Notes under the pieces: generated by a model
What the model saw: only the letters and a program-made list of their open reading frames with translations
Databases searched by the model: none
What the model was told of the DNA's origin: nothing
Program-made: the position numbers and the translations under genes
Assembly (NCBI GenBank): GCA_020853525.1
Contig: JADYYS010000011.1
Span: forward strand, 1 to 64,000
Reading direction: 5' to 3'
Origin: Ardenticatenales bacterium
Lineage (GTDB): Bacteria > Chloroflexota > Anaerolineae > Epilineales > Epilineaceae
Length of the DNA: 64,000 nt
Shown: positions 1 to 64,000 of the stretch, piece after piece
Layout of the letters: the number at the start of each line of letters is the position of its first letter
Position numbering within the stretch: position 1 is the first letter of the stretch

Positions 1-27
1 GCCTTCGCGGGCACCCAGAAGTCCGAA

Positions 28-47
28 GCGCCCGCGAAGGCGGGCGC
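28..47 (-). terminator. GC-rich hairpin downstream of the NTPase gene
   Basis: An 8-bp perfect inverted repeat (GCGCCCGC / GCGGGCGC) with a GAAG tetraloop lies about 115 bases beyond the stop of the minus-strand NTPase gene. A second, mutually exclusive pairing joins bases 1-11 with 31-41. There is no T tract, so a terminator role is a guess. I see no gene in bases 1-161. Confidence 0.3.
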
Positions 48-161
48 AATGGCCGAAGGCCACCAGCCGGCCAGCTTCAGCTGCCGGTGGTTCGTCGTCC
101 GCAAATCGAGATGTGACGGGCTACTAGGCCCGTCGGCCGCCCAACGGCGGACCGCCATCGA

Positions 162-1784
162 TCAACCGCCCGACCGCCAGATCGCCAGGAACAGCGGCGT
201 TCGAAAGCAGACGCGCTCGTCGTCCCCCACCGCAAGCAGCCCGAGGTCAAGCCCCGCGCGCAGCGCTGCCTCCAGGTCGTCGCCCGTCCATCCGCCTGCC
301 GCCGCGACGGCCTCCGGATCCGCCACCCGACCCGCCCGTTCCAGCCCCGCCACCGCATCGACGACCCGCCGCACCGCCGGCGGCGCGGTGCGCCATGCGC
401 CGTCCCATAGCCGTGCGTACAGGTCGCCCGCCCGCCCGGCGCCGGCACGCAGGCGCTCGGCGACGGTGTCGACGGGCGCGGCGCGCAGCTCGCCGGCGGC
501 CAGCAGGATCGCCGCCGGATGTCCGGCCGCGGCCGCCACGAGGCCGGCGAGCGCGCGGTCCGCCGCCGCGGCGACGCCGTACAGCGCGCGGCGGCGGCAC
601 TCGTGGCGCAAGAGCGCGAGCGCGGCGGTGGGGTCCAGGGCGGGCATCGGAACGGTCCGGGCTGTCTGGAAGGCGCCCCATCCGAGCCGGCTCGTGATCA
701 GCCAGCGCGGGCCGGCGCCCACGCGCGCGATGGCGCGCGCGACCGCCCACATCTCGCGTGCGTCGTCCACGCCGTCGACGACGATGAGCGAGTCGGCGGT
801 GGAACCGATCGCGCGGCCGGCGGCGAGGACCGACCGTCCGGCGGCTGCCGTGCCGCCGATGGGGGAGGGGATCGTATCGAGTCGGTCCGTCCGTGCGTCG
901 CGCGGCTCCTCGATGGCCACGGCCGTGGACCATCGCCCTGCCGGCGCCTCCTCGCGGAGCGTCGGGCGGGCGAGCGGCGGGTCGACGCTCCCGGCCTCAT
1001 CGACGATCCCGGCCCCGCCGGGGACCGGACGCCGCCGCCGATCGCACGCGCGCAACCAGGCCACATGCGCCGGCGTTTCGCCGTCCAGCAGCTGCCGCAC
1101 GAGGGCGGCGGCGACGGCGGACTTGCCGCTGCCGCCCGGTCCGAACAGCACGAGGACCGGTGAACGGCGCTCGTCCGCCCACCACGACCGCAACTGCGCG
1201 TGGATCCGGTCGACCCCGAACAGCTGACCGCCGTTCGGGGCGGGCAGGCGGTGGCGCAGCTGTTCGCGCCGGTGCTCCGCTGCGGCGCCGGCCTCGAGGA
1301 GGCGCAACCGGTGGGCGATGATGTCGAGGCCGAGTCCGAGGCGGCGTTGCACCGTTCGCGGGTGGCGCCCGGACACCAGCGCGGCCAGGCGACTGGTCGA
1401 GAGGCCGAGGTCGGGGCGCAGGTAGAGGTGGTACACCGCGCTGCAGCCTTCGAGCGCGGCGTCGTCGGTGCTGAAGTCCAGCCGCACGCGCTCGAGCGCC
1501 GCGGAAGGATCGGCGCCGCGCCGCGCCGTTGGGAACCCGGTGATCGGAACCTCCGCGGCCGCCCCGCCCGCCCGCCGCTGCGCGAGCTCGGCCTCGACCG
1601 TCTCGCACAGCACCTGGCCGAGCGCCCATTGCCGGCTCGACCGCGTGACCGGGCTGCCGTGCCGATCGAGCCGGCGCGTGACGAGGACGAGGTCGGCCAG
1701 CGGGCCGTCGGCCGGCGTGCGGTCCGACCAGAGCTGGCGCAGCGCGATCCGAACCGCGCGCGGCGTGATCGCGTCGGCGCTCAC
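162..1784 (-). CDS. STAND-like P-loop NTPase
   Basis: A predicted 540-residue cytosolic protein. A Walker A motif GPGGSGKS lies near residues 215-222 and a Walker B-like stretch SLIVVDGVDD near 332-341, followed by an SR-type sensor (LITSR), as in STAND/NB-ARC ATPases. The N-terminal 200 residues include a helix-turn-helix-like segment (RHPRTVQRRL). The protein ends soon after the ATPase core, without the long C-terminal repeat domain usual in STAND proteins. The GTG start overlaps the TGA of the upstream LuxR-type gene in a GTGA, which implies translational coupling. Role inferred: a signal-responsive switch working with its partner regulator. The ligand is unknown. Confidence 0.72.
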   Translation of the reverse strand: MSADAITPRAVRIALRQLWSDRTPADGPLADLVLVTRRLDRHGSPVTRSSRQWALGQVLCETVEAELAQRRAGGAAAEVPITGFPTARRGADPSAALERVRLDFSTDDAALEGCSAVYHLYLRPDLGLSTSRLAALVSGRHPRTVQRRLGLGLDIIAHRLRLLEAGAAAEHRREQLRHRLPAPNGGQLFGVDRIHAQLRSWWADERRSPVLVLFGPGGSGKSAVAAALVRQLLDGETPAHVAWLRACDRRRRPVPGGAGIVDEAGSVDPPLARPTLREEAPAGRWSTAVAIEEPRDARTDRLDTIPSPIGGTAAAGRSVLAAGRAIGSTADSLIVVDGVDDAREMWAVARAIARVGAGPRWLITSRLGWGAFQTARTVPMPALDPTAALALLRHECRRRALYGVAAAADRALAGLVAAAAGHPAAILLAAGELRAAPVDTVAERLRAGAGRAGDLYARLWDGAWRTAPPAVRRVVDAVAGLERAGRVADPEAVAAAGGWTGDDLEAALRAGLDLGLLAVGDDERVCFRTPLFLAIWRSGG

Positions 1785-2122
1785 CGCTGCGGCCCCGCCG
1801 ATGAACCCGACGCGCCGCCGAAGAGGCCGATGCGGTGCGCCCAGGCGACGACCTGGTGGGCCGTGCCGAAGCCGGTGTTCCGATAGATCGCCGAGATCGC
1901 CTTGTCGCACGTGCTGCGGCTGCGGCGGAGGCGGTGCGCGATCGCCGGGCGATCCAGACCCTCGCACAGCGCGAGGACCACGGCGCGCTCGCGGCGGCTG
2001 AGACAGTCGGCCGGGGGATCGGCACGCGGATCGCGGCGTGCCCGTTCGACCGGCGGGAGCGGCGCGGCGAGGGGCGATGTCGCGGCGAGCGGTGCGGTGC
2101 GTCGAACGGGCGGCGGCGACAT
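1781..2122 (-). CDS. Small LuxR/GerE-type HTH regulator
   Basis: A predicted 113-residue protein. Residues about 42-100 form a GerE-like DNA-binding domain: LSRRERAVVLALCEG, then a helix-turn-helix (AIAHRLRRSRSTCDKAISAIYRNTG). There is no receiver or sensor domain; the first 35 residues are Pro/Arg/Ala-rich. AGGAG lies 8 bases before the ATG. The stop overlaps the NTPase start by four bases. MalT-type regulators join a STAND ATPase and a GerE domain in one chain; here the two functions may be split over two genes. That comparison is inference. Confidence 0.72.
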   Translation of the reverse strand: MSPPPVRRTAPLAATSPLAAPLPPVERARRDPRADPPADCLSRRERAVVLALCEGLDRPAIAHRLRRSRSTCDKAISAIYRNTGFGTAHQVVAWAHRIGLFGGASGSSAGPQR

Positions 2123-2204
2123 GCGGTTGGCTCCTGGCGGCGGCGGCAGGCGCCGCGATCCGGTTCAGGATGCCAGGATAGGAACCGGGCGTTTCGCGGG
2201 TGTC

Positions 2205-3524
2205 TCAGGCTGCGCTGTCGCCACCGCGTCGGCCGGCGTCGCGCAGCAGGCGGGCGATGGCGGCCGCGAGGCGGTCGGGGTCGTGGCGGGTGGGCTGGGC
2301 GTCGCTGATCAGGTCGGCGCGCATGAGGTCGGGTACGTAGCCGTTGCGGCTTGCACCGAGGACGGGCGGGACGAGCGGCAGGTTGGGGTTGCGCGCGAGC
2401 GGCGCCAGGTTGTCGTTGGCGAGGACGATGTCGATCACCGGGCGGCCGAGGTGACGGCGCAGGGCCTCGACATGGTCCTCCAGGCTGTAGCCGTCCGTTT
2501 CACCGGGCTGGGTGGCCACGTTCGCCACGTAGACCACGGGTGCGCGGGTGGCCTCGAGGGCCGCCGCGATGTCCGGGACCAGTAGGTTGGGCAGGACGCT
2601 GGTGTACAGGCTGCCCGGACCGAGGATGATGAGGTCGGCGTCCAGGATCGCGGCGACGGCTTCGGGGTAGGCGGCCGGCGCGTCGGGCTCGAGGAAGACG
2701 CGGCGGATCGGCGCCTCGCCGTGCGGGACGCGGGACTCGCCGGCCATCACGCGGTCGTCGGCCAGCTCGGCGAACAAGGTGACGTGCGTCAGCGTGGACG
2801 GGACGATCCTGCCGCGGACCGCGAGGACGCGGCTCGACGCGCGCAGCGCGCTCTCAAAGCTGCCGGTGATGCCGGTCATCGCGACGATGAACAGGTTGCC
2901 GAAGGCGTGACCGCCCAGCTCGGTGCCGTCGCCGAAACGGTACTCGAACAGGCGCTGCATGAGCGGCTCGGTGTTCGCCAGCGCAGCGATGCACTGCCGG
3001 AAGTCGCCGGGCGGATGGACGCCGAGGCTCTGTCGCAACCGCCCGCTCGACCCGCCGTCGTCCGCCACGGTGACGATGGCCGTGATCTGGTCCGTGTGCT
3101 GCTTGAGGCCGCGCAGAAGTGTCGAGAGGCCGGTGCCGCCGCCGATCGCGACGATCTTGGCGTCCGAACGGCGGCGGCGCCGGCGGTCGACGATGTCGAC
3201 GAGCGCCGGCGAACCTTCGGGCGCGACGGCGGTCAGGAGCGAACGGTTCAGGCCGTACAGGCCGCCGAGCGCCATGCCGAGGCCGATGACGAGGAACAGG
3301 ATGGCGCGCACCGCCTGCGGCAGGAACTGCAGCGTGGCGACGTACAGGAGGGGCTGGATGTCGCCCGGCAGCGCCGAATCCCGGTAGGCGTCGATGAGGG
3401 AGTACGCGATCCCGAGCGCCATCGCGGTGATGCCGGCCAGGAGCAGGGCCAGCCAGCGCTTGACCTGCATGCCGGGCATCAACCATTTCAGGGAGCGGCT
3501 CTTCGGCCAGTCGGGAAGGCGCAT
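2205..3524 (-). CDS. yvcK: YvcK/CofD-like protein with N-terminal membrane anchor
   Basis: About 439 residues. Two hydrophobic segments at the N-terminus (WLALLLAGITAMALGIAYS; a second around FLPQAVRAILFLVIGLG) precede a full YvcK domain that opens with VAIGGGTGLSTLLRGLK and continues with TVADDGGSSGRLR, GDFRQCIAAL, GGHAFGNLFI and GPGSLYTSVLPNLLV. YvcK (gluconeogenesis factor) binds UDP-sugars and links carbon status to envelope synthesis in Firmicutes and Actinobacteria. The B. subtilis protein is shorter and has no anchor; membrane-anchored forms occur in other phyla. A TTG start 12 bases upstream is possible; I chose the ATG. It lies downstream of an ECF sigma/anti-sigma pair on the same strand. 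Confidence 0.9.
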   Translation of the reverse strand: MRLPDWPKSRSLKWLMPGMQVKRWLALLLAGITAMALGIAYSLIDAYRDSALPGDIQPLLYVATLQFLPQAVRAILFLVIGLGMALGGLYGLNRSLLTAVAPEGSPALVDIVDRRRRRRSDAKIVAIGGGTGLSTLLRGLKQHTDQITAIVTVADDGGSSGRLRQSLGVHPPGDFRQCIAALANTEPLMQRLFEYRFGDGTELGGHAFGNLFIVAMTGITGSFESALRASSRVLAVRGRIVPSTLTHVTLFAELADDRVMAGESRVPHGEAPIRRVFLEPDAPAAYPEAVAAILDADLIILGPGSLYTSVLPNLLVPDIAAALEATRAPVVYVANVATQPGETDGYSLEDHVEALRRHLGRPVIDIVLANDNLAPLARNPNLPLVPPVLGASRNGYVPDLMRADLISDAQPTRHDPDRLAAAIARLLRDAGRRGGDSAA

Positions 3525-3597
3525 CGGGCGCGACAACTCTGCTGTGGCATCGGGACGACGGCGGTGCGGCGGCCGCGGGGTTCGGACGGTGTCTCGA

Positions 3598-3897
3598 TCA
3601 GGCGTCGGCAGCCCAAGCGCGGAACAGCGCCATCAGGACGGTCTCGGCCTCGGCCGAGACGTCGGCCGCGCGCAGCCGGCCGGTGGCGGCGATCGTGAGC
3701 TTCATTTGGTCGAGGTACAGCTGGCACGGCGGACAGAAGGAAAGGTGGAGCTCGAGCCGCTGGAGATCGTCGGGCGCCATGGCCCCTTCGAGGTAGTCGG
3801 TGATCGCGTCGACCAGTTTCTCGCACGTGAGTTGCGGAGCGCCGTGCAAGTGCGCGTCCGCAACGTCCGCCGGTTGGGGTTCGATCGAGGGCTGCAT
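3598..3897 (-). CDS. Zinc-finger anti-sigma factor
   Basis: A small 99-residue protein with a putative zinc-binding site: Cys in LTCEKLVDAI and the downstream HLSFCPPC, giving the HxxxCxxC arrangement of zf-HC2 (ZAS) anti-sigma domains. No membrane segment follows, so it would be a soluble redox- or metal-sensitive anti-sigma factor. It begins about 45 bases after the ECF sigma gene, the usual order for a cognate pair. A GTG three bases upstream is an equally possible start. Confidence 0.8.
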   Translation of the reverse strand: MQPSIEPQPADVADAHLHGAPQLTCEKLVDAITDYLEGAMAPDDLQRLELHLSFCPPCQLYLDQMKLTIAATGRLRAADVSAEAETVLMALFRAWAADA

Positions 3898-3942
3898 CAC
3901 GCGGTCATCCCTTCAGCCATGGTCTTCCTCCCGGTGCCACGC

Positions 3943-4632
3943 TCAGGCGGCGTGGAGGTAATCTTCGAGCGCGTGCCGGACCGCCGTGCGGGCACGGTGC
4001 AGCAAAACGCGCTGATTCGTCGCCGTGATGTCCAGCTCGTTACAGACTTCGTCGGCATCCCAGCCCATTACGTCCCGCAGCGTGATGACGGCGCGCTGCC
4101 GCTCCGGCAGTGCCGCGATCGCCGCGTCGACGACATCGCGCGCTTCGGCTGCGAGCACGCGCCCTTCGGCATCGAGCCACGGCTCGGGCGGCGCCTGCCA
4201 GTAGCCCACCGTACTGGTGCCGAGGCCCCAGAACCGGTCGGAATCGGCGGAGCCGCCATCGTCGTCGCCGTCCTCCGTGGCGAAGGCCGAGAAGGGCACG
4301 GTGCGTGCCTCGCGGCGACCGCGGGTGCGCGCTTTGTTGGCGACGATACGGAAGATCCACGTGCGGAGCGCGCTGCGACCCTCGAACCCGTCGAGCCCCT
4401 GCAACACACCGACCCACGCTTCCTGGACGACCTCTTCGGCCGTGGCGCGGTCGCGGACGAAGAGCTGCGCCAAGCGCACCATCGACGGGTGCAGCTGGTG
4501 GACGAGATCGGCGAACGCGGCCTCGTCCCCCCGGCGCAGCGCGTGGACCAACGCAATGTCGCCGCCGAGGGCTGGATCACCGCCCGGCGCGATCACCGTC
4601 GTTGGCGCATCGGGGGCGATGCCGGTGCTCAC
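3943..4632 (-). CDS. ECF-family RNA polymerase sigma factor
   Basis: About 229 residues. Region sigma2 (AFADLVHQLHPSMVRLAQ, EEVVQEAWVGVLQGLDGFEG, LRTWIFRIVANKARTRGRRE) and region sigma4 (ALPERQRAVITLRDVMGW, HRARTAVRHAL) are complete, with an Asp/Gly-rich linker of roughly 50 residues between them. I chose the GTG at 4632 because AGGAG lies 9 bases before it; an in-frame TTG 21 bases upstream has no better site. It forms an operon with the following zinc-finger anti-sigma gene. The regulon is not visible. Confidence 0.88.
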   Translation of the reverse strand: MSTGIAPDAPTTVIAPGGDPALGGDIALVHALRRGDEAAFADLVHQLHPSMVRLAQLFVRDRATAEEVVQEAWVGVLQGLDGFEGRSALRTWIFRIVANKARTRGRREARTVPFSAFATEDGDDDGGSADSDRFWGLGTSTVGYWQAPPEPWLDAEGRVLAAEARDVVDAAIAALPERQRAVITLRDVMGWDADEVCNELDITATNQRVLLHRARTAVRHALEDYLHAA

Positions 4633-4674
4633 GATTCCGCGCTCCTGTCGCAACGACGCAGGCGCGCCGTCGAA

Positions 4675-4714
4675 GGCTGGGGGGCCGGGATTCGAACCCG
4701 GACTGACGGATTCA
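4675..4714 (-). repeat. attL-like copy of the tRNA-Gln 3' half
   Basis: These 40 bases are identical, in the same orientation, to 10362-10401. That stretch is the tRNA-Gln gene from the anticodon loop through variable region, T arm and acceptor to the second base of CCA. The copy lacks the 5' half of a tRNA. Such duplications arise when tyrosine-recombinase elements integrate at a tRNA anticodon loop. No integrase gene is visible between the copies. The 4715-4834 stretch beyond it holds nothing else I recognise. Confidence 0.75.
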
Positions 4715-4834
4715 TAAGGCTACGTTGAGGGGACGTTGGCCTTGGCCAGCCTGCAGCAACGGATGCTAGCGTGTCTTGTGGCGGGTGACCAGAACGGCCG
4801 TCGGCGGCCAACATGTGACGGGATGTGCCACGCA

Positions 4835-4858
4835 GGTTGGCATCACGGTTGGCATCAA
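4835..4858 (+). repeat. Tandem 12-bp repeat near left tRNA copy
   Basis: Two adjacent units, GGTTGGCATCAC and GGTTGGCATCAA. The same motif occurs as GGTCGGCATCAG plus GGCTGGCATCAT at 10279-10302, just inside the right tRNA boundary. Paired short direct repeats inside both att sites resemble the arm-type binding sites of tyrosine integrases. That assignment is inference. Confidence 0.55.
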
Positions 4859-4901
4859 CTGGCGTCAGCGCCTTGCGTGCCTGCGCGCTCTGGTCGACCG
4901 C

Positions 4902-5111
4902 TCAGGGCTTCCGCGCCTCGTCGGCGAGCAGGTCGGCCATGATGATCGCGGCGATCTCCTCGTCCGACTCGTCGCCGATGTCGTAGTATCGGTGCGGCGA
5001 TCCGCTCGCCGTCGGGACGGTGGCGATCAGCGTGGTCCGCTTGCCCGGCGCCGGCGTGCGTGTCCTGACGAGCGTGCGGCGACGCGGCTGGGGTTGGCGG
5101 TTGTCGGTCAT
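4902..5111 (-). CDS. Small protein, basic N-terminus and acidic C-terminus
   Basis: A 69-residue protein of unknown function. The first third is rich in Arg/Thr/Pro (RRRTLVRTRTPAPGKR) and the last third is acidic and helical (DESDEEIAAIIMADLLADE). The site AGGGAGG abuts an ATG at 5117, too close to serve it, but lies 6 bases before the ATG at 5111, so I start there. It lies inside the tRNA-bounded segment. I recognise no family. Confidence 0.5.
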   Translation of the reverse strand: MTDNRQPQPRRRTLVRTRTPAPGKRTTLIATVPTASGSPHRYYDIGDESDEEIAAIIMADLLADEARKP

Positions 5112-5212
5112 GTTCATCCTCCCTCAGGTGATCGATCGGGGGCGGCCGATCGGGCGTTCATGAGCGCCGCGCGAACGCCTCGCACCGCGTTGTCAGATGA
5201 CGTGCGCCGCGT

Positions 5213-5356
5213 TCATCTGCCGCCGCTGCATGCGCAGCCGGCGCCCTTGTGACAGTTCTTGTCGAGCGAGATGCAGCTGTCCCCGCAAAGCGTTGACCGG
5301 GCCGGGTTACAGCACTTGCAGCATCTCCCTCTGCCGCCCCCACCTGGCGTAAGCGT
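5213..5356 (-). pseudogene. Remnant of a Cys-rich small protein gene
   Basis: A 47-codon open frame ending at TGA 5215-5213 encodes RCCKCC followed by CGDSCISLDKNCHKGAGCAC, nine cysteines in all. From memory, the CGDSCIS...CH..GCAC pattern recurs at the C-terminus of small bacterial proteins of unknown function. The frame has an in-frame stop upstream (5359-5357) and no ATG, GTG or TTG before the Cys region, so the 5' part seems lost. Bases 5357-5590 between this frame and the next gene hold no gene I can support. Confidence 0.5.
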
Positions 5357-5590
5357 TCAGTGGGCGGGCCGAGCGTAGCGGTTGTCCGCAGGTAGGAGCC
5401 GCCGTATGCTGTGGAGCATGCAGATCAGCATTCCGAGTGCAGGTACGCTCCGCGACCACCAGCAGCGACGGCGTCGTGTTCCTCGACTATGCCCGTCAGG
5501 CAGCCGTTGGTCATGACGCCCCGTTGTCGCGCGTTCCCGGCACGTGAACAGGTTCCTGCCATCACGGCATCATCGAAAGGGACCGATACC

Positions 5591-7834
5591 ATGGTCTACG
5601 TGCGCCGGATGACAGCTAGGTTCGCACTCTTGATGGCGCTCGGGCTCGGGGTCTGGATCGCGACGCCCAATACCTGGCCGATCCAGGCGCGCGCGTGGGT
5701 CACGGCGCTCCTCCATCCTCCGTCCCCGATGCAACTGCGACTCGAGGCGGAGCCAGCGCATCGGGTCCGAGCCCAGCTCGGCGGCGCAGTGACCAAGGTG
5801 GCAGTCGGCGACGGCCACATCTTCGCCGGCGTCGGGCCGCGTTTGATCATGTTCGATGGGGCCGCCAAGGACGACCCGGTCGAGCTGGCGGCGTCCGACC
5901 CGCTTCCGGCGAGGGTCAAGTCCCTGGCGGCGCTGGACGGGGCGATCGCCGTGGGCTACGGCATCCAGGACGAGGGCGGCCCCAATGGAATCGCCCTCTT
6001 CCGTCCCGGCCCCAATGGCCAGCTTTCCGTTCAAGGCATGCTGCCCCTGAAGGGCGTGCCGGTGGCCATGCTGGTCGACGGCGACACCCTGATCGTCGCC
6101 ACCCGAATGCAGACGACGGACGATCTGTCGCCCCCGACACCGAGCCCCGCGGGCGAGGCCGGTGACGTTCCCGCCAGCCCTGGCAACGTCACCTACCACG
6201 GCGGCGAGGTCCTCGCCGTCGACGTTGCGGATCGGACGGCGCCGCGCATCGTGGGTACGCTGGTCCTGGACGAGGTGCCGTCGGCGCTCGGCCGCGACGG
6301 TGGCCCGGTGTACGTCATGACGACCGCGTACCACTCCGCGTTCGATGGCACCGCCGTACTCCAGGCGGTCGATGTCTCGGATCCCGCTCACCCCCGGCGG
6401 ATCGGCTCGTTCGAGGTCGGCGAGTACGGGGGCACGGGCGACCCTGGGTTGGCCGTCAAGGGCTCCTTTGCCTTCGCCGGCGTCGGCGCCATCGATCCCG
6501 GCGTGGCCATCATCGACATCCACGACCCGAACAACATGCACAAGGTGGCGAACATCAACTCCATCGCCACCTCGGTCGCGGTGGTCGGACACATGCTGTA
6601 CATCCTGGACGCAGGGGAGGTGGAGCTCGTCGACGTGACCGATGTGTCGCAACCTCAGGTCGTGGGCTCGTTGCCGTCGCACATCCGGGACTTGGTCGTC
6701 GACGGTGACCGGCTTGTGGTGGCGGAGAGTACCGACACCGAAGACGAGGATGAGACCTACGGCAACTTCGGCAGCGTAGGCGTCTACTCCATCGCCGATG
6801 GCCCGCAGCATCCGACGCACACAGGCACATGGCGCAGCCTCGTCGACATGACGAGCGCGGCGGCCAACGCCGACCGGGTCTACGTCACCGTCGCCAACAG
6901 CCTCGTGGCGGCCATCGACACCAGCGACCCGGGCCGGCCGCAGCGCGTCGGCGCGGCCCGCTGGCACACCGGCTGGTCGCTCATCGTGACCGAAATGGCG
7001 CTGGCGGACGGGACGGTCGGGATGATCGACATCGGCTCGGGCGGGTCCTCCCTTTACCTGGCGCAACTCGGCGCTGATGGCGTCCCGCAGCCGGCGACGG
7101 CGCTCGACCTGGACGCGCACGCCGTCGGCGTCGCCGCCGATGGCCCACTCATAGCGGTGCTCGTGGAGCGCACGTTCAACTTCCGTGGTCCTCCGTCCCC
7201 GCCGGTGGACAAGGCCCTCCGGCTGTACCGCCTGGCCGACGACGGCACCGCGACGCTGGCCGGCGAGACGGCCGTTCCCGGCTCGCCGGTGGCCGTGGCA
7301 ATGCGCGGGTCCGTCGTCTACGTCGCCACAACCAACGGCCTGCAGGTTGTCGACGTGGCGGACGCGTCGCAGCCGACGCTTGTGCGGTCGGTGTCGGATG
7401 TCGCCGTCCTGCCTCTCCCCTTCGACCCGCAACGCATCTCGCTCGGCGGCAACCACTTGGCCGTGGCCATCGCGGGCGGTCTCCGCCTCTTCGATGTCGC
7501 CAACGCCCTCATGCCGCGTGCCATCGGGGACATTGCCATCAACGACCTTCAAGCGGTCGCCGTCTCGCCCAGCCTGGTCTTCGCCGCGTCACCTCGGGCG
7601 AACGACACCAGCCACGTGGCGGCCTACTCCGTGGGCGATGTCGGCGGCCGCCCGGTGTTCGAGGCACAGCTCCCGAGCCCGGTGCGATCGCTGACGACGC
7701 AGGGCGATGTCCTTGTGGCGATCACCGAGGAGACGGGAATCTATTGGCTGAGTGCCAACACGCTGCCCGACGCGCCGCCCGCGATACCGCGCTGGAGCAG
7801 CATCTGCCTGCCGTACCTGGAGCAGCCCCGCTGA
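5591..7834 (+). CDS. Secreted LVIVD-type beta-propeller protein
   Basis: About 747 residues. An N-terminal signal or anchor (MVYVRRMTARFALLMALGLG) is followed by repeated blades of the LVIVD kind: VEVDV-like strands such as LEVVDV/LVDVTD, 'DVSDPAHPRRIGSFE', 'DVTDVSQPQVVGSL', 'DTSDPGRPQRVGA', 'DVADASQPTLV'. LVIVD-repeat proteins are extracellular propellers of uncertain role. The C-terminus is SICLPYLEQPR, one of several LP motifs in secreted proteins here. An upstream in-frame ATG at 5411 would add 60 unconserved residues; GAAAGGGA before 5591 favours the shorter start. It lies within the tRNA-bounded segment, convergent with another propeller gene. Confidence 0.85.
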   Translation: MVYVRRMTARFALLMALGLGVWIATPNTWPIQARAWVTALLHPPSPMQLRLEAEPAHRVRAQLGGAVTKVAVGDGHIFAGVGPRLIMFDGAAKDDPVELAASDPLPARVKSLAALDGAIAVGYGIQDEGGPNGIALFRPGPNGQLSVQGMLPLKGVPVAMLVDGDTLIVATRMQTTDDLSPPTPSPAGEAGDVPASPGNVTYHGGEVLAVDVADRTAPRIVGTLVLDEVPSALGRDGGPVYVMTTAYHSAFDGTAVLQAVDVSDPAHPRRIGSFEVGEYGGTGDPGLAVKGSFAFAGVGAIDPGVAIIDIHDPNNMHKVANINSIATSVAVVGHMLYILDAGEVELVDVTDVSQPQVVGSLPSHIRDLVVDGDRLVVAESTDTEDEDETYGNFGSVGVYSIADGPQHPTHTGTWRSLVDMTSAAANADRVYVTVANSLVAAIDTSDPGRPQRVGAARWHTGWSLIVTEMALADGTVGMIDIGSGGSSLYLAQLGADGVPQPATALDLDAHAVGVAADGPLIAVLVERTFNFRGPPSPPVDKALRLYRLADDGTATLAGETAVPGSPVAVAMRGSVVYVATTNGLQVVDVADASQPTLVRSVSDVAVLPLPFDPQRISLGGNHLAVAIAGGLRLFDVANALMPRAIGDIAINDLQAVAVSPSLVFAASPRANDTSHVAAYSVGDVGGRPVFEAQLPSPVRSLTTQGDVLVAITEETGIYWLSANTLPDAPPAIPRWSSICLPYLEQPR

Positions 7835-7944
7835 AGTCAGCGTCTCGTACTGTGTATCGGCCTCCGGAGTGAACCGGCACCTTCGCCCGCCAGCGGGTCA
7901 GTTCGCTCACGAGTTCATTCCGCAATAGCCTTCACGCCCAGCCC

Positions 7945-10089
7945 CTACCGCCCCCCCTCCAACACTCGTGGGCTCCCCCCACCCAACACCGTCATCCAAG
8001 CCTTCCCGTCCGGCGTGAACGCGATGTCCCGGACCTGTGAGAGGTCGACCTGCGGCACCGTGTACCACGACCCGTCCGGCCGCCGGATGAGAAGCTCCCC
8101 GAACCGGCCGCCCAGCCAGGCACTCCCGTCCGGTGCGATCGCCAAGGCCGGCCGGGTCCCGGGTCGACCTCCGTTGCGCGTCACGTCGTAGCCCGGCTGG
8201 CCCTCGAACAGGTCCCACGTCCCGTCCGGGGCACGCCGGATCAAGCCGAGGCCGCTCAGGTACAGCCACAGCCCTCCTGCGTCGTCGGCCGCCATGGCGG
8301 TGATCTCATGGGCGGCCACCTGGCTCGGCAGGGCGATTTCCGCCCATGTACCGTCCGCGCCTCGGGACATCACCAGGCTCTGCTGGCCAGCCGCGAGCCC
8401 GACCCAGACGGACCCATCCACCCCTGTCGCCAGCCCGTGCACGCTCCTTGCCCGCAGGCCCAGCGCAGCATCCTGTCCCTCCCAGACGCCGTCTGGACGA
8501 TGGCGCGTCACGCCCGCGATCGTCGCGCCGCCGAGCGCCGCGAACCAGATCGACCCGTCCGCAGCCGGCTGCACGATGTCGACACGCCGACCGCCGAGCG
8601 CCACCGGATCCTGGACATGCGTCCACGCTCCATCCAAGGCGCGGTGGACAGCACCCGTTTCCGTGGCGAACCAGATGCCGTCCGCAGCGTACGCCACGTC
8701 CCACGGCGCGGCGGCCGTGGTGGGGTAGCCCTCGCCGAGCCATGTCCAGCTCCCGTCCGGCCGCCGGAGGTCGCCGTCCATGAGGACCTCGTCTCCTCGC
8801 ACCGCGACGGCGCGCGCGTCGCCCGGCCCGGGCAGCCAGTCCCGGCGCCACGCCCCGTCCTTCGTGCGTCGCATCATTCCCGCGCCCGTGGCCACCCACG
8901 CCGCCCCGTCCGCATCGATCGCCAAGTCGGTGGTGTCCACTGCGAAGGTGATGCCACCGATCTCGACCGTAGGCGGCGCATCCACTTTCCAGCGCCCGGG
9001 ACGGCTGTCGTCCGGGATGTAGATCCCGCTGTCGCCCGCGAACCACGGCCGGCCCTGCGCGTCCCAGGCAACGGTGCTCGGGATGTTCGCCGGATCGATG
9101 ATCTCGAACCCGTCCAACGGAGCCGGCACCCACCGCCCGTCAGCTCCGAAGACGTCGACGACGACGGTTTCGCTGAAGTCGGGCTCGGGAAACGCGATGC
9201 CGTAGATGACCGCCCACACCCGCCCGTCCGGGGCCAGGGCGATGTCCTTCACGGCGCCGAGGTCGACGCGCAGCCCGTCAGCCGATCCGAACATAGTCCA
9301 CCCACCGTCGGCGCGGTGGACGGCAGCACCCTGCTGCCCCAAGGCCAGCCAGACGTCGCCGTTCGGCAGGGCGAGGATGTCCGACACCATGTTCGTGGCC
9401 GCGTCCGGGGCGCCGGGCGGCGGGAACGCCCATGCGCCATCGGGGGATCGGACCGCCGCGCCGCTGTCGGCTCCGATCCAGATCGCCCCGGCGCGGTCCA
9501 CTGCGACGTGCTGGGCGATCAGCGGCGCTTCCACAGAGATCCAGCGCCCTTCCGGTCCGCGCCACGCCACGACGCCCTCGAACGTCGGCCCCTCCCCGGC
9601 CGTGTAGACCGTCCCGTCGAGGCTGATCGTCAGCGCAGTGCCGGGATAGTCGTGCGGCAGGCCGTCCGCACCCGTGTAGCTTATGGTCGCCGATCCGTCT
9701 GCCGGACGGTGGGCGATCCCGTCGTAGCCCACAGACCAGACGTCGCCCGTCCGCGGATCCGCGACGATCTGCTGGACGTCGTTCGCCGGCCGGAGGTGCC
9801 GCCAGCGCGGGAGCATGCCGGGCGCCAGCGTCGCTGTCGGCGCGGCGGTCGGGTCAGGCAACGGAGCGACGGTCGGGGACGCCGTTGTGTTCGGCGCCGC
9901 GCCAGCCGGGACGGACGCCAGCGTGCAGTCCGCGGCGCATGTGATCGGCAGGTGGATCCGATGTGGTGCGACCGCGTCGTTGTCGGCAAGTGCGACGGAG
10001 CGCGGGGCGAACGGGACGGGGCTTGACGCGAGCGCGCCGGCGCCGAGGGCGGCGAGGACGCCGAGGACGCGTGTCGGGAGGGAGGTCAT
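7945..10089 (-). CDS. Secreted propeller protein with DGxW repeats
   Basis: About 714 residues. A signal peptide (VLGVLAALGAGALASSPVPF) is followed by the motif IHLPITCAADC and a Pro/Thr/Ala linker, then at least ten blades with the signature DGxW (SPDGAWAF, RADGGWTMFG, KDGAWRRDW, RPDGSWTWLG, ALDGAWTHV, APDGTWDLFE, RPDGSWYTV) alternating with 'DGSVWVG'-like strands, as in two-component-regulator propeller (Reg_prop) repeats. No kinase or HTH domain follows, so it is probably a surface protein, not a sensor. GGAG sits 7 bases before the ATG at 10089. Convergent with the LVIVD gene. Confidence 0.82.
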   Translation of the reverse strand: MTSLPTRVLGVLAALGAGALASSPVPFAPRSVALADNDAVAPHRIHLPITCAADCTLASVPAGAAPNTTASPTVAPLPDPTAAPTATLAPGMLPRWRHLRPANDVQQIVADPRTGDVWSVGYDGIAHRPADGSATISYTGADGLPHDYPGTALTISLDGTVYTAGEGPTFEGVVAWRGPEGRWISVEAPLIAQHVAVDRAGAIWIGADSGAAVRSPDGAWAFPPPGAPDAATNMVSDILALPNGDVWLALGQQGAAVHRADGGWTMFGSADGLRVDLGAVKDIALAPDGRVWAVIYGIAFPEPDFSETVVVDVFGADGRWVPAPLDGFEIIDPANIPSTVAWDAQGRPWFAGDSGIYIPDDSRPGRWKVDAPPTVEIGGITFAVDTTDLAIDADGAAWVATGAGMMRRTKDGAWRRDWLPGPGDARAVAVRGDEVLMDGDLRRPDGSWTWLGEGYPTTAAAPWDVAYAADGIWFATETGAVHRALDGAWTHVQDPVALGGRRVDIVQPAADGSIWFAALGGATIAGVTRHRPDGVWEGQDAALGLRARSVHGLATGVDGSVWVGLAAGQQSLVMSRGADGTWAEIALPSQVAAHEITAMAADDAGGLWLYLSGLGLIRRAPDGTWDLFEGQPGYDVTRNGGRPGTRPALAIAPDGSAWLGGRFGELLIRRPDGSWYTVPQVDLSQVRDIAFTPDGKAWMTVLGGGSPRVLEGGR

Positions 10090-10208
10090 GGGCATGCTCC
10101 GGTACGGGGTCGACGAGAGGTTAGAAAGCGCAGGGCAGCGGCTGTGACCAGGTAGAGCGGCGCGAGCGCCAATACGGCGAGGGCGGCTCCGATGACGCAC
10201 CAGAAAAA

Positions 10209-10240
10209 CGGCGATTCCGACGAGCGGCGATTCCGACGTG
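10209..10240 (+). repeat. Tandem 16-bp direct repeat
   Basis: Two units, CGGCGATTCCGACGAG and CGGCGATTCCGACGTG, differing at one base. They lie between the propeller gene and tRNA-Gln, about 40 bases from the 12-bp repeats near the att-like site. They could belong to the recombination region or the propeller promoter; nothing decides this. Confidence 0.5.
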
Positions 10241-10278
10241 GAGCCAAGCGACGGGTACCGTGCGCGTCTCCTGGCGAG

Positions 10279-10302
10279 GGTCGGCATCAGGGCTGGCATC
10301 AT
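10279..10302 (+). repeat. Tandem 12-bp repeat near right tRNA boundary
   Basis: Units GGTCGGCATCAG and GGCTGGCATCAT, the counterpart of 4835-4858 (shared core GGCATCA preceded by GGYY). They lie about 60 bases inside the tRNA-Gln 3' end. They are candidate arm-type integrase sites of a lost or unrecognised element. Confidence 0.55.
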
Positions 10303-10360
10303 TTCGCCAAACGCAGTCCGGGCGCCGAGCGTCCACCGGTCTTGGTGGTCTGTGAAATGA

Positions 10361-10434
10361 TGGCTGGGGGGCCGGGATTCGAACCCGGACTGACGGATTC
10401 AAAGTCCGCTGTCCTACCGTTAGACGACCCCCCA
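10361..10434 (-). tRNA. tRNA-Gln (anticodon UUG)
   Basis: On the minus strand a 74-nt cloverleaf folds. The acceptor TGGGGGG pairs with CCCCCCA, discriminator G is followed by an encoded CCA, the T arm contains GGTTCGAATCC, and the anticodon stem-loop reads GCGGA-CTTTGAA-TCCGT with anticodon TTG at 10402-10400. The U1-A72 pair is typical of tRNA-Gln. Bases 10362-10401 are duplicated at 4675-4714. Confidence 0.95.
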
Positions 10435-10498
10435 ACGGTGGGCACCATTCTAATACAGTCTCCCGATCGCGCGCAGACGGTTGCGCTCCAGTCGCGCC

Positions 10499-10533
10499 AC
10501 GAAGGGGGGAACGCATCGCGCTCCCCCCTTCGT
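10499..10533 (-). terminator. Hairpin downstream of the sigma factor gene
   Basis: A 12-bp stem (ACGAAGGGGGGA at 10499-10510 pairing with 10522-10533) and an 11-nt loop lie between the sigma-factor stop and tRNA-Gln. It is stable and well placed to end sigma-factor transcription, but has no T run. Confidence 0.5.
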
Positions 10534-10567
10534 TCGATCTTCTGAGCCGCGCCGCGGGCGCGTCCGG

Positions 10568-10644
10568 CTAGTACCACCACTGCAGAATCTCCGGGTTCCC
10601 CACTCTGGCGGCAACCCCGAGCGTGTCCAGTGGTGGTGTACTAG
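10568..10644. repeat. 77-bp imperfect inverted-repeat element at a stop codon
   Basis: The ends CTAGTACCACCACTG (10568-10582) and CAGTGGTGGTGTACTAG (10628-10644) are reverse complements apart from a 2-base bulge. A partial inner stem joins CGGGTT (10592-10597) to AACCCC. The right end supplies the TAG stop of the sigma gene (10641-10643). It resembles a MITE or other small palindromic insertion; no second copy was noticed in this window. Confidence 0.5.
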
Positions 10645-11789
10645 TTCAGATACGACTTGAGCATCTGTGCCCGGCTCGGGTGGCGCAGCTTGCGCAGCGC
10701 CTCCTTTTCGATCTGCCGCACGCGCTCGCGCGTCAGGCCGAAGATCTTGCCGACCTCTTTCAGGGTGTAGGCACGATGCCCGCGCAGGCCGTAACGGAGC
10801 TCGAGCACCCGCTGTTCCCGCGCGGTGAGCCCCAGGAGCACGGACTCGACGTCGCCGCGCAGCAGATCCAGGGACGCCGTCTCGAGCGGGTCGATGCCTT
10901 GCTCGTCCTCGATGAACTGGCCGAGCTCGCTCTCCCCCTCGTGGCCCACCGGCTTCTCGAGGCTGATGCTGCGGCGGCTGGCCTGCAGCGCAACCTCGAC
11001 CTTCTCGACCTCGATCTGGAGCTCGCCGGCGATCTCGGCCGCGGACGGGCGCCGACCAAGCTCGGTCTCGAGAGCGTGCGCGACAGCGTAGACCTTGCGG
11101 ATCCGATCGTTCATGTGCACCGGCACGCGGATCGTCCGGCCTTGGTCGGCCAGGCCGCGCGTCAGCGACTGCCGAATCCACCATGTCGCGTACGTGCTGA
11201 ACTTGTTGCCGCGGCGCCAGTCGAACTTCTCGACCGCGCGCATCAGGCCGAGGTTCCCCTCTTGGATCAGGTCGAGGAACGGCACGCCCTGTCCGAGATA
11301 GCGCTTGGCCATGCTGATGACCAGCCGGCTGTTCGCCTGCGTCAGCTCGCGCTTCGCCATCTCACCGTCCTGCACCAAGCGCGCGCGTTCAGCGGCGATC
11401 TTGGCCGACGGGCGCGGGGTACCCTCGAGTTCCGCCTGCGCCTCGCGGCCGGCCTCGATCCGCTTCGCCAGCTCGATCTCCTGCTCCGCCGTCAAGAGAT
11501 CGATCGTGCCGACCTCGCGGAAGTAGAGGCTCACGGCGTCATCGGACTCGATGCCCTCGAAGTCGACGCGATGCACCGGTGCCAGATCGGCTTCCTCCGG
11601 CCCTTCGGCCAGATCGACCTCGATGCCCAAATCCTCCAACAGATCGACCGCCACCCCGATGTCGTCGGCGGCTTCAGGCCATACGGCGATCACGTCCGCC
11701 GTCGTCAGCACGCCGACGTCGTCGGCGCGCCGGACCAAGGCGTCCATGATCGCCTCGTCCGCGGGACCAGTGTCGTGTTCCTGCCACAT
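10641..11789 (-). CDS. Primary-type RNA polymerase sigma factor (SigA/RpoD family)
   Basis: 382 residues with regions 1.2 to 4.2: DAVSLYFREVGTIDLLT (1.2), LTQANSRLVISMAKRY, FLDLIQEGNLGLMRAVEKFD and KFSTYATWWIRQSLTR (2.1-2.4), a region-3 segment (HALETELGRRPSAAEIAGEL) and the region-4 helix-turn-helix ending RERVRQIEKEALRKLRHP. An N-terminal 1.1-like part is acidic. RpoD recognises -10/-35 promoters. It could be the housekeeping sigma or a close group-2 paralogue; the window cannot decide. AGGAG lies 10 bases before the ATG. The TAG stop falls in a palindromic element. Confidence 0.92.
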   Translation of the reverse strand: MWQEHDTGPADEAIMDALVRRADDVGVLTTADVIAVWPEAADDIGVAVDLLEDLGIEVDLAEGPEEADLAPVHRVDFEGIESDDAVSLYFREVGTIDLLTAEQEIELAKRIEAGREAQAELEGTPRPSAKIAAERARLVQDGEMAKRELTQANSRLVISMAKRYLGQGVPFLDLIQEGNLGLMRAVEKFDWRRGNKFSTYATWWIRQSLTRGLADQGRTIRVPVHMNDRIRKVYAVAHALETELGRRPSAAEIAGELQIEVEKVEVALQASRRSISLEKPVGHEGESELGQFIEDEQGIDPLETASLDLLRGDVESVLLGLTAREQRVLELRYGLRGHRAYTLKEVGKIFGLTRERVRQIEKEALRKLRHPSRAQMLKSYLN

Positions 11790-11929
11790 TGTCGATTCAC
11801 TCCTGCCAAACGCTGCCGGTTGCTACCAAGACCAAGCGAACCACCTCGAGTGCAAACGCTCTCTCTCCCACACCCCTGTCTCACCGCACCCCGTACGCGT
11901 TACAGCTGCCGCACGGAACCGGTTCGATC

Positions 11930-11935
11930 TACCAT
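11930..11935 (+). promoter_or_regulatory. -10 box of a near-leaderless promoter
   Basis: TACCAT ends 9 bases before the ATG at 11945, so transcription would start at or beside the start codon. No clear -35 is seen. It fits the other -10-then-ATG cases at 28942, 44819, 50523 and 62717 and favours the 11945 start. Confidence 0.4.
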
Positions 11936-11944
11936 AGCCGGCGA

Positions 11945-14344
11945 ATGCCGTACGCACGCCCGAACCGCCCTGCCCCCCGTTTGCGGATGAAGCTGCGCCG
12001 TGCAGCAAGCCCCGTGCCATCGCTGCGCCCGATTCACCTGGTGATCCGCGTCGCCGGGCTCGTCGCCGGGCTCGCCGTCGGCCTCGCCCTCCGCTCGCCC
12101 ACCGCGGCCGACGCGGCCACGCCGATCGGTGCGCCGTCGGTCCTGCCCCCGCCCACCGCGTCGCCGCCGCCCGTCCATGGGATCGTCGTGAATCGCAGCA
12201 GCGTGGCGGTCGACGGCGCGGCGCTCGACGCGCTGTTCCAGGCGCGGATCGGCACGCCGCGCGGCCTGGACGGCCTGTTGTTGATCCAGGATCGTTGCGG
12301 CGACGACCCCGAGAGCGCGCTCGACGCCGGCCTCGTCGAGCACGGCGCCGCCCAGCGGGCGGGCGAGATGTACAACGATACCGTCGCTTGGCTGATCTGC
12401 CGTGAACCGGGCTACACCACATTCACCTACGCCGTCGACAATCCGCTGGCGGGCTACCTCGACCCGCCGTCCGTCAGCGCGGCGATGGCCGACGGGATGG
12501 CGACCGGTGACGTGACCGCCGCCGCAGCCGCGGGCCTGTCAGCCGTCGCGGCGCAGCTCGAGCGTGCGCCCGCCGGCCTCAACGCCCGCCCGACGCCCGT
12601 GCCGGCACCGACGCCGGCGCTGCCGCCCGACGCGGCCGACGAGCCGTCGATCGCGGCGACGCTCGTCTGGGTGCTGTTGGGATCGTCCGCGCTCGGCGCA
12701 CTCCATTGGCTCAACCGCCGCCGCCGCACCGCCGACGAGGCCGGGGCCGCACCCGAACCGCCGGCAGTGCGCGAACTCGATGCCCAGCTCGCGCTCGTCG
12801 CGCAGCGCCTCGTGACGGACAGCCCGACCCTCGACCGTGTCAGCCATGCCCTCGAGCCGCTCGGCGACCGGGTGCGGGTGATGCTCCTGCGCCGCCACCA
12901 GTCGATGGTTCATCGTGCGGAGGCATTGGCCCGGGATGCCGAGGTCGTCGGTCACCTTCGGGCGGCCGGGGAGCTTCCTGACCGCGGCGAGGAGGGTCAG
13001 CAGCGCATCGAGGGATTGCTGGTCGAGGCGCGCGCCCTCGGCGTGTACACGCGGCAGCTCGAGCGCGAAGCCCAGCGGGCCGCCCGCCTCCACGAGGGCG
13101 CCGATGCGCTGCTCGAGGAGGCGGAACAGGCGATCGCCGCCGCCCGCACGAGCTATGACGCCCTTCGGCTGGCGTCGGCCATGGACGCCCGCCGCCTTCC
13201 GCCCGGCGAAGCGGCCTTCGCCGTCCCGGCGGCGTGGCTGGCCGGCGCACGCGACCGCGCCGCGGCCGGCGCGGCGCTCGACGCCGGCTGCCGGGCCGAC
13301 GATGCGATCGACCTCGCCGCCCGCATCCTCCGCGTGGCCCGCCGGTTGCGCCGAACCGAAGCGGCCGTGGCCGACGTCAGGCGGCGCCATGCGGTGCTGC
13401 ACGCCCACGCGCCCGCGTCGTGGGCCGATATCGTCGGCGACGGTGCCGAGGCCGAAGCGAGCCTCGATGCGGCGGTGGCCGGCCTCGATGTGGCCTTGTC
13501 CGCTCCATTCGCCGACCTCGGCACCGACGCGGCGGCCGGTCTCGCCGCCGGCCTTGCCGCCGCGGCACAGGAGTTGGCGCGGGCACGTCAGCTGTTGGCC
13601 GCCATCGACGCCCGGGCGCGCCACCTCGAGGCGGCCAAGGCGGCCGTCGTCGAGCATCGCGCCGCGTTGCGTGCCGGCCTCACCGCGGCGCAGGAACGAT
13701 TCTCGACCGCGCCTGCCGCCGTGCGCACGGAGATGGCTGCAGCGGCCGAAGCGGCACAGCAGGGCGACGCGGCGGCTGACGCCACGCCGCCGGACTGGGC
13801 ATCGGCCGTCGAGCGCTGGGCGACGGCCGCGCGAGCGCTCGGCGCAGCGGCGGCCGACGTCCCGGGCGACGGCGGGGCGCCGGATCTGATGGATCGGGCG
13901 GTCGCGCTGGCGCGCATCGCGGCGCACGGTGCGGTCGATCGGGCCGATCACTTCGTCGAGGCCCATCGCCGGGACTGCGCCCCGACCGCGGTGCGCCGCA
14001 CGCTGGCCGCCATCGCCCAGCTGCGTGACGCCGACCGGGAACGCGAACGACGGGCCGCACCGGCGATCGTGGCCGAGGGCTACCTCCTGGCGATGCGCAC
14101 GGCGGGTGCGGCGTTCGACATGCTGGCGGCCGATGTGCGCAAGGCGGAGCGTCGGCGGGTCGGATGGCTGCCGCGGGGCCAGGGCGTCGTGACGGTGGCG
14201 GCGATGGCGGGCGTGCAACGGATCCATCCGTTCCCGGGGCGGCTCGGCCCGTGGGAGCCGCTGCGGACGGGTGCGGCCGGACAGCGGCCGGGCGCGTGGG
14301 GCGCGCTTGCCCCGGGCATCGACGGACGTCCGACCGGCTGGTGA
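11945..14344 (+). CDS. Orphan exported protein with a TPM-like N-domain and long helical C-domain
   Basis: About 799 residues of unknown function. A signal-type segment (LVIRVAGLVAGLAVGLALRS) is followed by a domain reminiscent of TPM domains (GLDGLLLIQDRCGDDPESA), a Pro/Ala linker, one transmembrane helix (IAATLVWVLLGSSALGALHW), an Arg cluster and about 500 residues of Ala/Arg/Glu-rich helix. That C-terminal half would be cytosolic. An alternative start is the ATG at 11987, which would give a shorter signal n-region. It is divergent from the sigma factor gene. The TPM comparison is tentative. Confidence 0.65.
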   Translation: MPYARPNRPAPRLRMKLRRAASPVPSLRPIHLVIRVAGLVAGLAVGLALRSPTAADAATPIGAPSVLPPPTASPPPVHGIVVNRSSVAVDGAALDALFQARIGTPRGLDGLLLIQDRCGDDPESALDAGLVEHGAAQRAGEMYNDTVAWLICREPGYTTFTYAVDNPLAGYLDPPSVSAAMADGMATGDVTAAAAAGLSAVAAQLERAPAGLNARPTPVPAPTPALPPDAADEPSIAATLVWVLLGSSALGALHWLNRRRRTADEAGAAPEPPAVRELDAQLALVAQRLVTDSPTLDRVSHALEPLGDRVRVMLLRRHQSMVHRAEALARDAEVVGHLRAAGELPDRGEEGQQRIEGLLVEARALGVYTRQLEREAQRAARLHEGADALLEEAEQAIAAARTSYDALRLASAMDARRLPPGEAAFAVPAAWLAGARDRAAAGAALDAGCRADDAIDLAARILRVARRLRRTEAAVADVRRRHAVLHAHAPASWADIVGDGAEAEASLDAAVAGLDVALSAPFADLGTDAAAGLAAGLAAAAQELARARQLLAAIDARARHLEAAKAAVVEHRAALRAGLTAAQERFSTAPAAVRTEMAAAAEAAQQGDAAADATPPDWASAVERWATAARALGAAAADVPGDGGAPDLMDRAVALARIAAHGAVDRADHFVEAHRRDCAPTAVRRTLAAIAQLRDADRERERRAAPAIVAEGYLLAMRTAGAAFDMLAADVRKAERRRVGWLPRGQGVVTVAAMAGVQRIHPFPGRLGPWEPLRTGAAGQRPGAWGALAPGIDGRPTGW

Positions 14345-14368
14345 CGGTGCGGCATCCGCGCCGTGTGC

Positions 14369-14411
14369 TTGTCCCGGCGTTGTCCGCGATTTGTCCACAC
14401 GTTTGTCCACA
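14369..14411 (+). promoter_or_regulatory. Four phased TTGTCC repeats including two DnaA-box-like sites
   Basis: TTGTCCCGG (14369), TTGTCCGCG (14380), TTGTCCACA (14391) and TTGTCCACA (14403) recur every 11-12 bp, about one helical turn, on the same strand. TTGTCCACA is the DnaA box form of high-G+C Actinobacteria. The array lies just past the stop of the orphan gene and about 170 bases before the pentapeptide gene. It is a candidate DnaA-binding or other operator site. Confidence 0.5.
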
Positions 14412-14577
14412 ACGAGGGGTGCCGTCGCCGCGATGCAGTCGGACGCTACCGGTTGTGGTCGGCCTTAAGACGCTCGCAGGCGACGGATGAACGCCTTTGT
14501 TGCCTCGTCGGCAGGCATGGTACCTTCGACCGCACGCACGCGCCGCCGCCCAGGAATCTGCCGAACGGAGCCACGAG

Positions 14578-15987
14578 ATGACGTATCCGACGCTGGTGCT
14601 CCCTGCATCGAGCCCGACCCCGGTCACCGTGCTGCCCGGTCGGCGGCAGCGGCATGCGGCGTCGTGGCCCGAACGCGGCCGTTCGGCGTTCGCGGCTCTC
14701 CTGGCCGAGCTGCCGCCGGAGGACCGCGCCGGCGCGGTCGTGGCCGCCTGCGACTCGGGTGAGCCGCTCGATTTGGCGCACGCCGACCTGCGCGGAATCG
14801 ATCTCTCGACGCGCGGCGTGCTGTTGCTGCGCCGTACGGGCGGGCTGGCACCGCTTTCCCTCGCCGGAGCCGATCTCAGCGGGGCATCGTTGTGCGGTGC
14901 CAACCTTCGGGGCGTTCGACTGCGCGAGGCGCGATTGGACGGCGCGGTGCTCATCGGCGCCGACTTGGCGGGTGCCGACCTGGCGTGCGCCAGCCTTCGC
15001 AACGCCCAGCTGACCGGCGCGGACCTGTCCAGGGCCGACCTCTCGTTCGCCGACTGCCGCGGAGCCTCGCTCCTGACCGCCAACCTCAGCTCGGCGGTGG
15101 CCACGGCCATCGACCTGCGCGAGGCGCTGCTTCACGCGGCCGTGCTCTGCCGCACCGGCCTGCGCGGCGCCGACCTCCGCTGGAGCCGCCTCGAAGGCGC
15201 CAGCCTGGCGCATGCGGATCTGCGCGGCGCCCGGTTCGGGGGCGCGCTCCTCGCGGGCAGCAACCTCGCCTATGCGCACGTCGACGAGGCCACCGACTTC
15301 GGCTACGCCTTCGTCGGGCGGGCGCGTTTCGACGGTGTCGCGCTGCAGCGCGCGCACCTCGGCGACGGAATCGGCGAGGAGTTGCGCGACCTCGTCGCGG
15401 CCCGCGATGCGTACCAGTCGCTGCGGCGGACGTTCGAGGCGGAAGGGCGGTTCGGCGACGCCCGCTGGGCGCACGTCCGCGCGTGCCGCATGGCCACGGC
15501 CAGCCACCGCCCCGACCGCGCGCGCCGCTACTGGATCAAGGACTGGACGATCGACTGCGCATCCACCGCGCATGCCTCGCCCGCCGCCGCGACCGCCGCG
15601 ACGGCACGGCTGCGGCGTGCGGCGTGCGGCGGCGTGAAGCACGTCAAGCATACCGGTCTGTGGGCCGCCGGCCGGCTGAGCGGGCTGACCACGGCGTACG
15701 GCACCAGCTACGGCCGGCTCATGCTCACGTTGACCATGGTCTGGGTGCTCTTCGCGGCCTACTACCAGTCGGCCGGCCGGATCCTCGACCTCGAACACGG
15801 TGTTGCCGGCACCGGCTGGCTGGCCGGCCTCCGCCTCTCGGCGGCGTCGCTCACCCCGATCGATGCCTATCCGCTCGTCGCGTCCGCGCCCGGCGCGCAG
15901 TGGGTGGCGACCGTCGAGGGGGCGATCGGGGTGATCCTGTTCGGGGCGCTGGGTTATGTGAGCGCGTCGCGGGTTCGGCGGGGTTGA
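14578..15987 (+). CDS. Pentapeptide-repeat protein with a channel-like C-terminal membrane domain
   Basis: About 469 residues. From residue 60 to 270, A(D/N)LxG-type pentapeptide repeats (LAGADLSGASLCGANLRG, GADLAGADLACASLRN) should build a right-handed quadrilateral beta-helix. After a charged helical linker, the C-terminal 130 residues hold two hydrophobic helices (LMLTLTMVWVLFAAYYQ; VATVEGAIGVILFGALGYV) around a re-entrant-like stretch, the layout of 2TM ion channels. No canonical GYG filter is present. ACGGAG lies 9 bases before the ATG at 14578; longer frames upstream lack a site. The following gene is convergent. Confidence 0.8.
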   Translation: MTYPTLVLPASSPTPVTVLPGRRQRHAASWPERGRSAFAALLAELPPEDRAGAVVAACDSGEPLDLAHADLRGIDLSTRGVLLLRRTGGLAPLSLAGADLSGASLCGANLRGVRLREARLDGAVLIGADLAGADLACASLRNAQLTGADLSRADLSFADCRGASLLTANLSSAVATAIDLREALLHAAVLCRTGLRGADLRWSRLEGASLAHADLRGARFGGALLAGSNLAYAHVDEATDFGYAFVGRARFDGVALQRAHLGDGIGEELRDLVAARDAYQSLRRTFEAEGRFGDARWAHVRACRMATASHRPDRARRYWIKDWTIDCASTAHASPAAATAATARLRRAACGGVKHVKHTGLWAAGRLSGLTTAYGTSYGRLMLTLTMVWVLFAAYYQSAGRILDLEHGVAGTGWLAGLRLSAASLTPIDAYPLVASAPGAQWVATVEGAIGVILFGALGYVSASRVRRG

Positions 15988-16035
15988 GCCTGCACGCAGC
16001 CTCGCGTCCGTGATCGGTCACCACCCAAGGCCCGT

Positions 16036-16063
16036 GTAGGGGCACGGCATGCCGTGCCCCCAC
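16036..16063 (+). repeat. Palindromic repeat, copy 1
   Basis: GTAGGGGCACGGCA followed by its near-perfect reverse complement, giving an uninterrupted 22-bp palindrome at 16039-16060. It sits between two convergent genes and could serve as a bidirectional terminator. It belongs to the seven-member GTAGGGGC family, and copy 4 shares a further 20 bases of flank (CCCAAGGSCCGTG) with it. Confidence 0.75.
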
Positions 16064-16069
16064 CAGCGA

Positions 16070-18382
16070 TTATCGCCAGGCCACCGGAAGGTACAGCGTA
16101 CGGCGGTTCGTGGAAGACGCCGCCGTCGCGGTCGGCATCCCCATCGTGGGCATCGGCGGTGCCTGGCGCGTCGAGGGCGGCCCAGGGGTGGCCGAGGCAA
16201 CCGGCATCGGCTCCTCGGGGCCCTGAACGCCCGGATCGACGTACTGCAGGAAGTACGCGGCGCCCGGCCGGATCACGTACAGGTAGAGGCGGTCGCCGGC
16301 GCGCAGGTTGAAGCCCGGCAGGTCGGCGGCGAAGCGTCCGTCGATTCCGGACAGCACGGTGGTCGAAGTGGCGCCGCGGTCCGGGTCCGCCGGCTGGACG
16401 AGGATGACGACGGCGTGGAGGGGTGGGGCGCTGCCGGTCACGCGGTCCGCCAGCACGTCGGCCTGCCACGTCACGGGCGCCACCGTGACGTCGGTGGTCT
16501 CGTCGCCGACGCCGAGCCGCAGCTGCGTGCCCAGCGGGATGCCGTCGGGGTGGAGATCGGCCCAGTCGATCTCCCAGTAGGGCAGCCGGTCGAGTTGCGA
16601 CGGCTGCGCGACGGCGGACCGGTGGGCGCCGCTGTGCGCGCCCGAGGCGAACGTGATATCGACCGCCGTTCCGCCCGTCGCTCGCCCGAAGGCGTTGGAC
16701 TGCGTCACGCCGATGCCCGACAACGGCCGATCGACCCAGCGCAGGACGGCGCGCACCCGGCCGGTGTCGGCGACGAGCCGGCCGTAGCGTGCCGGGCAGC
16801 CGGCATCGGCGCAGCGCAGGGTGTAGCGGCCGTCCGCCGCGGCCCGGCCCTCGAGCGTGATGGACGGCGAGGCGACCGGGCGGACGGCGAAGTAGTCCGG
16901 TTCGTCGGCGAACACGGTCGTCCGGAGCGCGGCGCCGGGCGGCGCCTCGCCCAGGACGAGCGCCCCGCCCTCGGCGACGACGGCGGTCACGCGCGGGACC
17001 GTCAGCGCCAAGGGCTCGCCGTCCGAGGGCGTGAGCGTGACGGCGTCGCCGGGCGCGAACATCGTCGGCTGGCCCGATCGGTCGTACACCTCGGCCTCGA
17101 AGCGGCCGTCGATCTCCAGGGGGACGATGCGGGTGGCCGCCGCGCGGCCATCGGCCGGGGCGTGGGCGACCGTGACCTCGCCGCGGCCGGCGACGTAGCC
17201 GCGCAGCGCGTTGCCCCACAGGTCCACCTCGACCTGCGGCACGCGGCCGGGTACCTCGTACGCCGTGCCGCCGCCCGACCACGCGAGCGCGAACGCGACG
17301 GCGTCCGCGGCGAACGGGAGCGCCGGGAAGGCGATGTCGTAGCGTCCGTCGGCGCCCGCGACGGCCCGGCCGGCGGTGTCGGTCGCCGCTTCGCTCGATC
17401 GGGCGGTGACGACGATGCGCGCCCCGGCCGGGGCACGGCCGGCCACGCGGCGGGCATCGGGGTCGATCACGGCGGTGACGTCCGGCAGCGTCTCCTCGAC
17501 GACCGTCTTGCCGTCGACGATCAGCGCGACCCGGTCGCCGGGCTGGGGCTGGAACGCCCCGTTTTCCGGGCGGCCGCCGCGCAGGAGGACCACGACGAAC
17601 AGCCCCGCCGCCACCGGGATCGGCGGCCCGCTGCGCGCGATCTCGGTGCCGAGGTCGTCGATGACGGCCACCTCGGGTCGCGCGTCGGCGTTCGAGCGCA
17701 CGATCGCCGTGAAGCGCGCCGGCGAGACGTTGACGAAGGGCGGCGCGAAGGCCAGGGCAAAGAGGTTCTGCGCCGCATCGGTGAAGGCGGCATAGCCCCA
17801 CGTGCCGGGCGCGATGTCCACCGTCCCGGCCAGCTCGGCACGGTACTTCCCGTCCGACGCCGGCACGACGATCGAGGGCGCCGGCTGCATCGGCCCGTAC
17901 AGCGTCTCGTCACGCGTGACGACGACATACACGCCGAGCGTCGGCGGCACGGTGCCGCTGACGACATCGCCGTCCGCGTCGACGTCCGCGGTGATGCGGG
18001 GCACGACGACGGATGTCGTCCGGCCGTCGACCTCGACCGCGACGGTGTCGCCGGGATCGGCCGTGATGTACTCGGTCGGCTCCATGGCCGGCGTGCGGAG
18101 CGGCACGATCCAGCGGCCGTCCGCCGGCCGGTCGCCCGCCGCGCTGACGACGATCTTGACCGCGCCGTCCGCGGCGACGAGCCGCACCGCCGGCCGGCCA
18201 GGGGTTTCGGTGCGGACGACGATGTACGGGGCGAAGAGGGCGATCTCGAGCTTGGGCGCACCGGGCGTCTGCGCGCGCGCCCGGCGGGCCGGCGATGCGC
18301 CGGCGGCGACGGTGAGGGCGGCGATGGTGATCGCCGCGGCGATCCACGTGGAGGCGGGCGGGCGGGCGGCTCGGTGCGGCAT
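16070..18382 (-). CDS. Large secreted multi-domain beta protein, C-terminal LYLPVAWR
   Basis: 770 residues. A signal peptide (WIAAAITIAALTVAAGASP) precedes a series of beta-rich modules with repeated phrases: DGRxxxxL, 'PGDxVxVxVDGxTTxVxVPRxTADVDxxxDxVxGxxP', 'GRVPQVEVDLWGN'. They look like repeated Ig/carboxypeptidase-regulatory-like folds. A Pro/Met/Thr tail precedes the terminal LYLPVAWR. Function unknown; I infer a cell-surface protein. GCGAGG lies 8 bases before the ATG. A 7-bp inverted repeat covers its likely -10 box. Confidence 0.72.
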   Translation of the reverse strand: MPHRAARPPASTWIAAAITIAALTVAAGASPARRARAQTPGAPKLEIALFAPYIVVRTETPGRPAVRLVAADGAVKIVVSAAGDRPADGRWIVPLRTPAMEPTEYITADPGDTVAVEVDGRTTSVVVPRITADVDADGDVVSGTVPPTLGVYVVVTRDETLYGPMQPAPSIVVPASDGKYRAELAGTVDIAPGTWGYAAFTDAAQNLFALAFAPPFVNVSPARFTAIVRSNADARPEVAVIDDLGTEIARSGPPIPVAAGLFVVVLLRGGRPENGAFQPQPGDRVALIVDGKTVVEETLPDVTAVIDPDARRVAGRAPAGARIVVTARSSEAATDTAGRAVAGADGRYDIAFPALPFAADAVAFALAWSGGGTAYEVPGRVPQVEVDLWGNALRGYVAGRGEVTVAHAPADGRAAATRIVPLEIDGRFEAEVYDRSGQPTMFAPGDAVTLTPSDGEPLALTVPRVTAVVAEGGALVLGEAPPGAALRTTVFADEPDYFAVRPVASPSITLEGRAAADGRYTLRCADAGCPARYGRLVADTGRVRAVLRWVDRPLSGIGVTQSNAFGRATGGTAVDITFASGAHSGAHRSAVAQPSQLDRLPYWEIDWADLHPDGIPLGTQLRLGVGDETTDVTVAPVTWQADVLADRVTGSAPPLHAVVILVQPADPDRGATSTTVLSGIDGRFAADLPGFNLRAGDRLYLYVIRPGAAYFLQYVDPGVQGPEEPMPVASATPGPPSTRQAPPMPTMGMPTATAASSTNRRTLYLPVAWR

Positions 18383-18411
18383 CGCGGGCCTCGCATGGGG
18401 GCAATCCGGTT

Positions 18412-18436
18412 GCTACGACACGGCCGGAATCGTAGC
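18412..18436 (-). promoter_or_regulatory. Inverted repeat overlapping a -10 box
   Basis: Arms GCTACGA (18412-18418) and TCGTAGC (18430-18436) are separated by 11 bases. On the minus strand the right arm contains TACGAT, a good -10 hexamer about 47 bases upstream of the 18382 start. The geometry fits a repressor operator on the promoter of the secreted protein. Confidence 0.4.
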
Positions 18437-18537
18437 ATGGGCCTGAGCCGGTCGGCGCGGGCGGTGTCTGTTCGACCGCGCCGACCTTCGCCACGTCGCA
18501 CCGGCGCTACGTGGCTACGGCGCCACAGCGACGCCCG

Positions 18538-19137
18538 TCAGCCGAACCGCGGGACGAACCGCCCCGTCCGCGCCGCGTAGTCCGCGTACGCGCTGCCGAA
18601 CTCGGCGCGCATCGTCGCCTCCTCGCGTCGGGTGCGCACGAGGAGGATGGACGTGAGCGGGACTGTCCAGAGGGCGGCGATGACGAGGTTGCCGGTCATG
18701 AGGAAGTACGCGGCGGCGATGATGTAGAACGTGGTGTACATCGGATGGCGCACGTATCGGTACGGCCCGTCGGTGACGAGGGTGTGGCCCTTGCGGACGT
18801 GCAGGACGGAATGAAAATTGTCGCCGAGCGTGCGCTGGACCCACCACAAGAGGGCGAGGCCGCCGATGCCGAGCGCGATGCCGACGGCGCGGGCCGCGGT
18901 CGGCATCGGCACGTCGGCGAAGGCGAGGATGCCGGGGCGCACGAAGTAGGCGGCGATGAGGGCCAGCATCGGCAGGCCGAGGACGAGGCGGAGCCACATC
19001 GCCCACTGCGGTTCGAGCAGGCGGGCGCCGGCGCGGGACGGGGCGGTCTTTGCGAACCAGTAGAAGCGGATGGCGGCGAAGGCGAGGAACTGGAGGACGA
19101 AGGCGATGTGGACGAGGGGGGCGGGGTTCGATTCCAT
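18538..19137 (-). CDS. ICMT/PEMT-like membrane methyltransferase
   Basis: 199 residues with about five hydrophobic helices. The C-terminal signature GPYRYVRHPMYT...REEATMRAEFGSAYADY matches the isoprenylcysteine carboxyl methyltransferase / phospholipid methyltransferase superfamily, in which the RHP(M)Y motif contributes to S-adenosylmethionine binding. The substrate in bacteria is usually unknown. It is a single gene with a DtxR-like palindrome about 50 bases upstream, so iron- or manganese-responsive control is possible. Confidence 0.85.
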   Translation of the reverse strand: MESNPAPLVHIAFVLQFLAFAAIRFYWFAKTAPSRAGARLLEPQWAMWLRLVLGLPMLALIAAYFVRPGILAFADVPMPTAARAVGIALGIGGLALLWWVQRTLGDNFHSVLHVRKGHTLVTDGPYRYVRHPMYTTFYIIAAAYFLMTGNLVIAALWTVPLTSILLVRTRREEATMRAEFGSAYADYAARTGRFVPRFG

Positions 19138-19185
19138 GACGGGGCTCCTTGAGGCGATGTGGACCGGGTGAGGCGGATGCAGTTA

Positions 19186-19203
19186 ATTTAGGTGAGCCTA
19201 AAT
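19186..19203. promoter_or_regulatory. DtxR/IdeR-like metal box
   Basis: ATTTAGG-TGAG-CCTAAAT is an 18-bp palindrome. Its core TTAGGTGAGCCTAA matches 14 bases of the iron box recognised by DtxR/IdeR/DmdR regulators in Actinobacteria (recalled consensus, not searched). It is also the most A+T-rich patch of this intergenic region. It lies 49-66 bases upstream of the methyltransferase start. Confidence 0.45.
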
Positions 19204-19774
19204 CGCGGGCAAGTATGGCGTGCGGGGGAGGCGGAGTCAAGCGGCACGGGGCGGGGGTCGAGGGCTGGGGGGTGCGGGGGCGACGTGGGGCTGCAATGCT
19301 TGGGTGGGGAACGGGGCGTCTGAATCCGGTGTCCGACTTCGTGGCACCGCGGGCGCACTACGCGTCCACTCCGGGCGCTGCGTGACCGATGCGTGGCGAT
19401 TGGGTGTCGCCCGAAACGAACGCCCGTCACGGAGGTGAGGGCGGACGGTGACGAACGGGGCGGCACCGGGCCGTAGGCCGTCGCGGGGGCGCTCGGGCCG
19501 GGAAGTCGCGGTGGCGATGGCGGTGGTGATGGCGGTGGCGATCGGGTTGCGGGATGGGGGCATTTGGCTTGGGCAGACGGCGACGATGGGCCGCACGTCA
19601 TGGGCGACGCATGCGTCGCCCCTACAACGGCCTTGCGTGTCGAGGTGCCGCGCTCCTAAAATGGACCTTCGGCCTTCGGCCGTGATCGACGCAGCACCGC
19701 GACGCGGCCCGGGACATGGGATCGCGTGGGCGGGTGGCCGGGACGAACGGCCGGAGAGCAGGCGGAACGGAAGC
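19204..19774. other. Non-coding stretch with G-rich tract and a palindromic repeat
   Basis: I see no supportable gene here. It holds a G-run cluster at 19248-19280 able to form a G-quadruplex, a palindromic repeat at 19602-19625, and a TAAAAT hexamer near 19650 that might be a -10 box for the downstream glycan operon. The frame open through the latter half upstream of 19775 lacks any conserved content. Confidence 0.5.
19602..19625 (-). repeat. Palindromic repeat, copy 2
   Basis: GGGCGACGCATGCGTCGCCC followed by CTAC. The core (GACGCATGCGTC) differs from copy 1 (ACGGCATGCCGT) at positions that change together on both arms, so pairing is kept. Intergenic, about 150 bases upstream of the reductase gene. 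Confidence 0.7.
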
Positions 19775-23422
<3,648 letters not shown>

Positions 23423-23426
<4 letters not shown>

Positions 23427-24391
23427 CGCAGAGCGACCGCACGACGTCCGACGGGGGGCTGTACCTCGGCCCCGACGCCGCGACGCGCCTTCGCACGTCG
23501 TCGGTGGACCGTGGGCGCGCGCCGGCACTCGACGTCGACCCCGCATGGTCGCCGACCGATGCCGTCGACCTCGCCCTCGTCGACACGCACTGCCACCTGG
23601 ACGCCGACGCCTTTGCCGACGACCCGCCGACGGACATCCTCGGCCGCGCGCGCCGGGCAGGCGTGACGCGGCTCGTGACGATCGGCACCGACCTGGAGTC
23701 GAGCGCCCGCGCCGTCCGGCTGGCGCGGCACCACCACGAGATCTGGGCGACGGTCGGCATCGACCCGAACGACCTGCCCGTCGACGGGAGCCCGATGACG
23801 GCGGCGATGCTGACGGCGGTCGAGACCCTGGCCCGTGCGCCGCGGGTCGTGGCGATCGGCGAGATCGGGCTGGACTACTACTGGAACCGGACGTCGCACG
23901 AGGTGCAGCGCGCCGCGTTCGAGGCGCAGCTCGATCTTGCGATACGGGTTGGGTTGCCGGTCGTCATTCACAGCCGGGATGCGGATGGGGATACGTTCGG
24001 CGTGTTGCGCGCGTGGGCGAGCGCGCAGGCGACGGGTGCCGGGCGGCCGCTCGGCGTATTGCATTGCTTCGCGGGCGACGTCGCGCTGGCCGAACGCTAC
24101 GTCGGGCTCGGCTTCCTGATCTCGCTGTCGGGCATCGTGACGTTCAAGAGCAACGCGCAGACGCACGCCGTGGCGCGCGAGCTGCCGCTCGAGGCGCTCG
24201 TCCTGGAGACGGACGCACCGTACCTGGCGCCGCATCCGAACCGCGGACGGCGCAACGAGCCGGCGTACGTGCGGCTGATCGCCGAGCACGTGGCGGCGCT
24301 GCGCGGCGAGGACGTCGCTGCCGTCGCGCGGGCGACGTCGGCGAACGCGGCGCGGCTGTTCCGGTGGGGCGATGTCGGGGCGGCGGCGTGA
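23423..24391 (+). CDS. tatD: TatD-family metal-dependent hydrolase
   Basis: 322 residues. Metal ligands and motifs of TatD-type nucleases: DTHCHLD, GEIGLDYY, VIHSRDA, HCFAGD, ETDAPYLAPHPNRGRRN. TatD proteins are 3'-5' DNases and possible D-aminoacyl hydrolases. An N-terminal extension of about 50 residues precedes the HxH motif and looks disordered. Co-transcribed within the glycan operon, which is likely incidental. The ATG overlaps the preceding stop. Confidence 0.9.
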
Positions 24392-24401
24392 GGCGGGCAC
24401 C

Positions 24402-25451
24402 GTGAGCGGCGACGCGGCGGTGCGGATCGAGCGCGGCCTGCCGGATGGAGGCCCGGCGGCGGGCAGCGCGGCGGCGGGCGACGTGCGGGCCGGCGATCCG
24501 CTGGCGGGCGTGCGGGCCGACCTGACGCGGCTGGAGGCCGTGCTGAGCGACGACAGCGGGATCGAGTACCCGCTCGTGTCCGAGCTGCTGCGCTACGTGT
24601 TCGCCGGCGGCGGCAAGCGCCTGCGGCCGGCGCTCGTCTTCCTGGTGGCGCGCCTCGGCCGCGCGGACGATGACGCGGTCACGTGCCTCGCAGCGGCGGT
24701 TGAGACGCTCCACACCGCCACGCTCGTCCACGACGATCTCGTGGACGGCGCGCTGCTGCGGCGCGGCCTGCCGGCACTGAACGTCCGCTGGAGCCCCGGC
24801 GCCACCGTCCTGGCCGGCGACTGGCTCTTCGCCCGCGCCGCGCGCTTCGCCGCCGATACGAACGACATCGGTGTGCAGCACATCTTCGCCCGCACACTGC
24901 AGACGATCACCGCCGGCGAGCTGCGCCAGCTCTTCGGCCGGCGCGGCATTCCGACGGGGGACGAGTACACCGCGCGGATCTACGGCAAGACGGCGTCGCT
25001 GTTCGAGGCGGCGACGGAGGCGACAGCCATGCTGGCCGCGCTGACCGAACCCGAGGTTGCCGGACTTGCCGCGTACGGCCGCCATGTCGGCACGGCGTTC
25101 CAGATCATGGACGACATTCTGGACTTCACCGGCGATCCCGACCGGCTCGGCAAGCCGGTCGGCGGCGACCTGCGGTCCGGCCAGGTGACGCTGCCGACGA
25201 TGCTGCACCTGGCGGCCCATCCGACCGCCGCCCCGTGGCTGACGGCCCCCGGCGGCGATGAGCCGGACGCCGCCGCCGTCGCCGCCCTCGTCGACGCCGT
25301 GCGTGCCGACCGCGCCGCGATCACCGGCGCCCACGACGCCGCGCGCGACGCCGTCGCGCAGGCCGTCGCCCACCTGGGCGTGCTCCCGGCGGGCGCGGCG
25401 CGGGACGATCTGGCTGCCGTGGCGTCATACGCCGTCGCCCGCGACGTGTGA
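24402..25451 (+). CDS. Polyprenyl diphosphate synthase
   Basis: About 349 residues, trans-isoprenyl diphosphate synthase. The first Asp-rich motif is DDLVD in LHTATLVHDDLVDGALLRR, the second DDILD in GTAFQIMDDILDFTGD, and GGGKRLRP lies near the start. It builds a polyprenyl chain for quinones or lipid carriers; the chain length cannot be read. GAGG lies 8 bases before the GTG at 24402; an ATG at 24372, overlapping tatD, has no site. Confidence 0.9.
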   Translation: MSGDAAVRIERGLPDGGPAAGSAAAGDVRAGDPLAGVRADLTRLEAVLSDDSGIEYPLVSELLRYVFAGGGKRLRPALVFLVARLGRADDDAVTCLAAAVETLHTATLVHDDLVDGALLRRGLPALNVRWSPGATVLAGDWLFARAARFAADTNDIGVQHIFARTLQTITAGELRQLFGRRGIPTGDEYTARIYGKTASLFEAATEATAMLAALTEPEVAGLAAYGRHVGTAFQIMDDILDFTGDPDRLGKPVGGDLRSGQVTLPTMLHLAAHPTAAPWLTAPGGDEPDAAAVAALVDAVRADRAAITGAHDAARDAVAQAVAHLGVLPAGAARDDLAAVASYAVARDV

Positions 25452-25457
25452 GCACCG

Positions 25458-26525
25458 GTGGTCGCGGTCGTCGGCGGCGCGACGCCCGGCGTGCCTGAGC
25501 CGCCCGGCGAGCCCGCGACGACGCGTCGCGCGGCCGACGAAACGGGCGCGCACACTGTCGGCCGCCTGTCCACTCGCCTCTCGGTCGCGATCGTCAGCTG
25601 GAACGTCCGCGATCTCGTCCTGCGCTGCCTCGCGAGCGTGTACGGCAGCCACGAAGTCACGGTCGATGTCGTCCTCGTCGACAACGCCTCGGGCGACGGG
25701 ACGGTCGAGGCCGTGCGGGCAGCGTTCCCGAACGTGCGTGTGATCGCCAACGCCGACAACCGCGGCTTCCCGGCGGCAAACAACCAGGCGTTTCGGGCGA
25801 TCGGCGTGCTGCCGGCGGCCGGCGACGATGCCGACGCGCCCGCCTGTGCCGCTTACACGATGATCCTCAACCCCGACACCGAGGTTCCCCCCGACGCGCT
25901 CGCGCTCCTCGTCGACGCGCTCGCCGCCGATCCGGCCGTGGCCGCCGTCGGCCCGCGCCTGCGCTACCCGGACGGCCGCGTCCAGCCGAGCCGCTTCCGC
26001 GACCCGACGCCGCTCACGCTGCTGTGCGAGAGCACGCCACTGGCCTGGCACTGGCCGAACAACCCGACGGCCCGCCGCTACCACATGGCCGACGTATCCG
26101 GCGACGCCGCCCACGACGTCGCTTGGCTGAACGGCGCGGCGCTCGTCTTCCGGACGGAGGCGCTCCGCGCCGCCGGCGGGTTCGACGAGGGCTTCTTCCT
26201 ATATTCCGAGGAGGCCGATCTCTGCCGTCGCCTGCGCGATGCCGGCTGGCGCATCCGGTACGAGCCGGAAGCCGAGATCGTCCACCACGAGGGCCGCTCG
26301 AGCGACCAAGTGGCCGCGGCCCGCCACGTGCACTTCCATCGCTCGCGGCTACGATACTGCGCCAAGCACGACGGCCGGGCCGTGGCGGGGCTGGTGCGCG
26401 TCGGCGTACGGATCGAGTTCGCCGCCGAGCTTCTGCTGGAGGCGCTGAAGTGGATGGTGGGGCACAAGCGGGCGCTGCGGGCGGGGCGCGTGCGCGCGTA
26501 CTGGGCGGTGATCCGGTCGATTTGA
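25458..26525 (+). CDS. Family-2 glycosyltransferase (rhamnosyltransferase-like)
   Basis: 355 residues with a GT-A fold: VAIVSWNVRDLVLRCLASV, VDVVLVDNASGDGT, the metal-binding NPDTEV and a WLNGAALVFRTEAL...GFDEGFFLYSEEADLC region typical of rhamnosyltransferase-like GT2. A disordered stretch of about 35 residues precedes the fold. Six bases separate it from the prenyl synthase, and its stop overlaps the next gene (TTGA). Acceptor unknown; it acts at the cytoplasmic membrane face. Confidence 0.85.
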   Translation: MVAVVGGATPGVPEPPGEPATTRRAADETGAHTVGRLSTRLSVAIVSWNVRDLVLRCLASVYGSHEVTVDVVLVDNASGDGTVEAVRAAFPNVRVIANADNRGFPAANNQAFRAIGVLPAAGDDADAPACAAYTMILNPDTEVPPDALALLVDALAADPAVAAVGPRLRYPDGRVQPSRFRDPTPLTLLCESTPLAWHWPNNPTARRYHMADVSGDAAHDVAWLNGAALVFRTEALRAAGGFDEGFFLYSEEADLCRRLRDAGWRIRYEPEAEIVHHEGRSSDQVAAARHVHFHRSRLRYCAKHDGRAVAGLVRVGVRIEFAAELLLEALKWMVGHKRALRAGRVRAYWAVIRSI

Positions 26526-27838
26526 AGCGCATCTGCCTCGTCACCGGCGAGTACCCCCCGGACGAGGGCGGCGTCGCCGACTACACCCGCTGCCTGGCCG
26601 ACGCCCTCGCGGCGCAAGGCGTGTTCGTCGACGTCCTCACGACCCGCCGCACGCCCGCGACGATCGCGGCGCCCGCCCGCCAGCTCTCCGCCGGAGGCGT
26701 GGCCGTGCACGGCGTCGTGCCGGACTGGCGCTGGCCGGTGCTCATGCAGCTGCACCGGGCGGTGCGAACGCTCGCGCCGGACTTCGTCCACATCCAGTAC
26801 CAGACGGCCGCGTTCGGGATGCACCCGGCGATCAACACCGTGCCGCGCTGGTTGCGGCAGTTCACGACCGTCAAGACGGCGGTGACGTACCACGATCTGA
26901 ACGTGCCCTACCTCTTCCCGAAGGCCGGCCGTCTCCGCCGCTTCGTTAACCTGCTGCCGGCGCGCTTCAGCCACCTCACCGTCGCGACGAACGCCGCCGA
27001 CCACGCGGTGCTGGCCGAGTGGGGCCGCGCCTGGGAGCTGGCGCTCGTGCCGATCGGCAGCAACATCCCGGATGCCCCGCCGCCGGACTATGATCGCGCC
27101 GGGTTCCGCCGTGCGAACGGCGTGGCCGACGGCACCGCGGTCCTCGTCTACTTCGGCTTTCTGAACGCCAGCAAGGGCGGCCGCGACCTCATCGACGTCG
27201 TCGAAGCGCTGCGCGGCGATGGGCGCGCCGTGGTGCTCGTCATGATCGGCGGCAAGACGGGCGCGAGCGATCCGACGAACGCCGCCTACCTGGCGCAATT
27301 CGAGGCCGACGTGACCGCCCGCGGCCTCACCGATGCCGTCGTCTGGACGGGCCACATCGCACCGTCTCACGTCTCGGCCTGGCTGCACGCTGCCGACGTG
27401 GCCGTGCTGCCCTATGCCGACGGCGCGTCCTACCGCCGCGGCAGCCTGCTGGCGGCCCTGACGCACGGCGTGCCGACGGTGACGACGCGGCCGACGGACG
27501 GTGTCGGCGACGATGCCGGCGACACGGCGCGGGCCATCGACGCCGGCTCCGACGCCCGCGCCGACGCCGGGTCGTTGCGCCGAGGAGGTTCCCTCCCACC
27601 GCTCGTCGACGGCGCCTCGGCGCGCCTCGTCCGGCCCGGCGACACCGCCGCGCTCGTCGCCGCCGTCCGCACTGTCCTCGACGATCCGGCGCTGGCCGCG
27701 CACCTCGGCGCGGGCGCGCGGGCCGTCGCTGTCCACTTCGGTTGGGATGCGATCGCCGCCGAGCATCTCCGGTGCTACCACGACATCCTCGAACGGTGGA
27801 AGCCGGTGCGCCGGGGCACGGACGGCGGCGCGGCGTGA
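26522..27838 (+). CDS. Family-4-type glycosyltransferase
   Basis: 438 residues with a GT-B fold: N-terminal ICLVTGEYPPDEGGVADYTR, central LVYFGFLNASKGGRDLI, donor-site region ADVAVLPYADGASYRRGSLLAAL. The TTG start overlaps the previous TGA. Where the donor-site helix should lead into the C-terminal 'LV.PGD' strand there is a 45-residue Asp/Gly/Ala-rich insertion (DGVGDDAGDTARAIDAG...), absent from ordinary family members as I know them. The stop overlaps the next gene. Confidence 0.85.
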   Translation: MKRICLVTGEYPPDEGGVADYTRCLADALAAQGVFVDVLTTRRTPATIAAPARQLSAGGVAVHGVVPDWRWPVLMQLHRAVRTLAPDFVHIQYQTAAFGMHPAINTVPRWLRQFTTVKTAVTYHDLNVPYLFPKAGRLRRFVNLLPARFSHLTVATNAADHAVLAEWGRAWELALVPIGSNIPDAPPPDYDRAGFRRANGVADGTAVLVYFGFLNASKGGRDLIDVVEALRGDGRAVVLVMIGGKTGASDPTNAAYLAQFEADVTARGLTDAVVWTGHIAPSHVSAWLHAADVAVLPYADGASYRRGSLLAALTHGVPTVTTRPTDGVGDDAGDTARAIDAGSDARADAGSLRRGGSLPPLVDGASARLVRPGDTAALVAAVRTVLDDPALAAHLGAGARAVAVHFGWDAIAAEHLRCYHDILERWKPVRRGTDGGAA

Positions 27839-28839
27839 GCGCCGTGCGCGAGGATCCGACGCCGCGCGTGCGGCCGAGCGCCGCCGCCGCCCTCGGGATC
27901 GCCGCCGCTGCCGCGCTGTTCGCCGCGCTCGTCCTGGCCCCGCGCGCGGCGCCCGTGCCGGATCGAGCGAGCGCCCCGCCCGCTTCGCCGTCGCCGACGC
28001 CGTCCGCGCCGTGGCAGCCGCTCGTCGACTTCGTCGTCGCGCGCGCCCTCGACGGCGATGCGCTGGTCCTCGTGGAGCGCTCGGCCCGCGGTACGGAGGG
28101 CCGTGCCGTCGCGCGGGCCGTGGCGGACGCCGCGGCCGCCGTGCGCGGCGGCCCGCGCTTGGCCGTCGTCGACGCGCTGCCGAGCACGGCCGCGGCCGCC
28201 GCGAACCGGCTGGCCGCCGCGCTCGCCGCGCCGCGCGTCTGGGTGGCGTGGCCGGTGGCGACCGCGGCGACCGCGCTGCCCACGAGCGACGGGATGCCGC
28301 CGGCCGTGCCCGTCGACGACCCGCTGCGCGTCTGGCTCGACGGGAACGGCCGCGCGGTCGACGCCCGCATCGTCGGTGCGGGCGAGGCCGCATGGGCCGT
28401 CGGCGCCTGGGAGCACGTCCCGTCGCTGGACGGCGGCGACTACCCGCCCGTCGTCGTGCCCGAGCCGCTCGGCGGGCTCGAGCTCGTGGGGTGGAGCATC
28501 GCTCCGCTGCCGCTGCGCGCCGGGCGGGCGGGGCGGGTGCGCGCGGCGTGGAAGGTCGGGCGCGACGGGGCGCCGGGCTATCGGATCGCGTTCCGGCTCG
28601 TCGACGGCGCCGGCCGCGTCGCCGCCGACTTCGACGACCCGCCGGCGAACCGCCTTGCCCCGATCGATACGTGGCCCGAGGCCGACATCACCGTCGTGAG
28701 CCATGACTTCACGCTCGGCGAGGCGGTGCAGGCCGGAGCGTACGATGTGGCGGTGAACGCCGTCGACCCGGCGACCGGGCGGGCCGTCGAGGCGGGGGCG
28801 GGACGGGTCATCGGGGCGGTGATCGTCGAGCGGCCGTAG
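27835..28839 (+). CDS. Membrane-anchored protein with a C-terminal beta module shared with GT39 proteins
   Basis: 334 residues. An N-terminal hydrophobic helix (ALGIAAAAALFAALVLAP) and a Pro/Ser linker precede an alpha/beta region of unknown function. The last 130 residues (LELVGWSIAPLPLRAG...AFRLVDGAGRVAADFD...LGEAVQAGAYDVAVNAVDPATGRAVE) resemble the C-terminal beta modules of the GT39-type proteins at 38238-42146, 42143-44812 and 59615-62503. GTG overlaps the GT4 stop. Likely extracytoplasmic. Confidence 0.65.
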   Translation: MSAVREDPTPRVRPSAAAALGIAAAAALFAALVLAPRAAPVPDRASAPPASPSPTPSAPWQPLVDFVVARALDGDALVLVERSARGTEGRAVARAVADAAAAVRGGPRLAVVDALPSTAAAAANRLAAALAAPRVWVAWPVATAATALPTSDGMPPAVPVDDPLRVWLDGNGRAVDARIVGAGEAAWAVGAWEHVPSLDGGDYPPVVVPEPLGGLELVGWSIAPLPLRAGRAGRVRAAWKVGRDGAPGYRIAFRLVDGAGRVAADFDDPPANRLAPIDTWPEADITVVSHDFTLGEAVQAGAYDVAVNAVDPATGRAVEAGAGRVIGAVIVERP

Positions 28840-28941
28840 CCGGAGGTTCGCGGCGGCGCGCCGGGGGCGGCGAAGGGCGGGAGGTCGTCCGCCCGGGCGG
28901 ACGGCGCCCGGCCGGACGGTGCCCGGCTGGTCGGTGTTGGG

Positions 28942-28947
28942 TACAAT
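28942..28947 (+). promoter_or_regulatory. -10 box of a near-leaderless promoter
   Basis: TACAAT ends 8 bases before the ATG at 28956 (spacer CTTCGCCG), so the transcript would be leaderless or nearly so. A perfect 16-bp palindrome GTCCGCCCGGGCGGAC at 28887-28902 lies upstream and could end the preceding operon. Confidence 0.55.
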
Positions 28948-28955
28948 CTTCGCCG

Positions 28956-30074
28956 ATGCCCCAGCCAACCGCCCGGCCACGACCCTCGCGCACCCGCAAG
29001 GCGCTGCGCGTGGCGTTCCGGGTTGCCGTCAGCGTCGGGCTGTTCGCGCTGATCTACAAGCAGGGCGGCAAGGACGTCGTGGGCAACGTCGTCGAAAACC
29101 TGCGGCGTTCGGCGGACCATCCGTGGCTGCTGGTCGCCGCCGCCGTCATGTACGCCGGCATCGGGACGATCGTTCGCGGCTGGCGCTGGCAGGCGCTCGT
29201 GCGGCCGCTCGGCTACCCGATCACGCTCAGCCGGGCGTCCGAGCTGTTCATGGTCGGCACGTTCTTCAACCAGATCCTGCCGACCGGCGTGGGCGGCGAT
29301 GCGGTCAAGGCGGCGCTCCTGGCGCGCGATGCCCGGCCGCACGGGCTGGGGGGTGCGCGCGCCGTCTCGACCGTCCTCGTCGACCGGGCCGTCGGCCTGC
29401 TGCCCCTCCTGGCGTTCGGCCTGGTGGCGCTGCCGTTCACGCCCGGCGTGACGACGTCGATGGCCGTCTTCCTGGCCTGCATCGGGGTGGCGGGCGTGGT
29501 CGGCCTCGGCCTGCTCATGCGCGCCGATCTGTGGTGGTCGCGCGCCGAGCGGCTGCCGCTGGTCGGCTGGATCGTGCACCGCCCGGTCGTCGCGCGCTTC
29601 GTCGGCTCGTTCGCCGAGTACGGGGTGCGAGCGTTGGCGGTGGCGCTCGGCTGGGGCGTCGTCTTCTCCGTGCTCCTCGTCGGCACGAACGCCGTGCTCG
29701 GTCGCGCTGTGGGCATCGACAGCGTGTCCGTGGCCACGTGGACGGCGGTCGTGCCGATCGTGGCGCTGTCGGCCATGCTGCCGTCGATCGGCGGGTGGGG
29801 CGTTCGGGAGATGGGCTATCAGGTGGTCATGGGCGCGCTGACGCCGCCCGTGGCCGCGGACCAGGCGCTGGCGGTTTCGATCCTGTTCCAGGCGGTGAAC
29901 CTGCTGGTCTCGGCCGTCGGCGGCGTGCTCTACCTGCTGCGCGGCGACCACGTGGCGGCCGTCGTGTCCGACGCAGGGCCGGACGGGGGGTTGGTCGCGG
30001 CGTCGGATGCGGCGCCGGACGCCGTGGCCGAATCGGCCGGGCCGCCCGAGGTCGACGACACGGGGGCGGTGTGA
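28956..30074 (+). CDS. UPF0104/lysylphosphatidylglycerol synthase-type membrane protein
   Basis: 372 residues, about eight transmembrane helices. The family signature ELFMVGTFFNQILPTGVGGDAVKAALLAR is clear, together with STVLVDRAVGLLPLL and SIGGWGVREMGYQVV. The family includes the flippase domain of MprF and proteins associated with polyprenol-linked glycans, so lipid or lipid-glycan translocation is likely. The C-terminal 40 residues are disordered. The GTG of the next gene overlaps its stop. Confidence 0.88.
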   Translation: MPQPTARPRPSRTRKALRVAFRVAVSVGLFALIYKQGGKDVVGNVVENLRRSADHPWLLVAAAVMYAGIGTIVRGWRWQALVRPLGYPITLSRASELFMVGTFFNQILPTGVGGDAVKAALLARDARPHGLGGARAVSTVLVDRAVGLLPLLAFGLVALPFTPGVTTSMAVFLACIGVAGVVGLGLLMRADLWWSRAERLPLVGWIVHRPVVARFVGSFAEYGVRALAVALGWGVVFSVLLVGTNAVLGRAVGIDSVSVATWTAVVPIVALSAMLPSIGGWGVREMGYQVVMGALTPPVAADQALAVSILFQAVNLLVSAVGGVLYLLRGDHVAAVVSDAGPDGGLVAASDAAPDAVAESAGPPEVDDTGAV

Positions 30075-31954
30075 CGGATGTGACGCCCCGGCGCGACAGC
30101 CGGGCGGTCCTCCTCCTCGGCGCGATCTTCGTCCTCGCCCTCGTGCTGCGCTGGTGGGGCAACCGCTTCGGCCTTCCGGCGACGTACCACCCCGACGAGC
30201 ATCAGTACGTCGACGCCGCCGTGGCGGCGCTGGGCGGCGACCTCAACCCCGGCCGCTTCAACAACCCGACGCTGCTCAAGTACGCCCTGGCGCTCGTCTA
30301 TGCCGTCTGGTACGCCGTCGGCCGTGCGGCAGGCGCCTGGCCGGACGTCGCCGCGTGGCAGGGCGCCGTCGCGGCCGATCCGACGACCGCGCACGTCATC
30401 GCGCGCGGTCTCGTCGGCGTCCTCGGTGCCGGCACGTGTCTCGTCGTTGCCGCGATCGGCCGGCGGCTGCGCGATCGGACGACCGGCTTGCTGGCCGCCG
30501 CGTTCCTGGCCGTGGCCTTCATGCACGCCCGCGACAGCCACTACGCCGTGAACGACGTCCCGGCAGCGCTGTTGACGACGCTGGCCGTCGCGATCGCTCT
30601 GAAGGTCCGCGCCGGAACGACCGACCGGGACCGCGCCCGCGACCTCGTCCTCGGCGGGGCGGTCGTCGGGCTGGCGGCGGCGACGAAGTACACGGCGCTG
30701 GTGGCGGCGCTGCCGCTCGGGATCGCGTGGCTGGCGGCGGGCGACGGCGACGCGGGCGGCACGGTGGACGGCACGGTGGACGGCACGGTGGGCGGTGCTG
30801 TGGACGGCGCTGTCGACATGGCGAGCGAGGGTGGCGATGGCGCGGCAGCCCGGCGGCTGGGCCTCGACGCTCGCCGTCTCGCTCGCCGTCTCGCTCGCCG
30901 CCTGATCGCCCTACCCGTCGCGCTCGCCGCGCTCGCACTCGTCGCCGCGTTCCTGGCCGCCGTGCCGTTCGCCGTCCTCGACTGGCCCGCGTTTCGCGCC
31001 GACGTCGTGCTGTTGGCGACGCGGGGGCGGGAGGGGTTCAAGGGGTTGCAGATCGATCCGGCACCGGGCTGGATCTTCTACCTGAAGTCGCTCGGCTGGG
31101 GCCTCGGGTGGCCGATGCTCGGCGCGTCGATCGTCGGCATCGGGCTTGCGTTGGGGCGGCGGCGGGCGGACGACGTGATCGTCGTCGTGTTGCCGATCGT
31201 GCTGTGGGGGTACTTGGGGAGTCAGCTGAACATGTTCGCGCGGTTCATGCTGCCGGCGGTGCCGTTGCTGTGCGTGGTGGCGGCGGATGCGGTGGTGGTG
31301 GGGGCCGGGGTTGTGGGGCGGTGGCGGGAGGGGCGGTGGCGGGAAGGGCGCTCGTCGGAGGGGACGGTTGGGGGAGGCGGGGCGAGGGGTGGGGTGGGTG
31401 GGGATCGGGCGATGCGTTCGCATCGCCCCTACGCGTGGGGTATGGTGGCGATGGCCGGGGTGGTGGTTGGGGCGCCGTCGCTCGTTGCGGCGGTTCGGCA
31501 CAACGTGCTGCTTGGGCGCACGGACACGCGCGGGATGGCACGCGAGTGGATCGTGGAGCATGTGCCGGCGGGGGCGGCGATCGTGCTGCAGTCCGGGGGG
31601 CCGGAGCTGGATGGGCTGGGGTACGAGGTCGAGTCCGTCGGGACGCTCGAGCTGCCGGAGCGGGCGCTGGACGACTGGATCAGGGACGCAACGGACGGCG
31701 GGCGGCGACCGGCGTTTCTGGTGACGAGCACGTTCAGCACGGAGCGACGGCTGCTCGACCGCGAGGACGATGCGGCGGCCCGGGCGTGGTATGCGGACGT
31801 CGCGGGGCGCCTGGAGCCGATCGCGACGTTCCGGACCTTCGCCGAGGGTGGTGCGGCGCCGCCGTTCGTGTTCGATCAGGTGTACGGGCCGTGCACGGAC
31901 CTCTGGCGCATCGATCGCCCGGGACCCGGTGTCGCGATCTTCCCGCTGCGGTAG
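30071..31954 (+). CDS. Family-39-type membrane glycosyltransferase
   Basis: 627 residues with about ten membrane helices. The first external loop carries the acidic pair in TYHPDEHQY, as in PMT/ArnT polyprenyl-phosphate sugar transferases. The last 130 residues are a soluble alpha/beta tail. Two low-complexity insertions are unusual: GTVDGTVDGTVGGAVDGAVD (12-bp DNA repeats, 30758-30817) and, near 31320-31432, Arg/Gly repeats merging into a G-rich tract and a palindromic repeat. It probably transfers a sugar from polyprenyl phosphate outside the membrane. Last gene of the glycan operon. Confidence 0.82.
   Translation: MTDVTPRRDSRAVLLLGAIFVLALVLRWWGNRFGLPATYHPDEHQYVDAAVAALGGDLNPGRFNNPTLLKYALALVYAVWYAVGRAAGAWPDVAAWQGAVAADPTTAHVIARGLVGVLGAGTCLVVAAIGRRLRDRTTGLLAAAFLAVAFMHARDSHYAVNDVPAALLTTLAVAIALKVRAGTTDRDRARDLVLGGAVVGLAAATKYTALVAALPLGIAWLAAGDGDAGGTVDGTVDGTVGGAVDGAVDMASEGGDGAAARRLGLDARRLARRLARRLIALPVALAALALVAAFLAAVPFAVLDWPAFRADVVLLATRGREGFKGLQIDPAPGWIFYLKSLGWGLGWPMLGASIVGIGLALGRRRADDVIVVVLPIVLWGYLGSQLNMFARFMLPAVPLLCVVAADAVVVGAGVVGRWREGRWREGRSSEGTVGGGGARGGVGGDRAMRSHRPYAWGMVAMAGVVVGAPSLVAAVRHNVLLGRTDTRGMAREWIVEHVPAGAAIVLQSGGPELDGLGYEVESVGTLELPERALDDWIRDATDGGRRPAFLVTSTFSTERRLLDREDDAAARAWYADVAGRLEPIATFRTFAEGGAAPPFVFDQVYGPCTDLWRIDRPGPGVAIFPLR
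30758..30817 (+). repeat. 12-bp minisatellite inside the GT39 gene
   Basis: Five units of GGCACGGTGGAC, three close copies and two degenerate (GGYGCTGTSGAC), encode the GTVD/GAVD repeat. It keeps frame and lies in a cytosolic or periplasmic loop between membrane helices. Length variation between strains would be expected. Confidence 0.75.
31407..31432 (-). repeat. Palindromic repeat, copy 3, inside a gene
   Basis: GGGCGATGCG-TTCG-CATCGCCC followed by CTAC, within the GT39 coding frame, where it encodes RAMRSHRPY. Here the palindrome core has become a hairpin with a stable-type TTCG loop. It directly follows the G-rich tract at 31370-31403. Confidence 0.7.
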
Positions 31955-31980
31955 GGCGGGGTAGTAGGGCGGGGTAGGGC

Positions 31981-31996
31981 GCCGTAGGGCTACGGC
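31981..31996. terminator. Small hairpin between convergent genes
   Basis: GCCGTAG-GG-CTACGGC: 7-bp arms around two bases, with the right arm containing the TAG stop of the minus-strand FG-GAP gene. It is the only inverted repeat in the 35-base gap between the GT39 and FG-GAP genes. The 2-base loop is too tight, so outer pairs would open. Confidence 0.35.
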
Positions 31997-34900
31997 CGAT
32001 ACGACCGCGGCGGCGGGCACGTGGCCACCGGGTCCGGCGGCGGGGTGACGTTGGGGCCGACGAGGCAGCCGGCGCGCCAGACGGGCGGGTTGAACAGCTT
32101 GTTGTAGCGGATGCCGCGGTTCGTGAGGTCGAGGCAGACGCGGCGCGGGTTCGGCAGCTCGTCGTAGCCGGGCGTCGGGTACCTCGGGCTGCCGGGGACG
32201 TTCGGGTTGGCGAGGTCGTTCAGGCCGTAGAAGCCCGGCGGGTCCGCGTCCGAGTTCTGGAAGACGAGCGCCAGCTGGGCCTGGGCGGTGGCCAGGATGG
32301 GCGGGCGCTCACAGTCGGTGACGCGCCAGTCCTGGTAGATGACGAGGCAAACGCACGGCGCGGCCATGCCGGTCGGGGTCGCGCTGGGCGTGTGCGTCGC
32401 GGTGGCGGTGGGCGTCCGGGTGGGTGTGGCGGTCGGGGTGTGCGTCGGGGTCGTGGTCGACGTGTGCGTGGGCGTCCGGGTGGGCGTGGCGGTGGGCGTG
32501 TGGGTGGGCGTCGACGTACGCGTCGGCGTGGCGGTCGACGTGGCGGTCGGCGTGATCGTCGGGGTGGGCGTGGCGGTGGCCGTGCGCGTGGCCGTCGCCG
32601 TGCGGGTGGGCGTCGGCGAGGTCGTCGCCGTCGGCGTCGTCGTGGGTGTCGACGTGTGCGTGGCGGTCGGCGTAAGCGTTGGGGTGGGCGTGGAGGTGGC
32701 CGTGTGCGTCGCGGTCGGGGTCGACGTGGCGGTGTTCGTGGGCGTGGCGGTCGACGTGTGCGTCGCCGTCGGCGTCTGGGTCGGCGTGGCGGTGAATGTG
32801 CTCGTCGGGGTCGCGGTCGGCGTGTGCGTGGCCGTGTGCGTGGCGGTGGCCGTGTTCGTCGGCGTCGCGGTAGGGGTCGATGTGGCGGTCTTCGTCGGCG
32901 TTGCCGTGTTCGTCGGCGTGGCCGAGCTCGTCGGGGTCGCCGTGGCGGTCTGGCACGGACCGTTGATGCAGTCGTTGAGGAAGACGTTCTCCGGCTCGCC
33001 GCACGCGCCCGCGTTGGCGACGACGATGTCCGGGCAGCGGTCGCCGTTCAGGTCGGCGGCGGCGACCGCCAGGCCGTCGTGGTTGCCGGCGGGTGGGGCG
33101 AGGAGGCGGACGGGGGCCGGGTCGAACGCGACGGGGCCGAGCGGGCGGCGGAAGGCGTCGCGCGGTGTCGTGTTCAGCCACACCAGATCGCCCCGCTCGC
33201 TCGGGCAGGCGTCGAGGCCGAGGGCGGGGTTGGGCAGCCAGCGCAGCGTGCTCACGACGGCGTCGAGGTCGCAGTCGCCGTCGAAGTCGGCCAGGGCGAT
33301 GCCGGTCGAGTTGGCCTGGCCGAGGCGGAGCGCGTTCGGGTCGAACGTCCCGTTGCCGTTGTTCATATAGACCACGTCGGCCGCGCCGCGCAGGTTGGCG
33401 TTGGCGACGTAGGCGTCAAGATCGCCGTCTTCGTCGAGGTCGCCGAGCGCCACGCCGAAGCTGAAGTCGCCGCCGAAGCGCTGTCGCTCCGTGAAGCCGC
33501 CGCGGCCGTCGTTCAGCCAGACGGACTCCTTGTCTTCCTCGCGGGCGATTCCGGCGTTCGCCAGGAACGCGTCGAGGTCGCCGTCGCCGTCGAGGTCGCC
33601 GAGCGCGACGTCCGTCGTGAAGGGCGCCCGGTCGCGGTCGCCCGGGTAGTCGGGCGACGTGCCGACGCCGATCCGCTGCCCGCTGTCGCTGAACGTGCCG
33701 CGGCCGTCGTTCCGCCAGACGGTGTCGGGGCCGGTGTTCGCGAACCAGATGTCGAGGTCGCCGTCGCCGTCCACGTCGCCGAGCGCCGCCGCGTTGCCGC
33801 GGTCGTTGCCGAGCCGCTGGCCGCCGTCGCGCAGCGTGCCCCGGCCGTCGTTGAGGAGCACGGCGTCGGCCGCGCCCGTCCGGCCGGTGTTCACGACGAC
33901 GGCATCGAGGTCGCGGTCGCCGTCCACGTCGCCCAGCACGACGTCCTTGGCATTGTAGCGTCCGGCGATCTGCGCGACGGACAGGTTGCCGGCGCCGTCG
34001 TTCGTCAGCACCTGCAGGTCCGCCCCCGCGCTCGGCCCGCCCCGCTCGCTCTCGATGTTCGCGACGACGGCATCGCTGTCGCCGTCGCCGTCGAGGTCGC
34101 CGAGCGCAACGCCCTCGCTGTTGCCGCCGCCCATCCGCCGGCCGCCGATCGATTGGCCGGTGTCCTCGAACAGGTCGGGCGAGGGATTGCTCGAGGTGCG
34201 GACGGTGGCGCTGACGTTCAGCCAGACCTCGTCGGCCTCGCCCTCGTCGAAGCGGCAGAAGCCGTCGGGCGGGGCGCCGTAGTTGGCGGCGAAGAGGTCG
34301 GGGACATCGTCGCCGTTCACGTCGTCGACCGCCAGCCCCCAGGTGTTGGCGTTGCCGAGCCGCATCCCGCTGTCGACCAGGACGACGCTGTCCTTCCCCC
34401 GGCTCTCGTTCAGGTAGACGACGTTGGGCGCGCCGCAGACGCCCGATTCGGCGACGACGGCGTCCAAGTCCTGATCGCCGTCGATATCGGCGAAGCGAAC
34501 CCCGAAGCTGTAGAGGGCAGGGAAGACGATGCCGCTGTCCCGGAACGCGATGGTGCCGGACTGTCGCGGCCAATACGTCAGGTCGGGCGTCGGCCGTGCC
34601 GGGTTGTCCGGCTCGCTGACGTTGATCCAGACCTTGTCGCGGTTCTCGCCCGGACTGGCGCCGGCGTTCGCCTCGAACACGTCCAGGTCGCCGTCGCCGT
34701 CGAGGTCGCCGAGCGCGATGTCGACGGTGTGCGGCCCGTCGCCGTTGACGTGCCGCTCGCCGATCCGCAGCGTGCTGTCGCGCAGCTGGATCGGGCGGGC
34801 GGACAGCGGGCCGGCGGGGCCGGGGCCGGGAGGCGGCGTGTCGTTCAGCCAGAGCTTGTCCAAGCCCGTCTCGGCCGTGTAGGCGTCCAGGTCGCCGTCG

Positions 34901-35688
34901 CCGTCGAGGTCGCCCAGGGCCACGGCGTTGCCGCGCCGCTCGCCGATCCGGAGGCCGGAGTCGGCGAACCGCCCGCCGCCCACGTTCACCCAGACGTTGT
35001 CCGCCTGGCCGCGGTTCACGCGGAGCGGGTGGTCGATGTCGGGCACGTCGCGTACGACGACGCCGAGGTCCTCGGGTCCGGTCTCGTGGTTGTTGGCGAC
35101 ATACGCATCGAGGTCGCCGTCGCCGTCGAGGTCGCCCAGGGCGACGCCGCGGCCGTCCGCGTGGCCGAGGCGCTGGCCGCTGTCGGCGAAGCGGGCGCGG
35201 CCGTCGTTCAGCCAGACCTGGTCGCCGGCGCCGAAGCGGTCGGGGTCGCCGTCGACGGCGAAGGCCGGGATCAGCTCGTCGAAGCCGCCCATGCTGAAGA
35301 AGGCGTCGAGGTCGCCGTCCGCGTCGAGGTCGCCGAGGGCGACGTCCCAGGCATTGCCCGCCGCCAGGCGCTGGCCGGTATCCGTGAAGGCGCCCTTGCC
35401 GTCGTTCAGCCAGACCTGGCTGATGCCCTTGCAGCGCGGGCAGTCCGCGATCCGGGCGATGACGGCGTCCCGGTCGCCGTCGCCGTCGAGGTCGCCGAGC
35501 GCAACGGCCAGGCTCTTGCCGCCCATCGGCACACCGCCCATCGGCCCGCGCGGCAGGACGCCGCGGTCCGTAAACGTGGGACGGGCGCCCTGCGCGGACA
35601 CCGCCGACGCGCCGACGAACGCCGCGGCCGTGAGGACGGCGGCGGTGAGGCAGGCGGCGCGGCACGGCGACGTGAGGCGGCGGCGCAT
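31990..35688 (-). CDS. Secreted FG-GAP/VCBS repeat protein with mucin-like Thr/Pro domain
   Basis: About 1232 residues. A signal peptide ([22 protein letters not shown]) precedes 14 repeats of the form [18 protein letters not shown], each with a DxDxDxxxD calcium-binding loop, predicting a large propeller or integrin-alpha-like fold. Next comes a region of about 190 residues made almost only of Thr, Pro, Ala, Ser and His (encoded near 32360-32950), then a Cys-containing C-terminal domain of about 110 residues. GGAG lies 11 bases before the ATG at 35688; an ATG 18 bases earlier has no site. Probable surface adhesin or structural protein. Confidence 0.85.
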
Positions 35689-35867
35689 GGGCGGTGGAAG
35701 CTCCATTACGGATTCGTAACCAGCAGCACATCGATAAGAACGTCTCATGAGAGACAACGGATACGGACCCTGCGGCGACGATACGCGGGAAGTTCCGGTC
35801 CGCCAAAGCGGCTGCCCGTGCTAAGATGCCGGTTCGCAAGCCCGTCCCTCCGCCAAGGAAACGCCGC

Positions 35868-36506
35868 ATGACCTTCAAGATCGACCGTCGCGTGTTCTAT
35901 GCCGCCCTGGCCGTCCTCGCACTCGGCGGGGCGCTGGCCGTCGGCCTCCTGGTCGGTCGCGGGACCGGCGCGCCGGGCAGTACCGCCCAGGTGGACGCCC
36001 CGGCCGACCCCGCCGCCCTGCCCACATCCGCCGTGGCGCCGATCGACGGCGCCCCCACCGTCGACCCGGCGTTCGCCGAGCTGCCGCGGATCGAGATCGC
36101 GGACGCGTTCCAGCGATTCGAGCAGGGCGACGCGCTCTTCGTGGATGCGCGCGCGCCCGGTGAGTTCACCTACGAGCACATTCCGGGCGCGGTGAACATC
36201 CCGTACACCGAGGCCGAGGCCCGCATGGGCGAGCTGCCGACGGACAAGGACATCATCGTCTACTGTGCCTGACCGTCCGCCCAAGAAAGCGTCCGTGCGG
36301 CGCAAACGTGGGTGGACAAGGGGATGAAGAACGTCGTCGTCATGTGGGACGGGTTGAATTCGTGGAAGTCCGCCGGCCATCCGGTCGATCCGCCCGCCGC
36401 GGGCGGTGCCGCCGACCCGGGCGCAGCGGGGGCTGCCGACGACGGCAGCGCGCCGCTGATGATCACGGTGCCGGCCGGCAGCGCCGCGACGCCGGTGCTG
36501 CCCTGA
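35868..36506 (+). CDS. Membrane-anchored rhodanese with in-frame UGA (candidate selenoprotein)
   Basis: Read through TGA at 36270-36272, this is one 212-residue frame. An N-terminal anchor (VFYAALAVLALGGALAVGLL), a Pro/Ala linker, and a rhodanese domain from about residue 72: LFVDARAPGEFTYEHIPGAVNIP, then the active-site strand IIVYC(133)-A-UGA(135)-PSAQES, then the second half RAAQTWVDKGMKNVVVMWDGLNSW, needed for the fold. Related rhodaneses carry YCxCP here, so UGA replaces the second Cys. A SECIS-like hairpin follows. AAGGAA lies 8 bases before the ATG. Stopping at UGA would leave a 134-residue half domain. The alternative is a nonsense mutation; selenocysteine genes are not in the window. 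Confidence 0.7.
36270..36317 (+). promoter_or_regulatory. UGA codon with SECIS-like hairpin
   Basis: Downstream of the UGA, 36275-36283 (GTCCGCCCA) pairs with 36309-36317 (TGGGTGGAC) through 9 pairs including one G-U. Inside it GCGTC (36289-36293) pairs with GGCGC (36299-36303) around a 5-nt loop CGUGC holding a GU. The loop begins 22 nt after the UGA, within the range known for bacterial SECIS elements, whose apical G/U contacts SelB. The fold was made by hand. Confidence 0.5.
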
Positions 36507-36540
36507 TCGGGACCGCGCCGTTCGCGTTGCCGACCTCCGA

Positions 36541-38241
36541 TCATCGGGGTCGTGCCCAGATCCAGGCATAGTCGATTCCGTTCAGCCGGACGACGTGTGT
36601 CGGCGGTCGCCCCTCGACCGCCGACAGGATCTCCTCCGGCTCGCCGATCTGCCGGTCGTCGATCATGACGACGAGCCAGCCGGCGTCGCGCCACTTCTTG
36701 GGCGCCACGATGCGGCCACGATAACCGTACGCGAGCAGAACGTCGCTGGCTGTGGCGACGGTGTGCTCCGCCGCGGTCGACCACCCGGTGCGATCCTGGG
36801 CATGCAACCATGCCACGACGAGGTCCGAGCCCTCGCCCCAGCCGACGGGCAGCACGCGCGCCGCCGCCGGCCCGCCGCCGAGGAGCGGGTTGTACCACGC
36901 CAGGTAGGTCGGGTGGTGGGCCACGACGAACGCGGCCTGCAGCGCGACCGCCGCCGCCAACGCCGCGGCCTGCCGTCGCGCCTGCCGCCCGACATGGCCG
37001 ACGCCCCAGAGGTCCGCCACGGCCCACGCCGACGGCGAAGGCGTCGCGGTGTCGGGCGCATCGATCGCGACCCCCTCCCGCGCCTGCCACCGCCGCGCGG
37101 CGTCGACGAGGACCACGAGCCCGACCGCCGCCACGACGTCGAGCGCCGGCAGGCTGGGGAGCATGTAGCGCTCGAACTTCTTGGCGCCCGCACCCATCGC
37201 CAGCACGAAGACCACCGCCCACGCCAGCAGCAAGGCCGCCGTCCACCGCCCACGCCGCGCCTCGCGCCCGGCCGCGAAGACGCCGACCGCCAGCCCCACG
37301 AGCGACAGCGGCGTCATCCGCCAAGGGATCGCGGCCAGGTAGAGGCCGATGCCGGGGTCGGGCGAGACCCGCCCGGCAAAGAAGACGGCCTCGCGCGCCT
37401 GCCCCGCGCCTTCGGCCGCGTACGCCAGCATGCGCTGGAATGTCTCGACGGGTGCGACCCACATCGCCGGCCAGACGGCGACGTACGTGATGGCGGCCGC
37501 AACGGCGACGACGACGCCGGCGTCCAGCCACCGCACGAGGCCGTCGCCCACACGCGTCCGACTCCGGCTGCGCACGGCGTCGACGACGATCCGCACCGTG
37601 ATGACCGCCGCGACGAATGCTCCCAGGACGAGCATCGGCGACTTTTCCACGATCGCCAGGCCGGTCGCGACGCCCGTGGCGATGAGCCAGCGCTTCGAGG
37701 GCGCGGGTGGCGCGCTGTCGAGCCGGCGCGCGAGGACGTCGAGCCAGCGCGCCAGGCAGAGGACGGCGACGAGGGCGAGCGAGGCGGCGACGGCGTCGAG
37801 GTGGAGGACGCGGCTGTGGGCGAGGAGGTAGGGGTCGAAGGCGAGGAGGGCGGCGGCCGTCGTCGCTGCCGGCGTGCCGACGAGGGGGCGGGCGAGCCAC
37901 CAGGCGAGGGCGATGGCGAGGGCGGTGAGGAGGGCGATTGCGGCGCGCATGCCGTCGAGCGGATCGACATCGTCATCGACGACGGACTCCGACGGGCGAT
38001 CGGCAATCGCCAACGCCACCGCGCCGGCCCACATCGTGACGACGCCCGGGTGCTCGCGCTGGAAGGTCTGTCGGAGATCGCCGCCCTCGAGCGCTTGCAG
38101 GAATGCGGTCGACCGCTCGGCCCACGTCGGCTCGTCCCAGGTGACGAAGCGGGCGGGGGCGAGGAGGCGGGGGGCCAGGGCTAGGGTGAAGATGGCGAGG
38201 CAGGCGAATGAGGTCGCGATGCGACCACGTGAGGCCCTCAC
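36541..38241 (-). CDS. Family-39-type membrane glycosyltransferase
   Basis: About 566 residues with some ten membrane helices and a soluble C-terminal region. The external loop has VTWDEPTW (catalytic-type Asp-Glu) and REHPGVVTMWAG; later helices carry VWPAMWVAPVETFQRML and AGAKKFERYMLPSLPAL. It shares the (R/K)EHPGVVTMW, WPAMWV and KKFxRYxLP motifs with the next gene upstream (38238-42146), so the two are paralogues. I chose the GTG at 38241, which overlaps the upstream stop in a GTGA; an ATG 30 bases earlier is possible. Likely sugar transfer from a polyprenyl carrier. Confidence 0.82.
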   Translation of the reverse strand: MRASRGRIATSFACLAIFTLALAPRLLAPARFVTWDEPTWAERSTAFLQALEGGDLRQTFQREHPGVVTMWAGAVALAIADRPSESVVDDDVDPLDGMRAAIALLTALAIALAWWLARPLVGTPAATTAAALLAFDPYLLAHSRVLHLDAVAASLALVAVLCLARWLDVLARRLDSAPPAPSKRWLIATGVATGLAIVEKSPMLVLGAFVAAVITVRIVVDAVRSRSRTRVGDGLVRWLDAGVVVAVAAAITYVAVWPAMWVAPVETFQRMLAYAAEGAGQAREAVFFAGRVSPDPGIGLYLAAIPWRMTPLSLVGLAVGVFAAGREARRGRWTAALLLAWAVVFVLAMGAGAKKFERYMLPSLPALDVVAAVGLVVLVDAARRWQAREGVAIDAPDTATPSPSAWAVADLWGVGHVGRQARRQAAALAAAVALQAAFVVAHHPTYLAWYNPLLGGGPAAARVLPVGWGEGSDLVVAWLHAQDRTGWSTAAEHTVATASDVLLAYGYRGRIVAPKKWRDAGWLVVMIDDRQIGEPEEILSAVEGRPPTHVVRLNGIDYAWIWARPR

Positions 38242-41200
38242 CGCACCGTCACCCGTCCGACCTTCACCCACCCGTCGCTGCCCGTCGCGCCGTCGCCCGT
38301 CGCGGCCACCGGCGCGTCGCTCCCGTCGGCGGCCGTCAGGCGGACGACGATGTCGTAGCGACCGGCAGCCTGCACGTCGGCGACGAGGATGTGGCGATCA
38401 CGGATGACCTCGCCGCCGATCCACGACGTGATCCGCCGCCGGCCGTCGGCGGGGGCGAAGCCTTCGGCGGACACGACGTCGCCGTCGCCATTCATGAAGC
38501 CGATCCAGAAGAGCTGGTCGGTATCGGATTGCGTCAGCGCCTCCCACCACAACGTCACCGTCACCGGGGCGTTCGCGTCGACGCGGCTGGCGGCGACCTC
38601 GGCCGCACGGAGCTTGGCGAGGTCGCCGAACGTGACGTCGCGCGGGGCGTCGGACGGCACGTCGGGCGGCGGGTCGTAGATGCGGAGGGGGCCGTCGATC
38701 GTGAATGGTGCGGTGAGTGACGCCCAGCCGTCCGGACCTTGACCGCGCAAGGGCCGCTGATCCGCGTCGAGCAGCGTGAAGCGGATGAAGCCCTCGCCGG
38801 CCATCGCGCGGCCGTAGATCGGGGCGTAGTAGTCCGCTCGGAGGCGGTCGCCGGCTTGCCACCGGTCGACGGGCAGCGCGACGATCGGCGCCGTCATGTC
38901 GCTGACGTTGGCGCCGATCGTGTCGGTGATGCGGATGTGGACGAAGGCGGGCAGAGACGTGGGGGTCCCGACCGTGGCGGTCGTCGAGGTCGAGGCGCCG
39001 GCCGGGACGGACCAGACAGCGGTCACCGCCGCGGCGTTGCCTGCCTCGACCGGCCGGTCCACGTCAAAGCCCCAGAGCGCGGCGGCGTCGGCGAGCGGAG
39101 CGTCGATGTGGCCGTGCGTCAGGCCCAGCGCCGAGTCGTCGAAGGCGACGGCGGCGCGGCCGACGTCGATCGGGAAGGCGAAGACACCGTCCGGCAGCCG
39201 CTGCTCGTCCGTCAACGGCGTCGGATCGCCGGCCGGACGTGCCGCGGCGTCGAGGCGGCGGCCGGTGCGGCCATCATAGACGCCGATCAGCAGCGTGTAG
39301 CGTCCGGGGACGGTGCCGGCCGGGACGGACACGACGCGGCGGTCGAGCGCGGTCTCGTTCAGCGGCCATTGCGAGGTGGGGCGACCGGCGGCATCGAGCA
39401 GCGGCCGATCGTCCTGGGCAAGCCGACGCGCGCCGATCACGCCGACGTCGGCGGCCGGAACGAGATGAAAGAAGCCCACGAGGTCGGCGTCGACCGCGGC
39501 CGGGCGCTCCCAGCGCAACGTGATCGGCAACCCACGCCCGGGCTCCGCCGCGCGTGTCGGCACGTCGATGCCGACGAGGACAACGCCGACGGCCGGATCC
39601 GCCGGATCACGGTCGAAGTAGCCGATCGGCTCCGACAACGCCGCCGTCGTGCGGATCTGCATCGTCGTGCTGACACCGGACGAGGCGCCGCCGTCCGCCG
39701 TCGGGTCTACGCCCGCCGGCGCGCCGCCGCTCGTCAGCGGATCGACGACGGATGGACCGGCGGTGTCGGTCTGGACTTCCGGCGCCCGGTCGAAGCGCGA
39801 TACGCGCAGCTCGTCGTACGCGCTGTCGGCGGTGCGGTAGGCGTTCACGGCCAGCGCATCGTCGACGCGGCGGAGGGCGCGGTACGGGACGACGTCTTCG
39901 TAGCGGACCCACCAGAGGCGTTCGTGCGTGATGAACGCTGCCTCGAGCAGCGCGTCGACGGCCTCGTCCGTCGCGTCCGGATCGACCTCGATGACGACGA
40001 GGGGGCCGCTGTAGCCGCGGGCGAAGCCGGAGCCGGCGCGGACGAGGACGGCGTCGCGGGCGGGGTCGGCGCGGTCGTCGATGAAGTGGGCCGCCGGCTC
40101 CCAGTTGCGGTTGGCGAAGACCCAGCCGTACGTCAGATCGCCCACCTTCATCGTCAGCTCGGGCGCCACGACGGGCGTTGGGGCATGGTCGGGGCGGGCC
40201 TCGGGGCCGAAGTAGCGGTCGATCAGCTCGGGGTCGAGGATCCGCTGGAGCTGGTTGCGGTAGAAGACGAAGTAGTCCGTCATAGCCGGGTCGATGTCGT
40301 CCATGCCGTACGCCGTGCCCTTGAACTGCGGGCCGACGACGGATCGGTAGCGCGTGGCCAGCTGGAGCGTCTCGGGCGAGGGCTGTGCGTTCAGGTAGGC
40401 CGCCGCCTGGTCGAGCCCCTCGCCCCAGCCGAGGAGGAGCGCGAACTCACCGGCCCGCGATCCGCCGACGAGCGGGTTGTAGCCGTCCAGGAAGTAGGGG
40501 CGGTGGGCATAGAGCGTGAAGGCGAGGGACCACGCGACGGCGAGCGCGCCGAAGGCGATGGCGCCCTCGGCTTGGATGGCGGCCATCGTGGCGTCCACCG
40601 ACGATGTCGCCGACGTCGCTGAGGTCGCTGAAGCCGCCGAAGCTGCCGAAGCCGTCGACGCGTCGGTGTCGTCCCGATCGTCCGCCTGCTTGCGGCGCAT
40701 GCCGCGCTCGCCCCATGCGACCAGGGCGGTGGCGATGCCCCAGCCGGCGACGATGTTCAGTGCCGGGAAGACGGGCAGGAGGTAGCGGTCGAACTTCTTG
40801 GCGCCGCCGGTCATGATGAGGGCGAAGAGGAGGGCGAAGGCGACGAGGGCGAGGAGGATCGGGCGGACGGTGCGTGGTGGGACCGCGGGGAGGCGTTCGG
40901 CGGCGGGCGAGGGCACGGCATGCCGTGCCCCTACACGGCCCTTGGGCTGGACCCCCAGGCTCGCGGGATCGTCGTCTGGCAGGCGCGCATCATCTAAGAG
41001 CCCCTCGTTCTTGCCACCACCGTGGTGTAGGGGCACGGCATGCCGTGCCCCCGCGCGGTCCCCGGAACGACCGCCGGCCTCCACCAGTTCACCGCCTGGC
41101 TGCGCACCACGGCGCCGCCATCCGAACCACGCCGCCAACACCAACCCCAGCATCGCCACCGGCGTCGTCCGCAGCGCCCACGCCACCGGGTAGAAGGCGG

Positions 41201-42146
41201 GTCCGGGGTCGACGACGGGCCGGCCCCAGAAGTAGTTGCCGCCCTCGTGTCCCTGGTCGGCGTAGCTCTCGGCGCCGCCGAGGACGTCGGCGAGCGACCG
41301 GATCGGATGGACCCACATGGCGGGCCAGACGACGACGTACGCGGCCGTCGCCGCAGCGCCCCACATCGCCAGCGGCGCCACGACATCGCGCGCCAGCGGG
41401 ACGACGAGGCCGAACGCTTCGCGCACGGTCCGCGGGCGTCGAACGGCGAGGGCGTCGGCGGCGATGAGGAGGCCGGCGACGGGGGCCATGAAGAGCGCGG
41501 GAGACTTATTGACGGCGGCGAGGCCGGCCATCACGCCGGAGAGGAGGAGGTCGCGACGGCGTCGTCCACGGTGGAGCCACAGCAGCAGCCATAGCAGCGA
41601 CAGCGTCATGAGCGTCGTCGTCACGCCGTCGAGGTGGAGGACGCGGCTGTGGGCCACGTAGAACGGGTCGAGGGCGACGACCAGGCCGGCGACGAGGGCG
41701 ACGCGGTGGTCGAACAGGCGGCCGAGGAGCCAGACGATGAGGCCGATCGCCAGGCTGATGAACAGGGCGATGCGGAGGCGGCCGCGGAAGAGGCGGGTCG
41801 TGATCTCGTCCAGCGCCGGGCGGGGCGCGTCGCTGACGAGGTCGCTCGGGTTGATATCGCGGCACGCGATCCGCCAGTCGGCATCGTCGTCGATCGGCTG
41901 ACCGAGGCCGCCGAGCCACATCGTGACGACGCCCGGGTGCTCTTTCTGGTAGGTGGCGGCGAGGTCGCCGGTGGCCAGGGCGTGGTAGAAGTTCGTGCTG
42001 CGGCAGGCCCAGCGGGTTTCGTCGGGAGTGAGGAAGACGTCGAGCTTGGGGAGGCGGACGGCGGCGGCGGCTAGGGCGATGGCGACGGCGAAGAAGGCGG
42101 TGGCGCGGCGGAGGGCGGTGGGGAGGCGGGGGTTGGGGGGGGTCAT
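38238..42146 (-). CDS. Large family-39-type glycosyltransferase with C-terminal beta modules
   Basis: 1302 residues. The N-terminal 520 residues are a GT39 membrane domain (LTPDETRWACRS, KEHPGVVTMWLGG, VWPAMWVHPIRSL, GAKKFDRYLLPVFPAL), paralogous to the neighbour at 36541. The remaining 800 residues are extracytoplasmic beta modules with PGRYTLLIGVYDGRTG and related phrases. Between two membrane helices an insertion of about 60 residues contains GARHAVP twice, each encoded by a palindromic repeat in opposite orientation. A second Ala/Ser-rich insertion (DVADVAEVAEAAEAAE read on the other strand) lies near 40600. ATG overlaps the upstream stop. Confidence 0.8.
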   Translation of the reverse strand: MTPPNPRLPTALRRATAFFAVAIALAAAAVRLPKLDVFLTPDETRWACRSTNFYHALATGDLAATYQKEHPGVVTMWLGGLGQPIDDDADWRIACRDINPSDLVSDAPRPALDEITTRLFRGRLRIALFISLAIGLIVWLLGRLFDHRVALVAGLVVALDPFYVAHSRVLHLDGVTTTLMTLSLLWLLLWLHRGRRRRDLLLSGVMAGLAAVNKSPALFMAPVAGLLIAADALAVRRPRTVREAFGLVVPLARDVVAPLAMWGAAATAAYVVVWPAMWVHPIRSLADVLGGAESYADQGHEGGNYFWGRPVVDPGPAFYPVAWALRTTPVAMLGLVLAAWFGWRRRGAQPGGELVEAGGRSGDRAGARHAVPLHHGGGKNEGLLDDARLPDDDPASLGVQPKGRVGARHAVPSPAAERLPAVPPRTVRPILLALVAFALLFALIMTGGAKKFDRYLLPVFPALNIVAGWGIATALVAWGERGMRRKQADDRDDTDASTASAASAASATSATSATSSVDATMAAIQAEGAIAFGALAVAWSLAFTLYAHRPYFLDGYNPLVGGSRAGEFALLLGWGEGLDQAAAYLNAQPSPETLQLATRYRSVVGPQFKGTAYGMDDIDPAMTDYFVFYRNQLQRILDPELIDRYFGPEARPDHAPTPVVAPELTMKVGDLTYGWVFANRNWEPAAHFIDDRADPARDAVLVRAGSGFARGYSGPLVVIEVDPDATDEAVDALLEAAFITHERLWWVRYEDVVPYRALRRVDDALAVNAYRTADSAYDELRVSRFDRAPEVQTDTAGPSVVDPLTSGGAPAGVDPTADGGASSGVSTTMQIRTTAALSEPIGYFDRDPADPAVGVVLVGIDVPTRAAEPGRGLPITLRWERPAAVDADLVGFFHLVPAADVGVIGARRLAQDDRPLLDAAGRPTSQWPLNETALDRRVVSVPAGTVPGRYTLLIGVYDGRTGRRLDAAARPAGDPTPLTDEQRLPDGVFAFPIDVGRAAVAFDDSALGLTHGHIDAPLADAAALWGFDVDRPVEAGNAAAVTAVWSVPAGASTSTTATVGTPTSLPAFVHIRITDTIGANVSDMTAPIVALPVDRWQAGDRLRADYYAPIYGRAMAGEGFIRFTLLDADQRPLRGQGPDGWASLTAPFTIDGPLRIYDPPPDVPSDAPRDVTFGDLAKLRAAEVAASRVDANAPVTVTLWWEALTQSDTDQLFWIGFMNGDGDVVSAEGFAPADGRRRITSWIGGEVIRDRHILVADVQAAGRYDIVVRLTAADGSDAPVAATGDGATGSDGWVKVGRVTVR
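40911..40934 (-). repeat. Palindromic repeat, copy 4, inside a gene
   Basis: GGGCACGGCA plus its reverse complement, then CTAC. The core is identical to copies 1 and 5. In the GT39 frame it encodes GARHAVP. It continues into ACGGCCCTTGGG, matching the flank of copy 1, so the repeat unit is at least 35 bp there. Confidence 0.75.
41027..41053 (+). repeat. Palindromic repeat, copy 5, inside a gene
   Basis: GTAGGGGCACGGCA then the matching reverse complement, in the opposite orientation to copy 4, 92 bases away in the same GT39 gene. It again encodes GARHAVP. The two copies bracket an insertion of about 140 bases that holds frame. Confidence 0.75.
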
Positions 42147-44812
42147 GGGCCGCCCTGCGCGGCGATCACGTTCACGATGGCCAACCGCACGCGCGTCGTG
42201 CCGGCGTCCGGACCCGCGCTGACGGGCAGCCGCTCGCCCGTTTCGTAGTCGTAGATGCCCACCAGCAGATGGTACTCGCCCGGCGGTTCGTCCGGGGCGA
42301 TATCGATGACCCGACGGTCCAGCACGGTCTCGCCGGCAGCGAGCGATGCGAGGGGACGCGGCTTGCCGCATACGGTCTCGGCCGGAGTCCGCGGCGGGCC
42401 GTCCGCTTGGCCGATCGTGCGGTCGCCTTCGCGCTCGAGGTGAACGAAGACCTGGGCGTTGGGAGAGATGGTCGACGCCAGGGCATGCCAGGCGAGGGTG
42501 AGCGCGATCTGGTCGCCGGGGAGCACGGCGCGGGCGCCGTTCGTGAAGAAGGCGGCGGAAACGGACGGCGTTTCGAGGCTCCAGCCGTCCAGGATCAGCG
42601 TGGGCGGCTCGCCGAACACGTCGCTTCGATCATGGTCGACGATGCGCCCTGGGTCATCGAAGGGCAGACCGGCGTCATAGTGCGGGTCGGTCAGCTCTCG
42701 GTCGAACTCCCTCTCACGAGTCCCCAACCCCCACACAGCCGGGCTCTCGAGCCCAAGCTCGATCGGACCGCCGGGCAGAACGCCGCCGCGCTGCCAGAGC
42801 GATATGCCGTGCGGGCCGCCTCCGGAAACGTGGCCGATCTTCGCGAACCCGGCGGCGGCGACGTCTTCATCCGACGGCGGCGCATCCCGGGGCTCTTCTT
42901 CGCCAAGTACCGGCTGGACATCCTGGACCGCATCCGCCACGAACATCCAACGCGCATCTTCCCCACATCGCGGAGCCCCTCGACTGTACCAAGCCGTGAC
43001 CGCCGGCTCTTCGTTCGAGTCGTATTCTCCGCCCCACTGCATTCCGCCGATCGCCTTCCACCCCGCCCGGTACGGAAACCCGAACCACCCGCTCCCCGGC
43101 AGCTCCGCGAACGGGTACCACGCCCCCGCCACCTGCACGTCCGGGTAGCCGCGCTTGTAGGCCACATCGTGTTGGACGAAGACCATCCAGCTGTAGAACG
43201 CGCTGTAGGCGGCGACGATGGCGAGGGAGGCGGCGAGGGCGCCGGCGACGGGCGTTGCCCAGCGGCCTGCGCCCCCAACCCCCGGCGAGCTTCGCTCGTC
43301 GACCCCTCCCCCAATGCTGGGGGCGGGGTGTAGGCGGTTCCACACGGTGGCAATCGTCAGGGCCGCGATCAGGCTCAGCGCCGGGAACACGACGTGAAAG
43401 TGCGTCCGCGGCGCCTCCACGAGCGTGGCATAGAAGAGCACGGGTGCGGCCAGCCAGAGGGCGGTGGTGGTCCAGGCGGGGTCGCGCGGAGCGGCGAGGA
43501 CCACCAGGGCCAAGGCGACGCCGATCACGAGGATGGCCCAGCTCCGGCCCTCGATGTCGTCCGTGAGCGCGAACCACTCCGGGCGCAGGACGAGGGCGGG
43601 GATCGCCAGCACGCCGAACGCGGCGGCGGCCCAGCCGGCGCGGGGCCAGCGGCGGATGAGGCGCGCCGTGACGGCGGCGGCCACGAGGAGGTCGATGGCG
43701 AACAGGTAATACGCGCTGCTGTAGAAGTTGGCGAGGCCCATCCACTTCGGCAGTGCATCGTACGGCGCGCCGCCGCCCTCGCCGCCGCCCCCGCCGAGAC
43801 GGACTTCGACGAGGTACTTCAGCGTCGTGGACTGGAAGTACGGGTGGCGGACGAGCGGGACGTAGAACGCGGACAGGAGCGCGGTGCCGAGCGCGAAGCC
43901 GGCGGCGACGGCCCACCGTTCGCGGCGCAGGCTGCCGGGGACCGCGCGCCAGCGGGCGACGACCAGGTAGGCGATGGCGGGGGCGGTGAGGGCGGCGTCG
44001 TAGTGGGAGAGGAGGCCGCAGGCGAGGAAGAGGGCGCACAGCACGAGCCACCGTCCCGCCCCGTCGCGATCGTCGTCCGCCGCGTGCCGATACCGCCACG
44101 CGCACCACAGCGCCAACGTCCCGAATAGGAACACCAGCGCCTGATACTGCACGACCCGCCCGAAGGCGATGAAGAAGCCGTTGAGCGATAGGATCACCGT
44201 CGCCGCGAGCCCGACGCGCGCCCCGAACAGCCCGCGGCCGACGACGAGCAGCGCGGCCAGCCCGGCCAGCATCGCCACCGCGAACGGCAGGCGCGCCGTG
44301 CCCTCGTCGATGCGGCGCTGCACGGCGTAGACCTCGGCGGTGATCAGGATCTCCGCCGGCCCCTTCTTGTGGACGTAGATCGCGTCGTGCCGCCCGTCGA
44401 TCGTGGCCGCGGCCTTGTGGAGGACGAGGGCCTCGTCGCCCTGGAACTCCGACCAGCCGAGGTTCGGGAGGCGGAAGAGGGCGGCGAAGGCGATGACGGC
44501 GGCGACTGCGAGCCAGGTGCGGCGGTCGAGGGGGCGGGGGCGGCCGCACGCCTGGCCGCCGCGCCAACGCTGGGCGCCGGCGACGACGACGGCCAGGAGG
44601 AGCGTCGCGCCGACGAACGTCGCCCCGCGCACGCCCCACGGCGTCGCGTTCAGCGCCATGCCCGCGACGACGCTCCACGCGTAGCCGAGGCCGAGCGTGA
44701 GGACGATGCGCTCGAGGGCGTCCGTGCGGTCGCGCCACGGCAGCCAGGCGTCGGCGAGGACGGTGCCGGCGAGCGCGACGAGGGCGAGCCAGGCGAGGGA
44801 GGAGGCGATCAT
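42143..44812 (-). CDS. Family-39-type membrane glycosyltransferase with C-terminal beta module
   Basis: 889 residues. Two or three helices precede the conserved loop EFQGDEALVLHKAAATID, and about ten more follow, then a soluble C-terminal half ending with a beta module (QIALTLAWHALAST...QVFVHLEREGD...ETVLDRRVIDIAPDEPPGEYHLLVGIYDYETGERLPV). Its stop overlaps the ATG of the 38238-42146 gene, so the three GT39 genes form one operon. The start at 44812 lies 6 bases after a TATGAT -10 box, indicating a leaderless transcript; an in-frame extension upstream is unlikely. Confidence 0.82.
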   Translation of the reverse strand: MIASSLAWLALVALAGTVLADAWLPWRDRTDALERIVLTLGLGYAWSVVAGMALNATPWGVRGATFVGATLLLAVVVAGAQRWRGGQACGRPRPLDRRTWLAVAAVIAFAALFRLPNLGWSEFQGDEALVLHKAAATIDGRHDAIYVHKKGPAEILITAEVYAVQRRIDEGTARLPFAVAMLAGLAALLVVGRGLFGARVGLAATVILSLNGFFIAFGRVVQYQALVFLFGTLALWCAWRYRHAADDDRDGAGRWLVLCALFLACGLLSHYDAALTAPAIAYLVVARWRAVPGSLRRERWAVAAGFALGTALLSAFYVPLVRHPYFQSTTLKYLVEVRLGGGGGEGGGAPYDALPKWMGLANFYSSAYYLFAIDLLVAAAVTARLIRRWPRAGWAAAAFGVLAIPALVLRPEWFALTDDIEGRSWAILVIGVALALVVLAAPRDPAWTTTALWLAAPVLFYATLVEAPRTHFHVVFPALSLIAALTIATVWNRLHPAPSIGGGVDERSSPGVGGAGRWATPVAGALAASLAIVAAYSAFYSWMVFVQHDVAYKRGYPDVQVAGAWYPFAELPGSGWFGFPYRAGWKAIGGMQWGGEYDSNEEPAVTAWYSRGAPRCGEDARWMFVADAVQDVQPVLGEEEPRDAPPSDEDVAAAGFAKIGHVSGGGPHGISLWQRGGVLPGGPIELGLESPAVWGLGTREREFDRELTDPHYDAGLPFDDPGRIVDHDRSDVFGEPPTLILDGWSLETPSVSAAFFTNGARAVLPGDQIALTLAWHALASTISPNAQVFVHLEREGDRTIGQADGPPRTPAETVCGKPRPLASLAAGETVLDRRVIDIAPDEPPGEYHLLVGIYDYETGERLPVSAGPDAGTTRVRLAIVNVIAAQGGP

Positions 44813-44818
44813 CGGCGA

Positions 44819-44824
44819 ATCATA
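44819..44824 (-). promoter_or_regulatory. -10 box of a leaderless promoter
   Basis: On the minus strand TATGAT-TCGCCG-ATG places the -10 hexamer six bases before the start of the GT39 operon. The transcription start would coincide with the ATG. Thirty bases away a second TATGAT faces the opposite direction. Confidence 0.6.
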
Positions 44825-44853
44825 ACCCGATACCCGCCCGTCCCGCGGCCGTG

Positions 44854-44859
44854 TATGAT
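44854..44859 (+). promoter_or_regulatory. -10 box for the Uma2 gene
   Basis: TATGAT on the plus strand about 65 bases upstream of the Uma2 start, divergent from the leaderless GT39 promoter. A GGGAGGAGG ribosome site lies in the predicted leader. No clear -35. Confidence 0.45.
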
Positions 44860-44925
44860 TCGGCGGGTGCGGGAGCGCTACCTCGCGCCTGGCCGCCGCA
44901 AGTCCGGGAGGAGGATGTTCCGTCC

Positions 44926-45534
44926 ATGGCCATTCCACAAACCGTAACCCTCTTGACGCCCGAAGAGTATCTCGCCGAGGAAGCATTGGCTGAGTTCAAG
45001 CACGAGTACATGGACGGGGTTGTCGTCGCGATGAGTGGCGGCAGCCGTTACCATTCGTGTGTCATCATGGACCTTGGCTCGATGGTCAACGGCCAGCTTC
45101 GCGGAAGCGACTGCCAGCCGTTCGAGAGCAACCTGCGCGTGCGGACCGATGCGAACCACTTCGTGTACCCCGACGTCACGGTCGTTTGCGGCGAGACCCA
45201 GTTCTCTGACGACGGCTACGACAACCTGCTAAACCCAACCGTGATCTTCGAAGTGCTTTCGCCGTCGACCGAGGCCCACGACCGCGGCGCCAAATGGTTC
45301 CGCTATCGCCAGATGCCCTCGCTCCAGCAGTACGTCCTCGTCAGCCAGGACAGGCCGCAGATCGAGGTCTTCACGCGCAACGGCGATGTCTGGACGTACA
45401 TCGATGTACAGGGCCTCGACGCCTCACTGCAACTCGATGCCATCGGCGTGACGCTGGCGCTCGGCGACGTATATGCACGCGTCAAATTCGACGAGGATCG
45501 CGCGGTGGGCCTGATCGGCGAGCCGGGGGACTGA
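44926..45534 (+). CDS. Uma2-family (DUF820) putative restriction-like endonuclease
   Basis: 202 residues. Typical Uma2 features: MTPEEYL-like start (LLTPEEYLAEEA), FKHEYMDGVVVAMSGGS, YPDVTVVCG and VIFEVLSPSTEAHDRGAKWFRYRQMPSLQQYVLVSQDRPQIEVFTR. These supply the PD-(D/E)xK acidic residues (Asp of YPDV and Glu of FEVLS). The family is abundant in Cyanobacteria and Chloroflexota, and its biological role is unclear. The site GGGAGGAGG is about 12 bases from the ATG. Confidence 0.92.
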   Translation: MAIPQTVTLLTPEEYLAEEALAEFKHEYMDGVVVAMSGGSRYHSCVIMDLGSMVNGQLRGSDCQPFESNLRVRTDANHFVYPDVTVVCGETQFSDDGYDNLLNPTVIFEVLSPSTEAHDRGAKWFRYRQMPSLQQYVLVSQDRPQIEVFTRNGDVWTYIDVQGLDASLQLDAIGVTLALGDVYARVKFDEDRAVGLIGEPGD

Positions 45535-45782
45535 GCGGCACGAGCGGCCGCGCCACGTCGGTGTGCGCGTGATCGTCGTTGCCGGGGATCCCCACGCATC
45601 GCCCGGGTGGATCGTCGGAATCCCATAGGCGATCCGTCTCGATCGCCTGGGCGATTCGGCAGATTCACATGAGGGATGTGCGCGCGACCCTGCCTAGCCT
45701 CGATGCGCGGCCACCATGATCGCTCCCATGATCGCTCCATCGGCGGTCGGCTACCCAACAATCCAAGGAACGGAGCACGCCC

Positions 45783-46781
45783 ATGTCCTCCACCATCCAC
45801 GGCCTGCACCACATCACGTGCATCGCCGGCGACCCGCAGCTGAACGTCGACTTCTACGCCGGCCTGCTCGGGATGCGCCTCGTCAAGCGCTCCGTGAACC
45901 AGGACGTCCCGGACACCTACCACCTCTTCTACGCCGACGGCGCCGGCACGCCCGGCACGGACCTGACGTTCTTCCCGTGGCCGGCGATGGAGCGCTCGCG
46001 CCGCGGCATCGGCTTGGCGGTCGAGGTCGCGCTGGCGGTGCCGGCGGCCAGCCTGCCCTACTGGCACGATCGGCTCACGGCCGCGGGCGTCGACGTCGGG
46101 CCGACGGACGGCGAATCCGTGGGCGGCGACGCAGCGGCCGGCGCCGGCTTCGTCACGCGCTTCGGCGAGACCGTCCTCCCCTTCCGCGACCCCGACGGCC
46201 TCCACCTCGCCCTCGTCGCAACGGACGACGACCGCCCGTTCGTGCCGTGGGACAAGAGCGCCGTGCCCGTCGCCCACCAGATCCGCGGCCTGCACGCCGT
46301 CCGCATGTGGGAGCGCGACATGGGCCCGACCGTCGCCGCCCTCACGACGCTCCTCGGCATGACGCCGGCGGGCGTGGAGGACGGCTGGCACCGCTACGCC
46401 GCCGGCAGCGGCGGTTCGGGGACGTACGTCGATGTGCGCGAGCTGCCCGAGGAGCGGCGCGGGACGTGGGGCACGGGCGGCGTGCATCACGTGGCGTGGC
46501 GGGTGGACGACGTGGCCGAGGGGACGGCGCTGCGCGAAATCGTCGAGGACGCGGGCCTGCGGCCGTCGCCCGTCATCGACCGCTTCTGGTTCGAGAGCAT
46601 CTACTTCAAGGAGCCGGGCGGCACGCTCTTCGAGCTGGCGACCGAGGGGCCGGGGTTCGGGCGGGACGAGGACATGGCGCACCTGGGGGAGCAGCTGATC
46701 CTGCCGCCGTGGCTGGAGGTGCATCGGGGGGCGATCGAGGGGGCGTTGCCGGCGCTCGTCTTGCCGGAGGGGTCGCGTTGA
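45783..46781 (+). CDS. VOC-family ring-cleaving dioxygenase-like protein
   Basis: 332 residues, two vicinal-oxygen-chelate halves. Metal-ligand motifs include GLHHITCIAGD, GGVHHVAWRVDD and YFKEPGGTLFELATEGPGF. It resembles the MhqO/MhqA group of putative hydroquinone or catechol dioxygenases. ACGGAG lies 9 bases before the ATG. In other bacteria mhqO-like genes respond to quinones; no such regulator is present here. The 248-base spacer upstream contains short repeats (ATGATCGCTCC twice) but no gene. Confidence 0.88.
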   Translation: MSSTIHGLHHITCIAGDPQLNVDFYAGLLGMRLVKRSVNQDVPDTYHLFYADGAGTPGTDLTFFPWPAMERSRRGIGLAVEVALAVPAASLPYWHDRLTAAGVDVGPTDGESVGGDAAAGAGFVTRFGETVLPFRDPDGLHLALVATDDDRPFVPWDKSAVPVAHQIRGLHAVRMWERDMGPTVAALTTLLGMTPAGVEDGWHRYAAGSGGSGTYVDVRELPEERRGTWGTGGVHHVAWRVDDVAEGTALREIVEDAGLRPSPVIDRFWFESIYFKEPGGTLFELATEGPGFGRDEDMAHLGEQLILPPWLEVHRGAIEGALPALVLPEGSR

Positions 46782-46856
46782 ACGGGACGCGCCGTAGTCG
46801 CGCACGTACATAAGGTGAGGACGAATCTCCTCTCATCGACCGCGCGGAGGAAAGCA

Positions 46857-48089
46857 TTGGTTGGCACCGAGACGACTCCGACAGAGCTCATCGACCTACT
46901 CGGTGACGTCGACCCCGATGTTCGCCTCCGCGCCGCCCTCGACCTCGGCGAGGGGCGCCACCAGGCGGCCGCCCCCGCGATCGTGGAGCGATTCGGCCGC
47001 GAGCGCGACTTCTACATCCGCGAGATCCTCACCTGGACCGCGCTGCGCATGCCGGATGCCGCCCTCCCGCACGTCCGCGCCGCCCTCCATAGCCCGCGCT
47101 GGCTCGCCCGCCTCCAGGCCCTCCATACCTTGAGTAAGGTGGGCTCCCGCGACGATGCCGCCCACCTGGACCCGCTGATCGCCGACCCGGTGGACGCCGT
47201 GGCCGCGCGAGCGTACTGGGCTGCGGCGCAGACACTCGATCCACGCGTGGTGCCCGCACTCGTCGCGCAGCTCTCCCGAGGCGACTCCGAGCACCAGAAC
47301 AGCCTCACGGTAGCGCTCGGCTCGTTCGGCGCGGCGGCCGTCCCGGCCCTGGTGGCGGCACTAGGCGGCGGCAATCCTGAGGCGCGACGGCACGCCGCCG
47401 ACACCCTCGGCTCTATGGGCTCCCCGGATGCCGACGCCGCCGCCCAAGCCCTCGCCGCCGCCATCGCCGACCCGGACGAGGGAGTCCGCCTCGCCGCCCT
47501 CAACGCATTGGGCCAGCTGGTCGTGCCGTCCGCGTGGGCGGCGATCGATGATGCCGCCGGATCTCCGGAGCCCAAGATGCGCCAGCTCGCCGAACGTTTG
47601 GGCGAGCGGAGGCCGAGTACGCGTGAGCTGCGCTTGGCTGAGCTCCGGCGTCAGCGCGGTGGTGGTGACGGCGAAGCTGCTGACGAGGCCGAGGCCTCTG
47701 CGGAGGTGCAGCCGGTCGCGGCGGCGGCCCCATGGCCGGGTCCCGACCTGTCGCTGGTCGACATAGAGGGCGGCCCGCAGGCCGAGGCTCTTCATCCGAA
47801 ACTTGCCCGGCAGGTGGAATTCTGCCGCCCGCGCTACCTCAGCCGCTCCGACGTTCCCCAGGAAGTCCTCGCCCGGGTCTACGCGGAAGCCGAGGCTGAG
47901 GCGCTGACGGCGGGAAGGCCGGCGGCCGCGGCGGCCCGTATCGCGGCGGGCAGAGCCGAGTTGTTTGTCCACGAGACGGTCCTCCTTGAGCAGGTGAGCG
48001 TGGTGAACCCCGGGATGACGGTGGACGGGCTGCTGCTGGGCACGGGCGTCCGGGTTAAGGGATTCACGGTAAGCGCCGACGGGTCATGA
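46857..48089 (+). CDS. HEAT-repeat protein with an EF-Ts-like C-terminal domain
   Basis: About 410 residues. Residues 10-230 are HEAT/PBS-lyase-type helical repeats (PDVRLRAALDLGEG, PHVRAALHSPRWLARLQALHTLSKVG, VPALVAALGGGNPEARRHAADTLGSMG). After a charged linker, the last 90 residues match the C-terminal domain of elongation factor Ts: RYLSRSDVPQEVL, AGRPAAAAARIAAGRAELF, ETVLLEQ, a final beta strand VRVKGFTV. I start at TTG 46857 because GGAGG lies 6 bases before it; a GTG at 46815 has no site. Role unknown; a ribosome- or EF-Tu-related function is possible. Confidence 0.75.
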   Translation: MVGTETTPTELIDLLGDVDPDVRLRAALDLGEGRHQAAAPAIVERFGRERDFYIREILTWTALRMPDAALPHVRAALHSPRWLARLQALHTLSKVGSRDDAAHLDPLIADPVDAVAARAYWAAAQTLDPRVVPALVAQLSRGDSEHQNSLTVALGSFGAAAVPALVAALGGGNPEARRHAADTLGSMGSPDADAAAQALAAAIADPDEGVRLAALNALGQLVVPSAWAAIDDAAGSPEPKMRQLAERLGERRPSTRELRLAELRRQRGGGDGEAADEAEASAEVQPVAAAAPWPGPDLSLVDIEGGPQAEALHPKLARQVEFCRPRYLSRSDVPQEVLARVYAEAEAEALTAGRPAAAAARIAAGRAELFVHETVLLEQVSVVNPGMTVDGLLLGTGVRVKGFTVSADGS

Positions 48090-48215
48090 GAGTCCGCGAG
48101 CAGCTGCCACGCCAAGCGACTGGCCGGCTGGACGCTGTGGCTGAGCGATGAGCTGCTCGCGCCGGTGCCGCACCGCCAGATGGTGTTCGTGCTCCCGAAG
48201 CGGCTGCGTCCGTCC
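48090..48215 (+). pseudogene. Fragment of an IS91-family transposase
   Basis: Immediately after the HEAT gene stop, 42 codons without a start read SSCHAKRLAGW, LWLSDELLAPVPHRQMVF and VLPKRLRPS, the part just after the zinc-binding motif in IS91/IS1294-type (Y2) transposases, where CHAKR..., PVPHRQ and PKRLRP are conserved. The rest of the transposase is gone. The HEAT gene may have lost or gained its end through this insertion. Confidence 0.6.
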
Positions 48216-48217
48216 AG

Positions 48218-48223
48218 TATGAT
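48218..48223 (+). promoter_or_regulatory. -10 box for the propeller gene
   Basis: TATGAT about 55 bases upstream of the 48278 start, directly after the transposase fragment. The leader would contain ACGGAG. No convincing -35. Confidence 0.4.
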
Positions 48224-48277
48224 GGCGCCGCCGCCCGCGCCACACGTCGCCGCCCCTTCGACGAACGGAGCCGCACG

Positions 48278-50473
48278 ATGTCGCTGCGAAGGATCCTCGG
48301 CCGCCCGACCCACCCCGCCCCCGTGCGAGCCGTCGCCTCGGTGATGCTGCTCGTCGCGGCCGGTCTTGCGATGAACGTCGTTCGACTTCGGCCCGCATCG
48401 CCGCCGACTGCGGCGCCTCTATCGTCCGCCATCGCCCAGTCCGATCCGTCGCCCCCACCCCCCGCCGTTTACCTCCCGCGTCTCGACGCCGCCCCGCCCC
48501 CCGACCTCGCCGTCGAAGGCCAGGTCGGCGGCGCCACGTGGGCCGTCGCCGCGCGGGGCGACACTGCCTACGTCGGCATCGGCCCGCGGATCGTCGCCTG
48601 GGACCTCCGCCCGACGGACCGCGGTGACGCACCCACCGAGCTGGCGAAGAGCGCCGTCCTCGGCCGGGCGGTGCGCGACCTCGTGCTCGACGGCGACCGG
48701 CTGTACGCCGCGCTCGGGGGCGCCGGCGTAGCGGTCTTCGACGTCGCCAACCCGGCGCGCATCGCCCTCACGACCGAGCGCGACCTGCCGGGCGAGTCGG
48801 GATCGCTCGTCCTCGACGCCGGGCGGCTGTACGTCGCGCTCGGCCGGCGTGGCATCGTGGTCCTCGACGCCGCGTCGCCCGCCCTCGACGAGCTGGGCGC
48901 CTGGCAGGCGCCGCCGGACGGGGACGATCCGGCGAAGGTCTTCGACATCGCCCCGCACGGGCAGCTGGCGTACGCAGCCGTCGATGAGCACGGGCTGCTC
49001 GTTCTCGATGTCGCCGACCCGGCGCGCATGACGATCGTCGGCGAGGACGCGGCGCACGGGGAGGCGCGGCGGGTGACGCGGGTGGGGGAGACGGCGTGGG
49101 TGGCGGCGGACAACGGGGAGGTGCATGTCTACGATCTGCGGGAGCCGCGGCGGCCGCGGTCGTTTGCCCAGCCGAATGAGCGATTCGTTCGCGGCGACGA
49201 GGCGGTGGCCGGATTCGCGCTGGCAGGCGACCGGATCGCGATCTCGGGTGGACCGCTCGAGGTCTGGGACGTGGCGGACCCGTTCACTCCCAGGAGGTTG
49301 GGGACCGGCACCGACGGCTTGTTCGCGCGGCACGCGGATGACGGGGGCGATGGCGTGGCGTTCGCTGGGGCCAGGCTCGTGGTCGCCGGCGGTACGAACG
49401 GCAAGATCGTCGTCGTCACTGCGGCCGGCGGAGCGTCGCTCCGGGGAAACGTCACGGTGGACGGTCTGTCCAATGCGTGGCGGTCCGTACTCTACGGCGG
49501 ACCCGATGGCAAGACGCTGTACAGTGGAGATGACCGCTTCGATGTCGCCCGTCCGAGCGAACCGCGACCGCTGGGCGTCAACCCGATGCAGTCGTACACG
49601 GTCGACGGTTCGCCGGCCGCAGGGCTGGATGCGGTCGTTGTCGACGGTCCCGTGGCGTACAGTGTCGGTGACCGCAACGCCGGCCAGCTCATCGCATTTG
49701 ACCTCACGGATTCCGCCGCGCCGCGCCGCGTCGGCGTGATCGACGACCGGGCGGCGGACCAGAATTGGGGCAGCGGCTTCGTCTTTCGCGGCTGGACCGC
49801 GGGCGTCCTCGCCAAGGCTGGGGACCGGATCGTCCTCGGCGGCTACTGCTGCCACTTCGCCGTCGTCGACGCCGCCGATCCGGCGGCGATGCGCCTGCTC
49901 GCGGTCCGCGGCGTCCAGCTCCGCGACGCGATCCACGCGCCGTCGCCCGCCCCGGCGGCCAGCTACACGGCCCTCGCCCTGACCGACGACGGACGCACAG
50001 CGGTCGGTGTGGACGCCGGCCAGCATGGCGACTTCGGCTACGCGGATTGGGGCGGCATCCAGGCGATCGACCTCACCGACCCGTCCGACCCGCGCTTCGG
50101 GCCGCACCTCGATTCCCCTGGCATGCAACAGAACGATGTCGTCATCCACGGCCACCACGCCTACGTCGCCGCCGGCAAGGGCGGCCTGCGCGTCTACAAC
50201 ATCGCCGACATCGACGCCGTCCGCGAGGTCGGCGCGTGGGACGACGGGGACGAGAAGGCCGTGGCGATCGTGATGGCGTGGCCGCACGTGTTGCTGGCGC
50301 GGAGCAAGCGGCTGGACCTCATCGACATCTGCGATCCGGGGCATCCGACTCGGCTGACCTCGGCGAGCGTGCCGGGCGTCGTGAAGGCGCTGCGGCTGTA
50401 CCGGGGGCGGGCGTGGGTGTTGACGGAGGACGCGGGGTTGGTGGGGTACGGGTTCCGCGGCGTCGGGCAGTAG
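48278..50473 (+). CDS. Secreted LVIVD-type beta-propeller protein
   Basis: 731 residues. A hydrophobic N-terminus (AVASVMLLVAAGLAMNVV), a Ser/Pro linker with VYLPRLDAAPPP, then LVIVD-like blades: GVAVFDVANPARIALTTERDL, GIVVLDAASPALDELGAW, GLLVLDVADPARMTIVGEDA, 'DLTDPSDPRFG', GLRVYNIADIDAVREVGAW. Overall it parallels the protein at 5591-7834. Surface location inferred, function unknown. ACGGAG lies 8 bases before the ATG. Confidence 0.85.
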   Translation: MSLRRILGRPTHPAPVRAVASVMLLVAAGLAMNVVRLRPASPPTAAPLSSAIAQSDPSPPPPAVYLPRLDAAPPPDLAVEGQVGGATWAVAARGDTAYVGIGPRIVAWDLRPTDRGDAPTELAKSAVLGRAVRDLVLDGDRLYAALGGAGVAVFDVANPARIALTTERDLPGESGSLVLDAGRLYVALGRRGIVVLDAASPALDELGAWQAPPDGDDPAKVFDIAPHGQLAYAAVDEHGLLVLDVADPARMTIVGEDAAHGEARRVTRVGETAWVAADNGEVHVYDLREPRRPRSFAQPNERFVRGDEAVAGFALAGDRIAISGGPLEVWDVADPFTPRRLGTGTDGLFARHADDGGDGVAFAGARLVVAGGTNGKIVVVTAAGGASLRGNVTVDGLSNAWRSVLYGGPDGKTLYSGDDRFDVARPSEPRPLGVNPMQSYTVDGSPAAGLDAVVVDGPVAYSVGDRNAGQLIAFDLTDSAAPRRVGVIDDRAADQNWGSGFVFRGWTAGVLAKAGDRIVLGGYCCHFAVVDAADPAAMRLLAVRGVQLRDAIHAPSPAPAASYTALALTDDGRTAVGVDAGQHGDFGYADWGGIQAIDLTDPSDPRFGPHLDSPGMQQNDVVIHGHHAYVAAGKGGLRVYNIADIDAVREVGAWDDGDEKAVAIVMAWPHVLLARSKRLDLIDICDPGHPTRLTSASVPGVVKALRLYRGRAWVLTEDAGLVGYGFRGVGQ

Positions 50474-50522
50474 GGACTCGCGTGCGGAAACCGAGCGGTC
50501 GATGCCGCGCTGACCCCTGTGC

Positions 50523-50528
50523 TATCTT
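50523..50528 (+). promoter_or_regulatory. -10 box of a near-leaderless promoter
   Basis: TATCTT ends 8 bases before the ATG at 50537 (spacer CACCGCCG). Confidence 0.45.
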
Positions 50529-50536
50529 CACCGCCG

Positions 50537-50854
50537 ATGATCGCTCCTGCCACACTGTCACCTACTCGACGCGCCGCGCTCGAACAAGTGCGAGCCATCG
50601 TGCTACACGCCCTTGAGGGCCATATGGCGCGCGTTTGGCTGTTCGGTTCGTCCGCCACGGGCGACGCAAGACCGAGGAGCGACATCGATGTGGCCATCGA
50701 GGCGGATAGCCCCATTCCTGATCGACTTATGCTCGAACTAGTCGACGCTTTGGAAGAGAGCACCGTGCCCTACTTCGTCGAGGTCGTCGACCTCGCATCT
50801 GCCAGCGACGCGCTGCGGCAGGCGGTCCACGACCGAGGGATTCGGTGGAGCTAG
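50537..50854 (+). CDS. MNT-type minimal nucleotidyltransferase
   Basis: 105 residues. The polymerase-beta-fold signature is VWLFGSSATGDARPRSDIDVAIE, with GSS...SDID supplying the catalytic Asp pair, and a third acidic position follows in YFVEVVDL. These proteins usually act as antitoxins of HEPN toxins, which they AMPylate. No HEPN gene adjoins it: the next gene starts 10 bases later and is a uracil-DNA glycosylase. It is an orphan MNT or one with a distant partner. The start is at 50537, after a -10 box. Confidence 0.85.
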   Translation: MIAPATLSPTRRAALEQVRAIVLHALEGHMARVWLFGSSATGDARPRSDIDVAIEADSPIPDRLMLELVDALEESTVPYFVEVVDLASASDALRQAVHDRGIRWS

Positions 50855-50864
50855 GGGGCGGGGG

Positions 50865-51554
50865 GTGAGGTCCTCGCTAACCACTCTCGAATCCGACGTC
50901 ACCGCCTGCCGCCTCTGCCCCCGCCTCGTCGCCTGGCGCGAGCACATCGCCTCCACCAAGCGCGCCGCGTACGCGGACCAGACGTACTGGGGCCGCCCCG
51001 TTCCCGGCTTCGGCGACCCCGACGCCTGGCTCCTCATCGTCGGCCTGGCGCCGGGGGCGCACGGCTCGAACCGCACCGGCCGCATGTTCACGGGCGACGG
51101 CTCGGGCCAGTGGCTGTACCGCTCGCTCCACCGCGCCGGCTTCGCCTCCCAAGCCGTCGCCACGGCGCGCGACGACGGCCTGACGCTCACGGGCGCCTGG
51201 ATCACGGCCGCCGTCCGGTGCGCCCCGCCGGCGAACAAGCCGACGCCCGACGAGTGGGCCGCCTGCCGGCCGTTCCTGCGCCGCGAGATCCCGCTCCTGC
51301 CGAACGTCCGCGTCATCGTCGCGCTCGGCGCGTTCGCGTGGCAGAAGGTGCTGGACGTCGGTCGCGAGGACGGTGGCGATCTCGGCTGGACCGTCCCGCG
51401 CCCCGCGCCCGCTTTCGGCCACGGAGCGGCGCACGACCTCGGCGCGGTGCGGTTGATCGGCTGCTACCACCCCAGCCAGCAGAACACGTTCACCGGGCGG
51501 TTGACGGAAGGGATGCTGGACGAGGTGTGGGGAATGGCGAAGCGCGCCCTGTAG
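50865..51554 (+). CDS. Family-5 uracil-DNA glycosylase (UdgB-like)
   Basis: 229 residues. It removes uracil and some other deaminated bases from DNA. Motif A is GLAPGAHGSNRTGRMFTGDGSG, lacking the Asp/Asn water activator of other families as in family 5. Motif B is CYHPSQQNTFTGRLT. The iron-sulphur Cys pair is CRLCP near residue 15, with further Cys (AAVRCAPP, GCYHPS). GTG start. Its TAG stop is formed by the GTAGGGGC end of a palindromic repeat. Confidence 0.9.
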   Translation: MRSSLTTLESDVTACRLCPRLVAWREHIASTKRAAYADQTYWGRPVPGFGDPDAWLLIVGLAPGAHGSNRTGRMFTGDGSGQWLYRSLHRAGFASQAVATARDDGLTLTGAWITAAVRCAPPANKPTPDEWAACRPFLRREIPLLPNVRVIVALGAFAWQKVLDVGREDGGDLGWTVPRPAPAFGHGAAHDLGAVRLIGCYHPSQQNTFTGRLTEGMLDEVWGMAKRAL

Positions 51555-51575
51555 GGGCACCCCTTGTGGGTGCCC
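51551..51575 (+). repeat. Palindromic repeat, copy 6, at a stop codon
   Basis: GTAGGGGCACCC-CTTGT-GGGTGCCC. The core is ACCC/GGGT, not the ACGGCA form, with pairing kept. TAG at 51552-51554 ends the glycosylase gene. Confidence 0.7.
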
Positions 51576-51588
51576 TTCATCGTCCACG

Positions 51589-51671
51589 CGATCCGATGGT
51601 TTGCCGATCCGCACGGTTTGCCGATCCGCATGGTTGCCGATCCGCATGGTTTGCCGATCCGATGGTTCCGC
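51589..51671 (+). repeat. Five tandem 16-17-bp repeats
   Basis: Units of CGATCCGCATGGTTTGC (variants CGATCCGATGGTTTGC, CGATCCGCACGGTTTGC, CGATCCGCATGGTTGC, CGATCCGATGGTTCCGC) fill the space between palindromic copies 6 and 7. Unit lengths alternate 16 and 17 bases. There are no spacers, so it is not a CRISPR array. Confidence 0.8.
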
Positions 51672-51693
51672 AAGCCGCATGGTTTGCGACGAT

Positions 51694-51719
51694 GGGCACC
51701 CACGGGGGGGTGCCCCTAC
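51694..51719 (-). repeat. Palindromic repeat, copy 7, at a stop codon
   Basis: GGGCACCC-ACGGGG-GGGTGCCC then CTAC, inverted relative to copy 6 with the same ACCC/GGGT core. On the minus strand its CTA gives the TAG stop (51718-51716) of the MFS gene. Confidence 0.7.
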
Positions 51720-53041
51720 AGATGGGACGCGATCTCTTCCGGTTCTCGTTCGTACCGCCGCAACTCCGGCGTCGATGCCGCCACCCAACCCGTGGCGACG
51801 AGGCATGCGATCCCGCCGCTGATGACGGACGCGGCCGCGCCCCAGACGCTGGCCACGAGGCCGGCCTCGAGCTCGCCCAGCTGCGGGCCGCCCATGAAGA
51901 AGATCATGTTCACGCTCGTCATCCGACCGCGCAGCCGGTCCGGCGTGGCCAGCTGGCGGATGACGTTGCGGATGACGGTCGACACCATGTCGGACGCGCC
52001 GTAGACGACGAGGCACGCGAACGTCAGCCAGAAGCTGCGCGACAGGCCGAAGGCCACCGTCGCGGCGCCGTAGACGAAGACCGAGCCGAGCATGACCCAG
52101 CCGCGGTAATGGATCCGGCGGATCATCGGCACCATGATCAGCGCCGTAACGAACGCCCCGGCCGCCGGCGCCGCTTGGAGCACGCCGTAGCCCGTGGCGC
52201 CGACGTCGAGCACGTTCTCGGCGAAGATCGGCAGGAGCGCCGTGGCCGAGGCGAAGAACGTCGCGAAGAAGTCCATCAGCATCGAGCCGCGGATGAGGGG
52301 CGCCCGAAAGACGAACTGGAGGCCCTCCCACGCCGCGTGCAGGCTGATCGCGCCGCCCTGCGCGCCGGCGCCGGCCGGGATGTCGCGCATTAGCAGGACG
52401 GCGGCGATGACGGCGCCGAACGACACGGCGTTGATCGCGTACACCCAGCCCAGGCCGAGCGTGGCGATGATCAGGCCGCCGAGCGCCGGCCCGGCGACGG
52501 CTGAGAGCTGGAACATCGTCGTATTCAGGCTGACGGCCGAGGCCATGTGTTCGGGGGGGACGAGGCTGGGCACCAGCGCGCTGCGCGCCGGGTTGTCGAA
52601 CGCGGCGGCGGCGGCGCCGATGGCGGTCAGGACGTAGATCGGCCAGATGACGGACAGGCCGTTGAACGTCAGAACGGCCAGAACGACGGCCGCCGTGCCC
52701 ATCGACGCCTGGGTGATGATGAGCATCTTGCGCCGGTCGATCGCGTCCGCGACGACGCCGCCGACGAGCGAGAAGACGATGATCGGACCGATCCGCACGA
52801 GGCCGACGAGGCCGAGGGCGACGGCGGCGGCGTCCAGTTGGTCGGCCCCCGGATAGAAGCGCTTGACGTGCCACAGCACCGCCGCGCTCTGCATCAGGTT
52901 GCCGGCGATCGAGACGAGCTGGCCGGCCCACAGCAGGCGGTAGTTGCGATAGCGCAGCGCGACGAGCGACGGGGGCAGCCCGCGCCCGGCCCGGCGAGGG
53001 CGCGGCCCGGACGGCGGGCGACGCGCGTGCGGATCGCTCAT
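51716..53041 (-). CDS. MFS transporter (EntS/MFS_3-like exporter)
   Basis: 441 residues, about 12 transmembrane helices. Hallmarks include the N-terminal LRYRNYRLLWAGQLVS and GGVVADAIDRRKMLI (the A-like motif between helices 2 and 3), then FDNPARSALVPSLVPPEHM, as in the enterobactin-exporter-like MFS_3 group. The substrate cannot be predicted. A Pro/Arg-rich N-terminal tail of about 25 residues precedes it. The stop codon is provided by a palindromic repeat shared in mirror image with the convergent glycosylase gene. Confidence 0.9.
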   Translation of the reverse strand: MSDPHARRPPSGPRPRRAGRGLPPSLVALRYRNYRLLWAGQLVSIAGNLMQSAAVLWHVKRFYPGADQLDAAAVALGLVGLVRIGPIIVFSLVGGVVADAIDRRKMLIITQASMGTAAVVLAVLTFNGLSVIWPIYVLTAIGAAAAAFDNPARSALVPSLVPPEHMASAVSLNTTMFQLSAVAGPALGGLIIATLGLGWVYAINAVSFGAVIAAVLLMRDIPAGAGAQGGAISLHAAWEGLQFVFRAPLIRGSMLMDFFATFFASATALLPIFAENVLDVGATGYGVLQAAPAAGAFVTALIMVPMIRRIHYRGWVMLGSVFVYGAATVAFGLSRSFWLTFACLVVYGASDMVSTVIRNVIRQLATPDRLRGRMTSVNMIFFMGGPQLGELEAGLVASVWGAAASVISGGIACLVATGWVAASTPELRRYEREPEEIASHL

Positions 53042-53230
53042 GCGCGGCTACGGCGGTGCGATCCGGCGGCGCATCGAAGCGCCGGACTGGCCAGTCGGCC
53101 AATCCTGCGACCGGCCATCTGCACGATTGACGGACCGCGCAACCGCGATAGGATGAGGTCGGCAATCCTCGCCGCATTCGCATGTCGTTCCGTCCGTAGA
53201 GCGAACGGCCGCCCGGAAAGGTCAGAGTCG

Positions 53231-53437
53231 ATGTCGAAATTCCTGGAACTCAACATGGCCACGTGGGATCGCGCACTGCGCATCGTCATTGGCGTTGCGC
53301 TGATCGCTCTGGTGTTCGTCGGCCCGAAAACCCCGTGGGGCTGGGTGGGCGTGGTGCCGCTACTCACGGCGTTGACGGGCCGGTGCCCGGTGTACACGCT
53401 GTTCGGCATTCGGACCTGTCCTGCCGACGTCTCGTAG
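53231..53437 (+). CDS. Small DUF2892-family membrane protein
   Basis: 68 residues. MATWDRALRIVIGVALIAL, a second hydrophobic helix and the ending TALTGRCPVYTLFGIRTC match the DUF2892 (YgaP transmembrane-like) family, which is often linked to rhodanese and sulfur metabolism. No rhodanese gene adjoins it; the UGA-containing rhodanese is 17 kb away. GAAAGG lies upstream of the ATG. Confidence 0.85.
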   Translation: MSKFLELNMATWDRALRIVIGVALIALVFVGPKTPWGWVGVVPLLTALTGRCPVYTLFGIRTCPADVS

Positions 53438-53470
53438 GCGCAGCGCCGGTTCGGCAGGCACGCCGGGCGA

Positions 53471-54574
53471 TCAGAGCGTGAGCCACTGGTAGTCCCCTTC
53501 GCACGGCGGCCCGTCCGTGATCCACATCGCCCGCGCGTCGAGGTCCATGATCGCCGACGTCACGGTGCGGTAGTCGCCGGACGGGTCGTCGGGGTCGGGG
53601 TGGCGGCAGACGGAGTAGGGGTAGCCGGTGTGGTCGCGCAGCATCGTCTGTAGGTCGTCCACCGTGACGCCGGTGCGATCGGCCAGGCTGGAGCGCAGGC
53701 AGTTCAAGCGGTTGAGCGAGGCAAACCGCTGGACGTTCGGCGTTTCGGCGATGCCGGCGCTCTCGGGGTCGAAGAAGTGGTTCGTGTGGACGAGCCGCCC
53801 GCCCGCGTCCGGGGCGATCCGGCACGTCGTCATGGGTGACGCCTCGAGGGCGACGGCGCCGCCTCCCTCTGCCCCAGGACCGGCCCGGGCGATGACGAAG
53901 TTGCCGCTGCACGCTCGCGGTCCGTTCGTCACGCGCGCCACCGCGGCGTCGAGGTTGCGCTCGCCGAGGATCTGCCAGCACCGGACGTGGAACGGCGCCG
54001 CCGGCCGCGACCAGTCGTCGTCCTGGCTGGTCAGCCCGTTGATCGCCAGACCGAGCCCGTGGCTGTTCAGGCCGATCTTGCCGCCGAACACGCCGGCCTC
54101 GGTGAACGCCGCCCGCGCGAACCCGTCCGGCTGGCGCTCGATGACGACCGCACCCTTGACGTCCGGGATCCAGTCCCAGTTCTGTCCGAGGAGCGTGTGG
54201 CCGTCGGCCGTCGCCGGGGGCGTGAGAGCGAACGACGTGCAGCCGTCGACGGCCGACTCGGCGTGGAGCGCCAAGAGCGTGAACTGGGCGTACATCAGCT
54301 CGTAGCGCGCGTTCAGCGCGGCGATCGCCAGCACGTCGTGACCGGCGCCCTCGGCGATGCCGATCACGCCGGCGGCGTACGCGGGCGACGCGGCGGTGAG
54401 GCGCTCCCAGAGCGTTGCCGCGCGCTCCAGGACCCGCTGGCGCGACATCCGGCCCTCGACTTCGAAGCGGCGGAAGTAGACGGCGACGTTGTGGTCGATC
54501 TCGGCGCGCAGGGCACGGCCCTGGATCAGCCCTTGCGCGTGCGCTTCGCCGGTGACGGACACGATCGGCAGCAT
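53471..54574 (-). CDS. C45-family peptidase / acyl-CoA:6-APA acyltransferase-like
   Basis: 367 residues. The Ntn-hydrolase signature EGAGHDVLAIAALNARYEL precedes SAVDGCTSFAL, in which Cys would become the N-terminal nucleophile after self-cleavage at Gly-Cys. Later NGLTSQDDDW and HTNHFF are typical of the AAT family. It hydrolyses or transfers amide-linked acyl groups; the substrate is unknown. GAGG lies 5 bases before the ATG. Divergent from the epimerase gene. Confidence 0.88.
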   Translation of the reverse strand: MLPIVSVTGEAHAQGLIQGRALRAEIDHNVAVYFRRFEVEGRMSRQRVLERAATLWERLTAASPAYAAGVIGIAEGAGHDVLAIAALNARYELMYAQFTLLALHAESAVDGCTSFALTPPATADGHTLLGQNWDWIPDVKGAVVIERQPDGFARAAFTEAGVFGGKIGLNSHGLGLAINGLTSQDDDWSRPAAPFHVRCWQILGERNLDAAVARVTNGPRACSGNFVIARAGPGAEGGGAVALEASPMTTCRIAPDAGGRLVHTNHFFDPESAGIAETPNVQRFASLNRLNCLRSSLADRTGVTVDDLQTMLRDHTGYPYSVCRHPDPDDPSGDYRTVTSAIMDLDARAMWITDGPPCEGDYQWLTL

Positions 54575-54714
54575 GAGAACCTCGTGGACCCGCCGTTGCG
54601 GCGCCTTGCGTCGGGCGTCGCGCGCTGCGGCGGGCTGGGGCGCGTCCGATCGGACGGCGGGGTGGGGCGAATTCGGCGCACGGATGGGTGAACAAGGATG
54701 GATGCAGTCGGATC

Positions 54715-54790
54715 AGAGCAGAGCAGAGCAGAGCAGAGCAGAGCTGATCGGAACGGATCGGAGTCGGATCGGATCGGATCGGATCGGATC
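54715..54790 (+). repeat. Two adjacent pentanucleotide microsatellites
   Basis: AGAGC is repeated six times (54715-54744) and, after a 21-base junction, GGATC five times (54766-54790). They fill the 321-base gap between two divergent genes, which otherwise holds no gene. Pentamer tracts can change by slippage and would alter promoter spacing. Confidence 0.85.
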
Positions 54791-54895
54791 GGATAAGGAT
54801 GGGGGCAGGCGGTCGGTGGGGCAAGGATCGTCGACGTTGGCCGTGGGCCATCCCCCGACCGCCCGCCTCCCTGTCTGACCGACACCGCACATCGC

Positions 54896-55888
54896 ATGCT
54901 AGAATCCGCCCGCCCCAAGGAGAACGTCACGGCCTCGCTGCTCCTCACCGGCCCTGCCGGCTTCATCGCCTCCCACCTCGCCGAACGCCTGTTGGCGGAC
55001 GGCCACACGGTGCTGGGCGTCGACTGCTTCACCGACTACTACCCGCGCCCCGTCAAGGAACGGAACCTGGCCGGTGCGCTCGCGCATCCCGCCTTCACGT
55101 TCGTCGAAGGGGACCTGCGGACGATGGACGTCCGGCCGCTCGTCGAGCAGGCGGAGTGCATCGTCCACTTGGCGGCGATGGGCGGGCTCCTCCAATCCTG
55201 GACGGCGTTCGAGGCCTATCAAGGCTGCAACATCCTGGCGACGCAGCGGCTCCTCGAGGCGATGCGGCAGGTGGGCGGGGGGCGGCGCATCGTCCACATC
55301 AGCACGTCGTCGGTGTACGGCCGCGAGTCGTCCGGCGGTGAGGCCCGCGTGCCGGCACCGGATTCGCCGTACGGCGTCACCAAGCTGGCCGCCGAGCACC
55401 TCGTGCAGGCCTACCACCGCAACTTCGACGTGCCGATGACGATCCTGCGCTACTTCAGCATCTACGGGCCGCGCCAGCGGCCGGACATGGGCTACCACAT
55501 CTTCATCGACCGCGTGCTGCGCGGAGAGGGGATCACGGTCTTCGGTGACGGTCGGCAGACGCGCGGCAACACGTTCGTCGGCGACTGCGTCGACGCCACC
55601 GTCAAGGCCGTCGAGCACGGCCCGACGGGCGACGTGTTCAACATCGGCGGTGGAGAGACGATCTCGGCGATCGGTGCGATCGAGCTCATCGAAGCGCTGA
55701 CCGGCCGCCGCGCCAGCATCGTCCACGCCCCGGCGCGCCCCGGCGAGCAGAGCCACGCGCTGGCGGACACGTCCAAGGCGCGCGCCACCTTCGGCTGGGT
55801 GCCGCGCGTCGGGATCCGTGACGGGATGGCCGCCCAGGTGGCATGGCAGATCGCCGAGCTCGAGCGGACCGCGTCGGGCGGCGCTTGA
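54896..55888 (+). CDS. NAD-dependent sugar-nucleotide epimerase/dehydratase
   Basis: Up to 330 residues, extended SDR: GPAGFIASHLAERLL (the third Gly of GxxGxxG is Ala), VDCFTDYYPRPVKERNL, HLAAMGG, ISTSSVYG, catalytic YGVTKLAAE and RYFSIYGPRQRPDMG. It resembles UDP-glucuronate/UDP-glucose 4-epimerases. The start is uncertain: the ATG at 54896 overlaps a TAGAAT -10 box, while AAGGAG (54917-54922) stands 6 bases before an in-frame ACG (54929) that would give the normal short N-terminus. It begins the second glycan cluster. Confidence 0.85.
   Translation: MLESARPKENVTASLLLTGPAGFIASHLAERLLADGHTVLGVDCFTDYYPRPVKERNLAGALAHPAFTFVEGDLRTMDVRPLVEQAECIVHLAAMGGLLQSWTAFEAYQGCNILATQRLLEAMRQVGGGRRIVHISTSSVYGRESSGGEARVPAPDSPYGVTKLAAEHLVQAYHRNFDVPMTILRYFSIYGPRQRPDMGYHIFIDRVLRGEGITVFGDGRQTRGNTFVGDCVDATVKAVEHGPTGDVFNIGGGETISAIGAIELIEALTGRRASIVHAPARPGEQSHALADTSKARATFGWVPRVGIRDGMAAQVAWQIAELERTASGGA
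54900..54905 (+). promoter_or_regulatory. -10 box inside the assumed epimerase start
   Basis: TAGAAT, with CTGACC 19 bases upstream as a weak -35. If it is used, the transcript starts near 54912 and excludes the ATG at 54896. Confidence 0.4.
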
Positions 55889-55906
55889 GCGGCCTCCGGC
55901 GACCGC

Positions 55907-55937
55907 TTGAGACCTCGATGTCGAACCCGTCTACAAT
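55907..55937 (+). promoter_or_regulatory. Promoter before the polyprenyl-phosphate GT2 gene
   Basis: TTGAGA (55907-55912), a 19-base spacer and TACAAT (55932-55937) in the gap after the epimerase gene. The leader to the ATG at 56060 would be about 115 bases and shows no evident riboswitch. Confidence 0.5.
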
Positions 55938-56059
55938 ACGCCCCGCCCCAACGCCCCGACCCACCGGCGCGCACGGTGCAGACGCGCTCGATCAAGGCGC
56001 GATCGATCCGGCGGCTCGACCGGCGTGGTGTGGACGTGGACAGAGAGGATGATCGCTCG

Positions 56060-57103
56060 ATGACCTTGACCGGCACCCGTGAGGCCTCCGTCCGGCTGAC
56101 CGCCGACGGCGTGCGGCCGGCGCTCTCGATCGTCATCCCGCTCTTCAACGAGGTCGAGACGATCCCGTTGCTGGCCGAACGGTTGGCCGCGGCCCTCGAC
56201 CGCCTCGGCCGAAGCTGGGAGGTCATCGTCGTCGACGACGGCTCGACGGACGGTTCGTACGAGGCGCTTGCGCGCGTGCACGCGGCCGACCCGCGGTTCA
56301 CCGTCATCCAGTTCCGCCGCAACTTCGGCCAGACGCCGGCGTTCATGGCCGGCTTCGACGCCGCGCGCGGCGGGATCGTCGTCACGATGGACGCCGACCT
56401 CCAGAACGATCCGGACGACATCGGCGCCGTCGTGGCCGAGATGGAGCGCGGCGGTTACGACATCGTCAGCGGCTGGCGCCAGGATCGCAAGGAGCCGCTC
56501 TTGCGGCGGCGGATCCCGAGCCTGTTCGGCAACTGGGTCATGGGCGTCCTCACCGGTGTCCGCCTGAAGGACACCGGTTGCTCGCTCAAGGCCTACCGCT
56601 CCGAGGTCGTCAAGAACATCAAGCTGTACGGCAACCTGCACCGCTTCGTCCCGGCCGCCGCCAGCTGGTACGGCGTCACGATCGGCCAAGTGCCGGTGCG
56701 GGACAACCCGCGCGCGCACGGGACCTCAAAGTACGGCCTTGGGATCAAGCGTGCGCCGCGCGTGTTGCTGGATCTGCTGACGCTCTACTTCCTGCGCAAC
56801 TTCGGCACGCGGCCGATCCACATCTTCGGCGGCATCGGCATCGTCTCCGGCTTGCTGGGCGTGCTCGTCGGCCTCTATCTGACGGTCGTCAAGCTGGTCT
56901 ACCATCAAAACATCGGCGATCGGCCGCTGCTGTTGCTCGCCGTCCTGCTCGTCATCCTCGGCGTGAACTTCCTGTCGATGGGATTCCTGGGCGAGCTCGT
57001 CGTCCGCTCGTACCACGAGGCTCAGGACAAGCCGATCTACACCGTCCGCCGCGTCCTCGACGCAGCGGGCGATCCGACGCCCGCCGCACCGTTGCGCGGC
57101 TGA
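56060..57103 (+). CDS. Polyprenyl-phosphate glycosyltransferase (GtrB/ArnC/DPM1-like GT2)
   Basis: 347 residues. GT-A domain: LSIVIPLFNEVETIPLL, VIVVDDGSTDGS, MDADLQNDP (metal DxD) and DTGCSLKAYRSEV, then HGTSKYG and two C-terminal transmembrane helices (IHIFGGIGIVSGLLGVLVGL; LLLLAVLLVILGVNFLSMG). This is the arrangement of enzymes that load a sugar onto undecaprenyl or dolichyl phosphate on the cytosolic face. The product would feed the GT39-type transferases in this window. Confidence 0.92.
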   Translation: MTLTGTREASVRLTADGVRPALSIVIPLFNEVETIPLLAERLAAALDRLGRSWEVIVVDDGSTDGSYEALARVHAADPRFTVIQFRRNFGQTPAFMAGFDAARGGIVVTMDADLQNDPDDIGAVVAEMERGGYDIVSGWRQDRKEPLLRRRIPSLFGNWVMGVLTGVRLKDTGCSLKAYRSEVVKNIKLYGNLHRFVPAAASWYGVTIGQVPVRDNPRAHGTSKYGLGIKRAPRVLLDLLTLYFLRNFGTRPIHIFGGIGIVSGLLGVLVGLYLTVVKLVYHQNIGDRPLLLLAVLLVILGVNFLSMGFLGELVVRSYHEAQDKPIYTVRRVLDAAGDPTPAAPLRG

Positions 57104-57128
57104 CCCTCGAACCCACGGGAGTGACCGA

Positions 57129-59495
57129 ATGCGCATCCTGTTCCGCGCCGCCGCCGCGCTTTCCCTCGCCGTCGCCCTTGCGGCCGTCGCCGCGCCCGCC
57201 CCCGCGGCCCACGCGCAGCCGCGCCGCACGGCCACCCCGACGCGCACCCCGACGCTGACGCGCACGCCGACGCTCACCCGCACCCCGACGCGGACGCGCA
57301 CCCCGACCTCGACGCACACCCCGACCCGCACCCCCACCCCGTCGCGCACGCCGACGGCGACGGTCTGGGCCGAAGCGGCGCTGGGCGGCGGTCCGGTGTA
57401 CGACCTGGCCGCGAGCCCGATCGACGCGCCCGACACCGGCTGGCAGCAGCACCTCGTGGCCACCGGCAACGACGTCTTCCTCAGCCTGGACGCCACCGCC
57501 TGGCGCACCGGCCGGACCGGGGTCCCCGACGCCGGCAACATCGTGTCGGCGCCCGACGGCCGGTTCTTCGTGGCCACGCGCGGCGGCAAGGGCTACCGCA
57601 GCATGAACGACGGCAACGACTGGTCCGAGCTGTCCATCGGCGGCGACGACGATCCGGTCCGCTTCCTGGCCGCCTCGCCCGATTTCCTGAACGAGCCCGA
57701 AGCGTACGCGATCACGATCGAGGACGGTCAGCTCTATCGCACCGAGGACTCGGGCAGCAGCTGGGCCGCCATCGTCGTCGACCTCGAGCAGCCGCACTTC
57801 AGCGCCGCGCTGGCCTACTCGCCGGTCGTCGCGTTCGACAAGACGGCGTTCCTCGGCACGGACCGCGGGATCTACCGCACGACGGATGACGGTCGGAGCT
57901 GGGAGTTGAGGGTCGGGCCGGCCGCCGGACCGTCCGCCGGCCCGCGCTTCGGACCCGAGGGCGGCGAGCTGCGCCATCAGGGCATCCTGTTGCCCGCCGA
58001 GTGGGGCGACGACATGCGGCGCAAGGGCGACCCGATCGTGCGCGCGATGCTCGCCTGGAACGAAAGCGGTGTCTGGCAGAGCGATGACGACGCCGCGATG
58101 TGGCGCAAGCTGCCGCTGCCGGCAGCCGTCGAGACCGTCCACCATGTGGCGGCCTCGCCCGGCTTCCCGGCCGACCCGCTCCTCCTCGTCACCGGCGCCG
58201 GGGTGGGCATCGTCGGCGCCGTCTCGACGGACGGCGGCGGCACGTGGCGCACGATCGCGACGGACGATCCCGGCCTCGTCGGCACGCGCGGCGCGTTCGC
58301 GCGGGCGTTCGTGCCGCTGCCCGTCAAGGACATCATCCCCCCGCGCAAGGACCCGTCGATGGTCCACAATTCCTTCCTGCCGATCATGTGGATGTCGCCG
58401 CTGCGCGTGCCGACGCCGATCCCCGGCCAGCCGCTGCCGACCCCGACCTACTTGGCCGTGCCCACCGTGCCGGTGCAGCGCGAGGTCTACCTGGCCACCG
58501 ACGGCAGCGGTGTCTGGCGCTCGACGGACGACGGGAGCTCGTGGCAGCGCCCGTACGACGCGCTGCCGAACGGCGGCCCGACGTGCGTGACGTTCCTGTC
58601 GGGCGACGGCCGGCTGCTCCTGGCGGGCACGGAAGCGGCCGGCCTCTACCGCTCGTCCGACGGCGGCGCAACGTGGGCCCGCCTCGACGGCGCGCTGCCG
58701 CGCGGCGAGGGCGAGAGGATTCAGGCGATCGAGCCGTCGCCCGCGTTCGACGCCGACCGGACGGTCTTCGCCACGACGGCCAGCGGCGTCTGGGTCAGCC
58801 GCGATGGTGGCACCGCCTGGCAGCGCACCGCCGGCCCGGCACCGGCCCGCACGCTGGCCGTGTCGCCCGACTTCGCCAACGACCGCACCGTGCTCGTGGA
58901 CGGCTGGCTCTCGACGGACGCCGGCGCCACGTGGAACGCGACCTCGGCCCGCGACACGTTCCCGTGGCGCGCCGTCGCGTTCTCGCCGCGCTATGCCCAG
59001 GATCGGACGATCTGGGCCGGCACGGACGCCGTCGGGCGGCTGCTGCCGAACCACCTCGGCCTCTACCGCTCGACGGACGGCGGTGGGAGCTGGGCGCAGA
59101 TCGACGACAACCTCCTGCTCGACCGTGGCGTCTACAGCCTCGCCCTCCTCTCGGCCAGCTCGGCCGAGCCGGTGCGCATCTTCGTCGGCACGAGCAACGG
59201 GCTGATCCGGTCGATCGACGACGGCGTGACGTGGCAAGGGGTGAACACGTTCTCCGGGCAGGTGATCAGCGGCCTGGACTCGATCGTCCTGACACGCAAC
59301 GAGTTCGGCATCGTCGCCGTGGCATCCGCCCGTGGCGTCGGCTGGTCGACGGACCGCGGCCTGAATTGGACGCTCGCGGCCGACGGCCCGAAGACCGTCT
59401 CGCGGGTGACGCTCGCGCCCGACGGCCAGCACGTCGTCGTCACGACGCGCCTGACGCTGGCCCGGCGCCAGATCCCCGACGTGCCGGCGGACTGA
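57129..59495 (+). CDS. Secreted BNR/sortilin-like propeller with TPT linker
   Basis: 788 residues. A signal peptide (LSLAVALAAVAAPAPAAHA) is followed by a 45-residue linker of TPTRTPTLTRTPT repeats, then Asp-box (BNR) type blades: SMNDGNDWSEL, RTEDSGSSWAAI, RTTDDGRSWEL, RSTDDGSSWQRP, RSSDGGATWARL, VSRDGGTAWQRT, RSTDGGGSWAQI, RSIDDGVTWQGV. They match YCF48/sortilin-like propellers, not active sialidases; no RIP motif is visible. A central stretch carries NSFLPIMW. GGGAG lies 8 bases before the ATG. Confidence 0.85.
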   Translation: MRILFRAAAALSLAVALAAVAAPAPAAHAQPRRTATPTRTPTLTRTPTLTRTPTRTRTPTSTHTPTRTPTPSRTPTATVWAEAALGGGPVYDLAASPIDAPDTGWQQHLVATGNDVFLSLDATAWRTGRTGVPDAGNIVSAPDGRFFVATRGGKGYRSMNDGNDWSELSIGGDDDPVRFLAASPDFLNEPEAYAITIEDGQLYRTEDSGSSWAAIVVDLEQPHFSAALAYSPVVAFDKTAFLGTDRGIYRTTDDGRSWELRVGPAAGPSAGPRFGPEGGELRHQGILLPAEWGDDMRRKGDPIVRAMLAWNESGVWQSDDDAAMWRKLPLPAAVETVHHVAASPGFPADPLLLVTGAGVGIVGAVSTDGGGTWRTIATDDPGLVGTRGAFARAFVPLPVKDIIPPRKDPSMVHNSFLPIMWMSPLRVPTPIPGQPLPTPTYLAVPTVPVQREVYLATDGSGVWRSTDDGSSWQRPYDALPNGGPTCVTFLSGDGRLLLAGTEAAGLYRSSDGGATWARLDGALPRGEGERIQAIEPSPAFDADRTVFATTASGVWVSRDGGTAWQRTAGPAPARTLAVSPDFANDRTVLVDGWLSTDAGATWNATSARDTFPWRAVAFSPRYAQDRTIWAGTDAVGRLLPNHLGLYRSTDGGGSWAQIDDNLLLDRGVYSLALLSASSAEPVRIFVGTSNGLIRSIDDGVTWQGVNTFSGQVISGLDSIVLTRNEFGIVAVASARGVGWSTDRGLNWTLAADGPKTVSRVTLAPDGQHVVVTTRLTLARRQIPDVPAD

Positions 59496-59614
59496 CACCA
59501 CTGCCGGCCGAGGGCCGCGTCGCCGCCCCGGCGACGCACCGCGCCGAGCGTGCTGCCGCGCTGAACGCGCGCGCGGCGCGCTGGGCGGCGTCGGCGCGCG
59601 GCGGCGTCGCGCTC

Positions 59615-62503
59615 GTGCGCGCGCACGCCTGGGACGTCGCGGCGATCGTGGCGTTCGTCGCGCTCGTCGCCTTCTATCGCCGAAACCTCGTGGGCTGGCT
59701 CATCAGCGACGACGAGGGGAGCTACCTGTATGCGGCGTGGCGAATGTCGCTGGGCGAGCGGCCGTACCGCGACTTCCTGACGCCGCAGCTTCCGGTCTTC
59801 CTGCTGCCGGGCGGCTGGCTGATGGGCATCACCGGCGCCAGCGTGCACGCCGCCCGCCTGCTGGCCGTCGGCCTGACGATGACCGCCGGCATCGCGACGT
59901 GGGCGACGGCGCGGCGGTTGTTCGGACCGGCGGTGGCGGCGGTCGCCCTCGTCGCGCTGCTCCTCCAACCGGACGTGTTCGCCGTCGGCCGGGTGTATCG
60001 GCCCGAACCGTTCATGCTGGCCGCACAGGCGCTGGCGGTGGCGGCCTTCGCGCGGGCCGTCGTGCCGCGGCCCGGACGCGAGGACCCGCCGGCACGGGCG
60101 TGGCTCGTGATCAGCGGGGCGTTGTTCGGCGTGGCGACGCTGGCCAAGCTGTTCGGCCCATGGCCGCTCGGTGGGCTGTTGCTGTGGTTGGCGGCGGACG
60201 GGCGACGGCGACGGCGGCCGCTCGGCTCGATCGTCGGCGACGGGTTGGCGGCCGTGCTGTCGGCCGTCGTCGTGACGCTGGCGGGGCTGGCGGCGATCGG
60301 TGTCTACAGCGGCGGGATCGGGACGATGATCGAGGCGACGATCGGCCATCACCTGCGGCAGGGGGCGTCGAAGCCGCTCGGTCAGGTGCTCGGCGAGGGC
60401 TTCGGGTTGTTCGCGCTCACGATCCGCGACGGCGGGCGGGCGCTGGCGCTGGCCGTCGCGCTGGCCGTGGCCTGGGACGCGGTCCGCAGGCCGGGGCGCG
60501 AGACTGCGATCTTCGCGTGGCAGCTGGCGTCGGCGCTGGCGTTCTTCGCGCTGGCACGCGACCGCTACCCGCGGCACCTGGTCTACCTGGCGCCGGCGCT
60601 GGCTGTCCTGTTTGCGGTGGGCGTGCGGCGGGTGTTCCTTGCGGCGCGGCGACTCGAGGTCGACCGCTCCGCCGACGGCGGGCTGCTGAAGGCGGTTGCG
60701 GTCGCGTTGGCGGTGGGCTTGGCGCTGGGCTGGTACCTGTTCGATCGGGACTACACGGCCGCCCGTGAAGAGGACGGCACGGTGCGGCTGGCGGACGTGC
60801 TGGCGGCGTTGAGCGGTCCGGACGACGTCGTGCTGTCGGACTACTCGGAGCTGAACTTCTATGCCCGGCGTCCGACGACGTACGCCGCGGCATCCCTGTC
60901 CACGGGCGCCGTGTCGAGCGGTCAGATCACGTGGCGCCGGATCGCGGACGATCTGCAGCGATCGGGCAAGGAGCCGGCGCTTCTGGCGCTCGAGACCGGC
61001 AGCCCCTACAGCCACCTGAGCTATCTGTCGGGCGACGACCGCGCGGCGTTTCAGGCGTGGATCGAGGCAGGCTGGCACGATATCGGTGGGATCGAGCGCG
61101 GGCCGCAGAAGTATCGGCTCCATCTGCCGCGCGGGCGGGAGCCCGGCGCGGTTGCGGCGTTCGATGGCGGTCCGGTGCTCGTCGCCGGGGGGGCGGATCG
61201 GTCGGGGGTGACGGCGGGTGATCGCTTCGAGGTGAAGACGGTCTGGCGCGCGGCGGGGGCGATGTCGGAACCGCTGTCCGTGACGGTTCGGCTGATCGAC
61301 GCGGCGGGCAACGAACCGATCGCACCGGTCGACGTGCTCCTGAAGGCGGCGGGCACCGAGCGGTCGACGGATCGCTGGGCGCCGGACGAGTGGACGGCGA
61401 TGCGGGTTGCGGTCGCGTTGCCGCAAGGTGTTCCTCCGGGGACGTATCGGCTGCTGCTCGGGCTCTATCGGCGGGACGAGGGGCGGCCGGTGCAGCTCGG
61501 GGCGACGGCGGACGACGGGCGGTCGCTCGGCGGGGCCGTGGCGCTCGGGCCGCCGATCGTCGTGTCGGGCTGGCGGGCGCGCTCCGATGCCGCGGCGGCA
61601 CGGGCGCTCGGCCTGTCGCCGCCGGCCGCGCGTGCCGAATCCCGTGACGCCGCATCCACGGCGGCCGGATGGACGGCGGCCGGGCTGACGCTGGTGGGGG
61701 TCGGCGCGATGCCGACGGGCACGGTTCAGGCCGGGACGGTGTTCCCGTTGCCGCTGGCGTTCCGGTTGCGGGAGGCGGGAAGACCGCCATCGATCGTGCT
61801 GACGCTGACCGACCCTGCGACGGGCGCGATCGCCGGCGACAGCCGCGTCACCCTGGCCGCGGATGTCGCCGTCGGCGATCTGGCCCTATGGCCCGCCGGC
61901 CTCACCGTCCGACGGACGTTCCGCGTCCCGATCTTCGCCAACGCAGGGGCCGGCCGCTACAGCGCCTATGCCGCATGGCCCGCCGGCATGGAAGATGGTG
62001 GTGTGCGCGTCGAGGTGGGCGAGGTCGAGGTCGCGGCGCGGGACGTCTCGGGCGCCGTCTTCGACGTCGACGCGATCCGTCCCCGGTTGCCGGTCGTGCT
62101 CGACGCGCGGCTGGGCGATGTCGGCACGCTGATCGCGGCGTCCGTGCCGGCGACGGCGACGGCCGGCGCGGAGCTGACGGTGGTGCTGGGCTGGCGCGCG
62201 CGCAGCCCGTCGTCCGTGCCGTACAAGGTGACCGTCCAGCTGTTGAACGCCGACGGCGTGCCGGTCGCGCAGCACGACGCGGAGCCGGCGGAGGATCAGC
62301 GGCCGACGACCGGCTGGCTGCCGGACGAGATCGTCGTCGACCGCCACGCGATCCCGCTGCCACCCGACCTGGTGGCGGGCGACTACACGCTGGCCGCTGC
62401 GCTCTACCACCCGCTGACCGCCGATCGTCTGCCGCGCTCGGGGGGCGAGACGGCCGATGTCGCGCCCGGCCTGGTGCGGCTCGGCATCGTCCGCATCGAG
62501 TGA
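59615..62503 (+). CDS. Family-39-type membrane glycosyltransferase with long beta C-terminus
   Basis: About 962 residues. The membrane domain begins at VAAIVAFVALVAFYRRNLVGWL, with the acidic loop ISDDEGSYLYAAWRMSLGERPYRDF and AKLFGPWPL. From residue 430 an extracytoplasmic region contains two beta modules (VTVRLIDAAGNEP...PPGTYRLLLGLYRRDEGRP and VTVQLLNADGVPVAQHD...LVAGDYTLAAALYHPL). No ATG precedes the first helix in this frame; GTG 59615 is the only ordinary start. The 119 bases between the BNR gene and this start hold nothing else. Confidence 0.8.
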   Translation: MRAHAWDVAAIVAFVALVAFYRRNLVGWLISDDEGSYLYAAWRMSLGERPYRDFLTPQLPVFLLPGGWLMGITGASVHAARLLAVGLTMTAGIATWATARRLFGPAVAAVALVALLLQPDVFAVGRVYRPEPFMLAAQALAVAAFARAVVPRPGREDPPARAWLVISGALFGVATLAKLFGPWPLGGLLLWLAADGRRRRRPLGSIVGDGLAAVLSAVVVTLAGLAAIGVYSGGIGTMIEATIGHHLRQGASKPLGQVLGEGFGLFALTIRDGGRALALAVALAVAWDAVRRPGRETAIFAWQLASALAFFALARDRYPRHLVYLAPALAVLFAVGVRRVFLAARRLEVDRSADGGLLKAVAVALAVGLALGWYLFDRDYTAAREEDGTVRLADVLAALSGPDDVVLSDYSELNFYARRPTTYAAASLSTGAVSSGQITWRRIADDLQRSGKEPALLALETGSPYSHLSYLSGDDRAAFQAWIEAGWHDIGGIERGPQKYRLHLPRGREPGAVAAFDGGPVLVAGGADRSGVTAGDRFEVKTVWRAAGAMSEPLSVTVRLIDAAGNEPIAPVDVLLKAAGTERSTDRWAPDEWTAMRVAVALPQGVPPGTYRLLLGLYRRDEGRPVQLGATADDGRSLGGAVALGPPIVVSGWRARSDAAAARALGLSPPAARAESRDAASTAAGWTAAGLTLVGVGAMPTGTVQAGTVFPLPLAFRLREAGRPPSIVLTLTDPATGAIAGDSRVTLAADVAVGDLALWPAGLTVRRTFRVPIFANAGAGRYSAYAAWPAGMEDGGVRVEVGEVEVAARDVSGAVFDVDAIRPRLPVVLDARLGDVGTLIAASVPATATAGAELTVVLGWRARSPSSVPYKVTVQLLNADGVPVAQHDAEPAEDQRPTTGWLPDEIVVDRHAIPLPPDLVAGDYTLAAALYHPLTADRLPRSGGETADVAPGLVRLGIVRIE

Positions 62504-62523
62504 CCGCCCAGGTGCATTGGGGG

Positions 62524-62587
62524 GATGGGCCGTCCCATCGAGGGGCGGCCAAGGCGCGGGGAGAGCCCCTTCAGCCCTCCCCGCGCC
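62524..62587 (+). terminator. Two hairpins downstream of the GT39 gene
   Basis: A small hairpin GATGGG-CCGT-CCCATC (62524-62539) is followed by a perfect 11-bp stem GGCGCGGGGAG / CTCCCCGCGCC (62553-62563, 62577-62587). Placed 20-85 bases after the stop, they probably end the operon. No T tract. The remaining 130 bases to comEC show no gene. Confidence 0.5.
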
Positions 62588-62716
62588 ACGCGGAACCGGC
62601 GCACCACGGTTCAGCGGAGGTATGAACACGCCGGCGGGCCGGAGCTGACCGGGGCGCGGCGCCCGACCTGTCGCCGACGTGTCCGTTTCGCCCTCCCGCT
62701 GCGGGCGTGGGGGCGG

Positions 62717-62722
62717 TATCCT
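62717..62722 (+). promoter_or_regulatory. -10 box of a near-leaderless promoter
   Basis: TATCCT ends 8 bases before the ATG of the comEC-like gene (spacer GCCTGCCG). Confidence 0.45.
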
Positions 62723-62730
62723 GCCTGCCG

Positions 62731-64000
62731 ATGTGGCTCGCCCGTACGTGCACGCTCTGGCTCATCGGCATCGCAGCCGCCGATGGATTGTGGCCGCCGA
62801 CCGAGCGGCCGCCGGACGTGCGCCTCGGCGGCGCGCTCGTCGTGCTGGCGGTCCTCGTCGCTCTCAGCGCGGGCCGGCGCGTGCGGGCGGTTCGTGTCGG
62901 GGCGATGGCGGTCGCGATCGTGCTGGCCGGCGCCGGTCGGGTCTGGCTGGCGCGGCCGCGTTTCGATCCCGGGGACATCGCCTTGTGGCGGGACCGGGGT
63001 GCGCGGAGCGTCGAGGGCATCGTGGCGGCGGAGCCCGAGCGGCGGGACGGCGGCGTGCATTACGTCGTGAAGGTCGAGCGGGCGGCGGCGGCGCGGGGCG
63101 ACGACGGATCGGCGGTGCCCGTCCACGGCCTGCTGCTGGCACAGGCAGCGCGCTACCCCGTCTTTGCGTACGGCGACCGCGTGCGCGTGCGCGGCGAGAT
63201 CGTCGCACCGCCGGTCCTGCCGGGGTTCGACTACCGGACGTTTCTGGCGCGCAAGGGCGTGCACGCGATCGTCCGGCGCGCGCACGTGGAGGGGGTCGAC
63301 GGACGGCGGGGCGGCTACGTCGTCCCGCGGGTGCTGATCGCCATCAAGGCGCGGGCGCAGCGCGCCGTGGCGATCTCCCTGCCCGAACCCGAGGCCTCGC
63401 TGGCCACCGGCATCCTCCTCGGCGACGACGACGGGATCCCGCGGCGGGTGGCCGACGCGTTCCGGCGTACGAACACGACGCACGTGATCGCGATCTCGGG
63501 GGCGAACATCGCGCTGCTGGTGGCGGCGCTGCAGGTGTGGCTGGGGCGGTGGCGCCGGCGCGGCCGGGCGGCCGGGGTGACGGTGGCGATCGTGGCCGCA
63601 TACGCGCTGCTCGTCGGCGCGGATCCGGCGGTCGTGCGGGCCGCGATCATGGGCGGGCTCGTCGTCGTGGCGCTGGCGAACGATCGACGGTCCGAGGCCG
63701 TCACGGCGCTGACGCTGGCCGGTGGGCTGATGACGGCGTGGCGGCCGGCGATCATCGGCGACCTCGGGTTCCAGTTGTCGTTCGCGGCCACGGCGGGCCT
63801 CGTCGCGTTCGCCGGGCGGTTGGGCAGTTGGGTCGGGGCGCGCCTCGAGCCGCGGGCCGGAGGCGAGGACGGCAGTGGCGCACGCGTCGAGGGCACGCGG
63901 GTCGAACGGCGGTACGGCGCTGCTTCGGCCCGACCCCCGGGGCGGATCATGGCGCTCCTGAACGAGTCCGTCCTCGTCACGCTGGCGGCGCAGCTCACGA
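62731..64000 (+). CDS. comEC: ComEC/Rec2-family DNA uptake channel, N-terminal part (cut by window edge)
   Basis: 423 codons are present and the frame runs off the end. Two N-terminal helices, then a DUF4131 OB-like domain (RSVEGIVAAEPERRDG, YGDRVRVRGEIVAPPVLPGFDYRTFLARKGV), then the start of the Competence domain (SLATGILLGDDDGIP, AFRRTNTTHVIAISGANIALLV, LGFQLSFAATAGLVAF). ComEC carries single-stranded DNA across the cytoplasmic membrane during transformation. The metallo-beta-lactamase-like C-terminus would lie beyond the window. The ATG at 62731 follows a -10 box directly. Confidence 0.9.
   Translation, partial: MWLARTCTLWLIGIAAADGLWPPTERPPDVRLGGALVVLAVLVALSAGRRVRAVRVGAMAVAIVLAGAGRVWLARPRFDPGDIALWRDRGARSVEGIVAAEPERRDGGVHYVVKVERAAAARGDDGSAVPVHGLLLAQAARYPVFAYGDRVRVRGEIVAPPVLPGFDYRTFLARKGVHAIVRRAHVEGVDGRRGGYVVPRVLIAIKARAQRAVAISLPEPEASLATGILLGDDDGIPRRVADAFRRTNTTHVIAISGANIALLVAALQVWLGRWRRRGRAAGVTVAIVAAYALLVGADPAVVRAAIMGGLVVVALANDRRSEAVTALTLAGGLMTAWRPAIIGDLGFQLSFAATAGLVAFAGRLGSWVGARLEPRAGGEDGSGARVEGTRVERRYGAASARPPGRIMALLNESVLVTLAAQLT

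Follow-up and report, generated by a model that had tools for sequence, protein, structure and literature searches.

In the 64,000-nucleotide stretch of Ardenticatenales bacterium DNA analyzed here (the window), a complete tRNA-Gln gene and a partial copy of it enclose a short segment, raising the question of whether this DNA arrived as a mobile element and, if so, what kind of recombinase brought it in. As described in a first-pass annotation, the direct repeat is perfect: positions 4675-4714 match 10362-10401 at all 40 bp, the two copies bound about 5.7 kb, and the repeat covers tRNA-Gln(TTG) from a point within the anticodon loop as far as the 3'-terminal CC that the gene encodes. A search of the genome (4.27 Mb in 76 contigs, with the segment on a contig of 96.9 kb) recovered one complete tRNA-Gln(TTG) gene and this one partial copy. 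Both ends of the segment carry the 3' part of the tRNA and the gene itself is restored, the arrangement that marks a tRNA-integrated element. Base composition differs slightly, with 70.0% G+C in the segment vs 73.4% and 72.6% in the flanks. ARAGORN also called a tRNA-Arg (22199-22291) and a tRNA-Gly (37945-38033) in the window, both judged spurious on sight.

The inner side of each repeat copy carries a pair of short sites, all on the plus strand. The first-pass annotation had called these paired 12-bp repeats; the pairs are indeed present at both ends, but the unit is an 11-bp arm-type motif, GGYYGGCATCA, recurring at a 12-bp period (Table 1). Single matches to this motif number five in the window, against 0.22 expected by chance, with the fifth unpaired at 3428. 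A strict pair pattern matches this genome only at the two segment ends, and a looser one applied to 396 genomes of the class gives three places, including both segment ends. When up to two mismatches are allowed, 20 places appear in the genome (3 exact, 1 with one mismatch and 16 with two), compared with a single match for the reversed control pattern in the same search. The three exact places are the two segment ends and one on another contig, C35:12088-12109, while the one-mismatch pair, at C24:25146, lies upstream of a yebC-like gene without a tRNA. The proximal pair fits the motif but fails the generic repeat test described below, because its two sites differ at two positions. Outside the core and arms the distal and proximal ends align poorly as DNA, a comparison that carries no evidential weight, and the pair pattern found 12 loci in viral contigs, none with a tRNA or a match to the six tyrosine recombinases of this genome.

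Table 1. Features of the tRNA-Gln segment and its immediate flanks (window coordinates).
Feature	Position	Strand	Basis or location
ECF sigma factor gene (flank), start 21 bp beyond the distal repeat	3943..4653	-	
Second attachment repeat copy, 40 bp, displaced 3' part of tRNA-Gln	4675..4714	-	Identity to 10362..10401
Distal arm-type pair, GGTTGGCATCA/GGTTGGCATCA	4835-4845/4847-4857	+	About 120 bp inside the repeat
Small frame, 69 aa	4902..5111	-	Without family match
Propeller protein with LVIVD repeats (LVIVD/Beta_propel), 747 aa, cargo	5591..7834	+	Family match
Reg_prop propeller protein, 714 aa, cargo	7945..10089	-	Family match
Proximal arm-type pair, GGTCGGCATCA/GGCTGGCATCA	10279-10289/10291-10301	+	60 bp from the repeat
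tRNA-Gln(TTG), target gene, 3' half now from the element side	10361..10434	-	ARAGORN; single full copy found in the genome
Attachment repeat within tRNA-Gln, 40 bp	10362..10401	-	Identity to 4675..4714
Primary-type sigma factor gene (rpoD-like; flank), upstream of tRNA-Gln	10641..11789	-	

The exact pair outside the window stands beside an integrase gene. The first-pass annotation had proposed looking in the genome for a tyrosine recombinase flanked by GGTTGGCATCA pairs, and C35 provides one: the spacer between a tRNA-Lys(CTT) gene and an integrase gene holds TGATGCCAACGCTGATGCCAACC, which is the window motif pair in reverse complement and lies 46 bp past the end of the tRNA, in the same orientation relative to it as in the window. 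This pair shares 21 of 23 bases with the distal window pair and 20 of 23 with the proximal one; it escapes the strict pattern by one base and was found from the spacers between tRNA and integrase genes, then confirmed with the looser pattern. The integrase is one of six PF00589 matches in the genome, its frame is intact with the conserved catalytic positions kept, and it is followed downstream by a small HTH_17/AlpA-like protein. Pfam identifies SAM-like and catalytic domains, and an AlphaFold2 model (mean pLDDT 79.7, pTM 0.59) places three N-terminal strands and a helix ahead of two core domains. The best Foldseek matches of this model are the Tn1549 and lambda integrases, both of which a sequence search finds too, and together Pfam, model and Foldseek indicate an arm-binding, core-binding and catalytic domain plan.

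The genome encodes two further integrases that resemble the C35 one, at 53% identity for C44 and 50% for C56, and each of the three lies directly behind a tRNA gene. The pairs at the C44 and C56 loci have a different sequence (TTACCCTRAC, TGACCCTA), share the period and lie roughly 60 bp past the tRNA gene, and the GTTGGCATCA pair is absent from the examined stretches of C44, C56, C45, C32 and C63. The positions of the pairs agree closely. The tRNA-side pair lies 46-61 bp from the tRNA or repeat across the window segment, C35 and the two related integrases, and the distance from the T-loop GGTTCGA to the pair is 84 bp in the window, 71 in C35, 83 in C44 and 84 in C56. The C56 element has its far end on contig C13, where a 44-bp repeat of tRNA-Arg(CCT) shows the same arrangement, and C14 carries the far end of another element, located at a tRNA whose variable arm is long (Leu/Ser-like by eye); the distance from distal pair to repeat is 121 bp in the window, 118 in C13 and 119 in C14. 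No near end of the C14 element was recovered from the assembly, nor a second end for the elements on C35 and C44. As these arm-pair distances agree, the window segment has the end architecture of integrase-bearing elements on both sides, with arm-type sites at both inner ends in the spacing of its relatives, and the attL/attR layout with arm sites proposed from the sequence alone is borne out by them.

Such pairs also recur beyond this genome. Integrase matches at E 1e-60 occur at 12 places in 10 of 298 class genomes; a tRNA gene is present at 9 of the 12 loci, and a repeat pair with an 11-12 bp period stands behind 8 of these 9, in a generic pair test that was applied to the nine tRNA-bearing loci and has a chance rate of 2-4% per locus. 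Five of 56 control tRNA flanks pass the same test, among them the tRNA of the C44 integrase and the tRNA-Thr of C2. These two flanks belong, or possibly belong, to the integrase family themselves.

Between the arm pairs, the content includes the two propeller proteins and the small protein of the first-pass annotation, which also listed a broken Cys-rich gene, a putative feature read by eye. The N-terminal stretches of both propeller proteins resemble signal peptides by eye. Matches to the LVIVD protein at E 1e-12 occur in 4 of 150 class genomes, this one included, with the best of the others 25% identical, and neither Pfam nor NCBIfam gives a match for the 69-aa frame. The C35 element also encodes a large protein with NHL and VWA domains, with no similarity detected between it and the window proteins. 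In agreement with the first-pass annotation, no trace of an integrase was detected: tblastn of the window with the six tyrosine recombinases of this genome as queries found no similarity at E 0.01. The segment carries no integrase of its own and so represents a non-autonomous or decayed form only. In C35 the integrase starts directly after the arm pair, and the corresponding position of the window shows no such frame.

Relatives offer a view of the target gene without the segment. Of seven genomes of the order, six, including this one, have a tRNA-Gln match, and all five others carry a full tRNA-Gln(TTG) with no partial copy, their shorter matches being other tRNAs. In G002 it is immediately adjacent to rpoD, the arrangement also seen in the window, and in G001 rpoD is about 3.7 kb away. 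The left-flank genes (ECF sigma, YvcK) are not near tRNA-Gln in the stretches examined in relatives, and for this reason no empty site with both flanks was seen; a contig scan with the ECF sigma protein gave 41 distant loci and no useful relative. The expectation of an uninterrupted tRNA-Gln locus in relatives thus holds for the gene itself (5/5) and for the rpoD side (G002), but the left gene order is kept in none.

Taken together, the arm pair beside the C35 integrase, the intact tRNA-Gln genes of relatives and the matching distances support an integrated element at tRNA-Gln. We consider it very likely (probability roughly 0.85) that the segment is a tRNA-integrated mobile element of the kind served by arm-binding (Tn916/lambda-like) integrases, which has lost its recombination genes and stands as a solitary, CIME-like element. 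Tyrosine integrases of this kind contact the arm pairs through an N-terminal arm-binding domain and use their other two domains to bind and cut the core. Entry would have been by site-specific recombination between the attachment site of the element and the part of tRNA-Gln from anticodon loop to 3' end, catalyzed by an integrase with a C35-like arm-binding domain; in the circular form the core would lie between the two arm pairs, 60 bp from one and 120 bp from the other. The incoming 3' half would have restored the tRNA gene, with the chromosomal 3' half pushed to what is now the distal repeat. The integrase gene, which would normally stand next to the arm pair on the tRNA side, was probably deleted later and the excisionase lost as well, leaving what appears to be a solitary CIME-like element with the two propeller proteins as cargo.

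The C35 integrase might still mobilize the segment in trans today. The segment's present mobility is nonetheless doubtful, because the distal copy reads CTTATGAATCC where the tRNA reads CTTTGAATCC, the distal copy having one base more, a difference that falls at the expected crossover. The crossover is expected in the anticodon loop because the C56/C13 repeat takes in the entire loop, and the one-base difference would presumably place a mismatch in the overlap.

The principal alternative is that the segment is no relic but a functional non-autonomous satellite, which the C35-type integrase and the small HTH protein still move in trans. Its appeal is that the same arm sequence occurs at both segment ends and at C35, that both arm pairs and the 40-bp repeat are well preserved, and that the C35 integrase is intact at its catalytic positions and followed by an HTH_17/AlpA-like protein; there is also precedent in the integrase-less island H47, described as moved by host functions (PMC3191183). 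The extra base in the expected crossover region speaks against it, as do the single copy of the element found in the genome and the location of the C35 integrase at tRNA-Lys(CTT) rather than tRNA-Gln, and we regard a functional satellite as unlikely, though deserving of some weight. The preferred reading, an integrated element that lost its integrase, has observations counting against it as well: the C35 integrase sits at tRNA-Lys, another tRNA than tRNA-Gln; a one-mismatch motif occurs at C24 without a tRNA and the proximal pair fails the generic test; and composition is only slightly off that of the flanks, with no empty site seen that keeps both.

A much less probable account derives the partial tRNA from a tandem tRNA duplication and treats the arm-like pairs as chance matches or the sites of an unrelated regulator. 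Duplication can yield partial tRNA copies, and the near-exact pair upstream of the yebC-like gene has no tRNA beside it; yet the pair is found at both inner ends and beside an integrase, at matching distances, and is so rare that two of the three matches in 396 class genomes are the segment ends, making this account very improbable. Least probable of all would be an assembly artefact joining two pieces at the tRNA repeat. The assembly does consist of 76 contigs, and similar elements in it are interrupted at contig ends, but in this case a single 96.9-kb contig contains the two ends together with their matching arm pairs and same-tRNA repeats.

The integrase-less element we favor has several counterparts in the literature, although our search found no paper on the tRNA-Gln element itself. 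CIMEs are described as decayed ICEs or IMEs that retain att sites, and in streptococci are often found at tRNA 3' ends, with reported sizes of 1.2-13 kb (PMC7563491, PMC5704250). Like these, the segment is small, keeps attL and attR around a cargo and has no recombination or transfer genes, its att sites surviving the loss of recombination genes (PMC7563491, PMC5704250). It differs in being solitary, without a tandem ICE or IME, and in having arm sites that match those of an integrase resident at a different tRNA. H47, an Escherichia coli genomic island without recombination genes, is reported to be excised by host functions and is likewise a small island with flanking repeats; its excision was demonstrated by experiment, and that account names no integrase for it (PMC3191183). 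Our segment is known from sequence, with a candidate integrase named by its arm sites. Tyrosine integrases with arm-binding domains are reported to prefer tRNA genes (PMC8138268), and the C35, C44 and C56 integrases share the domain plan, fold and tRNA neighborhood of the Tn916/lambda-like group, as the window ends share its arm-core-arm layout. The segment departs from that scheme in lacking an integrase, so that only its ends fit. Dehalococcoides ssrA islands resemble it in that a repeated 3' end of an RNA gene encloses their cargo, but they use a serine recombinase, and arm pairs are not among the features reported for them in that account (PMC3146451).

Within the integrase family itself, the arms and the proteins appear to vary together. 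When the integrases of C35, C44, C56 and G001 are compared, the N-terminal domains of the three that have ACCCTA arms show 57-66% identity to one another and 40-47% to that of C35, while the core-binding and catalytic domains are 49-60% identical throughout; at the sequence level, then, N-terminal domain identity tracks arm sequence among these four related integrases. More speculatively, this genome may host a family of tRNA-targeting elements whose integrases share a common arm-site code, in which some integrase-less satellites, consisting of cargo flanked by two arm-site pairs and a tRNA half, are moved in trans by any resident integrase with a matching arm-binding domain, even one at another tRNA. 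Examples would be the element at tRNA-Gln and perhaps the C2 end at tRNA-Thr. We consider this idea quite unlikely and offer it tentatively.

In conclusion, integrase-less islands are already known, and the unusual part of this one is that its arm sites name a candidate helper integrase. Arm-type sites readable from sequence alone connect such an island with one particular integrase of the same genome, and this link opens trans-mobilization of integrase-less islands to direct testing. In addition, the arm sequence, varying with the N-terminal domain across four related integrases, provides a small starter set for an arm-binding code.

Another tRNA end on contig C2 of the source genome (G000) resembles that of the window element, the integrase-less segment bounded by tRNA-Gln repeats. 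There, a pair of arm-type sites lies 60 bp behind a tRNA-Thr(CGT), and no recombinase match was found in the 950 bp that separate this pair from the start of the contig. At the contig start begins one end of an insertion sequence, and it matches an insertion sequence on C35, the contig carrying an intact tyrosine integrase, with 100% identity across 125 bp. The C2 locus is possibly a second integrase-less end of the same family as the window element. Units similar to the arm motif also occur in tandem on contig C24, at a locus with no tRNA, flanked by FtsK-like and YebC-like genes (named by eye).

Features of the window element and of arm-like loci elsewhere in the source genome
Feature	Location	Strand	Remarks
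Cys-rich frame, ~36 codons	window, about 5215-5335	minus	no start codon; by eye from sequence
Arm-type pair GTTGGCATACACGTTGGCATAC	L156:953-974 (G000:C2)		12-bp period
tRNA-Thr(CGT)	L156:1035-1110 (G000:C2)
Three tandem 12-bp units, GTCGGCATCAAC CTTGGCATCAAC CTTGGCAACTGC	L113:1501-1535 (G000:C24:25146)		similar to arm motif

Contigs C13 and C14 hold the far ends of two other elements, and the first genes inside them (L144 and L145, about 1500-2200), membrane-protein-like frames MDRLYETVYSRN and MNSLYHRIYSRD, resemble each other by eye, which suggests a common backbone.

Within the window element, the Cys-rich frame corresponds, by eye, to what the first-pass annotation called a broken Cys-rich gene. 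Before insertion, the start of the neighboring ECF sigma gene would have fallen 21 bp behind the tRNA-Gln 3' end (window 3943-4714), and the element may therefore have separated this gene from an upstream promoter.

Follow-up and report, generated by a model that had tools for sequence, protein, structure and literature searches.

Known rhodanese-like selenoproteins

Rhodanese-like proteins with a predicted selenocysteine (Sec) have already been catalogued. A 2026 review lists the NCBIfam family NF041203 in its Table 1 as rhodanese-like form 3, CxU, with one Sec and with Zhang and Gladyshev 2005 as the source (PMC13188914), and the same entry appears in a 2022 review as COG0607 form 2 (PMC9312934). 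Given that NF041203 and these reviews already list one, a CxU rhodanese selenoprotein is a known kind of protein. The initial annotation of the DNA analyzed here noted, correctly, that rhodanese selenoproteins had been described, but overrated the novelty of its candidate, which belongs with this catalogued type as a divergent member.

The window, a stretch of 64,000 nucleotides from the Chloroflexota genome GCA_020853525.1 (Ardenticatenales bacterium, contig JADYYS010000011.1), contains a rhodanese gene interrupted by an in-frame TGA. The best NCBIfam match of the read-through product is NF041203 (rhodanese_LYCAU, "rhodanese-related (seleno)protein"), with 59.5 bits, which does not reach the equivalog cut-off of 115. 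Because the protein falls below this cut-off but shares the C-x-U active-site motif within its rhodanese domain, it is best described as a divergent relative of NF041203, and it is probably a mis-annotated member of this group. The model is matched by all 52 aligned homologues, and none of the 400 examined genomes of the window's phylum contains a protein above the cut-off, so that many CxU rhodaneses are probably annotated as two broken pieces. The CxU rhodanese family is larger and more varied than the current NF041203 model recognises.

Gene structure and protein architecture

When TGA is translated as U, the gene is a single open frame of 212 residues with U at position 135 (Table 1); the product starts with MTFKIDRRVFY, passes through IIVYCAUPSAQESVR and DGLNSW, and ends at a TGA at 36504-36506. 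The codons preceding Cys133 and the in-frame TGA are TAC for Tyr132 (36261-36263) and GCC for Ala134, respectively. As the initial annotation anticipated, standard gene calling splits the gene, yielding an open reading frame of 148 aa (35826-36272) and a separate one of 64 aa (36312-36506). The proposed location of the TGA within a rhodanese domain, at Y-C-A-U-P, was confirmed as well: the PF00581 match spans the TGA, with 57.3 bits against a gathering threshold of 22.2, so that read-through restores the domain. The start at 35868 is likelier than the upstream ATG at 35826 because it is preceded by a likely ribosome-binding site and because the region up to DRR is common to two relatives (L018 and L019).

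Table 1. Features of the rhodanese gene and its predicted SECIS element (window coordinates)
Feature	Coordinates	Strand	Basis
Complete predicted selenoprotein gene	35868..36506	+	TGA=U frame; PF00581; N-terminus as in L018/L019
AAGGA, likely ribosome-binding site, 8 nt before ATG 35868	35855..35859	+	Reading of the sequence
N-terminal hydrophobic helix, residues 7-28, predicted membrane anchor	35886..35951	+	AlphaFold helix; N-termini of homologues
Rhodanese domain, residues 82-168	36111..36371	+	PF00581, E 2.3e-15; fold match
Cys133 codon TGT, presumed nucleophile, start of active-site loop	36264..36266	+	Cys/Sec at this position in aligned TGA homologues
UGA, predicted Sec135, second residue past Cys133	36270..36272	+	TGA column in at least 155 unique loci; Cys in L200-L207
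Predicted SECIS apical hairpin GCGUC-CGUGC-GGCGC	36289..36303	+	Pairing and covariation over 94 sequences
Extended stem around the hairpin, as seen in this species	36273..36321	+	MFE -25.4 kcal/mol, z -2.88

The product begins with a short segment containing two arginines, followed by a hydrophobic helix, a Pro/Ala-rich linker, the rhodanese domain and a low-complexity tail. An AlphaFold2 model, for which the window protein was aligned with the retrieved loci (52 sequences, C replacing U), has pLDDT above 90 at residues ~71-170 and matches solved single-domain rhodaneses with a Foldseek probability of 1.00. In this model, Cys133 directly follows the strand 128-132, ahead of the active-site loop, which is the place of the rhodanese nucleophile. 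A hydrophobic N-terminal segment is present in 89 of the 97 standalone homologues and a lipobox-like motif in 13 of the 97. The domain is therefore probably located outside the cytoplasmic membrane, and judging from this predicted topology, the protein is probably a rhodanese of one domain that is anchored on the outer side of that membrane. Of the membrane-anchored CxU rhodanese for thiol, sulfur or selenium transfer that had been proposed initially, the CxU rhodanese is supported by the present data, the anchor is a predicted feature and the transfer role is hypothetical.

The two flanking genes, one for an FG-GAP protein and one for a glycosyltransferase of the PMT type, are uninformative with respect to function, and no conserved genomic neighbours were detected among the homologues sampled, the neighbourhoods being mixed. 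The FG-GAP repeat protein (31990-35757, minus strand; 1255 aa) contains a long Pro/Thr-rich linker, and the long open reading frames antisense to its gene look like composition artefacts. The PMT-like glycosyltransferase, assigned by Pfam, is a membrane protein encoded convergently with the rhodanese (36541-38271, minus strand); the product of the adjoining gene (38238-42371, minus strand) is another membrane protein that appears similar to it by eye.

Conservation of the in-frame TGA

The TGA is found at the identical codon in at least 155 unique loci from several phyla. In a search with the protein itself, the same TGA column was present in about 17 of 59 other relatives, some from its own family and order and others from elsewhere in the class; the relatives with the identical TGA codon share 36-46% identity, and their frames are intact on both sides of the TGA. 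Because so many relatives share the TGA at the same codon, a chance stop is excluded. Unrelated stops or frameshifts in close relatives, named at the outset as signs of decay, were not what the orthologues from the same family and order contained; they carry the stop at the identical codon. Five TGA-bearing relatives from the same family and order form a group with the window protein in the tree (SH-aLRT 96), and this grouping fits vertical inheritance better than a decaying copy.

At least 118 GTDB stretches match the pattern YC[AT]-TGA-P..E..SAR, in which synonymous bases were left free, and those that were aligned are rhodanese frames. The phyla among the matches listed are Chloroflexota, Acidobacteriota, Rokubacteria, Myxococcota, Nitrospirota, Thermodesulfobacteriota (Desulfofustis glycolicus DSM 9705 and Desulfosarcina alkanivorans PL12 among the matches listed) and a few Pseudomonadota. 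Within the window's phylum, one strict TGA pattern was matched in 55 of 400 genomes, with 0 matches for the reversed control. The Cys version was matched in 2 of the same 400, and the Sec:Cys ratio is indicative only because Cys forms were sought with one pattern, which requires the following Pro that the TGA pattern does not (44 of the 64 listed TGA matches have it). The residues D93, R95, C133, U135, S141, A145, G152 and G162 are invariant across the alignment, the invariance of C133 and U135 stemming partly from the selection of loci and from counting four UxU rows as C at 133 (U written as C).

Cysteine homologues, double-Sec forms and fusions

The expectation that related rhodaneses would have YCxCP at this site, indicative of Cys/Sec exchange, held: YC[ATSD]CP homologues (L200-L207) have Cys exactly at the Sec position. 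Two of these (L200 and L201) are Cys forms from within the phylum, and there are also DedA-rhodanese fusions (plasmids of Burkholderiaceae and Xanthomonas). The Cys forms placed in the tree, which is shallowly resolved, branch inside the Sec forms. The hairpin is absent from the predicted folds of the seven Cys homologues examined; pairing in register alone is a weak control, given that L202 pairs all five columns by chance while its predicted fold lacks the hairpin.

Double-Sec rhodaneses with Y-U-[TA]-U, encoded by TGA-NNN-TGA, were identified in eight genomes (L079, L208, L209 and L213-L217, where L213-L215 are the same as L031, L023 and L044). These forms have a single hairpin, located behind the second TGA. 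Among 396 genomes of the class, 10 match the UxU pattern, 7 of them in rhodanese frames, and, given the well-supported branches of the tree, UxU and CxU must have interchanged at least twice. The UxU variant was not found in the papers searched, and it may be unreported because the table in PMC13188914 gives one Sec for NF041203.

The CxU rhodanese domain also occurs in larger proteins. It forms the C-terminus of a CPA-type Na+/H+ exchanger in L052-L057, L060, L062, L063 and L096 (open frames of ~530-690 aa; PF00999 confirmed for L052 and L096), and it is fused to a multihaem cytochrome c in L158 (1719-2165) and to a patatin-like phospholipase in L160 (3476-4800); in L157, a CxU rhodanese gene adjoins a multihaem cytochrome gene. 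In L153, L156 and other loci of Acidobacteriota and Rokubacteria, there is an apparent Sec version of the DedA-type/rhodanese fusion whose annotated form in Burkholderiaceae and Xanthomonas has Cys.

The predicted SECIS element

The SECIS-like hairpin with a GU-containing loop that had been noticed after the TGA is conserved and covarying. It lies within a longer stem and, with the U of the UGA taken as position 1, starts at position 20; only 1 of 200 shuffles was as stable as the longer stem (z -2.9). The codons behind the UGA are strongly biased: Ser is encoded by AGY in 153 of 156 sequences and the next Ala by GCC in 150 of 156, and the codon after that Ala is CGT, CGG, AGT, AGG or GGT only, with T or G as the third base, in all 156. 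The search pattern put no constraint on these AGY, GCC and third-base positions. The consensus hairpin is G-C-G-C-C / C-G-K-N-N / G-G-C-G-C, at a fixed distance from the UGA. Over 94 sequences, 98.1% of the cells are paired and 24 are double-changed, compared to 3.4 in shuffles; none of 500 shuffles scored as high on any covariation measure, and sliding the partner strand abolishes the pairing. The double changes are mostly C-G to U-A and fall at third codon positions and, therefore, are not forced by the protein sequence. No such hairpin is present at the terminal TGA of the gene (36504). Scanned against Rfam at gathering thresholds, the window yielded one tRNA only, with no match to a SECIS model. 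The family provides a clean RNA/protein system for the study of bacterial SECIS elements, in which the UxU forms allow a test of whether two UGAs can be served by a single SECIS.

Selenocysteine machinery

Absence of selB or selC from the genome would have spoken against the proposed selenoprotein, but all four sel genes are present in the same assembly: selB (contig C44, 325 bits, cut-off 242), selA (C31, 537 bits), selC for tRNA-Sec (C26, anticodon TCA, 68 bits) and selD (C30, 362 bits). Among the relatives, about 50 of 60 have a clear tRNA-Sec (>60 bits), and where it is missing from a TGA-bearing genome, that genome is an incomplete MAG; for some TGA-bearing relatives, likewise incomplete MAGs, there was no full match to selB or tRNA-Sec. 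With tRNA-Sec present in almost all members of the class, its co-occurrence with the TGA gene is uninformative. The selD gene (C30:144400-145326, L048) is itself likely to encode a selenoprotein: it has an in-frame TGA in the context ACAGUASKMGPEAL, followed by a stable hairpin. The stretch ACAGUASK corresponds to the U-x-x-K motif, an arrangement that marks Sec-containing SelD (PMC13188914).

Alternative explanations of the in-frame TGA

Four independent lines, namely conservation of the codon, the hairpin, the Cys counterparts and the machinery, jointly lead us to predict, with near certainty, that the product is a selenoprotein. On its face, one in-frame stop seen in one assembly (76 contigs) could be a nonsense mutation in a decaying gene or a sequencing or assembly error, but the identical TGA recurs across phyla as well as in relatives with 36-46% identity, with intact frames and a conserved hairpin, and we assign this explanation a negligible probability; a single contaminating sequence behind the homologues is excluded by their divergence. 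Genome-wide reassignment of TGA to another amino acid, for which nothing speaks beyond the in-frame TGA itself, is equally improbable: TGA is the normal stop of the rhodanese gene (36504) as well as of the PMT gene next to it (36541-36543), homologues with another residue at this site have Cys, and the TGA is kept together with the hairpin and the sel genes. Somewhat less remote, albeit still very unlikely, is conditional read-through of the UGA as a regulatory switch whereby, without selenium, a 134-residue membrane stub with a function of its own would be made. Selenoprotein mRNAs yield a truncated product under Sec limitation, so that such a product would be expected from any of them; the conservation of the downstream half, however, implies that the full protein is selected.

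Proposed chemistry

Under the selenoprotein reading, SelB and tRNA-Sec would decode the UGA at 36270, directed by the hairpin downstream, to yield a membrane-tethered rhodanese with the active-site loop C133-A-U135-P. Cys133 would accept sulfane sulfur from a persulfide or polysulfide. Sec135, placed in a loop that exceeds that of ordinary sulfurtransferases by about two residues, would then attack the Cys133 persulfide and free sulfide, and the resulting Cys-S-Se-Sec bond (selenenylsulfide) would be reduced by an outside thiol or redox partner. Such a Cys/Sec mechanism would make the protein a redox, i.e., persulfide- or polysulfide-reducing, rhodanese and not a simple sulfur donor. With the chemistry taken loosely, as a Cys/Sec site for redox or sulfur handling, we consider the whole explanation likely; for the specific persulfide-reducing chemistry of Cys133 and Sec135, the chances within the selenoprotein reading appear evenly balanced. 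No experimental function of any CxU rhodanese was found in the literature.

The protein could instead be a true sulfur- or selenium-transferase, in which Sec135 would carry and pass on sulfane sulfur or selenium with the assistance of Cys133. The rhodanese fold is a sulfurtransferase fold, and the sequence and fold matches of the window protein include thiosulfate sulfurtransferases and persulfide enzymes, with weak family matches to GlpE and to the N-termini of selenouridine synthases. However, the length of the loop, counted in the sequence, is unlike that of GlpE-type rhodaneses. The active-site loop of GlpE-type sulfurtransferases has six residues; in the window protein, this classical C-x4-R-[ST] loop does not occur, and eight residues extend from Cys133 to the residue before Ser141 in the sequence alignment. 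Furthermore, conserved Cys/Sec pairs are found more typically at redox sites, and the probable export of the protein would separate it from SelD and the tRNA-modifying enzymes. We therefore regard a transferase as rather unlikely. The near-invariance of CxU, the replacement of the first Cys by Sec in YUxU, and the multihaem cytochrome as fusion partner (L158) or neighbour (L157) fit a redox role better.

Implications

CxU rhodanese selenoproteins are common in the window's phylum (by the strict pattern above) and occur also in Acidobacteriota, Rokubacteria, Myxococcota and sulfate reducers. On a speculative note, to which we attach a low probability, these proteins might constitute a large, under-annotated lineage of exported CxU and UxU rhodaneses in which a selenenylsulfide (or, in the UxU forms, a diselenide) serves for persulfide or polysulfide reduction on the surface of the cell, with two adjacent UGAs decoded through one SECIS in the UxU forms. 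If true, persulfide or polysulfide reduction would be a redox activity not described for rhodaneses.

Comparison with known systems

The closest described family, NF041203 (rhodanese_LYCAU), shares with the window protein a single rhodanese domain, the Y-C-A-U loop and one Sec; the window protein differs in having VYCAU, an atypical PSAQESVR loop, a hydrophobic anchor at the N-terminus and a C-terminal tail of low complexity. TsoB (NF045694), a rhodanese/DsbD-fusion-like selenoprotein with UxxxxU, likewise combines a rhodanese-type domain with Sec, but the Sec spacing is different and the model has 572 positions; membership in this family was rejected, with 33.3 bits against a cut-off of 805 for a protein of 212 aa with a single CxU.

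The fusions annotated as DedA family protein/thiosulfate sulfurtransferase GlpE in Burkholderiaceae and Xanthomonas (CxC, YC[AS]CPNE-VSAA) contain a homologous rhodanese domain with Cys at the Sec position and nest among the Sec forms in the tree, but, in addition to the Cys itself, they differ by the lack of the hairpin, a loop one residue shorter and the fused DedA-type membrane protein. The rhodanese domains of E. coli GlpE, PspE and YgaP resemble that of the window protein in the fold and the position of the nucleophile, whereas their active-site loop is shorter and lacks the second Cys/Sec at +2.

Follow-up and report, generated by a model that had tools for sequence, protein, structure and literature searches.

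EF-Ts is generally encountered as a free-standing translation factor. The locus described here raises the question of what a part of EF-Ts is doing at the end of a HEAT-repeat protein. The gene occupies positions 46857 to 48089 (+ strand) of the window (i.e., the whole 64,000-nucleotide stretch analyzed, from an Ardenticatenales bacterium of the phylum Chloroflexota). Its frame, as read, encodes 410 aa from a TTG start to a stop codon at 48087 to 48089, and a probable ribosome-binding site read from the sequence (GGAGGAAAG; 46846 to 46854, + strand) directly precedes the start. With domains assigned by Pfam, the product consists of a HEAT solenoid (residues ~10 to 255; 46884 to 47621, + strand), a linker that is variable in length and sequence and has high dN (residues ~256 to 292; 47622 to 47732, + strand), and an EF-Ts C-terminal module (residues ~293 to 405; 47733 to 48071, + strand). 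The HEAT_2 family of Pfam matches the first ~250 residues with 88.9 bits, the structure model is an alpha-solenoid, and tandem two-helix repeats forming a solenoid are indicated by both Pfam and solenoid matches in the PDB. The HEAT-domain tree described below agrees with this assignment.

The C-terminal part was compared with EF-Ts at several levels. The Pfam EF_TS profile (PF00889) scored 52.6 bits (cut-off, 27; E = 6e-14), aligning residues 300 to 405 with profile positions 95 to 199 of 204, and when all six frames of the complete genome were searched with this profile, only two places matched, namely, tsf on contig C59 (116 bits) and the fusion gene (54 bits). All seven PDB sequence matches of residues 301 to 410 below an E value of 0.001 are EF-Ts chains, the best being Mycobacterium tuberculosis EF-Ts (7vmx_A, residues 167 to 263; E = 7e-12), and a profile-profile alignment of the fused family against EF-Ts by hhalign gave 98.3% (E = 1.4e-14; columns 295 to 408). 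The top structure matches of an AlphaFold model of residues 289 to 410 (pLDDT, 88) are EF-Ts throughout (i.e., best match 1tfe, the dimerization domain of Thermus thermophilus EF-Ts, with Z = 14.9 and 1.9 Å over 117 residues; 7vmx_A, with Z = 10.3 and 37% identity over 107 structurally aligned residues); because the alignment behind this model included EF-Ts rows, the structural agreement depends on the sequence match and serves as a check of consistency. A long helical hairpin (residues 335 to 374; 47859 to 47978, + strand) stands out as the most confidently predicted region of the module (pLDDT block means, 96 to 98). It is already present in a whole-protein AlphaFold model built from a three-row alignment, where the rest of the C-terminus has pLDDT values of <50. 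Chance similarity to EF-Ts was considered and is ruled out by several comparisons (i.e., Pfam, PDB sequence search, hhalign, and structure). The same lines of evidence confirm, at the level of sequence and predicted structure, the fusion of HEAT repeats to an EF-Ts C-terminal domain that the initial annotation had proposed. That annotation had placed the EF-Ts part in the last 90 residues; the part is there, but it is longer, covering ~113 residues from residue ~293.

Of subdomain C, the module keeps the second and third strands and, between them, the helical (coiled-coil/dimerization) insert. In its model, just two strands reach a length of at least 3 residues: the first (residues 300 to 304; 47754 to 47768, + strand) corresponds to strand 2 of EF-Ts subdomain C, and the other closes the module (residues 399 to 404; 48051 to 48068, + strand). 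No equivalent of strand 1 appears in the model; a WPxPD motif that is kept in the family stands in its place. Subdomain N, with its TDFV motif, is also absent; thus, the loss of the UBA-like domain, correctly noted at the outset, is part of a larger one. In M. tuberculosis EF-Ts, the strands of subdomain C span residues 144 to 149, 157 to 166, and 259 to 267, the named EF-Tu-contact residues are R13, K24, D77, N82, H149, R151, and D154, and mutation of H149 breaks the complex with EF-Tu (PMC9529903). All seven contacts precede residue 157 and lie outside the retained segment (the match covers residues 167 to 263). With the UBA-like domain, subdomain N, and the named contacts lost, nucleotide exchange on EF-Tu by the fusion protein appears, judging from the sequence, very unlikely. 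A normal tsf gene with a UBA-like start and an ETDFVAR motif is present on contig C59 of the same genome, as the initial annotation had anticipated.

We found four full-length fused orthologues (G566, G405, G470, and G714), all in one actinobacterial class, where they occur in 4 of 66 genomes; three came from 396 genomes of the phylum of UBA1416 and the fourth from an order search. They are 53 to 62% identical to the window protein end to end (16 to 32% in the linker), each carries HEAT_2 and EF_TS above the curated cut-offs, and each of their genomes also has a normal tsf, beyond which only tsf fragments were seen in the class. Frameshift or misassembly of neighboring genes, considered as a source of the fusion, is ruled out by these four proteins, and the two parts were not seen as separate genes in close orthologues, all of which are fused. 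The actinobacterium UBA1416 carries a shortened copy (L033:2318-2965) that is 78% identical at the N-terminus and keeps the last strand; it lacks approximately residues 83 to 174 and 271 to 378 (window numbering) and its frame changes, which may reflect either real decay or an assembly error. The same fusion had been expected in other Chloroflexota: it does occur in other genomes, which are actinobacterial, but none was found in the other genomes searched from the order and the class to which the window belongs or in the phylum sample. Frames of 492 to 519 aa around tsf elsewhere in the phylum, initially taken as fusions, proved to be regular tsf genes preceded by an open frame, in GC-rich DNA.

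Between G470 and G714, dN and dS are 0.079 and 0.715 in the HEAT part, 0.077 and 0.835 in the EF-Ts module, and 0.29 and 0.54 in the relaxed linker. The HEAT and EF-Ts domains are both under purifying selection, about equally (dN/dS, ~0.1). The five fused modules group together as a single clade (support, 100/100) in a tree of EF-Ts C subdomains; this clade lies on a long branch (1.4 changes per column) beside actinomycete-type EF-Ts and is split (96/97) from the EF-Ts of Chloroflexota and of the modules' own hosts. The tsf of the window genome groups with that of its phylum-mates. In the same tree, the normal EF-Ts of the fusion-bearing class (L083 to L086) groups with Chloroflexota, away from actinomycete EF-Ts. 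Since the EF-Ts half derives from actinomycete-type EF-Ts, the window copy was probably acquired laterally. The simplest history, supported by the trees, would be a single fusion event in actinobacteria followed by lateral transfer to the window's lineage. The G+C content of the fusion gene is the same as that of its surroundings (0.721 versus 0.725), which implies that the transfer was old or that the donor was equally GC-rich.

The HEAT half has relatives of its own. Its conserved core (RDFxIRExLTWxxLRM...ARLQAxHTxSK) corresponds to an LTW...LHTLSK core common to MerR-linked HEAT proteins of Actinomycetota and to the MerR-TipAS-HEAT proteins of Deinococcus. In a 39-row tree of HEAT domains, the fused proteins form a single clade (100/99) nested within this MerR-linked group (97/95), apart from generic HEAT proteins. 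By sequence, the HEAT half shares descent with HEAT proteins that are encoded with, or fused to, MerR regulators. A MerR gene adjoins the HEAT gene in 12 of 13 actinobacterial loci of HEAT-only relatives and likewise in three plasmid loci, and these MerR neighbors often bear HEAT repeats themselves. In Deinococcus, MerR, the TipAS drug-recognition domain, and the HEAT domain lie in a single protein. At L055, the HEAT gene and a MerR-TipAS gene are divergently oriented. The MerR-linked HEAT proteins differ from the fusion in having a MerR neighbor or domain and no EF-Ts module.

The pairing of a HEAT protein gene with a MerR-HEAT regulator gene is widespread in actinobacteria (L059 to L071 and L050 to L055). 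From its sequence, it looks like a two-part regulator, of which we found no published description. The L055 record (MT835720.1; H23) is labeled Bacteriophage sp., although its gene content looks bacterial by eye (i.e., DNA ligase, a dihydrodipicolinate-synthase-like gene, a two-component system, and MerR-TipAS). The fusion protein itself was not found in viral contigs. A link to defense systems was considered and set aside, PADLOC having returned generic HEAT/ARM matches only.

The genes adjacent to the window's fusion gene belong to the glyoxalase family (upstream) and to an LVIVD-repeat family (downstream), and no regulator gene is among them. The downstream gene (48278 to 50473) encodes a beta-propeller-like protein with an N-terminal hydrophobic segment and gives no sign of belonging with the fusion. 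Among the fused genes, only the G566 orthologue has a MerR-type gene adjacent or fused to it, an HTH_17/MerR-like gene that ends 2 bases upstream; no same-strand regulator was seen beside the other three. The G470 and G714 orthologues sit before a GDT1-type transporter gene (named by eye), and no conserved candidate partner gene was found next to the window gene and its orthologues.

The explanation that we tentatively prefer is that the protein acts as a regulatory adaptor and not as an exchange factor, its EF-Ts module serving to dimerize it or to dock a partner. The HEAT solenoid would hold a protein partner, probably a regulator. The C-terminal domain, on the basis of sequence and model, is an actinomycete EF-Ts C subdomain with its helical insert, freed from the parts that catalyze exchange. 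The module would most likely either pair with a second copy, giving a HEAT dimer suited to a dimeric regulator, or use its helical hairpin to dock a partner. Where EF-Ts has two subdomains, the C subdomain is packed against subdomain N, whereas the short EF-Ts of T. thermophilus pairs core to core. A C subdomain alone leaves this packing face open, which makes self-pairing the first choice; by analogy with T. thermophilus EF-Ts, dimerization through the module would be the most likely arrangement. The initial annotation had suggested either translation sensing or regulation, or a dimerization module, and the latter fits the anatomy better. T. thermophilus EF-Ts is a dimer; however, the closest relative of the module, M. 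tuberculosis EF-Ts, was reported to bind EF-Tu 1:1 (PMC9529903), which speaks against the adaptor, as does the lack of a regulator gene beside the window gene and three of its four orthologues.

Other readings account for parts of these data. It is unlikely, in our view, that the module docks on EF-Tu (domain III side) without exchange, so that the HEAT protein would sense or sequester EF-Tu and connect a regulator with the state of translation. The strong purifying selection on the module is in line with this, and EF-Tu is the main cellular partner of EF-Ts, the module's parent protein. Moreover, a contact of EF-Tu domain III with part of EF-Ts has been reported for E. coli (PMC9529903). Nevertheless, every residue named for a hydrogen bond or salt bridge, including H149, falls outside the retained segment, and the long branch of the fused modules is as expected once the EF-Tu constraint was lost; EF-Tu binding through other contacts is possible but disfavored. 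We regard as doubtful the elaboration that the module docks on EF-Tu or EF-Ts while the HEAT part relays the signal to a MerR-type transcription factor; we found no published account of a direct link of such a kind between elongation-factor state and transcription. Binding of the EF-Ts hairpin to an unrelated protein, with the HEAT part as scaffold, also seems improbable. It would suit the confident prediction of the hairpin, and the binding of the EF-Ts coiled coil to the thumb of the Qbeta replicase beta-subunit (PMC4200798) is a precedent; that precedent, however, is a virus exploiting E. coli EF-Ts, and no partner candidate is conserved beside the gene.

A degenerate or chance read-through fusion without function would explain the narrow spread of the gene within one class and the UBA1416 copy lacking two internal stretches, but four intact orthologues in which both domains are constrained around an unconstrained linker make it highly improbable. 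That the protein is a second EF-Ts with exchange activity is scarcely credible: its score does exceed the Pfam EF_TS cut-off, but it lacks the UBA-like domain, TDFV, and subdomain N, and a complete tsf is present in the genome. It also scores far below the cut-off of the NCBIfam tsf equivalog (TIGR00116; 32.3 versus 104.05 bits), as expected because EF-Ts is only partial in the fusion protein.

Compared with known systems, the module resembles the EF-Ts of M. tuberculosis and other actinomycetes in having the C subdomain with its helical insert and the LLEQ-SV...V..LL.....V..F pattern, and in lacking an insertion ahead of the last strand. The fusion protein differs from M. tuberculosis EF-Ts (7vmx) in the parts lost (i.e., the UBA-like domain, subdomain N with TDFV, strand 1, and the named EF-Tu contacts) and in the HEAT repeats that stand in front. 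T. thermophilus EF-Ts, whose dimerization domain is the closest structural match, has the TDFV strand pair that the module lacks. Another partial EF-Ts in a new context is gp247 of phage Colossus, a truncated EF-Ts that keeps the opposite half (i.e., subdomain N with the conserved Phe81, without the C-proximal dimerization part; PMC3556154). Furthermore, 38 IMG/VR contigs (L097 to L134; up to 447 kb) encode EF-Ts homologues, many of them ~190 aa long and bearing TDFV, which suggests from the sequences that EF-Ts is a recurrent phage gene.

The literature on HEAT repeats with EF-Ts or MerR, searched mostly outside subscription journals, contained nothing about the fusion protein, in agreement with the initial annotation, which knew of no described protein of this build. 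Both domains are known; what is new is that they are combined and that the C subdomain of EF-Ts is reused on its own. The fusion is a clean natural case for the role of this subdomain without EF-Tu, and, as a conserved fusion, it would show that the subdomain lends itself to reuse in pairing or docking. If EF-Tu binding were true, the protein would connect translation and gene regulation in a new manner. The conservation of the fusion in several actinobacteria suggests that an old part of the translation machinery now serves a regulatory protein as a module for binding or pairing.
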